A stretch of 31,302 nucleotides of DNA from positions 1-31,302 of IMG/VR virus record IMGVR_UViG_3300010296_003308. One strand, given 5' to 3'. The notes below the pieces were generated by a model, which was not told the origin of the DNA, made no database searches, and worked only from the letters and a program-made list of their open reading frames with translations. How positions within the stretch are numbered: position 1 is the first letter of the stretch; the number at the start of each line of letters is the position of its first letter. Position numbers and translations under genes: made by a program. Origin of the DNA: a virus. Positions 1 through 31,302 of the stretch are shown here, piece after piece.

Positions 1-47
1 ACCGTATCAAACTCATCCTCTACACTGTGAAACCAAGATAAGTAAAT

Positions 48-150
48 GTGTGCGTACAGTGCTTACTCGCAGTTAGGACATTTGTCGTTCATTGCTGTGG
101 CTTCAGCTATATTAGTTAAGAGCTAACTAGACGACACACTGTACGCACAC
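48..150 (+). ncRNA. Structured leader-like element with nested inverted repeats
   Basis: A perfect 14-base inverted repeat pairs 48-61 (GTGTGCGTACAGTG) with 137-150. Directly inside it, 83-88 (TGTCGT) pairs with 131-136, contiguous with the outer right arm. Inside that lie two small hairpins: 94-97 with 104-107 (GCTG/CAGC) and 113-118 with 124-129 (TAGTTA/TAACTA, 5-base loop). Together they can fold into a long stem closing a multibranch loop. The element ends 12 bases before the ATG of a small plus-strand ORF, so a 5' leader or riboswitch-like role is possible. No known RNA family is recognised. The strand is inferred from the downstream ORF; the minus-strand transcript could fold similarly. 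Confidence 0.45.
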
Positions 151-162
151 TTACCGCACACC

Positions 163-387
163 ATGTACGAAATAAAACTAATATATCCTAAACACAAACA
201 GTATACACCGTCAAACGAGTATTGTGAAAGCATAACACACACTGCTGTTATTGATCTGTTTTTGCGAGGCGTACATGCCCATCAATCAAGTGCTACACGC
301 ATCATACTAGAGTCAGAACGAGATCGTACATACGCACTGCTACTGTTGAGTTCAAATCCTCAGTATACAGTTGTGAGTGTGGATTAA
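163..387 (+). CDS. Small hypothetical protein (74 aa)
   Basis: This 74-aa ORF starts at ATG and ends at TAA, and I do not recognise a family. The codons look ordinary for this genome, and the protein has a mixed charged N-terminal half and a hydrophobic LLLL stretch near residues 56-59. There is no Shine-Dalgarno sequence before the ATG, but the structured element at 48-150 lies immediately upstream. It is one of only three plus-strand genes proposed in the window and is followed by about 220 bases without a gene that carry hairpins and a terminator-like site. It could be a real small accessory gene or a chance ORF. Confidence 0.45.
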   Translation: MYEIKLIYPKHKQYTPSNEYCESITHTAVIDLFLRGVHAHQSSATRIILESERDRTYALLLLSSNPQYTVVSVD

Positions 388-512
388 AGACTCATCTTTT
401 AGTCAATCACTGTTTAAGGGGCATTGCAACACTATGTATGACGTCTGTCGTTGTGGTTTGACAAAAACTGTGCATATACTGTACTCAAGTACTGTGGTAC
501 TGATCTGTGCTA

Positions 513-548
513 TGTAAAACGTTGCTTACTGTGTGTAAAACGTTTTAC
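513..548. repeat. Direct repeats overlapping a 14-bp palindrome, operator-like
   Basis: TGTAAAACGTT occurs at 513-523 and again at 534-544, an offset of 21 bases or about two DNA helical turns. The second copy continues into GTAAAACGTTTTAC (535-548), a perfect palindrome. This arrangement could bind a dimeric regulator, but no promoter is evident right beside it. It is seen directly in the sequence; the operator role is inference. Confidence 0.35.
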
Positions 549-576
549 CGCTTCGCGGCTGTGGGCTTGTGCGCAG

Positions 577-592
577 GCGCTTCGCGCTTTTT
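577..592 (+). terminator. Mini-hairpin plus T-run, terminator-like
   Basis: GCGC-TTC-GCGC (577-587) is followed at once by five T (588-592), the form of a short rho-independent terminator for plus-strand transcription from the small ORF. The stem is only 4 bp, so strength is doubtful. Confidence 0.35.
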
Positions 593-597
593 GGGCG

Positions 598-611
598 AAA
601 CCGCTGTGCGG
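598..611 (-). terminator. Mini-hairpin right after the sulfotransferase stop
   Basis: On the minus strand the stop codon of the gene ending at 612 is followed directly by CCGC-ACA-GCGG (611-601) and then TTT. A related hairpin CCGC-TTC-GCGG lies at 548-558. The T-run is short, so it may act as an mRNA 3'-end stabiliser as much as a terminator. It marks the end of the long minus-strand run. Confidence 0.35.
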
Positions 612-1211
612 CTAGAGTGGATATCCGTGACGCAGGGAAATGGTTCTGTTTGCACTGTTGATGGCCACACGCTGTTCTAGACTTAGTAGGCTGTTTGAAC
701 GGCGACTCTTGATTGAGCTTCCTACAACATCCGTTGAGGCTGCTAGTATTGCTGTGCGATCATATGTTTCGCCGAACTGTTCAAGCAGATCAACTAGGTC
801 TTGTGCTAGGTATTCTGTGCGTCCTTGATGTAGGTTCTTGTACTTGCCCACATAATAGTCGTAGTATGATTCAACACCACCCGTGCATCTTGCACAGTTC
901 TTCATCCATTGCTGCCAATCTCGGCTTTGGCACACACGTTCTAGTTCGAGATATTCTTGCCAATTCCATGCAGTGCCTCGGCTGTTTTTCTTTGAGCGTA
1001 TGCGATGATGCCACAGGCTGTTTACAAATGTAGCAGGTTCTCGCACAAAGCAAAACACTGCTCCGTCATAATCGGGACTGTCATGTGCATCATATATAGG
1101 ATCTCCGCTCCAACGAGCACCTTGCACATGTGCCAACAGTTGACGTTCTACCCAACGACCGCCTGTCTTGGGTATGTGTACAAACATAGAATTTTCAAGT
1201 ATTATTGCCAT
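612..1211 (-). CDS. Sulfotransferase-like protein (199 aa)
   Basis: The N-terminal loop HIPKTGGRW (residues 12-20) is the 5'-phosphosulfate-binding P-loop variant typical of the carbohydrate 2-O/6-O sulfotransferase superfamily, and FVREPATFVNSLWHHR (55-70) matches the 3'-phosphate-binding Arg/Ser region. Such enzymes move sulfate from PAPS to sugar hydroxyls. The protein is about 200 aa, near the lower limit for the family, and no signal peptide or membrane segment is visible, so it should act in the host cytoplasm. It lies 2 bases after the FkbM methyltransferase gene, at the end of the minus-strand run. An APS-kinase-like gene at 12277-12729 could supply PAPS. The acceptor is unknown; a glycan is an inference. 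Confidence 0.72.
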   Translation of the reverse strand: MAIILENSMFVHIPKTGGRWVERQLLAHVQGARWSGDPIYDAHDSPDYDGAVFCFVREPATFVNSLWHHRIRSKKNSRGTAWNWQEYLELERVCQSRDWQQWMKNCARCTGGVESYYDYYVGKYKNLHQGRTEYLAQDLVDLLEQFGETYDRTAILAASTDVVGSSIKSRRSNSLLSLEQRVAINSANRTISLRHGYPL

Positions 1212-1213
1212 TG

Positions 1214-1954
1214 TTACTTCGCCACAAAAAGAAAGTCACCATCATGTATGTTGATGTCGCCGTGTGCTACTTCAACTCCGTGATCCACTGATTCAACCTG
1301 CACCAATCCTTGACCTCTGTGATTGTAGTAGCATGTGTATTGATCTGTGTCCCACATCCATTGGAATGTTGCACTAACTGGTCCATTGTTGAACACGGGA
1401 TATATCTCTATCATACAGGTTGGACGATTACGCTCAATGGTTGACGCAGCACCACGCAGTACATCCAGTTCGTGTCCTTCTGTGTCTATTTTAAGAAAGC
1501 CCACACGCTCAAAACCAAAACTGTCCAGTGCAACAGTTTCAACTTCAATGGGCTGTCCGTTTACAATATTGGTAAATGAGTTGTTGCCCAGTTTCTTGTC
1601 ATCAACCCAAAATGTTGCTGTGCCTGCTCGATCGCACACAGCATAAGGATAAGTTGTGATGTTGTCAAACTGATCTGCTACCCAACGCAGTCTTGTGTCA
1701 TGCACAAAAGGAACTGCTTCAAAGCAGTGTACATGTTCAGCATGTTCTGCAAATGCCCATGCATATGTTCCTGTTGATGCTCCTACATCAATGGTGTGCT
1801 GATCCTTGTGTATGTAGTTGAGTGCTTGTCCTAGCATAAACTCACGCTTGTGCAGTTCTAGTATCTTTTTGTTGAACCTGCGCTTGTTGAGTACTTTGTC
1901 ACTGAGTCGTAGACCTGTGTCTTTTAAATATTCTCTATCTTGTTGTCTGTCCAT
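1214..1954 (-). CDS. FkbM-family SAM methyltransferase
   Basis: This class I SAM-dependent methyltransferase has motif I IDVGASTGTYA (residues 55-65), an acidic ribose-binding residue in HCFEAVP (76-82), and the FkbM signature FLKIDTEGHELDVLRG (153-168). The length of 246 aa is usual. FkbM enzymes often O-methylate sugars or polyketide hydroxyls, and in phages they commonly sit beside glycan genes. The start is ATG at 1954, preceded by an AGGAAC ribosome-binding site. It lies between a PhyH-type oxygenase and a sulfotransferase, all on the minus strand with gaps under 10 bases, so the three are probably co-expressed modifying enzymes. The substrate is unknown. Confidence 0.85.
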   Translation of the reverse strand: MDRQQDREYLKDTGLRLSDKVLNKRRFNKKILELHKREFMLGQALNYIHKDQHTIDVGASTGTYAWAFAEHAEHVHCFEAVPFVHDTRLRWVADQFDNITTYPYAVCDRAGTATFWVDDKKLGNNSFTNIVNGQPIEVETVALDSFGFERVGFLKIDTEGHELDVLRGAASTIERNRPTCMIEIYPVFNNGPVSATFQWMWDTDQYTCYYNHRGQGLVQVESVDHGVEVAHGDINIHDGDFLFVAK

Positions 1955-1962
1955 GGTTGTTC

Positions 1963-2985
1963 CTATTTCAACAGTACTTGTATGGCAATTCTATCTTTGC
2001 TTTCACAGATACCACCGCGGTGCATGCCTGCTGGATCAAACACTATGCAGTTTGTATTTGCACTGACCAACAGTTGTTCTGTTCCTATTATACGCTGCTG
2101 TAGAGGATTATGATCTACAAGTGTTCTACCAAAGTTGTAACTCACACGTAGATGTTTGGGCAAACGGAATATGCTTGCTCTTTTTTCTGGAGTATCACAG
2201 TATGATCCTGTTGCGATTGCTCTTCCGAATATGTTCTGTAGATCGTCGTGCATCCATCTGTTGCTTTGTGGAACATAACTGAATGGTCCACTTTCAAGTC
2301 CAACATCATTTAGATACAGCATGACTTTGATTTGATCTTCGACTGGGTCTATGTGTAGGTTAGTTGTTTTGCTAACATAGGTTTGATCTTGATAGAACTG
2401 CTTCCAATGACTGTCTGTGGGTGTGCCTACCACAAGGTACGCACTGCCTACTTTTAATGCTCTTTCTCTTGCTAGATACTTGCCAGCAGCATCCATTAGG
2501 CCTGCATCTGCAAGTGCTTGTTGTATCATTCGTCGAACGTCTTTGGACACAGGGCATCCGCGATCCATAGTGCCAATGGGTGGTACCCAATCTTCTTGCT
2601 CGTATAGTTTTTCTATGCTGGGCTCTAGTGCAGTTTTTACTTCATCTAGATCTACTTGTGCAGCATAAAATCCTTGTTCGTAAAGTGCATCGTGTGCTTC
2701 GTTGTTTGGAAACAGGTCGGTGTGTTTTCTAGATTTTGGAAACCAACTGTAAAAGTCAAACATAGTTTTGACTCTTGCTCTAGTTTTTTTATCTAGTTGG
2801 CTGTATTTGTAAAAGGTACTACTGAATGTATTCCAATCGTTGTTTTCAAATGCACGTTGCATTACTTCCAAATCTCTTGGAACACTTGGTGTATCTAAAA
2901 ATCTAGGTTCACTTTCTACACCAGGAAACTCTGCTAGGTCTGGAAAAACAAAGTCGTGGTCGTATATCGGGTTGTCAAATCTCAA
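1963..2985 (-). CDS. Phytanoyl-CoA dioxygenase (PhyH)-like Fe(II)/2OG oxygenase
   Basis: The 340-aa protein has the non-haem iron facial triad of the PhyH/Fe(II)-2-oxoglutarate oxygenases: HID (residues 211-213) and a distal His in MHRGG (321-325), followed by an Arg (332) suited to bind 2-oxoglutarate. The core between them (VMLYLNDVG, GPFSYVPQS) is the usual jelly-roll sequence. The first ~130 residues are not recognised. The start is TTG at 2985; an in-frame TGA lies just upstream and a near-perfect AAGGAGG sits 9 bases before it, so TTG is well supported. An ACTAAATA late-promoter-like box precedes the ribosome-binding site. The substrate is unknown; hydroxylation of a small molecule or sugar is possible. 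Confidence 0.75.
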   Translation of the reverse strand: MRFDNPIYDHDFVFPDLAEFPGVESEPRFLDTPSVPRDLEVMQRAFENNDWNTFSSTFYKYSQLDKKTRARVKTMFDFYSWFPKSRKHTDLFPNNEAHDALYEQGFYAAQVDLDEVKTALEPSIEKLYEQEDWVPPIGTMDRGCPVSKDVRRMIQQALADAGLMDAAGKYLARERALKVGSAYLVVGTPTDSHWKQFYQDQTYVSKTTNLHIDPVEDQIKVMLYLNDVGLESGPFSYVPQSNRWMHDDLQNIFGRAIATGSYCDTPEKRASIFRLPKHLRVSYNFGRTLVDHNPLQQRIIGTEQLLVSANTNCIVFDPAGMHRGGICESKDRIAIQVLLK

Positions 2986-3006
2986 TAATCAAGTCCTCCT
3001 TGCACA

Positions 3007-3014
3007 TATTTAGT
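3007..3014 (-). promoter_or_regulatory. Possible late promoter variant (ACTAAATA)
   Basis: On the minus strand ACTAAATA matches the T4 late consensus TATAAATA at 6 of 8 positions. It overlaps the stop of the upstream sulfotransferase-like gene and lies 21 bases before the TTG start of the PhyH-like gene, with AAGGAGG between. Unlike the other late boxes here it would give a leadered mRNA. Confidence 0.4.
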
Positions 3015-3711
3015 CAAGGTTATTCATGCTCTTTTTTAATCTCTTTTGTGTTTTAGCATCCAGTGGAGGTGCTTTTGTAGGATTTAACAATGCTCTAGCA
3101 GCAACACGACCTATAGTTCCTATGTACTGTGCAGCCATATCTGCTGCTTCGTCGATAGCCCAGTTATGATTGTCAATATATTTTTGTGATATTTCTCTCA
3201 AGAAATCATGGTTAACTACACGGTTACGATCAGCAGCAGGATAGTTTAGCAGTGTATATTCTCTATCTAATGGCAACATATCTTCCCAATATATTCTGCG
3301 TATAGATTTCCATTTGTACATTCTTGCAATTAACTCCCAATAGAAGTTGACCACTTTGAAGTTCTTAAGTGTAATTAAAAACAGTTCATCATCAATTACA
3401 AAGTCGCCATCGTCTGCTGGACGGTCTCCCCAGTTATTGGTTTGTCTGGCTATGCAGTAACTAATTGCTTGATCATAAACATTGTGTCTTAGGCTTACTA
3501 TGAGATCCCAACGATTTGCATCAGGCGGAATGTATTTTGTGTGATCGTGTAACACACAAGGTCCATCCATTGCATACAGCATCTCAGGAGTAGACTTGGG
3601 CTCGCCCATGTGCCATAGATAGGTTACACCCAACCTTTCCATTTCTTGTTGTGCAATAACATGCGAACCAGTACGTCCCGCAGTTTTAATTAATACTCTG
3701 TCTTGTGTCAA
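3010..3711 (-). CDS. Sulfotransferase-like P-loop protein (233 aa)
   Basis: KTAGRTGSHVI (residues 9-19) resembles the 5'-phosphosulfate loop of sulfotransferases, and SLRHNVYDQAISY (73-85) has the Arg and Ser spacing of the 3'-phosphate-binding region. On this basis it is a probable PAPS-dependent sulfotransferase, more divergent than the two others in the window. The start is TTG at 3711, sharing TTGA with the stop codon of the preceding gene, with GGAG 9 bases upstream; there is no in-frame ATG before residue 35. The C-terminus is Lys/Arg-rich. A generic P-loop kinase is a less likely alternative. Confidence 0.58.
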   Translation of the reverse strand: MTQDRVLIKTAGRTGSHVIAQQEMERLGVTYLWHMGEPKSTPEMLYAMDGPCVLHDHTKYIPPDANRWDLIVSLRHNVYDQAISYCIARQTNNWGDRPADDGDFVIDDELFLITLKNFKVVNFYWELIARMYKWKSIRRIYWEDMLPLDREYTLLNYPAADRNRVVNHDFLREISQKYIDNHNWAIDEAADMAAQYIGTIGRVAARALLNPTKAPPLDAKTQKRLKKSMNNLD

Positions 3712-3983
3712 ACTAATTTCTCCACCCTACGTGCTTGAGGGTATTTAAGTACAAACCAAGTGGCTGTTCTTTCTTCGTGAATATCAACATAAATGTCACA
3801 ACGACAATATACATCTCCGGGCAGTGCTTGACTGTTTGAATGATGTAATACTAGATCGTAACCAGGTTGATTACACTGTTTAAAAAGTTCATCACCTAGT
3901 TCCCTCTGAACCCAAATCATTTCCATTCTTTCGTTTACGTGTGTCCATTTAAACTCACACTGCGAAAGATAAAATCTTGTCAT
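3708..3983 (-). CDS. Hypothetical protein (91 aa)
   Basis: The family is not recognised. The ATG at 3983 overlaps the stop of the ferredoxin-reductase gene as ATGA, the usual coupling in this genome; a longer reading from 4049 would overlap that gene by 70 bases and is less likely. The protein has several His and Cys residues (a Cys-Arg-Cys in its second half) but no clear zinc motif. It ends in TTGA overlap with the next sulfotransferase-like gene, so the reductase, this protein and the sulfotransferase-like protein are translationally linked. Confidence 0.6.
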   Translation of the reverse strand: MTRFYLSQCEFKWTHVNERMEMIWVQRELGDELFKQCNQPGYDLVLHHSNSQALPGDVYCRCDIYVDIHEERTATWFVLKYPQARRVEKLV

Positions 3984-4708
3984 CCTACAAATGCTTTCTC
4001 TTGTACAAATGTACCCTGTGTTCGTTTGTTTCCTTCTTGCCAACCCCAAGAAGTTAACATAGATTTAACGTCATTGTTAAACGGCATGCTTCCGCAAATC
4101 ATTACTTTGTGCTTGATAGGATCAGCATCTGTAAGAATTACCCCACTGGCTAACATAGTTGTAATACGCTTGTTCAACCCGTGCCAGTCTGGATCTTGTG
4201 TTACTATAGGAATATAATCAATATCGCCTAGCTCAGGAAATTCAAGAAAATCGTTATAACTCCATAGGTCTTCTTGGGTGCGTACACTCCAAACAACATG
4301 TATACGATCAAATGCTTCGTAAGTCTCTGGTTCTCGTAGCAAACTAATAAAAGGAGCAATACCTGTTCCTGTGGCTAACATCCAAAGCTCTCCACCAAGT
4401 TCAAGATTAGCAAGTGTTAGTGTGCCTGTAGCACGGTCGCCCATTTCAATATAGTCCCCTTCTTTGATATGTTGTAACCGGCTTGTAAGGGGACCGTCTT
4501 CTACTTTGATTGAATAAAATTCAAGATAGTTGTCATAAGGTCCCGAAGTTAGGCTATAAGCACGACTAGGCACATCTTTGTCTAGTGTACTAATCATAAC
4601 AAATTCGCCCGCACTAAATCGAAATGTGGGCGGACGTTCTGTTTTAATTCTAAATAATCTATCAGTATAGTGTTCTACTTCTGTTACTGCTAAATTGAGT
4701 GTTCCCAT
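3980..4708 (-). CDS. Ferredoxin/flavodoxin-NADP+ reductase (Fpr-type)
   Basis: This 242-aa protein has the two-domain FNR layout. The N-terminal FAD barrel carries RAYS (residues 49-52, the RxYS FAD motif). The NADP domain has GTGIAPF (114-120), CGSM (205-208) and a short C-terminal tail like bacterial Fpr reductases. It would pass electrons between NADPH and ferredoxin or flavodoxin in the host cytoplasm. The start is ATG at 4708 with AGGAC upstream. It follows a GNAT-like gene in the gp41 run, so early expression is likely. In a phage it may power a ferredoxin-dependent enzyme such as ribonucleotide reduction, desaturation or assimilatory reactions; this is inference, since no partner ferredoxin lies in the window. 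Confidence 0.85.
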   Translation of the reverse strand: MGTLNLAVTEVEHYTDRLFRIKTERPPTFRFSAGEFVMISTLDKDVPSRAYSLTSGPYDNYLEFYSIKVEDGPLTSRLQHIKEGDYIEMGDRATGTLTLANLELGGELWMLATGTGIAPFISLLREPETYEAFDRIHVVWSVRTQEDLWSYNDFLEFPELGDIDYIPIVTQDPDWHGLNKRITTMLASGVILTDADPIKHKVMICGSMPFNNDVKSMLTSWGWQEGNKRTQGTFVQEKAFVG

Positions 4709-4716
4709 AATAGTCC

Positions 4717-5142
4717 TTAACTGTATTCAAAATTTTGACAATCAAAGTGTTTGTTTAAAAATTTAGCGCCATTCCTAATATGAAACTTTTGAGCCATTTC
4801 AGTAAGAGGACTTAATGTTACAAAACGTTTGACTGTGGGCCTCTGTTCCTGTATTCTTTTTTGTGTTGCAAATATAATATCTCTACCAGCACCCTTGGTA
4901 TAACTCCACACAGTATAAAATACAGCAATACTTTCACCTAAGTGATCTAACATATCCTGTTCACAAGTAGGAACTTCATCCATATATGTTACACATACTA
5001 TTGCATTGACAGAACCATTAAAGTCATCCTCGAGAACAAAAACTTCTCTCCCGTCAGTTATCCTCCACATCCAATCTATGTGAGGCCGTACCGGGTCATC
5101 TTTTAACTTTTCTAATTCTTCCATATGTAATAGTCTTAACAT
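4717..5142 (-). CDS. Putative GNAT-fold acetyltransferase (141 aa)
   Basis: The protein shows a weak GNAT pattern: a strand followed by SYTKGAGRDI (about residues 80-89), like the acetyl-CoA pyrophosphate loop (Q/R-x-x-G-x-G/A), and a C-terminal TLSPLTEMAQKFHIRNGA segment that resembles the last GNAT strand and helix. Its length is normal for a single GNAT domain. The ATG follows the gp41 stop codon directly, preceded by AGAAGAA. Substrate and role are unknown. The call rests on motif shape only. Confidence 0.5.
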   Translation of the reverse strand: MLRLLHMEELEKLKDDPVRPHIDWMWRITDGREVFVLEDDFNGSVNAIVCVTYMDEVPTCEQDMLDHLGESIAVFYTVWSYTKGAGRDIIFATQKRIQEQRPTVKRFVTLSPLTEMAQKFHIRNGAKFLNKHFDCQNFEYS

Positions 5143-6561
5143 CTATTCTTCTGTTCCTAGTGTATTTAAAAATTGTCTCAACTTGGTCGAGTCTGTTTCT
5201 GCACGTATCTTCTTAACTGGTTCGCCGTCATCTGGTGTTGAATTATTTGTACCTGTAGGATTTCTTTTGAGTGCATCAAGTATCTTCGACCCTCCAGCAC
5301 TAGCAGTGGTTTGTTCTTCACCATCTTCACCTAGATCCATAATACGTAATGTATCTACATCAAACGCTAGATCGATCTTTTGTCCTACACCTGAACTTGA
5401 ACGTGTCTTCATCAACTGAATTTGATAACGCCCACGCTCACGCATTGCACGACTTGTAAAGATACCTATGAGATTGTCAGCAGTATTAATTTTACTAATA
5501 CCGCCACTAATGTGGCTGTGGTCAAATTCTATCTCCTCAACGCTGGATCTATTTAACTGACTTGCTGTAACAAACACACAGTTAAGTTCCATAGCCAAGT
5601 TACGCAGTTCTTCTGATACGTACTTGTCCTTAACAAACAAGTTCTCTGCACTAATCTTTGCAGCAATTGGATGCATCAAGTCCAAATAGTCTACAAGTAT
5701 TGCATCTACCTTGCGTCCTGTTTTAATTTCATACTCTTTGATGTATGCACGTAAGTCGTTTGCGTTCTTACCAGTTGGCATATACTTGACTTGAAATGCG
5801 CCTGCTTTCTTGCCAATCATCTTAACTTTCATCTGCACATCATCAATTTGCTTAAACACATCTCTGCTAGGTATTTCTGACACCATTGAATCAAGTCGCA
5901 TACTAACTAGATTCTCACTAAGTTCAAAAGTTACGTACAGTACATTCATACCTTCCAAACACCAGTTAACACCTAGGTTAGCCATAAACAAACTCTTACC
6001 TGAACCAGAGCCACCTGCAAAGATGTTAAGCTCGCCTCTGTTGAATCCACCAAACAGTTTCTTATCTAAGCTCGGCCAGCCTGTGCTTACTTGTCCGTTC
6101 TTGTCCTTAATCGCTTCCAAACGACTCTTAGGATCCGCCCAATAGTCAGTACCAAGATCTTTTTGAAGACCAATTTGAACAGCCTTCTTAACCAAGTCTT
6201 CAACAGGCCCATATTCACCTTTCTCAAGCAAGTCAGCACTCTTAAGAATTGCTGCTTCTAGTGCTTTGTGTCTACTAAACGTTTCAAATTCTTGTAGCAA
6301 CCAGTCATAATGATTCTCTTGTAGTTGCCCTGGATTTTTTAGATTGTTATCAGTTGCCGCATTGATCATATCAAATGTAGGCATAGCATTATGCTCTTCG
6401 ACATATTCTTTTAAGAATTTTGCCGGATTTTGTAAACGTCTATCAAATGTGTCAGGATCAAACACACCCTGACATCTTACAAACGATTCTGCATCTGTAA
6501 GAAACATTTCTAAATAAACTTTTTGTATGTCGTAACCGTAGTCTGTATTCTGTCTCGTCAT
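5143..6561 (-). CDS. 41: Replicative DNA helicase, gp41/DnaB family
   Basis: This is the T4 gp41-type hexameric 5'-3' helicase that unwinds DNA at the fork and partners the gp61 primase. The RecA-like core has Walker A GSGSGKS (residues 184-190), Walker B AILVDYLDL (287-295), a TASQLNRS sensor segment (332-339) and an arginine-rich region near 370-378. An all-helical N-terminal region (1-140) is typical. I chose the ATG at 6561 (472 aa). The longer reading from TTG at 6603 is disfavoured because a perfect TATAAT lies 6 bases before the ATG and a TTGACA 18 bases further up, so the transcript would begin at or near this ATG. It is followed without a gap by the GNAT-like gene. Confidence 0.93.
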   Translation of the reverse strand: MTRQNTDYGYDIQKVYLEMFLTDAESFVRCQGVFDPDTFDRRLQNPAKFLKEYVEEHNAMPTFDMINAATDNNLKNPGQLQENHYDWLLQEFETFSRHKALEAAILKSADLLEKGEYGPVEDLVKKAVQIGLQKDLGTDYWADPKSRLEAIKDKNGQVSTGWPSLDKKLFGGFNRGELNIFAGGSGSGKSLFMANLGVNWCLEGMNVLYVTFELSENLVSMRLDSMVSEIPSRDVFKQIDDVQMKVKMIGKKAGAFQVKYMPTGKNANDLRAYIKEYEIKTGRKVDAILVDYLDLMHPIAAKISAENLFVKDKYVSEELRNLAMELNCVFVTASQLNRSSVEEIEFDHSHISGGISKINTADNLIGIFTSRAMRERGRYQIQLMKTRSSSGVGQKIDLAFDVDTLRIMDLGEDGEEQTTASAGGSKILDALKRNPTGTNNSTPDDGEPVKKIRAETDSTKLRQFLNTLGTEE

Positions 6562-6567
6562 GTTCTT

Positions 6568-6597
6568 ATTATACTTTCTTATACCATTGATTGTCAA
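6568..6597 (-). promoter_or_regulatory. Sigma70-type early promoter of gp41 gene
   Basis: On the minus strand TTGACA (6597-6592) is separated by 18 bases from TATAAT (6573-6568), and the ATG of gp41 starts after exactly 6 bases. Both boxes match the bacterial consensus perfectly. The -35 box lies inside the 3' end of the carbamoyltransferase gene. The predicted transcript start coincides with the start codon, giving a leaderless mRNA. Confidence 0.8.
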
Positions 6598-7567
6598 GAA
6601 CAATCTTAGTTTTATGTTTTGCTAATACTGCGCCTATACAACTGCCAGGGTCACCTGGATTTGGAGGAACCCATATGTTAGTCCATTGATTTCTAATCTT
6701 ATCTATTGCATCTCTATTAAGGGCGCCACCGCCTGCAAGTGCTATATTACTAGACCCTGTTATTACTTTGGTCCATATACTGAGTACGTTCACGCAATAT
6801 TCAAATATAGCCTGTGTTGCTGCTGCTATATCATACATGTCTTGCTGTGACTGTAACTCAGGCCTCCACCACATACATCCTCTATGTAAATTTTCACGCA
6901 TATGAATATGATGGGGGTTACGACTTTCGTGGTCAACCTTAATAATTTCTTTGCGCATAATATGTGCTAATCTTTTAGGGTTACCTTTTTTAGCCCACTG
7001 GGCTACAAGATATTCGTCACGCTGTGGTACTAGCCCCATACGTTGTGTCATAGCACTGTAGAAAAGTCCTAGGCTATGTGGATAACCCTGGCTGTAAATC
7101 TTTTTAAGCCGATTATTCTTACCGTGCCATATAGTTAGGGTCTCAAACTCTCCTATACTGTCCAAACAAATTACAGCACAATCGTCGTGTGGTTGAGTGT
7201 AATATGCATAGGCAGCATGTGAAAGATGGTGTTGGGTATACGCAATAGGTGCTGTAATGTTCCAGCGTTTTAGATATCTGCGTATATTATTTTCTTTCCA
7301 CAACCACCCTTGTCCTGCTTTCCATTGTCTAAGAGTTTTGAGCCCAGGTCTTTCATACCAAACTATTTGGTCAGGGTTACCGTAGTCTAGGGCGTGTTTG
7401 ATAATATCACTATTCAAGTGGGGGTCATTAGGTACGCCACTGAAGTCTTTGGCTAACCCTGCCCATAGTAAACTTGTAGTTTCGTTAGGACCTAGGCCTT
7501 TGCGCCTAGTTTCAAATACTGCAACACTTGCATCATGACTGTTGCCAACCATACCCCATTTAATCAT
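6569..7567 (-). CDS. Carbamoyltransferase, NodU/CmcH type (Kae1-like domain only)
   Basis: The 332-aa protein matches the N-terminal Kae1/ASKHA-like half of O-carbamoyltransferases (NodU, CmcH, TobZ). It has NSHDASVAV (residues 9-17), the metal-binding HHLSHAAYAYY (113-123), CLDSIGE (134-140) and GGGALN (279-284). Full-length family members are near 550-600 aa and end in a YrdC-like domain that makes carbamoyl-adenylate; that half is absent here. It may transfer carbamoyl groups made by another enzyme. The ATG overlaps the stop of a DUF2061 gene. Its 3' end carries the -35 box of the gp41 promoter. Carbamoylation of a sugar or a nucleotide is possible; the substrate is not deducible. Confidence 0.82.
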   Translation of the reverse strand: MIKWGMVGNSHDASVAVFETRRKGLGPNETTSLLWAGLAKDFSGVPNDPHLNSDIIKHALDYGNPDQIVWYERPGLKTLRQWKAGQGWLWKENNIRRYLKRWNITAPIAYTQHHLSHAAYAYYTQPHDDCAVICLDSIGEFETLTIWHGKNNRLKKIYSQGYPHSLGLFYSAMTQRMGLVPQRDEYLVAQWAKKGNPKRLAHIMRKEIIKVDHESRNPHHIHMRENLHRGCMWWRPELQSQQDMYDIAAATQAIFEYCVNVLSIWTKVITGSSNIALAGGGALNRDAIDKIRNQWTNIWVPPNPGDPGSCIGAVLAKHKTKIVLDNQWYKKV

Positions 7568-7796
7568 TATTCATTGCTGTCCATGTTTTATGTAATATGT
7601 AAAACCAGAAACCATTAATACTAGGTTCAATAAGTGCAACTGCTCCTGCTTCCCATAGGCTTGCGCCTGTCATTACACTTACAACAGTCATTGCAATTAA
7701 CACATGACCGATTGTGTATATAATAGCAAGCGTAAGACTACTTTCTTTTACAATGCGTTTTAAAAACCTAAATATCCCATTTTCAAATTCTGTCAT
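7560..7796 (-). CDS. DUF2061-type small membrane protein (78 aa)
   Basis: Two hydrophobic segments (about residues 20-45 and 50-70) and the signature IEPSINGFWFYILHKTW place it with DUF2061-like two-helix membrane proteins. It should sit in the host inner membrane. Function is unknown. The ATG overlaps the stop of an upstream 51-aa gene as ATGA, and its own end overlaps the carbamoyltransferase start. A second, clearer DUF2061 paralogue lies at 12064-12276. Confidence 0.72.
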   Translation of the reverse strand: MTEFENGIFRFLKRIVKESSLTLAIIYTIGHVLIAMTVVSVMTGASLWEAGAVALIEPSINGFWFYILHKTWTAMNND

Positions 7797-7948
7797 TTAT
7801 ATATAAAAGGATCCCTTTTGCGTAATTCTTTTAGACGCCGTCTAAAACGTATTTCGTCTCTAATACGTATATAAGGCCAGGTAATAATGTTCCAAACCCC
7901 ATACAGAAAAGTTATTGTTGCATATTTTATCTTTTTCAACCAAACCAT
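7793..7948 (-). CDS. Small basic protein (51 aa)
   Basis: This short gene reads from ATG at 7948 to TGA at 7793. Its N-terminus is MVWLKKIKYA, followed by an aromatic-hydrophobic stretch that might lie on a membrane (residues 11-26), then a strongly basic half with repeated Arg and Lys. The start overlaps the end of the primase gene by 13 bases and the stop overlaps the next start as ATGA, which matches the coupling seen throughout. AAGAG precedes the ATG. It fills the only gap in this operon. The family is not recognised. A small membrane-associated or nucleic-acid-binding protein is possible. Confidence 0.65.
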   Translation of the reverse strand: MVWLKKIKYATITFLYGVWNIITWPYIRIRDEIRFRRRLKELRKRDPFIYK

Positions 7949-8934
7949 TTTTTTGCTCTTAACCTAATTTTTAACGGAGATTCTTCTGCACAAGACACAA
8001 TTCTATGTAGTGTATACAACCTACCGTGTCTTTCAACAGCATCTCCGATATCGTTTATATCGTCTGCCCAATCAGGCAAGCTCACTGACCAACCTAGGTC
8101 AATTGCGCTTTCAACAAGTTTGCTTCCTGCTTTGTCTCTATCTGGGACAACAATTATTTGCTTGTTTAGTCTATTTAACAACATTGCTTGCTGTTCGTTT
8201 ATTTCTGATCCGCCTAACGCACAGCCTTCTATGTGTAGTGCATCTAATTGTCCTTCGCAAACTATACAAAATATTTTATTAGGACGTTGTTCATCTATGT
8301 TAAACACATAACCCGGTTGTACTTCTGTAAGATACTTAGGTTGTTTGTTAGGTACAATAGTACGTCCTGTCCATCCTACAATTCGTCCTTCATAATAGAA
8401 CGGAATGATAAGTCTATCACGGTAACCTAAACTCGGAGACCAATGATAATCTATATCGTCAATGAGTAGTTTACGTTCTAGCATATACTGGAAGATACGC
8501 ACTATGTTTTCATCTAAGTGTCCGGCTTCGGCCCACTGATGTTTTGCAAGTGGTTCAGCATCGGTTGGCAACGAGACAGTATTGAACTCAGGTAGTGCTG
8601 CTATACGTGTTTTTGCTTCAACACCCTCATTCTCTCTCATCACTTCAAGTGCCACCTTGTTGATTATATCGTCAGGCGCTCCCATCCATTGTAAGAGCCT
8701 TCGCAACTTGTGTGAAAAGTTCCTGCCCGGTTGCCAACTTGCTTTGAACCCACAGTTAAAACAGTGATAACTAACCCCACCGTCTGGATTGGCGATTAGT
8801 CCACCGCGTCCGCGAGTGTCTGCTGAGTGCCCGTTATGATGACAGCACGGTGCATTAAAGGAGATCCATCCACTAGGCGTTTGCTTACGCTTAGATGGCA
8901 GGTATGTCAGAACTGTATCGTTTACTACACTCAT
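7936..8934 (-). CDS. 61: DNA primase, gp61-like (zinc finger plus TOPRIM)
   Basis: The 332-aa protein has an N-terminal zinc-binding segment (Cys/His cluster at residues 30-36, then CFNC at 58-61) and a TOPRIM domain with VCEGQLDA (225-232, catalytic Glu) and VVPDRDKAG (262-270, the DxD). It lays RNA primers for the lagging strand and acts with the gp41 helicase encoded downstream. Length is close to T4 gp61. It has its own consensus promoter directly before the ATG at 8934. Downstream follow a 51-aa protein, DUF2061 and carbamoyltransferase in overlapping frames. Confidence 0.9.
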   Translation of the reverse strand: MSVVNDTVLTYLPSKRKQTPSGWISFNAPCCHHNGHSADTRGRGGLIANPDGGVSYHCFNCGFKASWQPGRNFSHKLRRLLQWMGAPDDIINKVALEVMRENEGVEAKTRIAALPEFNTVSLPTDAEPLAKHQWAEAGHLDENIVRIFQYMLERKLLIDDIDYHWSPSLGYRDRLIIPFYYEGRIVGWTGRTIVPNKQPKYLTEVQPGYVFNIDEQRPNKIFCIVCEGQLDALHIEGCALGGSEINEQQAMLLNRLNKQIIVVPDRDKAGSKLVESAIDLGWSVSLPDWADDINDIGDAVERHGRLYTLHRIVSCAEESPLKIRLRAKKWFG

Positions 8935-8940
8935 ACTATT

Positions 8941-8969
8941 ATTATAGCGTAGTTGTGTAGTATTGTCAA
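8941..8969 (-). promoter_or_regulatory. Sigma70-type early promoter of primase gene
   Basis: On the minus strand TTGACA (8969-8964), a 17-base spacer and TATAAT (8946-8941) are a perfect consensus promoter. The primase ATG follows after 6 bases, so transcription should start at or next to the start codon. It occupies the whole gap between the virion-type gene and the primase gene. Confidence 0.85.
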
Positions 8970-9731
8970 TCAGTTTCTGACTAAAATTTGTGTAATTGTA
9001 CTTGAAGGATCTGTAGTTACTTTGAAACGTAAATGACTAAACACACCATTAAAGTTTACAGGAGTAGGCTCTGTTTCAGAACCACTAAAGGTTACAGTAT
9101 CAATATCTGCCCAATTCATATTATCAGATATTTGATCGTCAAGTGTACCTTGTATTACAAGATCTCCTGCAAATGCGTCTGTGTAAAATGCAGCAGTGTG
9201 CAATGCTTCGTTACCATTAATACCAGGTTCTGCTGTTATTACATCACTAGCCCAAACATCTGTTTCTATTTCAGTAAAAGAAGTAACAGAATGTGTTGCT
9301 AAAGGACCAGGCATAGTTCTAGCGTTTATAAACATTGTTGCATCATTATCGAAGTTGCTGTGAGAGTATGTTAGCGTTTTGGAGTCAGTTGTGTGCAGTA
9401 AGACATTATAACCTAAGTATTGTTGTTTTAAGTTTAGTAAATCGTTTTCAGTAATAGTAACACTAAACACACCTTTGGTGGCTGATACTATTCCTTCTTT
9501 TTCAATTACTAATGTTTTGTTTTCATCAAACGCATACACTTTTGGGGTATATGATGAAATATCTATTGGCTTTTGATCAGCGTTGAGAACTCTAAACTCT
9601 ACAACATTATCAACGCCTTTGTATAATTGTATTTGTCTTGTATACACTGGTCTGTACTCCGTAACGAATCCTGCCACATCTGCGACAATGTTAATTCTAT
9701 TTGTGACTAAATATCTAGGTATTAACTGCAT
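8970..9731 (-). CDS. Putative virion structural protein (253 aa)
   Basis: The N-terminal ~100 residues resemble the beta-rich baseplate/BppU-like fold found at the front of phage fibre and baseplate proteins (a segment of the type IQLYKGVDNVVEFRV then PIDISSY). The C-terminal ~75 residues (YTDAFAGDLVIQGTLDD onward, ending in ILVRN) resemble a module I associate with T4-like marine phage structural proteins. There are no cysteines or membrane segments. I place the start at ATG 9731 rather than GTG 9749, because the late box GATAAATA lies 5 bases before this ATG. It is the only likely structural gene in the window and sits between two non-structural blocks. Confidence 0.6.
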   Translation of the reverse strand: MQLIPRYLVTNRINIVADVAGFVTEYRPVYTRQIQLYKGVDNVVEFRVLNADQKPIDISSYTPKVYAFDENKTLVIEKEGIVSATKGVFSVTITENDLLNLKQQYLGYNVLLHTTDSKTLTYSHSNFDNDATMFINARTMPGPLATHSVTSFTEIETDVWASDVITAEPGINGNEALHTAAFYTDAFAGDLVIQGTLDDQISDNMNWADIDTVTFSGSETEPTPVNFNGVFSHLRFKVTTDPSSTITQILVRN

Positions 9732-9736
9732 AAGTA

Positions 9737-9744
9737 TATTTATC
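9737..9744 (-). promoter_or_regulatory. T4-type late promoter (GATAAATA)
   Basis: On the minus strand GATAAATA matches the T4 late box TATAAATA at 7 of 8 positions and ends 5 bases before the ATG at 9731. T4 late transcription starts about 6 bases after the box, which would be the A of the ATG. The late assignment fits the virion-type product. Confidence 0.6.
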
Positions 9745-9752
9745 GACACAAC

Positions 9753-10121
9753 ATGTTAACAAAAGAGATACAAGAAAAATTTCCATTTTTGTCCGTAGTT
9801 ACTTACGGAGGAGAAGAATTCGTAGGAATCATTATTAATCAAGACGCGGCTGTAACATCTATGTATGTTTACACTAATCTACGTTCACCAGAGGAAAAAC
9901 AAAAGTTTATCGAAATGGGCGAAACATGGTGGTGGGAATCAAATCGTTTGATTCCGATTAATATCTTTCTAAAAAGAGATATGGATCCGTTTAAGTATTC
10001 TATTACTACAATGAATTCAAAAGACGTAAGGGTAGTAATCGGTCCTTGCGTAAATTTAAGTGATTTAAGTATTAAAAGAGTTAAAAGAAAATCAATACAA
10101 TTAGTTAAGCGTCCAAAGTAA
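9753..10121 (+). CDS. Conserved hypothetical protein (122 aa)
   Basis: This plus-strand gene is divergent from the virion-type gene (21 bases between starts) and convergent with the methyltransferase gene, which it overlaps by 17 bases. The protein has a compact beta-rich N-terminal part, a WWWESNRLIPINIF segment (about residues 60-73) and a basic C-terminal tail. I recall similar proteins as conserved hypotheticals in T4-like marine phages, but no function is known to me. There is no clear ribosome-binding site or plus-strand promoter. The overlap on both sides and the even codon use argue that it is real. Confidence 0.72.
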   Translation: MLTKEIQEKFPFLSVVTYGGEEFVGIIINQDAAVTSMYVYTNLRSPEEKQKFIEMGETWWWESNRLIPINIFLKRDMDPFKYSITTMNSKDVRVVIGPCVNLSDLSIKRVKRKSIQLVKRPK

Positions 10122-10605
10122 ACCAAACATTGTTAGGACCAACATCATAATTAACTACTAATTCGTTTACTGCTTTGTTTACACCAGGATAGTCTATATC
10201 ATGACCACTAAGAATTCCATTACGATTAACTTTTGTTTTATAAGCATAAATGTCATTCTTGCAGCCTTCATAATTATGGTCAGCATCTATAAAAATTAAA
10301 TCTACATCAGGTATATCATTTGCAACTTGCGAACTATTGCCTAAAACTGGTATTAGTCTGTTACCATATTTTTCTTTTATAGTACTATTATAAAATCCTG
10401 TTATACTTAGATCAATTCCGTAAATAGTTAATTCAGGACAGTTGTCTAATAGATAGAAAGTAGTGCGTCCGTCTCTGACCCCAACTTCTGCCATACTAGT
10501 GTAATTATTTTCTTTTATAAGATATTCTAAAAAATATTTTCTATTAGGTTTGTTATTCCAACTAATAGTCATTGGAATAGTTAATAAGTCATTACGCCTT
10601 GCCAT
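10105..10605 (-). CDS. Class I SAM methyltransferase (166 aa)
   Basis: Motif I is EVGVRDGRTTFYLL (from about residue 40), followed by an acidic residue in YGIDLS and a motif VDLIFIDADHNYEG typical of the Methyltransf_24-like group, which acts on small molecules or sugars. The length of 166 aa is compact but complete for the Rossmann core. The ATG at 10605 overlaps the end of the mini-DnaE gene by 14 bases. It is the last gene of the 10-kb operon and its 3' end overlaps the convergent gene by 17 bases. The substrate is unknown. Confidence 0.78.
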   Translation of the reverse strand: MARRNDLLTIPMTISWNNKPNRKYFLEYLIKENNYTSMAEVGVRDGRTTFYLLDNCPELTIYGIDLSITGFYNSTIKEKYGNRLIPVLGNSSQVANDIPDVDLIFIDADHNYEGCKNDIYAYKTKVNRNGILSGHDIDYPGVNKAVNELVVNYDVGPNNVWFTLDA

Positions 10606-11158
10606 TTAATTGCTCACAAATTAAATTAGCGTGTACTACAACACTCATTGCGTATGCAACAGCATGCGCTTTCTTAAAATAGTATTCATCATTCTCCGGC
10701 TTCACCCAAACTTCCTTCATTATATCCGTCCATGTCTTCCCAATCAAGTGCCTCTTTGCTGGCCGGATAATTGCTAGGACGGCAGCTAATTGTTCCACGG
10801 AAGTAGGGGAGAGTTTTTTCACTACCGTCCCATGCCCGTTCAAATGAAATAGTTGATCTACAAATTCTGGATGTGTAAACAGTTCCCATAATGGTTCCCT
10901 CGACATTAAGTCTTTTAAATGCTGTTCATCTCTAATATCTTTGTATATAGAGACGTTAAGAAAGTCCAACTTAAAATAACCTCTGTCTTCAGCAGTCTTA
11001 TAATCAATAGTAGATAAGTTGTCAACAGGGTTGTGCGGTATCTCCGTTACATAGATACCTGTATTATGCTTTTTATCTGTATCAAGTTTTGCAATACGAT
11101 GCTGTATTTTCTCTAATACAATATCTCTATTAGCAAAGTCTATATCAATATCAGGCAT
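10592..11158 (-). CDS. Miniature DnaE-like (C-family DNA polymerase) protein
   Basis: The 188-aa protein aligns by eye with scattered core motifs of DNA polymerase III alpha. PDIDIDF (residues 2-8) corresponds to the palm motif with the two catalytic Asp residues (E. coli D401/D403). FKLDFLN (62-68) corresponds to the third Asp motif (D555). LAAVLAIIRPAKRHLIG (124-140) resembles the ALYRPGP region, and FKKAHAVAYA (161-170) resembles the FNKSHAAAYA motif. The PHP domain, thumb, Gly-Ser motif and everything after FNKSH are missing, and family members are about 1,100 aa. It may be a degenerate or repurposed polymerase core. Its start overlaps the peptide deformylase gene, and a methyltransferase follows. 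Confidence 0.65.
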   Translation of the reverse strand: MPDIDIDFANRDIVLEKIQHRIAKLDTDKKHNTGIYVTEIPHNPVDNLSTIDYKTAEDRGYFKLDFLNVSIYKDIRDEQHLKDLMSREPLWELFTHPEFVDQLFHLNGHGTVVKKLSPTSVEQLAAVLAIIRPAKRHLIGKTWTDIMKEVWVKPENDEYYFKKAHAVAYAMSVVVHANLICEQLNGKA

Positions 11159-11648
11159 ATTGCTTCTCTATTTTACGAGCCTTTTTTCTAGCCATGTCCC
11201 ATTTCAATTTACTACAACGATCTTTCATAGTTATTCCTAACAAATGATCTAATTCGTGTAGGTAACACTTAGCACTATAATCAACAATTTTAACTGTTTG
11301 TTGTTCTAGATTTTCATCATAAAATTGTGCAAGTATTTCTTTTGGACGTTTAATTTTAACAAATATATTTGGAAAACTTAAACAACCTTCATAATCGTCT
11401 TGTGTTCCGCTAGTGTATTGTAATACTGTAGGATTAATACAGATAGTAGAGTTTTCTACTTTGTCTCCCATTACAAAAACTTTTGCGTCCAATCCGATTT
11501 GATTTGCACTTAATCCAATACCATTCTTAGACAACATGAACTCGACCATCTGTTCTTTTAATTCTTTTGGATCAAATCCAGGATTTTCAACGTCAACATC
11601 CTTGACTTCTTTTTCTAAAAATTCATTTGGAAAGTACAATAGTTCCAT
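11151..11648 (-). CDS. def: Peptide deformylase
   Basis: All three family motifs are present: GIGLSANQ (residues 43-50, GxGLAAxQ type), EGCLS (87-91, metal-binding Cys) and HELDH (131-135, two metal-binding His and the catalytic Glu). It removes the formyl group from the N-terminal Met of nascent proteins. The length of 165 aa is usual, with a basic C-terminal helix. Phage-encoded deformylases are known from marine phages. The start overlaps the preceding stop as TAATG, and the end overlaps the mini-DnaE start, so it is co-translated with both. Confidence 0.95.
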   Translation of the reverse strand: MELLYFPNEFLEKEVKDVDVENPGFDPKELKEQMVEFMLSKNGIGLSANQIGLDAKVFVMGDKVENSTICINPTVLQYTSGTQDDYEGCLSFPNIFVKIKRPKEILAQFYDENLEQQTVKIVDYSAKCYLHELDHLLGITMKDRCSKLKWDMARKKARKIEKQYA

Positions 11649-12061
11649 TATAATTTACCTTCTTCTCTTAGTTTAGCTCTAATTTTAGTTGCACTAATAT
11701 TGTGGATTTCTTCGCCCAAGTCGTGTTGTGTAAATGTATATCCTACGCCTCGACCATAACTTATATCTACAATATTAGGAACTAACATAACTGTATATTC
11801 TTCTTGATATTCAAACCCTTCTTCTCTTAATGCATTAATAATATTACTCTTAACTGTATTAAAATTGAATGGATTATCATCTTGTTTTACTGTACGCCCT
11901 GCACCAGCGTCTTCGCCAACAATACCACCGACATCACGTACCTGGATACAAACTTGTCCTATGTCCATTAACGCCTTTTTAAATAGCGCAGTGTGTCCAG
12001 GATGCCATGGTTGCCAACGTCCTAGCATTTGTGCTGTAGGCTTTTGCCAATCGAAACTCAT
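11648..12061 (-). CDS. Nucleotidyltransferase, NMNAT/cytidylyltransferase superfamily
   Basis: GRWQPWHPGH (residues 14-23) holds the HxGH nucleotide-binding motif, and ISATKIR (122-128) is the ISxTxIR motif of the same superfamily. The 137-aa size is a minimal Rossmann nucleotidyltransferase domain. The GRxQPxHxGH form is closest to NMN adenylyltransferases (NadM-like), suggesting a role in NAD salvage, though the true nucleotide and acceptor are not deducible. No Nudix domain is fused. It is coupled to DUF2061 upstream and deformylase downstream. Confidence 0.75.
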   Translation of the reverse strand: MSFDWQKPTAQMLGRWQPWHPGHTALFKKALMDIGQVCIQVRDVGGIVGEDAGAGRTVKQDDNPFNFNTVKSNIINALREEGFEYQEEYTVMLVPNIVDISYGRGVGYTFTQHDLGEEIHNISATKIRAKLREEGKL

Positions 12062-12063
12062 AT

Positions 12064-12276
12064 TTATTTAACTCCGTAGTTAATGTGTTTATACCATACA
12101 CGTTCATGAGCATAATACAAAACAAACTTAATAACTAAGTCTGTTATGAATACTGCTCCAACTGCTTTGGGTGGCAGTCCGAACATATATGCAATTATTG
12201 CAGTTGTTATACTTGCTATAATACGCCATGTTATTGCTTTTGCTAAATGGCGCTTTGCTGATACTTTTTCTTCCAT
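12064..12276 (-). CDS. DUF2061 membrane protein (70 aa)
   Basis: This is a clear DUF2061 member: an N-terminal basic stretch (SAKRHLAKAITWRI), a first hydrophobic helix (about residues 18-34), a second one (38-56) and the YYAHERVWYKHINYG ending typical of the family. It should be an inner-membrane protein of unknown function. It directly follows the APS-kinase-like gene, with which DUF2061 genes are sometimes paired. A paralogue lies at 7560-7796. Confidence 0.85.
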   Translation of the reverse strand: MEEKVSAKRHLAKAITWRIIASITTAIIAYMFGLPPKAVGAVFITDLVIKFVLYYAHERVWYKHINYGVK

Positions 12277-12729
12277 TTAGCAACCTGTAAGAATTCCTTC
12301 ATCATAAATTCTCAATGACTGAATAGCACTTGCTAAGTTTTCTACTTCGCCTTCTTCTTCAACAAGGTGTTTTGTTATATGGAAATCTACAGTTGAAGGT
12401 TTTTCGAACATTTTATTAGTGTCTTCAAATCTACCTTCTTCAATAGTATCTACCCAAATTGAAATATCTGCTTCAAAAATATATCGTGTTAGTTCTGTTG
12501 GGCAAACAAAATCACAAATTACATTGCGGCCACAACCTTTTTCATAATCTGCTATATTACACATACGACGAGCTTGGCGTGTTCTAGCCTCTTCGCTAAA
12601 CTCCCAATCGTTTGCCATTTTGCGAACTTCGTCTGCATTAAACCAAGCACAGTCTGGTAAATGCTTTTGCAATCTTTCAGCCAGCCAGGTCTTACCTGCG
12701 CCTGGCAATCCAAAGATTAAAATTTTCAT
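12277..12729 (-). CDS. Adenylylsulfate (APS) kinase-like P-loop protein
   Basis: Walker A GLPGAGKT (residues 7-14) is followed by WFNADEVR (29-36), replacing the usual LDGDxxR of APS kinases, then FSEEART (44-50) and VICDFVCPTELTR (70-82), which parallel FSxxDR and the VISxxxP segment. WVDT (92-95) and a STVDFHI segment (112-118) complete a CysC-like pattern. An APS kinase would make PAPS, the sulfate donor for the three sulfotransferase-like proteins in this window. The GDxxR motif has become ADEVR, so another small-molecule kinase remains possible. The ATG overlaps the zinc-finger gene stop as ATGA. Confidence 0.68.
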   Translation of the reverse strand: MKILIFGLPGAGKTWLAERLQKHLPDCAWFNADEVRKMANDWEFSEEARTRQARRMCNIADYEKGCGRNVICDFVCPTELTRYIFEADISIWVDTIEEGRFEDTNKMFEKPSTVDFHITKHLVEEEGEVENLASAIQSLRIYDEGILTGC

Positions 12730-13415
12730 AAGTTAGATTCCTTCACAACATCTTTTACTAATTGAACATCTGTAGGATGGCGTCTAAATCTTAACGCCCA
12801 ATGTTCAGGGTTGATTACATGATAAACTAGACTTAACTGTTCATCATTAAATTTATTTAACATTTCTTTGCCGTCGTTACAATTAAGAATGAGCCAAGGA
12901 GATATTTTTCCATCTTTGATATCCCAAACTGCTCTATTTAAACTTACATATCTAAAATAATGATTCCAAGGCGAACTTTTATCTTCAGCCCATTCCATCA
13001 TATTTTTAACACTACGTTCAAGTGCTGTTGCTACATCTTCTTTTAATATTAAATCAAGTGCATATTTTTCATACATTTCATCTCTACACCAGTGATCTAA
13101 TTTAACACCACTAGTTACGACATGATCAATATAACGCTCAGGATATAGAGGACGCACATTATTGACAAACGATCCGAACTTGACAAACGCATTGTAGTAA
13201 GGCGAGTTACAAAAGTCTTCATATGTTTTTTCTTTCCTAGCACCTGCACTTAGTTTATAAAATCTTTGAAATGCATAAAATCCAAATCGTACACGTTTTT
13301 CATCTTTTTGCAATGCACGTCTTTTCTTTTCACACATATGAGCTGCAAGAGTTTTTTCTCTTACGTATCCGCTTCCGCAGTATTCACACACATATGGTTT
13401 ATCAGAGTTTGACAT
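12726..13415 (-). CDS. Zinc-finger-containing hypothetical protein (229 aa)
   Basis: The N-terminus has a CCHC-type finger: CEYCGSGY, then H and C in AAHMCEKK. This is followed by a long helical and aromatic region without a recognised domain. I place the start at ATG 13415, overlapping the preceding gene by 14 bases; ATG 13424 is an alternative, and the long TTG reading from 13472 would overlap by 71 bases. The position after a clamp-loader-like gene suggests DNA or RNA binding during replication or late transcription, but no catalytic motif is visible. Confidence 0.68.
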   Translation of the reverse strand: MSNSDKPYVCEYCGSGYVREKTLAAHMCEKKRRALQKDEKRVRFGFYAFQRFYKLSAGARKEKTYEDFCNSPYYNAFVKFGSFVNNVRPLYPERYIDHVVTSGVKLDHWCRDEMYEKYALDLILKEDVATALERSVKNMMEWAEDKSSPWNHYFRYVSLNRAVWDIKDGKISPWLILNCNDGKEMLNKFNDEQLSLVYHVINPEHWALRFRRHPTDVQLVKDVVKESNL

Positions 13416-13866
13416 CAACTCCATGCTCTTCAGCCAACTGCTTGATTTCTTTTTTTGTAGATATTCTAGCAAGTAATTCTACCTCATCTTCTTTCATATT
13501 TGGATATATTGATTTTAAAAAGTTAATAACCTTGCTATCATCTGCGTTTTTCTTTTTAAATCCAATCCAAGGATGGAATTCTTTTTTACCTGTGTTGCCG
13601 CATTGACAAAGTATTAACCATTGTAGTTTTGCTTCTTTGTTACCAAGCACTGCCCAGTTTTTATTGTAGTATTCGTTAGTCTTAAACACAGCAAGTTCTT
13701 GTTTTTCACGACTACCAGTAACACTGCTCATATACCTGTTTAAGTTCCACAAGTCACCTTTGATTTCTTTTTGGCCTTCTTCGCCAGCAGCATCCCACAT
13801 ATCAGTGATGCCGGCGTCAAGTGCCGGTATCATTTCTTTGAATAAATCAATGTGCTTGTTTGGCAT
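13402..13866 (-). CDS. 62: Probable clamp-loader small subunit, gp62-like
   Basis: The 154-aa protein has the pattern I associate with gp62 of T4-like marine phages: an N-terminal LFKEMIPALDAG helix, a central NRYMSSVTGSREKQELAVF, then a TNEYYNKNW segment, a KLQWLILCQCG helix and an HPWIGF turn. T4 gp62 joins four gp44 ATPases to load the gp45 clamp. The assignment is from memory of the pattern and is tentative. gp44 and gp45 are not in the window, whereas T4 keeps 45-44-62 together. Here it follows kdsB, overlapping its end. Confidence 0.5.
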   Translation of the reverse strand: MPNKHIDLFKEMIPALDAGITDMWDAAGEEGQKEIKGDLWNLNRYMSSVTGSREKQELAVFKTNEYYNKNWAVLGNKEAKLQWLILCQCGNTGKKEFHPWIGFKKKNADDSKVINFLKSIYPNMKEDEVELLARISTKKEIKQLAEEHGVDVKL

Positions 13867-14530
13867 TCCATACCTCTACATCTTCAGGTGTATTAATCTC
13901 AGTACCATTAAATTGTACACTCAAACAACCAATTTGCCAACCATTTTTTAACCAACGCAACTGCTCAAGTTTCTCTATGCGTTCTTCTTTTTCAACACGT
14001 AAATGAGGATATACTTGTAGTGCATTTTTGCGATAGCCATATACACCCAAATGCCATTCGCCGTATCCTGTCATACCTCTACCAAACCATAGTGCTTGAT
14101 CACCTGCCCGTACCATCTTCACACTATTTGGATTGTTTTGTTCTTCTTCTGGCATTGTAGTAAACACTGTACTTACACTATAATGTTCAAGACTAAGCAA
14201 ACACTTTTTAATCATTTCTGTAGTTACATCTGGCATATCACCTTGCACGTTTACAAAATAATCAAATTCGTCAAACACACGACTTGCTACTGCACCTGCG
14301 CATCTTTCTGTACCGTTTTCATAATCTGCTGTATCTATAATACACTTGCTGGCACCCATATAGTTGTATATGTCTTGATGATCAGTAAGCACGTATGTTG
14401 GTAGGTTAGACGCAATACAAGCGTCATACACACGTTTTATCATAGGAATGCCATCTAACTCAACCAAAGGCTTTCCAGGGTAACGTGTGCTTGCGTATCT
14501 AGCGGGAATAAGAATAGCGGACGATGTCAT
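13847..14530 (-). CDS. kdsB: 3-deoxy-manno-octulosonate cytidylyltransferase (KdsB)
   Basis: The 227-aa protein has the KdsB motifs in order: IPARYASTRYPGKPL (residues 8-22), GTERCA (73-78), NVQGDMP (94-100), HLGVYGYR (160-167), EKLEQLRWL (186-194) and TPEDVE (214-219). It activates Kdo with CTP to CMP-Kdo, the donor for Kdo transferases of LPS and group 2 capsules. It is slightly shorter than the ~245-aa cellular enzymes. It overlaps the end of kdsA by 32 bases, so the two are co-translated. KdsC and KdsD are not in the window and would come from the host. Confidence 0.93.
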   Translation of the reverse strand: MTSSAILIPARYASTRYPGKPLVELDGIPMIKRVYDACIASNLPTYVLTDHQDIYNYMGASKCIIDTADYENGTERCAGAVASRVFDEFDYFVNVQGDMPDVTTEMIKKCLLSLEHYSVSTVFTTMPEEEQNNPNSVKMVRAGDQALWFGRGMTGYGEWHLGVYGYRKNALQVYPHLRVEKEERIEKLEQLRWLKNGWQIGCLSVQFNGTEINTPEDVEVWNAKQAH

Positions 14531-15260
14531 CTACAACCCTTTCGAAGTCATCTAAACATAACATATTAGGTCCATCACTTGGCGCCATATCTGGAACAGG
14601 ATGTACTTCTAAAAAGAAGTTAGTTACACCCATTGCAGATGCAGCACGAGCCAAGCCAGGGACGTACCTACGATTACCGCCGCTACTACTGCCATTTCCT
14701 CCCGGGCGTTGAACCGAGTGGGTAACATCAAAAACAACAGGAACATTATAGGTATCAAGCATATGCTGAATGCCAGTGAAATCAACGACCAAAGTATTAT
14801 ATCCAAAACTAGTTCCCCTTTCAGTAATCCATACTGCTTTTGCACCTTCTGTTTTACTCAGTATTCCTTTGACATCCCAAGGTGCTAAGAATTGTCCTTT
14901 TTTAATATTAACAACACAATCAGTTTTACATGCGGCTTGTATTAAATCAGTTTGTCGGCAAAGGAATGCAGGAATTTGTATTACATCTACAATTTTTTCA
15001 ACCCATTCTATTTGTTCAACACTATGTACATCTGTTAGCAAATTAACTTTTAATTCATTTTTAAGCACTTGGAAGTCAGACATAGTAACATCTGCTCCTA
15101 CTCCTCTTTCACCGTTTATACTAGTTCGATTTGCTTTGTCAAAACTTGCTTTGAAGATATAATCAATACCATGTTTATCGCATACACGTTTACATTCACG
15201 TGCAATTTTCATGCTGTGCTCAAGTGATTCATGTTGGCACGGGCCCGCAATAATTCTCAA
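14499..15260 (-). CDS. kdsA: 3-deoxy-8-phosphooctulonate synthase (KdsA)
   Basis: KdsA joins phosphoenolpyruvate and arabinose 5-phosphate to Kdo-8-phosphate. Visible motifs are AGPC (residues 5-8), FKASFDKANRTS (36-47), IPAFLCRQTDL (96-106), FDVTHSVQRPG (177-187), FLEVHP (216-221) and SDG (228-230). Cys at position 8, where E. coli KdsA has Asn, points to the metal-dependent class; His181, Glu218 and Asp229 are the likely other ligands. The start is TTG at 15260 overlapping the cupin stop as TTGA, with AAGGAG six bases upstream. At 253 aa it begins very close to the barrel, shorter at the N-terminus than E. coli KdsA. Confidence 0.93.
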   Translation of the reverse strand: MRIIAGPCQHESLEHSMKIARECKRVCDKHGIDYIFKASFDKANRTSINGERGVGADVTMSDFQVLKNELKVNLLTDVHSVEQIEWVEKIVDVIQIPAFLCRQTDLIQAACKTDCVVNIKKGQFLAPWDVKGILSKTEGAKAVWITERGTSFGYNTLVVDFTGIQHMLDTYNVPVVFDVTHSVQRPGGNGSSSGGNRRYVPGLARAASAMGVTNFFLEVHPVPDMAPSDGPNMLCLDDFERVVDDIVRYSYSR

Positions 15261-15583
15261 TGTGTTCTCCTTCCATCAAATACACAAACAAAATATAATT
15301 CTTCACTACCTGCGTGTACTCTGTGGAATACACCATCTTCAACTAACACAGTGTCGCCTGCTTCAACATTATAGGTAACATCATCAAGTTCCATAGTTCC
15401 ATAACCTTCTAAGAACATGTAAACTTCTTCTTGCCCTTTGTGTGAATGTCCTGACGTACTTTTAAGCCTGTTTAGACGTGTACTGCTCACTACTAAATTT
15501 TTTAAGAACGTGTTATCTTTTACCATATATCGTTCGTCTAGTTTAGCAACTGTACCTTCAATACTTGCAGTCTTAAATTTCAT
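15257..15583 (-). CDS. Single-domain cupin (108 aa)
   Basis: Cupin motif 1 is GHSHKGQEEVYMFLEG (residues 45-60), with His46, His48 and Glu52 or Glu53 as metal ligands, and motif 2 is GDTVLVEDGVFHRV (76-89), with His87. Small cupins of this kind include sugar isomerases and sensors. Directly upstream of kdsA and coupled to it through TTGA, it may act in the Kdo or sugar pathway, for example in sugar phosphate isomerisation; this is inference. It carries a strong ribosome-binding site for kdsA near its end. Confidence 0.8.
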   Translation of the reverse strand: MKFKTASIEGTVAKLDERYMVKDNTFLKNLVVSSTRLNRLKSTSGHSHKGQEEVYMFLEGYGTMELDDVTYNVEAGDTVLVEDGVFHRVHAGSEELYFVCVFDGRRTH

Positions 15584-15843
15584 TTGTCATCCCTTTCTTT
15601 TATTAAAAAATATGTGTTTACAAGTTTTTCCATTATTTTCATAAGGGTTGAATTAGTTGCTGCTAGTTCACAAAGTTTTAACCATTCGCCGTAATCTAAA
15701 AGGTTTCCTTGTGCCTTAGCAACGGCGCCCGGATCCCCGCCTATAATCCAGCGGGGAATCTCGGGCTTGTCGCGATACCGAGCGTAAACAACACCGTTGC
15801 TACGCTCATATATCAATGGCTCTCCAGGAAGGAGATTTCCCAT
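15580..15843 (-). CDS. Conserved hypothetical protein (87 aa)
   Basis: The N-terminal half contains a PGEPLIYERSNGVVYARYRD segment, which I recall from small conserved proteins of T4-like marine phages, then IPRWIIGG. The C-terminal half is helical (residues 45-85) and could form a coiled coil. Function is unknown. The ATG overlaps the stop of the transporter gene, and its stop overlaps the cupin start. Confidence 0.7.
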   Translation of the reverse strand: MGNLLPGEPLIYERSNGVVYARYRDKPEIPRWIIGGDPGAVAKAQGNLLDYGEWLKLCELAATNSTLMKIMEKLVNTYFLIKERDDK

Positions 15844-16553
15844 TACTCAGCCTTTGCTTTCGGCTTCCTACCACGCTTGGCAGGAGTCTTTTTTGCTGCT
15901 GGCTTTGGTGTAATAACTTTTTCTTCAGCCTTAGGAGCAAGTCCAAGATCGAACTTGTCTCTTAGGAATGCAAGAAGTACACCATATGCTGGTAGGAATA
16001 CAATCAAACCAACTACAATTTTAGTTAGTGTGTTGTTAAACGCTACGCCGTGTACCCAAGGTGCTGGGTAGAATGCAGTGTAAAAGAACGAGTAGGTATC
16101 AATGATGTTGGCAGCAATAGTTGAAATTGCTGGTGCCGCCCACCATGCCTGCGTATACTTTTCACGAATGTGTTGGAACACATACACATCAAGCATTGTA
16201 CCGATACCATATGCAACACCGCTTGCAAGACCAACTCTATAAGCATGTTCATCGCCTAGAGCAAGTAATACAAGTACTGAAGCAATAATAGCAGGAATAA
16301 TGGCTCTAGCAACTACCGCTCTACCTGCTTCCTTACCTACTAATCTAACTGTAAGGTCAGTGGCAACTACAACAATCGGAAATGTAAACGCTGCTGCTGC
16401 CAATGGGAACTCACCGAATAGTGGCAAGTCTGCACCCGGAAATAAATTAAACCGGATGGTAACTAAGTAATTACTGATAGCAATTACTAGGGTGTGTAGG
16501 ATAACAAGATTACGTACAAGCGTCTTATTAATCCCTTCTAAAGTACCAAACAT
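15843..16553 (-). CDS. VUT/YhhQ-family transporter (queuosine precursor type) with basic tail
   Basis: The protein has about six hydrophobic helices (roughly residues 13-35, 49-66, 80-99, 107-127, 138-160 and 175-197). FTFPIVVVATDLTVRLVGKE (57-74) and DVYVFQHIRE (122-131) fit the YhhQ/VUT family, whose members import the queuosine precursors preQ0/preQ1. It should sit in the host inner membrane. The tail at 208-236 is unusual: Lys/Ala/Pro-rich with AKKTPAKRGRKPKAKAE, like a histone H1 end. A perfect AGGAGG precedes the ATG. Queuosine or deazapurine genes are not in this window, so whether it serves tRNA modification or 7-deaza DNA modification is open. Confidence 0.82.
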   Translation of the reverse strand: MFGTLEGINKTLVRNLVILHTLVIAISNYLVTIRFNLFPGADLPLFGEFPLAAAAFTFPIVVVATDLTVRLVGKEAGRAVVARAIIPAIIASVLVLLALGDEHAYRVGLASGVAYGIGTMLDVYVFQHIREKYTQAWWAAPAISTIAANIIDTYSFFYTAFYPAPWVHGVAFNNTLTKIVVGLIVFLPAYGVLLAFLRDKFDLGLAPKAEEKVITPKPAAKKTPAKRGRKPKAKAE

Positions 16554-16924
16554 TATTTTCCTCCTTTGGTTACTTGTGTGCCAATTGTACGACGAACAAT
16601 GTCATCGTGATTAAACTCGGCCCAATATAGTTCAAAAGCGACACCGTCTTCTAAACCTTCAAATTGATGGACCTTGCCTGGCTTCACTTGCGTGAAGTCA
16701 CCTGGACCAAGAATAGTTTCATCAACTAAACCTTCTTGATCATCGCTTTGCCAAACACGAACAATCATCTTACCTGACTCGACATAGAAGCCGTTCCATT
16801 TATACTGATGCTCGTGTTCGGAACACTTAAATCCTGCTTTGTATTCAATACGATGAAATTCTAATACACCGTTAGCATGGATTAATTCTGTTTGACCCCA
16901 AATTTTTCCTGCTTTCATTTTCAT
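16553..16924 (-). CDS. Cupin-domain protein (123 aa)
   Basis: A cupin core is visible: HEHQYKWNGFYVESG (residues 37-51) and PGKVHQFEGLED (82-93), with the expected His residues. It resembles phosphomannose-isomerase-like cupins by its SEHEHQ...ESGKM pattern, but the reaction cannot be assigned. The ATG at 16924 has GGAAAGG upstream. It overlaps the transporter gene by one base. It is one of two single-domain cupins in this operon, beside the fused one at 24229-25002. Confidence 0.8.
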   Translation of the reverse strand: MKMKAGKIWGQTELIHANGVLEFHRIEYKAGFKCSEHEHQYKWNGFYVESGKMIVRVWQSDDQEGLVDETILGPGDFTQVKPGKVHQFEGLEDGVAFELYWAEFNHDDIVRRTIGTQVTKGGK

Positions 16925-16937
16925 TCAACCTTTCCTT

Positions 16938-17444
16938 TTATAACAACTGTGCATATTCAATTACTTCGCACTGTCTACTAATGTCTTTTACAAAATATGC
17001 ACATAGTGGCTTATCTCCTGTTTCAATAGGAACAGTAAGTAGTTGTCCGTTTTTCATTTTAGGAAAGTACCACTTGATATCTTGATAAAAGTTTACAATG
17101 TTTATTTCTGCAAAATCTGCCTTAAAACTAGACAAAGGATTAAAAAGGAATGCTTCAAAACCTCTATCGTTTAAACTAGTTAGCGGAAGTATTTCTAAAT
17201 CGTTTCCACTCTGGCTGTCACCCACAGCAATGTGCCAGTCTACAGGCATTGTAAATTCTTGTCCTGCAATTTCAATTACCATAGCAGGCGCACTAAATGA
17301 TTCTAAAAAAATCAAAGGAACAAAAAAGAAATCAGGATTTGTTGGGTCTGAATTGTCTAATACGCTAAAACGTATATCGTCTTCAATTTGCTCCGGTAAA
17401 TCGTCTAGGTTAAAACATTTATTTTCTAATGTTAATATTCTCAT
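16938..17444 (-). CDS. Hypothetical protein (168 aa)
   Basis: The family is not recognised. It is acidic and rich in aromatic and hydrophobic residues (FFFVPLIFLESF near 40-51) with no transmembrane-length helix. It begins MRILTLENKC and has few lysines. It sits 3 bases after uvsW and 13 bases before a cupin gene, within the same transcription unit. Being in the uvsW operon suggests a DNA-metabolism or regulatory role, but nothing in the sequence shows it. Confidence 0.7.
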   Translation of the reverse strand: MRILTLENKCFNLDDLPEQIEDDIRFSVLDNSDPTNPDFFFVPLIFLESFSAPAMVIEIAGQEFTMPVDWHIAVGDSQSGNDLEILPLTSLNDRGFEAFLFNPLSSFKADFAEINIVNFYQDIKWYFPKMKNGQLLTVPIETGDKPLCAYFVKDISRQCEVIEYAQLL

Positions 17445-17447
17445 AAA

Positions 17448-18911
17448 TTATTTCCAATCCACTTTTTCAATTGTGAATGGGTATTGAGCTTCCTTATAAA
17501 ACTTTTTACGTTGGGTAAGGTGCCGCTTCGCAAACTTACATGTTGATGTAAGATCCCATATTTGTACGAAGTCTTTGTCCTTTGCCTTTCTAACGCCTCT
17601 GCCTATTGATTGTATTACTCGTACAAAAGACTTGCCAGGCTCAATAAGGACGAGATTAAAAATGCGAGGAATATTAATTCCCACCGCCGCAACTCCATAG
17701 GTTGCAATAACCACGTGGTTAGTACCTTCATTGATTTCATCGTATGCGTCCTTTCTGTCTTTTAATTTTACATCACCTTTTACAAAAGTTGATCCTGGTA
17801 TAAGTTCTTGTAGTATTTCTCCTGCTGAAATTCTATCAACAAGAATTAATGTATTTCCGGATTCTTTTACTGTGTTTAATAATTTGCCTATATACTCTAA
17901 TCTTTGTGTATTTGTTGTTAGGTATTTTAATTCTGATTGATAATCTCGATGTTCAACTGTGTCAATTAATTGTACAACATTAACATGACATTCAGATAAT
18001 ACACCTTTGTCTTGTAATTCCTTAGCACTAATTTGTCCAATAACCGGACCTAGACTTGCATGTATACTTTCAAACTCAAACTTCTCTTTGGGCACTGTAC
18101 CAGTTAGTCCCCAACGTATAGGAGCGTTGCGTAGGTTGCGTGTAAGCAGATTCTTGAGAACTTCTGCCTTCGCTTGGTGTACTTCGTCGACAATAATAGT
18201 GCTAACACCTTCTAAGAACTCTGCTAGTGATAATACAGCAGAACCATCTTTGTGCTTCTTGTCAAGTATGTTTAAACTTTGCCAAGTGCATATGGTGTGA
18301 GTCTTACCTAGTTCCTTTCTGTCTCCGAAGTACACCCCTACGTCTAACCCACAATTGATATAGTCTTCTTCAGTTTGTGTAACAAGTGACTTGTTAGGCA
18401 CAATTACAAGACTACGTCCGTACGGCTCACTAATATGTGACAGTGTGGCTGTGGTAATAGTTTTACCTGCACCTGTTGCAATTTCTTGCAAGCTCTGTGG
18501 GTTTTGTAGAAAGTTGTTGATTGCTTCGACCTGGTAGTCACGCAGAATGATTTCTTCACCTTCTGCAGGATGTCCTTCTGGCCAACGTACCCCTTGGTCA
18601 GCCCAATAGCGTTCTGTAATAGGTTGTAGGTCTAATTGTATAGGATGTCTACGATCGTCAATGTCAACTATTTGGACGTTATTTTTTTGTAGAACAGCAA
18701 CAATAACATCAAGATGGTTAACGTAACCTGTGCCGCCAATACCAAAAAAAGCAACCTTACCGTCCCATCGTCCAAGTTTATACTGGGGCATGTACCTTGC
18801 ATAAGGCACTTCAAACTTAAGAGCATTGGCGAGTTTTCTTCTAACATCTACATCTAATCCTTCTAGTTTGATGTTAACTTCGTCTTCTATTATTAATCTA
18901 CAACTTGCCAT
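17448..18911 (-). CDS. uvsW: UvsW-type SF2 ATP-dependent helicase
   Basis: This 487-aa SF2 helicase shows a UvsW layout: an N-terminal DNA-binding region (1-110), motif I IATGAGKT (residues 144-151), DEVH motif II (242-245), GLTGT motif III (268-272), and motif VI QSIGRGVR (434-441). UvsW unwinds R-loops and branched intermediates and drives fork regression, switching T4 from origin- to recombination-dependent replication. It follows a 394-aa unknown whose promoter is the nearest. No frameshift or missing motif is seen. Confidence 0.93.
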   Translation of the reverse strand: MASCRLIIEDEVNIKLEGLDVDVRRKLANALKFEVPYARYMPQYKLGRWDGKVAFFGIGGTGYVNHLDVIVAVLQKNNVQIVDIDDRRHPIQLDLQPITERYWADQGVRWPEGHPAEGEEIILRDYQVEAINNFLQNPQSLQEIATGAGKTITTATLSHISEPYGRSLVIVPNKSLVTQTEEDYINCGLDVGVYFGDRKELGKTHTICTWQSLNILDKKHKDGSAVLSLAEFLEGVSTIIVDEVHQAKAEVLKNLLTRNLRNAPIRWGLTGTVPKEKFEFESIHASLGPVIGQISAKELQDKGVLSECHVNVVQLIDTVEHRDYQSELKYLTTNTQRLEYIGKLLNTVKESGNTLILVDRISAGEILQELIPGSTFVKGDVKLKDRKDAYDEINEGTNHVVIATYGVAAVGINIPRIFNLVLIEPGKSFVRVIQSIGRGVRKAKDKDFVQIWDLTSTCKFAKRHLTQRKKFYKEAQYPFTIEKVDWK

Positions 18912-20096
18912 TTATAGAAACATTCTCGTGAATGGACTTACTGTTTCTTCTCTATGAACAATTAAGTCACAATTATTTTTAATATAAAATTGTACATGCT
19001 TATTATTGTTGCTATTGTAAGCAAAGGTACAATTAGGCCTCCAAGAAGTTTCTAGCAACAACTTTGGAAGTTTATTACTATTAATATACACTATTTTAGT
19101 GTCGTTGTCAAGCCAGTTGTTTAAGTTTCTATCTTTGATAAGTTGGTTAAATCCGCTTTCTTTTTCTTCTGTTCTAAACAACACACATTGATGTTCAGTA
19201 GAAATTAAATCTCTAAAAAATGTTAAAACTTCGTGCAATTGACTTTCGATATCATCATGGAGTACTACTAACATAGGAAACCTGTCTAGGTTATATAGTG
19301 CATATAGTATAGTATCTATGTTTTCTGCTGAAGGCTTGCTTAGATAAGTCAATTCATTCCGAGAAGCAATTTTTCCTTCAAGATTACTTTCTCTTAAATT
19401 TACAGTTATATTATCTAAACAGTACCTAAATCTACGATCGTAAATTTTAACGATATCATTGTCTGTTTCGTTTTCGATAATTTTTTGTAATTCTGGTTTA
19501 ATATTTTTTAACTTATTATTTTCTATGTAGGGCAAGTATTCGTTAGGGTTACTTTTAATAGTCTTAATTTGTTGATATTTTTCTTTCAACATAGGATCTA
19601 TTTCGTAATCTTTTTGAAAAAATCTATCGCCAATTTGTAATAAATTGTTTTCTGTAAAACTAAAATAGTGTACATGCTCGCCTTTTACATGGTGATAACC
19701 TTGGGCAGAATGCTGTATTTCATTAATTAAAACAATGTCTGATTTTTTAAAAGGAAATCTAATAGCAATAACCTGCTTTTCATCCCTATCGCGAAAATCA
19801 GTAGGAGCATCAACTAATTTAATAAACTTACTTCTATTAATTTGTCGTATAGGATTTCGTAAGCCTTCGATGGCACGTTCGACATTTTCATACCCTACTG
19901 CTTCTAACATAGGTATGTATTTTGTTAGTTTTTCTTTTACTAATGCATGTTGTCTATCAGTAAGTGCAGTGCCTCGAAACACCTGGCGAGAGATACTATT
20001 CATAATAGTAAACTCTTCACTCTCAAAGTTAAGGTTTGAATGCGAGTCTCTTAGACCAGCGATTGTTTCTAGACAGTCTTCTATTGTTTTTAACAT
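18912..20096 (-). CDS. Hypothetical early protein (394 aa)
   Basis: This is the first gene after a consensus early promoter. I place the start at ATG 20096, exactly 6 bases after TATAAT; the upstream alternative at 20114 would lie inside the promoter. The N-terminal ~85 residues (SRQVFRGTALTDRQHALV...) resemble a helical segment seen in several phage DNA-metabolism proteins, as I recall. The rest has alternating strands with hydrophobic VVLHDD-type and IVYINSN segments suggesting a Rossmann-like or ATPase-like C-terminal domain (about 270-390), but no Walker A is present. It is directly followed by uvsW. The function is not known to me. Confidence 0.72.
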   Translation of the reverse strand: MLKTIEDCLETIAGLRDSHSNLNFESEEFTIMNSISRQVFRGTALTDRQHALVKEKLTKYIPMLEAVGYENVERAIEGLRNPIRQINRSKFIKLVDAPTDFRDRDEKQVIAIRFPFKKSDIVLINEIQHSAQGYHHVKGEHVHYFSFTENNLLQIGDRFFQKDYEIDPMLKEKYQQIKTIKSNPNEYLPYIENNKLKNIKPELQKIIENETDNDIVKIYDRRFRYCLDNITVNLRESNLEGKIASRNELTYLSKPSAENIDTILYALYNLDRFPMLVVLHDDIESQLHEVLTFFRDLISTEHQCVLFRTEEKESGFNQLIKDRNLNNWLDNDTKIVYINSNKLPKLLLETSWRPNCTFAYNSNNNKHVQFYIKNNCDLIVHREETVSPFTRMFL

Positions 20097-20102
20097 GTTA
20101 CT

Positions 20103-20131
20103 ATTATAGCGCATAATTAGTTAGAAGTCAA
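20103..20131 (-). promoter_or_regulatory. Sigma70-type early promoter of 10-kb operon
   Basis: On the minus strand TTGACT (20131-20126), a 17-base spacer and TATAAT (20108-20103) form a near-perfect promoter, with the ATG at 20096 starting after 6 bases. No other clear promoter is seen until the operon ends near 10.1 kb, so this one may serve about 17 genes. Confidence 0.82.
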
Positions 20132-20134
20132 GAA

Positions 20135-20986
20135 TTAAATTAACTTATCTATCAAACGTTTATGCGGCAATCCTGAAGCAATTTCTTCTACAGTCCATTC
20201 TGTCCACGCATAGTCGTTTAGCCATTGCTGTCTATCTGGCTTGAGAGGATTTTCTATATCGTGTAGAAAGTCTATGTCATTAGCAACATCATACGCTAAC
20301 GAGCTGGGGCCTACAAAAGCAGGTACGCCTTCAAGTATACTATGTATACCTGGATTTGAGCTATAACTTATAGTAGCCCATATGTTGTCGAAGCCTATGT
20401 CAAAGTCGTCATAAGTGCCATTAATGTAACGGGGGTCTTGTCTATAAACATTTTTATATTGATGTTCAATTGCTTCTAATTTACATCTAGGATGCGGACG
20501 GAATAGTATTGGACGATCAGTGTGTTTTTGTATTTTTTCGATAGTATCCATTACCCACGTACTCATACGTGGCATGTTTTTCCATTGTAAACTTTTATCG
20601 TGTTGACCACATATTAAAATAAAATTGCCGTTGGATCGCCAAGGCTTACAAACCAATCCCAAAATATCAGCCCGAGTGCTATCATTGCCGCTGTCACCAA
20701 AGTAACCATCTCTGTTAATTCCATTTAACCCTACCTTCCAAGTGGATCCTCGTTGTATCCCTCCCACTTCGAGTACAACGGTCGATTTCTTTTGTGCAAT
20801 GTTTCTTTCCCAGATAGCACGGTTTCTAGCCATACGACCGTTCCAAAGTACACTCCAAATAACATCAATCCCACTGTTACTATTATAGACAACATCATGA
20901 CCAAGAGCGTTAGCGCCAGCATGAAAGGCATCAAACACAGGCTTAGAATTAAGTGCGCCAAATTGCGTATGTAAATTAAACTGCAT
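20135..20986 (-). CDS. KpsC/KpsS-like capsule-type glycosyltransferase paralogue A (283 aa)
   Basis: The C-terminal half has HTDRPILFRPHPR (residues 155-167) and ISYSSNPGIHSILEGVPAF (206-224). These fit the donor-binding part of capsule polysaccharide proteins of the KpsC/KpsS (beta-Kdo transferase) and LipA/LipB type: a basic RPHP motif, then a loop with two Ser before a helix and GxP. Three further paralogues lie in this window, and all share an ending of type NP-DRQQWL-W-W-EEI-G. With kdsA and kdsB nearby, Kdo transfer is an attractive hypothesis. No signal peptide. The end abuts the early promoter of the next operon. Confidence 0.6.
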   Translation of the reverse strand: MQFNLHTQFGALNSKPVFDAFHAGANALGHDVVYNSNSGIDVIWSVLWNGRMARNRAIWERNIAQKKSTVVLEVGGIQRGSTWKVGLNGINRDGYFGDSGNDSTRADILGLVCKPWRSNGNFILICGQHDKSLQWKNMPRMSTWVMDTIEKIQKHTDRPILFRPHPRCKLEAIEHQYKNVYRQDPRYINGTYDDFDIGFDNIWATISYSSNPGIHSILEGVPAFVGPSSLAYDVANDIDFLHDIENPLKPDRQQWLNDYAWTEWTVEEIASGLPHKRLIDKLI

Positions 20987-21845
20987 CTTGCCAATATGTT
21001 TCTTGCCTATGACTCATTAAATCTTTTTTATTTGATATACCTTTGGATTTCCGGCCGCCTTTCATATGATCCATAAACTTACCTAGAGGACCGTTAATTA
21101 GAGGATGTCCGCCGCCACCGGTTTTTGCAGTCTTAACGTAGATATTTGCACTATAATCAAAAATATTTTCGTAGCCGCGTTGTTTAAATTTAAATATAAT
21201 ATCTCCAAATACATAACTGTCGTGCCATTCTTCCAAAAGGAATATGCCATTGTCTGCATCTTCGTATACACGTTCAAACTCTGCTAAAAACTCTTGACAT
21301 GCTTTGTTTTTAAGATTCATTCCGTAGAAGCCGCACTCTGGCCATGTTTGAGATCCTCTACCTCTGCCAACTATAGTAAGGTATGATTCTTCTGGGAGAA
21401 GTTTAGCAAATTCTTCGTAACTCCAATCACTATGAATGTAACTATCTGCATCCATCCATACACACCAGTCTGTGCTACGCTCACATGCATCAAAAACTGC
21501 ATACACTTTGTTAGCAAAACGTACAGCATCCCATTTAAATTCTTTGTGATGATCTCTAGGACGTCTTTCCGGCCAAGGACATTTACCGTTTGCTTTTGGT
21601 ACACTTCCCCAACGTTTTTTAAATTCTACTAATTTAGGTAAATGTTCTTTTTGATCTAATATTATAATTTGATCTGGATCTGGATTTTCAGGCGTACAGT
21701 CTTCTGTGTATACAAGCAATTTGATACGTTTATCTACACGTTCTGCAAACGAATCAATAAATCTTTGACCGTAAATTAATAGTCCTTCATAATGAAATGT
21801 AGTGACTACTGTTATTTCTTTGCCCATTTTCTTAGGTGTCTCCAT
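20976..21845 (-). CDS. GT-A glycosyltransferase (289 aa)
   Basis: WCVWMDADSYIHS (residues 127-139) is a DxD metal and nucleotide-sugar site after a hydrophobic strand, and the front (ITVVTTFHYEG) is a Rossmann-like first strand. EEWHDSYVFGDI near 205-216 may bind acceptor or catalyse. The fold appears GT-A, but a CAZy family cannot be fixed. Start ATG 21845 overlaps the upstream gene by 34 bases; ATG 21827 would give 283 aa and is an equal alternative, as neither has a strong ribosome-binding site. It lies between KpsC/KpsS-like paralogues A and B. Confidence 0.7.
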   Translation of the reverse strand: METPKKMGKEITVVTTFHYEGLLIYGQRFIDSFAERVDKRIKLLVYTEDCTPENPDPDQIIILDQKEHLPKLVEFKKRWGSVPKANGKCPWPERRPRDHHKEFKWDAVRFANKVYAVFDACERSTDWCVWMDADSYIHSDWSYEEFAKLLPEESYLTIVGRGRGSQTWPECGFYGMNLKNKACQEFLAEFERVYEDADNGIFLLEEWHDSYVFGDIIFKFKQRGYENIFDYSANIYVKTAKTGGGGHPLINGPLGKFMDHMKGGRKSKGISNKKDLMSHRQETYWQDAV

Positions 21846-22747
21846 GCTGTTCCGTCTTTCAATTCGCTAAGTGTCCAATGCATTTGTGCCATAGAATGTA
21901 TCCACTTTTCTCTATCAAATTCTTGAGGCTTTTCAATATTGCATAAATCATGATGTGCAACTGGTGATGCCTGGCTGCGCTTAGGATCAAGCACAAATAC
22001 AGGTACACCTTCTACTGCTGCTGCAATAGCAGGACTACTATTATAACTAATTACAGCGTGACAAGATATAAAATCTTGTAGTATATTATCGTAATGGCTT
22101 ATTGTAACACCCGGTAGTCTATAACGTGCGATTGCTCGTTTGTGTTCTAACACTCTTTTGTCACCTGGATGAAATCTTACTCTAATAGGTCGATCAGTCC
22201 ATTTACGTATGTCCTTAATAGTTTTTAACAACCAAGGCATAACAGATTGTCCGTCCATACTCCAGCCGCCGTCTCTTTGACAAGTTATAAGGATGTGTTT
22301 ACCTTTGCTTAGTTTCCATGCTTTTAATTGTATTCCAAGATCTTTGCTTAGTTTTTGCCAGCGGTACGGATCTGGATTGTCATTACAGTATTCTCCTGTA
22401 GTAGGAAATATACCATCGTAACTGTATCTTAAATATTGTTTACTGTTCTTTTTGTCAGCATATAAAAATAAATTACTGTCAACAATAATACTACGTTTGC
22501 CGTCTCGTTGTTGTTTTTCAAAAACTTCTTTTCGTAAATTAAGATGCGGAGAATTTTTACTACCAGGATGAACAAATCCTTGTACAACTGCTACATCAGA
22601 ACCTACAGGATTGTAATCAGTAACTATAGTACCTTCGTCTCCACACTTCCAAACTCCTTCTATAAAATTAACAATAATAGCAGGCTTTTCTGGATTAGTA
22701 TTTCCGGGAGGTATTCCCATTAAATATGATGCAACAGTTATAGTCAT
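21812..22747 (-). CDS. KpsC/KpsS-like capsule-type glycosyltransferase paralogue B (311 aa)
   Basis: It has the same C-terminal pattern as the paralogues: WTDRPIRVRFHPG (residues 183-195), ISYNSSPAIAAAVEGVPVF (233-251) and an ending with DREKW. A middle segment (YRYSYDG, then NDNPDPYRW, then ILITCQRDGG) parallels paralogue D. Length is typical for a single GT-B-like unit. The ATG overlaps the stop of paralogue C as ATGA. The donor and acceptor are unknown. Confidence 0.6.
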   Translation of the reverse strand: MTITVASYLMGIPPGNTNPEKPAIIVNFIEGVWKCGDEGTIVTDYNPVGSDVAVVQGFVHPGSKNSPHLNLRKEVFEKQQRDGKRSIIVDSNLFLYADKKNSKQYLRYSYDGIFPTTGEYCNDNPDPYRWQKLSKDLGIQLKAWKLSKGKHILITCQRDGGWSMDGQSVMPWLLKTIKDIRKWTDRPIRVRFHPGDKRVLEHKRAIARYRLPGVTISHYDNILQDFISCHAVISYNSSPAIAAAVEGVPVFVLDPKRSQASPVAHHDLCNIEKPQEFDREKWIHSMAQMHWTLSELKDGTAWRHLRKWAKK

Positions 22748-23562
22748 GACAAGTTGTACCTCTCGATATGTTTCATTGCTACACCGTCACGCATTTCTTT
22801 TGGCAAGTACTGACAGTAACCTAACCAATTTTGCCAACGCCTTACTTTGTCGTAATCTTCGTACTTTGGAGTTTCTATTTTAGTTAAATCCTTTTCACAA
22901 AAATAGTCGGCAGCATTAGGAGCCAATGTAAAACATGGTACTCCATAACCGATTGCTTCAGTTGCGGCAATGCTGTTATACGTAACAACTGCAAAAATTT
23001 GATCTTCGTCAAGTTGATTATATATACTACCTGAACCGACTCTATCTCTTCTATTTACTTTGTCTCTAATAATAATAGGACGATCGGTATGTTGTTTTAG
23101 TGTATCTAGTGTATCTGTTAACCATTCATCTCTACTAATGCCATAAAACTTACAAGGTTTTTCAGACGGTGTTACAACTAAAATAGCTCTACCATTTTTC
23201 TTCCATCCAGGAAATCTTAAATAAGGCTTAGATCCTGAAATCCACTCAAATCTATCTTTGGGCATTTCCCAATTAATGCTTGAGTGTTGCATTCCGTTTG
23301 GAACTATACGGTGCCAATCTTTGCGCTTTTGCATGTTTCCTATATATCCGGTGTCAATGTATATATATGGTCTTCCTTGCTTTTTACACGCTTCAACAGT
23401 TTTGCGTTGAGTCATGCTGCGAAATATAACCGGATATTCTTTTGGATATCTAGATAATCCCTTCCAGCCACCTTCAATAAACTCAGCATTTAGGCTTTCG
23501 GCTAGAGGAGCAACTATAGTATCTATTGAGTCAAGGGCTAGATATTTTTTTGGATTAGTCAT
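22744..23562 (-). CDS. KpsC/KpsS-like paralogue C with changed basic motif (272 aa)
   Basis: HTDRPIIIRDKVNRRDR (residues 158-174) aligns with the RPHP segment of the paralogues but lacks the His-Pro pair. The following VTYNSIAATEAIGYGVPCF (193-211) is conserved, as is the C-terminal WQNWLGYCQY. The missing HP suggests altered or lost catalysis, perhaps a regulatory or accessory subunit of the other paralogues. AGGA lies 9 bases before the ATG. It overlaps the DxD glycosyltransferase gene upstream by 8 bases. Confidence 0.55.
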   Translation of the reverse strand: MTNPKKYLALDSIDTIVAPLAESLNAEFIEGGWKGLSRYPKEYPVIFRSMTQRKTVEACKKQGRPYIYIDTGYIGNMQKRKDWHRIVPNGMQHSSINWEMPKDRFEWISGSKPYLRFPGWKKNGRAILVVTPSEKPCKFYGISRDEWLTDTLDTLKQHTDRPIIIRDKVNRRDRVGSGSIYNQLDEDQIFAVVTYNSIAATEAIGYGVPCFTLAPNAADYFCEKDLTKIETPKYEDYDKVRRWQNWLGYCQYLPKEMRDGVAMKHIERYNLS

Positions 23563-24229
23563 TCATCATGTCCTGTAATTCATCTTTCCACAAACGAGAA
23601 AATTCACCGTTTCTATAATTTTCAAACCAAGGACCACCTTCTGTGTAATGTATTAGTTTTGGAGTTTCAATATCATCATATACCCCAACAAGATAGTTCC
23701 ATGTATGATCTAGTTCGCCAATTTCTTCATCCTTGAGCCAACTAAACCGGTGTAAGTATGCACCATTGATTTCTGGATCGTTAACAAAATCTTGTGTAAG
23801 TTTTTTATTACTTGGATGTCCACAGTTCCAAAGTACAACACTTGACCAATTTTTACGCGGATAAGATGTTTGCTTTTGTCCATCCATCTTTGTGCCTTCT
23901 TTTACTTCATAATCGTGTTGCACACACATTACAGCATACTTGTCATCTGTTTGGTCAAATAATTCTTTGATATCGGTTGTAAGGATCATATCACAATCCA
24001 TAAACAAAGCCCAACCTTGAAAATTCATTAATTCAGGAACAAGGAAACGAGTAAATGTAAATTCAGTACTTGCAAGTTTATCCACTGGACGGGTATACCA
24101 ACCAGCATCTCGCAATTCTGCTTGCTTGAGTGGACGTACTACTGCCTCTGGTTGTCTAGAGAGAATACTATGTTTACAAACTTGGTACGCAATATCTTCT
24201 CTAGTATCATAACCTACATATACTTTCAT
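23555..24229 (-). CDS. GT-A (GT8-like) glycosyltransferase (224 aa)
   Basis: WALFMDCDMILTTDI (residues 73-87) contains the DxD motif of GT8-like retaining transferases, and the first strand MKVYVGYD is the usual nucleotide-sugar Rossmann strand. A late segment GELDHTWNYLVGVYD resembles acceptor-site sequences of GT8 members. I start at ATG 24229, which overlaps the previous stop as TAATG and has AAGAGA upstream; the longer reading from 24274 is an Arg-rich, out-of-frame translation of the upstream gene's 3' end. Confidence 0.75.
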   Translation of the reverse strand: MKVYVGYDTREDIAYQVCKHSILSRQPEAVVRPLKQAELRDAGWYTRPVDKLASTEFTFTRFLVPELMNFQGWALFMDCDMILTTDIKELFDQTDDKYAVMCVQHDYEVKEGTKMDGQKQTSYPRKNWSSVVLWNCGHPSNKKLTQDFVNDPEINGAYLHRFSWLKDEEIGELDHTWNYLVGVYDDIETPKLIHYTEGGPWFENYRNGEFSRLWKDELQDMMND

Positions 24230-25002
24230 TAATCTCTTCTTTCTATGTCTTCTTCTATACATTCTTCGCCCCACTGTATTTCTAATATGTGAGCGTTTAC
24301 TTCTTCAGGATTGCTGGCTTTGTGCCACACTTGGTTGCCTACTTCATAACCTATAATGTTTCCTGGCTCTAAATATCTTTGTTCTTTTCTACCTTCCCAC
24401 TCAGTTTGCATTAGTACAATACCTTCAAGCACATGCCAATGTTCTGAGCGTTTAAAATGGCGTTGATCACTTAACGATTTTCCTGGATATATTACTAGTT
24501 CTTTTACTTTGTAACCTTTTTCTGGCTTATGATCAAGTACCCGCCAGTAACCCCAGTCACGCTCCGTTTTCTGTGTTTTCCATTCATCTAGTATCCAACT
24601 ACTTGAATTTATTTTGTTATCACCACCTACGCCAAATGCAAATTCAACTTGTGGATGATCACCATATATCTTATACTCAGGTGTAGTTGTGTTTGTTCTA
24701 TCACCTCCATTGGCAAAAATAACCTTTCCTGAGTTAGTCGACATTGTTTTAAAAATTGCACCGCATGCGCTGTCGTCTCCATCGTCAAAACTAATTACTT
24801 GATCAACACAAGCAAGTTCTTTTATAATTGCCGCACGTTCTGCTATCGGCATAAATGGTCTTCCTTTTTTACGGGTAAGCCAATCATCACTATTTACTCC
24901 AACAACAAGTTTATCGCCTAACTTTTTTGCTGCTTTGAAATATTCTATATGTCCACTGTGTAATGGATCAAAACCACCTGTAACTAAAACCACTTTTTGC
25001 AT
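24229..25002 (-). CDS. Fused cytidylyltransferase (RfaE2/HldE-C-like) and ManC-type cupin (257 aa)
   Basis: The N-terminal ~145 residues form a nucleotidyltransferase domain: GGFDPLHSGHIEYF (9-22, with HSGH) and NGGDR (98-102), closest to glycerol-3-phosphate/heptose-1-phosphate cytidylyl- or adenylyltransferases. The C-terminal ~105 residues are a cupin matching the mannose-6-phosphate isomerase part of ManC/AlgA: WGYWRVLD (150-157), GYKVKELVIYPG (163-174) and RSEHWHVLEG (185-194). It could both isomerise a sugar phosphate and activate it as an NDP-sugar. A perfect late box TATAAATA ends 5 bases before the ATG. It opens the glycosyltransferase block reading leftwards. Confidence 0.8.
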   Translation of the reverse strand: MQKVVLVTGGFDPLHSGHIEYFKAAKKLGDKLVVGVNSDDWLTRKKGRPFMPIAERAAIIKELACVDQVISFDDGDDSACGAIFKTMSTNSGKVIFANGGDRTNTTTPEYKIYGDHPQVEFAFGVGGDNKINSSSWILDEWKTQKTERDWGYWRVLDHKPEKGYKVKELVIYPGKSLSDQRHFKRSEHWHVLEGIVLMQTEWEGRKEQRYLEPGNIIGYEVGNQVWHKASNPEEVNAHILEIQWGEECIEEDIERRD

Positions 25003-25007
25003 GTAGA

Positions 25008-25015
25008 TATTTATA
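25008..25015 (-). promoter_or_regulatory. T4-type late promoter (TATAAATA)
   Basis: On the minus strand a perfect TATAAATA is followed after 5 bases by the ATG of the cytidylyltransferase-cupin gene. The expected late transcript start coincides with the start codon. It suggests the downstream glycosyltransferase block is expressed late. Confidence 0.7.
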
Positions 25016-25026
25016 TACGTGTTTAA

Positions 25027-25578
25027 TTACACAAACTTGATTTCGGCTTTGACGCTTTTTCTGTCCTTTCGTATGACGTTTACTATTTCAAAATCTTCTT
25101 GTTCTTGAACATTTCTTAAATCAAACACAACCTTTGTATTTTTATGAGAATGTTTTAAAACTAAATCTTTGTAAGTGTTTGCTGGATAATGAAAACCGCA
25201 ACTTAGCCCGCTGTATATTAAATCAAATTTTACATTAGCAGGAATGTTTATATTGGTTGCATCAACAAATGTATATTTCATTCCTCGGCTATTATACGAT
25301 TCTAATAGTGTTTCAACTTTGTTGTAAAATGCAAATGTTTCGGCTGTTCCGTATTTTACTTGGCGGTGTTTATCTTTTGTAGAATTAAAATCACCGTCTA
25401 GTAACCAAAGATCAGTTCCATACTCTTTTTGAAAATATTCGCTTTCTCTAGCATATCCGCACCCTATATCTAATATATTTTTCGGTGGAGTCACTAGGTA
25501 GTCTGTTAATAATTTAAATATCTCAACCTTTGATTTTATATGTTGAGGGTCGTCCCATTTTTCTGTCCAGTATATCAT
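25027..25578 (-). CDS. Class I SAM methyltransferase (183 aa)
   Basis: Motif I is ILDIGCGYARES (residues 35-46), followed by LLDGDF (57-62, acidic ribose-binding residue) and a motif IV-like FDLIYSGLSCGFH. It is a Rossmann methyltransferase of the small-molecule type. The ATG overlaps the upstream gene stop as ATGA, and no strong ribosome-binding site is visible. It is the last of three consecutive methyltransferase genes and ends about 10 bases before the late promoter box. Confidence 0.78.
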   Translation of the reverse strand: MIYWTEKWDDPQHIKSKVEIFKLLTDYLVTPPKNILDIGCGYARESEYFQKEYGTDLWLLDGDFNSTKDKHRQVKYGTAETFAFYNKVETLLESYNSRGMKYTFVDATNINIPANVKFDLIYSGLSCGFHYPANTYKDLVLKHSHKNTKVVFDLRNVQEQEDFEIVNVIRKDRKSVKAEIKFV

Positions 25579-26057
25579 GGTTTATTACACACCACATGTA
25601 GTTCGGCATGCATTGGTTTTTTTAAACTACGAATGTTAGTGTATCCTTTTTCTATCAATAATTCTTTTAACATTTGTATGTCGTATCCACTTTTATGTAC
25701 ATCCCATACTTCTGTTTCACCTTCTCTTTGCCATCCCCAAAAACCTGCCTTAGCATGCTCCATGTTAGATCTTGTATTCCATTGGTTGATATGGAAAGTC
25801 ATATTGGGCAATCTCATTTCCATTATTCCGCCCGGTTTCAATATATTGAGCCATGCTTCTAAAACCTTTTCTCCTTGTATAAAAGTTAAATGCTCAAACA
25901 TGTGTCTCGAAAATATTTCATCTACAGTATTTGGCTGTACAAATTTTTCTATTTCCCATGCCGGGCAAACATAGTCAACACCTGGTACATCTCTTATATC
26001 ACAAGTTTTAAATTCTTTTTTAGTAGGTTTTTCACCACAGCCAAATTCAATATTCAT
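25575..26057 (-). CDS. Methyltransferase type 11-like (160 aa)
   Basis: The protein begins MNIEFGCGEKP, a shortened motif I, then CDIRDVPGVDYVC and a motif IV-like VDEIFSRHMFEHL, with WLNILKPGGIMEMRLPN as the typical strand before the beta-hairpin of type 11 methyltransferases. The N-terminal helix before motif I is absent, which is common for this subgroup associated with glycan clusters. It is coupled to its neighbours by ATGA overlaps on both sides. Confidence 0.75.
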   Translation of the reverse strand: MNIEFGCGEKPTKKEFKTCDIRDVPGVDYVCPAWEIEKFVQPNTVDEIFSRHMFEHLTFIQGEKVLEAWLNILKPGGIMEMRLPNMTFHINQWNTRSNMEHAKAGFWGWQREGETEVWDVHKSGYDIQMLKELLIEKGYTNIRSLKKPMHAELHVVCNKP

Positions 26058-26623
26058 TCTACTCTACTTTCGTTAATGTTTGTAAAAAATAACCCTGATC
26101 TTCTCATAAATCTAAATTTTTTACTAGTACCCATTCTACTACGTTTTCTAAGTGTTCTAGTCATTTCAGGATCAAATTTAAACCCATATTTGGCCATGGT
26201 TGTAATCCAATAATCGGGATTTTTACAGTTTACATGATGGTAGCCGGTTTGGCCTTCTAGGGCATGTGTCATTGCTAAATTTTTGCAATTTTGCATAGCC
26301 TGTACATAGTTTGGAATGTATTCTTCGTATACATGTTCTACAAATTCAACACACCAGCATATATCAAATTTTTTGTCTAGTGGTGCAGGTCCTTTTGTAA
26401 AATCGTGTATTAAAAAATTATTATTATTATAACGTTTTAGGGTGTGATCGCCATCTATACCAAATGCATCAAATCCGTTTGCTTCTGCTAACTCTACCAT
26501 TCCTCCAGGACCACATCCTACATCAAGGAACGACTTATAGCCTAAGTCTTGAAATAATTCTAATGATCCAGGATCAAGGTGTGTTTTATTATCATGTCCA
26601 CCGAGGTGTTCTTCTAATTCCAT
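26054..26623 (-). CDS. Class I SAM methyltransferase (189 aa)
   Basis: Motif I FLDVGCGPGGM (about residues 33-43), FGIDGDH (52-58) and FDICWCVEFVEHV (82-94) are standard for type 11/12 methyltransferases. It has a basic C-terminal region. Its promoter is the minus-strand half of the palindromic late promoter at 26654-26661, giving a short leader with AAGG. It heads the three-methyltransferase set, which then leads into the glycan block. Confidence 0.78.
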   Translation of the reverse strand: MELEEHLGGHDNKTHLDPGSLELFQDLGYKSFLDVGCGPGGMVELAEANGFDAFGIDGDHTLKRYNNNNFLIHDFTKGPAPLDKKFDICWCVEFVEHVYEEYIPNYVQAMQNCKNLAMTHALEGQTGYHHVNCKNPDYWITTMAKYGFKFDPEMTRTLRKRSRMGTSKKFRFMRRSGLFFTNINESRVE

Positions 26624-26647
26624 TTTATAATTAACCTTGTACTTAAT

Positions 26648-26661
26648 TATAAATATTTATA
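26648..26661. promoter_or_regulatory. Palindromic bidirectional T4-type late promoter
   Basis: TATAAATATTTATA is a 14-base perfect palindrome holding two overlapping late boxes: TATAAATA on the plus strand (26648-26655) and on the minus strand (26661-26654). On the plus side the ATG of the sulfotransferase gene starts 5 bases after its box, its A being the last base of the palindrome. On the minus side the methyltransferase gene has a leader of about 25 bases. Confidence 0.72.
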
Positions 26662-27251
26662 TGATTATATCTCACCAACACAAATTTATTTTTATAAAAA
26701 CAAGAAAAACTGCTGGGTCAAGTATAGAAAAATATCTTGTTCCTTATTTAGGTCCAAATGATATTTGTACAGGAAGCGAAGCCGACGGAACTCCAAGGTT
26801 AAACACAACCCAAACCAGCGGGCATTTAGGTTGGAATTATTTTCGTAAAAAGCATGGAAAAATATTAGAAGATTATTTTACATTTGCAGTAGAAAGAAAT
26901 CCGTGGGACAAAATAGTAAGCCATTATCACTGGACACAAAAAATCGGAAGTTGGCGCACTCGAGAAGGATTTGAAAATTTTGTTTTCAAACATTGCGACA
27001 AATATAACGACTGGGACAAATATACTGATCCAGAAAATAATATTAAGGTAAAAAAACTTATAAAATATGAAAATCTACATCGAGAATTTTTAGATTTACC
27101 TATTCCATATAATGGAGAACTACTAACAACGTTTGTTAAATCAGGTATAAGAAAAAATGCAGATTATCAAAGATACTACAGTAATAGGACTAAAAAATTA
27201 GTAGAAGAAGTGTTTGCTAACGTAATCGACCATTTTGGATATACATTTTAG
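26661..27251 (+). CDS. Sulfotransferase family protein (196 aa), plus-strand island
   Basis: The loop FIKTRKTAGSSIEKYL (residues 11-26) and the segment VERNPWDKIVSHYHW (77-91) match the 5'-phosphosulfate and 3'-phosphate sites of the carbohydrate sulfotransferase superfamily, sometimes annotated Sulfotransfer_2. I use ATG 26661, not the TTG at 26637, because a late box lies 5 bases before the ATG and the TTG lies upstream of that box. It is surrounded by minus-strand genes and overlaps the convergent KpsC/KpsS-like gene by 35 bases. It looks AT-richer than its neighbours, suggesting later acquisition. Confidence 0.8.
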   Translation: MIISHQHKFIFIKTRKTAGSSIEKYLVPYLGPNDICTGSEADGTPRLNTTQTSGHLGWNYFRKKHGKILEDYFTFAVERNPWDKIVSHYHWTQKIGSWRTREGFENFVFKHCDKYNDWDKYTDPENNIKVKKLIKYENLHREFLDLPIPYNGELLTTFVKSGIRKNADYQRYYSNRTKKLVEEVFANVIDHFGYTF

Positions 27252-28170
27252 CCTGATCATAAATTTCCATCAAATGATGATAAGGTGCACCTTGTGCAAT
27301 TTCATCTTCTCTCCATTGACAGTAACCTAAGTTGTATAACCACTGTTGTCTATCAAAAAATTTAGGGTTGTCTAAATCGGCTAAATTTGTATTAGAACAT
27401 TCCCAGGCCATTGAACTTGGACACAAACTAAATGTAGGTATTCCTTCACATACACTTTCTGTTAATACGTTTGAATTAAATCCTACAACACACCAAGCAC
27501 CGTCAAAGTCTTTTTGCAATCCGCTTCCACCTTCGCCGCCGCCTGAAATCTTTGCACCTTCGGTGTTGTCACTTATTGTAACACCTTCTAAATTTAATTT
27601 TTTAAATATTTCTTCTTGCCTGTCTCGTCTTAGTGGGTGCATTCTTAACCGTATAGGTCGTTTAGTATTTTTTCGTATATCTTTAAGTGTAGTTGCTAAA
27701 AAGTTCTCGTATGTTTTATATTTTGCAAGTAAATTTTTTAAACTGCTATCACCTGGACGTTGTAGTGCTACAAGAACATATTCGCCTTCATTACGCCAGT
27801 CTTTTATCTCAATGTTTTGATCACGTTGTATTTGATCCCATCTGTCGCTAGGTCTGTTTTGATTATTATATAGGCCTTCGTCTCGGAAATAACTAAACCA
27901 ACTATAACGATGATATGCCATCGGATTTGGCGGTGCCTTCATATTCTTACGAAAGACGGCACTTTCTGCAACTATCCAAGGCTTGCCGCTATCTTTGATA
28001 TACTGATACATAGGACGCAATTTCCTATGTTTGCACTCCATTATGTTTGCTTGAATATAAATGTCAGCAGAATCTATTTCTACCTTATCTTCCCAAGTAA
28101 CAACTTTGAAATTAGACAACCCTGGGAGAGGGTGTGTACGAAATACATTTTCAATACCGATTACTTTCAT
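27217..28170 (-). CDS. KpsC/KpsS-like capsule-type glycosyltransferase paralogue D (317 aa)
   Basis: It shares with the others NTKRPIRLRMHPLRRDR (residues 168-184), GFNSNVLTESVCEGIPTF (230-247) and the ending DNPKFFDRQQWLYN with CQWREDEIAQG. A glycine-rich insertion (KISGGGEGGSGL, 207-218) precedes the second motif and is absent in the other copies. It is separated from the main cluster by the sulfotransferase island and transcribed from the right with two glycosyltransferases. Its 3' end overlaps the plus-strand gene. Confidence 0.6.
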   Translation of the reverse strand: MKVIGIENVFRTHPLPGLSNFKVVTWEDKVEIDSADIYIQANIMECKHRKLRPMYQYIKDSGKPWIVAESAVFRKNMKAPPNPMAYHRYSWFSYFRDEGLYNNQNRPSDRWDQIQRDQNIEIKDWRNEGEYVLVALQRPGDSSLKNLLAKYKTYENFLATTLKDIRKNTKRPIRLRMHPLRRDRQEEIFKKLNLEGVTISDNTEGAKISGGGEGGSGLQKDFDGAWCVVGFNSNVLTESVCEGIPTFSLCPSSMAWECSNTNLADLDNPKFFDRQQWLYNLGYCQWREDEIAQGAPYHHLMEIYDQAKMYIQNGRLR

Positions 28171-28799
28171 GGTGCAATAAATTTCTTATAAGTTGCTAGG
28201 AAGTATTTGTTGTTTCGATCTCTTCCTTTAAGTGTATAGAACACACTTGAGTTTCTATGCTTACCAATAGTCATCCAAGTTTGCGGCAATACTCTGAAAT
28301 TATGCTTGTCATTTAATTTAGGTAATACACGCTGATCGTGCCCAACTTCCCATTTTTCAACTGGAGTTTCTAATAATGCATTTGCATAGTCTCTTTTAAA
28401 ACTTCCTGTTCCATAACTTATTAATCCGCATAGCCAGCCTCCATGTTTTTGATGTGTTAAAATATTAACATCTGAACATATATGCTGGTATTCTTCTTGG
28501 TCTACTGCCCGTGTACAAATTGTATCAGCATCAGTTGTTATAACCAAATCTTCATCTTTGAATTTATTTGCCACGGCAAGAAAACGCGATGCTTGCAAAT
28601 ATCCTAAACGATTTGATTCGCTAGTAAATTCTATTTCTTCTGTTGTATAGTCAACATACGTTAATCCTTTTTTTCTAGTTTTTGGATTAACTATATGACA
28701 ATGTAGTTTCAGCCAAGGATTAGTAAAACAAATACTCCTTAGTAATTCATGTCCCCAATCGTCATAATATGCTTGATCGCATGCTATTAAAAAATGCAT
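28167..28799 (-). CDS. GT-A glycosyltransferase-like protein (210 aa)
   Basis: LVITTDADTICTR (residues 85-97) is a hydrophobic strand with DxD, and the N-terminal MHFLIACDQAYY is a short Rossmann strand. The protein ends in a basic tail. A later GHDQRVLP segment (about 163-170) may form part of the acceptor site. It resembles GT8-like nucleotide-sugar transferases but is short. The ATG overlaps the GT25 stop by one base. Confidence 0.65.
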   Translation of the reverse strand: MHFLIACDQAYYDDWGHELLRSICFTNPWLKLHCHIVNPKTRKKGLTYVDYTTEEIEFTSESNRLGYLQASRFLAVANKFKDEDLVITTDADTICTRAVDQEEYQHICSDVNILTHQKHGGWLCGLISYGTGSFKRDYANALLETPVEKWEVGHDQRVLPKLNDKHNFRVLPQTWMTIGKHRNSSVFYTLKGRDRNNKYFLATYKKFIAP

Positions 28800-29509
28800 T
28801 ACTTTTCCTTATCTGCTAACCCGCCGTTACGGGTATAACTGTGCGACGACTTTTGCCTATGTGGTATCCAGTATCTTTTGTTTATTCTAAAATAACTAGT
28901 ATAAGACCTATACAGTCCAAGCACAATATTATTTAACGCAATATCAGCAGGTAATGCGCCAACTTGATTTGTATAGTCTACAATTTTTCTAGCGCCGCTG
29001 GGTTGTATTATATATGCATGTGCGCCCGGTATATGACACTGGTTTGTTGTCACCATCGACATAGGCATACCAGGACTTCCGTGCTTAATATAACCTGGAA
29101 CAGTTGGCCAAGTAAGATGATCTTCGTAGTCTTCTTTTAATCGACTATATGCATCTAAGTTTAGTACATCATAATGCTGGTCGACATATAAATTTTTCGG
29201 AATTTCACGCAAACATACAGCATCATGCTCTAAAATAAGAAGTGGTTTACGTGTTTCAATTACACGATTCCACAAAAGGTAATGACTTAAAAAGCAACCT
29301 TTTATTCCGATATTCTGACGACTCTGTTTTGTACCGTCCCGGAATTTTAATTTGTAAGTCTTCCACTCGCGACTAACTATTTCCTTGCCGTATATTGCTG
29401 GAAATATATCTGCCGAGTAATTAAATTTTTTAAGTGATTGTAAACAGTCTCTCGAAAGCTCTTCAGAAACAGTATTGCCCTTCATTGTAATAATGGCAAT
29501 ATCTATCAA
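28799..29509 (-). CDS. Glycosyltransferase family 25 (LPS type)
   Basis: The GT25 signature is clear: GIKGCFLSHYLLWNRVIE (residues 68-85) and LLILEHDAVCL (90-100), where EHD takes the place of the usual ExD metal site. GT25 enzymes are inverting galactosyl- or glucosyltransferases of LOS/LPS. Start is TTG at 29509, overlapping the uvsY stop as TTGA with GGAGGA 9 bases upstream. The basic C-terminus includes RQKSSHSYTR. It is attached directly to the uvsX-uvsY operon. Confidence 0.85.
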   Translation of the reverse strand: MIDIAIITMKGNTVSEELSRDCLQSLKKFNYSADIFPAIYGKEIVSREWKTYKLKFRDGTKQSRQNIGIKGCFLSHYLLWNRVIETRKPLLILEHDAVCLREIPKNLYVDQHYDVLNLDAYSRLKEDYEDHLTWPTVPGYIKHGSPGMPMSMVTTNQCHIPGAHAYIIQPSGARKIVDYTNQVGALPADIALNNIVLGLYRSYTSYFRINKRYWIPHRQKSSHSYTRNGGLADKEK

Positions 29510-29961
29510 AGAGTTGCGTCCTCCATGCCTGCCACTCTTAGTTTAACTACGTTTGTAATTTGCCATTGCTTTTGATCAAGTGCTTTTAGTACACCTAACC
29601 ATTTGTTACGCATTAGAGCAAATTCGTTGATAATCTTTTCGTAGTCAACAACGTCTGCCTCGCCGTCAACGTATTTTTCAACGTCACGGCTTGACAGAGC
29701 TCGTTGATAGTTTTCAAGATATTTTTTGAAAAATGAACTACGCAATCTACGTAGTTCAATATTCAAATAATTTAGAATGGCTTCGATTTCTTGAAGTTGA
29801 TTAAAACGGTGTTCTACAATACCTGGCATAGCAGCCGCTGATTTTTCAACGTTGCCTGCGAGTTTACACTCTGTTCTTGCTTGTGCTAACTCATTTTCAA
29901 AGTACTGTATTGCGTCAGGTATTTTACTAACGTCACGCGATATCTCGCTATACCATCCCAT
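29506..29961 (-). CDS. uvsY: UvsY recombination mediator
   Basis: The 151-aa helical protein has the pattern of UvsY from T4-like marine phages: PDAIQYFENELAQA near the N-terminus, a central LQEIEAILNYLNIELRRLR, a FKKYLENYQR segment, and the C-terminal NVVKLRVAGMEDATL. UvsY loads UvsX onto gp32-coated single-stranded DNA. It is two genes downstream of uvsX. Start ATG 29961 overlaps the previous stop as TAATG. Confidence 0.85.
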   Translation of the reverse strand: MGWYSEISRDVSKIPDAIQYFENELAQARTECKLAGNVEKSAAAMPGIVEHRFNQLQEIEAILNYLNIELRRLRSSFFKKYLENYQRALSSRDVEKYVDGEADVVDYEKIINEFALMRNKWLGVLKALDQKQWQITNVVKLRVAGMEDATL

Positions 29962-30191
29962 TATTCATCCCATTCTTCATCATAATCAACATCGTCGCCA
30001 TCTTCATCAAGGTAGTAGTATATTGCAGCATCTAAGTATGAACAATGTCCTAATACGTCTTTTAGTGTTTCGTCTGATACACCGTAGTCGGCCATTAAAT
30101 CTATAAACTTTTCTGCTACAATATCAATTTGTTTTTTATCTACGTATTCCTTAAAAAGATTCCAAACATCGGCAATGTTTTCGTCATTCAT
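29961..30191 (-). CDS. Small acidic conserved protein between uvsX and uvsY (76 aa)
   Basis: The protein is highly acidic, ending in a run of Asp/Glu with DYDEEWDE, and contains a DYGVSDETLKDVLG segment. It is conserved, to my recollection, at this position in T4-like marine phages. It may be a recombination accessory or DNA-mimic-like protein; this is not shown by sequence. The ATG lies within the last codons of uvsX (8-base overlap). Confidence 0.78.
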   Translation of the reverse strand: MNDENIADVWNLFKEYVDKKQIDIVAEKFIDLMADYGVSDETLKDVLGHCSYLDAAIYYYLDEDGDDVDYDEEWDE

Positions 30192-31281
30192 TAGTTACAG
30201 GTTCCTCGTTAAGATCATCTACTACAACTTCTTCTTCGGTTGTATTGTCGATATTTACCATAGATGCTTCTTTTTCGAGATAATCTGACATAACTTTATC
30301 AAGGATTTCACCTGTCCAATTTTTACGATATTCAAGTAGTTCTTCACCGTCCATTGTAACATACTTCAAACGGTTACCGCTCTTTTCAATAACGCCTTTT
30401 GCTTCAAACAATTCAAGCAAGCCGCTATATGGATTCATACCTGTTTCGTACGGAATCTTAACTTGTACACCTTCGAATGGTTTAGCATAACGTGTTTTCA
30501 TAACCTTACAAGCGGCTCTAATACCACGTACTTCACTAATTTTATTACCATCTTCATCTTCTTTTAGTTTCAACTTCTTCATTGCAACTACAATAGATGA
30601 TGCATAGATAAAACCTTGACCACCTGAGATTTTATCATCTGGGTCAAACATATCTTGCGATGCGTAAGTGTGGTTAGTTGCTACAAGTCCTACATTGTGT
30701 GAACCAAACATATTAACTGTGTTACGAACAAGTGAAGTCAATGCCTTAGGCTTACGCCCCATATCACCTTTCATATCACCCTTGTTAAACTGATCCACAT
30801 CAGTAGGTGTTAGCAACATACCTAGTGAGTCAACAACAAACAATACCTTAGGACGATCTTCTTCGTTCATTGCTTTGTAGTCTGCCATAAACGTACTAAT
30901 AGTCTTAGCAACGTCATCAATCATTGACATGTTAAGTTTTAGTAGTTTATCTTCTGATGTATCTACATTCAGTGCTTGTAGCCATGCTTCATCAAGTGCG
31001 TTCTCTGAGTCAATAAGAACTACAAAGATACCTTGATCTTGTGCATGTTTTACAATATTACCTGAACAAATGTATGACTTGCCTGCGCCACTTTCGCCTG
31101 CAAAAACACTTACTTTGCCTAGTGGAATACCTTTGTTCCAATCACCTGAAATAAGATAGTTGAGTGCATAGTTTCCTGTGCTAATCCAATCAGTAGGATC
31201 GTTAAATCCTGCACTCATACCTGAAATAGATTTTGTTAGTGCGGTCCGAAATTTAGTCGGATCGAATGCCTTTATTGCCAT
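30184..31281 (-). CDS. uvsX: UvsX RecA-like recombinase
   Basis: The 365-aa protein has Walker A GESGAGKS (residues 62-69), a catalytic Glu region in IDSENALD (90-97) and Walker B KVLFVVDSLG (145-154), plus a L1/L2-type region with ATNHTY and KISGGQGF. It catalyses strand exchange in recombination-dependent replication. The acidic C-terminal tail is usual. The start is ATG 31281 with AGGAG five bases upstream. The promoter, if any, lies outside the window to the right. Confidence 0.95.
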   Translation of the reverse strand: MAIKAFDPTKFRTALTKSISGMSAGFNDPTDWISTGNYALNYLISGDWNKGIPLGKVSVFAGESGAGKSYICSGNIVKHAQDQGIFVVLIDSENALDEAWLQALNVDTSEDKLLKLNMSMIDDVAKTISTFMADYKAMNEEDRPKVLFVVDSLGMLLTPTDVDQFNKGDMKGDMGRKPKALTSLVRNTVNMFGSHNVGLVATNHTYASQDMFDPDDKISGGQGFIYASSIVVAMKKLKLKEDEDGNKISEVRGIRAACKVMKTRYAKPFEGVQVKIPYETGMNPYSGLLELFEAKGVIEKSGNRLKYVTMDGEELLEYRKNWTGEILDKVMSDYLEKEASMVNIDNTTEEEVVVDDLNEEPVTNE

Positions 31282-31302
31282 AATAACTCCTATCTAAAAA
31301 GC

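What the first reader, a model, noticed from the sequence alone, without database searches (positions are those of the whole stretch)
10592..11158. A 188-aa miniature of the C-family DNA polymerase core
Four separated motifs of DnaE occur in the right order: the PDIDIDF palm motif, FKLDFLN with the third catalytic Asp, an ALxRPGP-like segment and a FNKSHAAAYA-like segment. All three catalytic Asp are kept while over 80% of the normal protein is gone. T4-like phages use a B-family polymerase, so this is not the replicase. It could be a repurposed nucleotidyltransferase, a host-polymerase decoy or a sliding-clamp competitor.
Basis: partly seen in the sequence, partly recalled or inferred. Interest (0 to 1): 0.8.

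Follow-up and report, generated by a model that had tools for sequence, protein, structure and literature searches.

The report
Half of a split mini DNA polymerase
This phage gene encodes the C-terminal half of a stripped-down bacterial-type (Pol III/DnaE) DNA polymerase whose other half is a separate gene elsewhere in the phage genome; the split enzyme was predicted in 2021 from genome comparison and, as far as I could find, has never been tested in the laboratory.

Summary
The 188-aa ORF at 10592-11158 (-) carries the DnaE motifs in order. All three catalytic Asp are invariant in 83 of 83 aligned sequences. AlphaFold gives a confident model (pLDDT 92.7) whose only convincing PDB matches are DNA polymerase III alpha subunits. 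It is PHROG 11778, found in 90 phage records and at least 576 IMG/VR stretches.

The ORF starts at the DxD motif and lacks the upstream GRGS motif. In 22 of 22 large relatives a second ~165-190-aa gene (PHROG 11127), at least 30 kb away in record coordinates, ends at '...GRGSSVASY...EFLR', just before the DxD motif. Together they make one minimal, PHP-less, thumb-less C-family core of about 370 aa. Six of seven records searched also encode a B-family polymerase.

Iyer et al. 2021 (PMC7824862) already described this split minimal Pol III alpha in 'group 2.2' jumbo phages, so this is a new member of a known but experimentally uncharacterised kind. The decoy and clamp-competitor ideas are not supported, and a stand-alone nucleotidyltransferase is unlikely because half the active site is encoded elsewhere. 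The N half is not in this 31-kb fragment but is in its closest relative (87% identical).

The parts
10592..11158 (-). C-terminal half of split minimal Pol III alpha (188 aa; PHROG 11778)
11135..11155 (-). PDIDIDF metal-binding motif (D3, D5, D7; = E. coli DnaE D401/D403/D405), directly after the start codon
   Evidence: sequence; D3, D5, D7 invariant in 83/83; E. coli motif position
10955..10972 (-). KLDFLN with third catalytic Asp D65 (= DnaE D555) and invariant K63 (= K553)
   Evidence: profile alignments
10754..10765 (-). RPAK (= DnaE 639-RPGP-642 fingers motif); R132, P133, K135 invariant
10649..10678 (-). FKKAHAVAYA (= DnaE FNKSHSAAYA fingers motif); F161, H165, Y169 invariant
11151..11648 (-). 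peptide deformylase gene; overlaps the start of the C-half gene by 8 nt (11151-11158)
9753..10121 (+). convergent downstream neighbour, PHROG 11637, unknown function; present in 81/81 relatives with enough sequence
7936..8934 (-). DNA primase; in 55/57 relatives with enough sequence
5143..6603 (-). DnaB/gp41-like replicative helicase of the same replication block

Best explanation
The ORF is the C-terminal subunit (catalytic Asp triad plus reduced fingers) of a two-subunit minimal C-family DNA polymerase. The N-terminal subunit (PHROG 11127, ~165-190 aa) supplies the GRGS nucleotide-binding loop and ends where DnaE's 'ERFLN' ends, about 8 residues before the DxD motif. The two proteins probably associate without covalent joining to rebuild one Pol-beta-type palm with small fingers, about 370 aa in all, with no PHP, helical thumb, HhH/OB/tau-binding region or intein. 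It probably performs template-directed nucleotide addition in the phage replication/recombination machinery beside a B-family replicase, for example primer extension or gap filling, with processivity supplied by partners. Shown: homology, split, co-occurrence, conservation, predicted fold of the C half. Inferred: physical association, polymerase activity, role.
For: PHROG, phage and IMG/VR hits. Second gene matching PF07733 positions ~16-98 in six of seven records, including all four complete phages (PHROG 11127). All 53 N-half ends printed stop at EFLR/EFMR (one with one more residue), with no joining sequence after the stop. C half starts at M(P)DIDIDF. On solved DnaE 5lew the N-half profile ends at residue 406 and the C half starts at 415. 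One copy of each half in 22/22 large records, at least 30 kb apart in record coordinates. Invariant D3, D5, D7, K63, D65, R132, P133, H165 and, in the N half, G-x-GRGSS. AlphaFold C half pLDDT 92.7; Foldseek top hits Pol III alpha, probability about 1.0. The top 12 hits of the N-half model are DnaE or PolC structures. Synteny with primase and DnaB. PolB in 6 of 7 records. No HHH_6 or PHP in 8 relatives. Same proposal made by Iyer et al. 2021.
Against: No direct evidence of association or activity: the heterodimer could not be folded here and no experiment was found. Thumb and most of the fingers are gone, so DNA binding may be weak. The N-half model is poor for residues 1-76. Foldseek TM-scores for the C half are moderate (0.38-0.51), E about 1e-3. 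Sequence-profile matches to solved DnaE are weak (E about 0.015 and 0.006). The N half is not in the window itself.
Confidence: 0.8

Rival explanations
1. The two halves form a complex that keeps the C-family active site but does something other than DNA polymerisation, such as nucleotidyl transfer to protein, RNA or a small molecule, or NTP sensing.
For: Catalytic residues are kept while thumb and much of the fingers are lost. A B-family polymerase is present in most of these phages. Many NTase-fold enzymes are not polymerases (general knowledge).
Against: The fingers motifs RP-x-K and FKKAH, equivalent to DnaE RPGP and FNKSH, are invariant or nearly so. The gene sits in a primase-helicase block in 55/57 relatives.
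Confidence: 0.13
2. Non-catalytic regulator: a decoy or inhibitor of host Pol III, or a sliding-clamp competitor.
For: Small size; loss of most Pol III domains.
Against: Three Asp plus K63, R132 and H165 are invariant in 83/83, purifying selection is strong (dN/dS 0.08-0.09), and a second gene with the GRGS motif always goes with it. None of this is needed in a decoy. No conserved clamp-binding motif.
Confidence: 0.03
3. Self-contained single-chain mini-polymerase or nucleotidyltransferase.
For: Folds confidently on its own in prediction.
Against: Lacks the GRGS motif and its helices, found in a separate conserved gene in every large relative tested.
Confidence: 0.03
4. Degraded fragment or sequencing artefact of a full-length DnaE gene.
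For: Much shorter than DnaE.
Against: Conserved start and length across hundreds of viruses, dN/dS 0.08-0.09, conserved synteny.
Confidence: 0.01

Closest known systems
Split minimal DNA polymerase III alpha of group 2.2 jumbo phages (Iyer et al. 2021, PMC7824862; PHROG 11127 + PHROG 11778)
   Same: [quoted passage not shown] Group 2.2 includes Atu_ph07, which has the same pair.
   Different: Nothing essential. This is an environmental member 51-54% identical to the nearest cultured phages (Atu_ph07, Phosso, PA5oct group). The N half lies outside the 31-kb fragment.
Bacterial DnaE (Pol III alpha; e.g. E. coli 2HNH, Taq 2HPI, M. tuberculosis 7PU7)
   Same: Active-site motifs, their order, and the fold of the matched parts.
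   Different: Two chains of ~185 + 188 aa instead of one of 1160 aa; no PHP, thumb, HhH, OB or tau-binding parts; fingers strongly reduced.
Single-chain phage DnaE-like polymerases (PHROG 405, 11165; e.g. the 560-aa protein in L090)
   Same: C-family core, some without PHP.
   Different: One chain, with GRGS and DxD in the same ORF; fingers less reduced.

Membership tests
Split minimal Pol III alpha of jumbo phages (Iyer et al. 2021) | C-terminal Mg/template-binding protein starting at the DxD motif | tested here: met
Split minimal Pol III alpha of jumbo phages (Iyer et al. 2021) | Separate N-terminal NTP-binding protein encoded far away | tested here: met
   22/22 large relatives incl. G001, the contig with the closest relative; not within the 31-kb window itself
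Split minimal Pol III alpha of jumbo phages (Iyer et al. 2021) | Coexists with a family B DNA polymerase | tested here: met
   6 of 7 records searched incl. the closest relative G001; the exception is a 155-kb contig, perhaps incomplete
Split minimal Pol III alpha of jumbo phages (Iyer et al. 2021) | No other Pol III domains in the genome | tested here: met
   PHP and HHH_6 absent from 8 relatives while controls ring
C-family DNA polymerase (DnaE/PolC) | Three catalytic Asp (DxD + KxD) | tested here: met
   83/83
C-family DNA polymerase (DnaE/PolC) | GRGS motif in the same chain | tested here: not met
   supplied by a second protein
C-family DNA polymerase (DnaE/PolC) | PHP, thumb, HhH/OB/tau domains | tested here: not met
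   only ~60 residues between D5 and D65 (152 in E. coli), with no long helices
C-family DNA polymerase (DnaE/PolC) | Template-directed DNA synthesis | not testable with these tools
   needs purified proteins

The most novel reading that the evidence does not exclude
The two distant gene products reassemble into the smallest active C-family DNA polymerase known (about 370 aa, active site shared between two chains). It would act as a second, dedicated polymerase beside the B-family replicase in a very widespread phage lineage, for example for lagging-strand primer extension.
Probability: 0.5. Interest if true: 0.7.

Novelty: new member of a known kind. Interest (0 to 1): 0.42.

Why it matters
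Splitting a polymerase palm through its active site, with the halves encoded at least 30 kb apart and conserved over hundreds of viruses, is unusual. If active, it gives a minimal C-family polymerase for studying which parts of DnaE are essential, and raises the question why a phage with its own B-family replicase keeps a second, bacterial-type core. Co-expression, primer extension and knock-out in cultured members (PA5oct-like Pseudomonas phages, Asteriusvirus coliphages such as 121Q) make this directly testable.

Tried and rejected
Pfam on the single sequence: only sub-threshold fingers. Profile-to-single-sequence comparison of the C half with E. coli DnaE: low probability (7.6%) though correctly aligned; the DnaE link rests mainly on PHROG, motif conservation, fold search and the paired N half. 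Intein or trans-splicing as the link between halves: rejected, because the N half ends cleanly after EFLR/EFLK with unrelated sequence after the stop. The tRNA hydroxylase hit 8fhc (E=0.02) is judged chance. Clamp-binding motif 'QLFHL': rejected. Fused single-ORF relatives: none seen; the open frame upstream of the match is at most 46 aa in the 58 loci checked. One scan with the Phosso N half found no relatives. Literature searches found no experimental study and no description other than Iyer et al. 2021 (open-access library only).

Full report
Observation. The ORF at 10592-11158 (-) is a genuine 188-aa gene. Its start is effectively fixed: the open frame holds only about three codons more (191 aa in all), and the ATG overlaps the end of the upstream peptide deformylase gene by 8 nt. 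It matches PHROG 11778 at 3.2e-63, 90 phage records and at least 576 IMG/VR stretches. Rates against the closest relatives show strong purifying selection (dN/dS 0.08-0.09). D3, D5, D7, K63, D65, R132, P133, K135, F161, H165 and Y169 are invariant in an alignment of 83 sequences, the others being 36-87% identical to this one.

Structure. With that alignment, AlphaFold gives pLDDT 92.7. The first nine PDB matches by Foldseek are DNA polymerases; eight of them (Taq Pol III alpha, M. tuberculosis-type DnaE) have probability 0.99-1.0. In the viral library nearly all the top 20 matches that carry a name are DNA polymerases, several called Pol III alpha. The model shows strands carrying the Asp residues and helical fingers pieces. 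Between D5 and D65 there are about 60 residues with no long helices, against 152 residues in E. coli that include the helical thumb (thumb location from my knowledge of the E. coli structure). The thumb therefore appears to be gone.

The missing half. The ORF begins at MPDIDIDF and lacks the GRGS motif that precedes DxD in C-family polymerases. A search of four complete phages and three large environmental contigs with PF07733 found, in six of the seven, a second small gene matching only profile positions ~16-98. Read out, these proteins end with G-x-GRGS...EFL[K/R/E/N] at or within one residue of a stop. The seventh record, G002, gave a 560-aa single-chain DnaE-like gene instead. The N-half family is PHROG 11127, with at least 456 IMG/VR relatives. 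All 53 N-half ends printed stop at EFLR or EFMR, one of them with one residue more. On solved DnaE 5lew the N-half profile stops at residue 406 and the C-half profile starts at 415. On E. coli DnaE the N half stops at 393 and the DxD motif starts at 400. The two halves abut without overlapping.

Co-occurrence. In 22 large records (21 picked through the C half, one, L160, through the N half), all 22 have exactly one C half and exactly one N half. The genes lie at least 30 kb apart in record coordinates; if some linear records are really circular, a few may be closer. G001, the contig with the closest relative of the window's gene (87% identical), has the N half at 5.9-6.5 kb and a B-family polymerase at 36-38 kb. 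The window is a 31-kb fragment with no N half. PHP and HHH_6 domains are absent from eight relatives while the controls ring.

Context. The C-half gene lies in a replication/recombination neighbourhood: DnaB-type helicase, primase, a DNA helicase and a UvsX-like recombinase are in the window. The convergent neighbour PHROG 11637 is present in 81/81 relatives with enough sequence, and primase in 55/57. Cultured phages with this arrangement include Atu_ph07, Paride (PA5oct group), Phosso and 121Q.

Interpretation. The best reading is a two-subunit minimal C-family polymerase whose active site is shared between chains. Homology, split point, co-occurrence, conservation and the predicted C-half fold are shown. 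Association, activity and a role in primer extension or gap repair are inferred.

Prior art. Iyer et al. [quoted passage not shown] first author's name from memory). A marine jumbo-phage survey (PMC9123017) lists the PF07733 domain as the one distinguishing gene present in about half (51.9%) of one phage cluster, which may well be the N half. I found no experimental work. Hence: new member of a known, untested kind.

Noticed in passing
L090 (G002, IMGVR_UViG_3300026097_000008, 13704-14351 -): A 560-aa single-chain, PHP-less DnaE-like protein lies about 6 kb from a split-type C half (L012) on the same contig, and no B-family polymerase was found in this 155-kb contig. Possibly a second or replacement polymerase.
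   Followed up: partly
window 9753-10121 (+): PHROG 11637 (unknown function, 122 aa) is convergent to the C-half gene in 81/81 relatives with enough sequence: a candidate partner or simply a fixed neighbour.
   Followed up: partly
window 13847-15260 and 24229-25002 (-): Sugar-nucleotide genes: a cytidylyltransferase, a DAHP/KDO-8-P synthase-type enzyme and a heptose-phosphate adenylyltransferase-like protein, suggesting phage-encoded LPS-sugar synthesis.
   Followed up: no
Atu_ph07 W03:212336-213688 and Paride W02:88906-92683: The B-family polymerase match is spread over more than one open frame in these phages; in the related phage MIJ3 a split PolB with an intein is published (PMC6892783).
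   Followed up: no
N-half proteins, residues 1-76 (e.g. L101:5001-5228): The N-terminal ~75 residues of the N half are well conserved among the window's closer relatives but have a low-confidence model and no clear DnaE counterpart.
   Followed up: no
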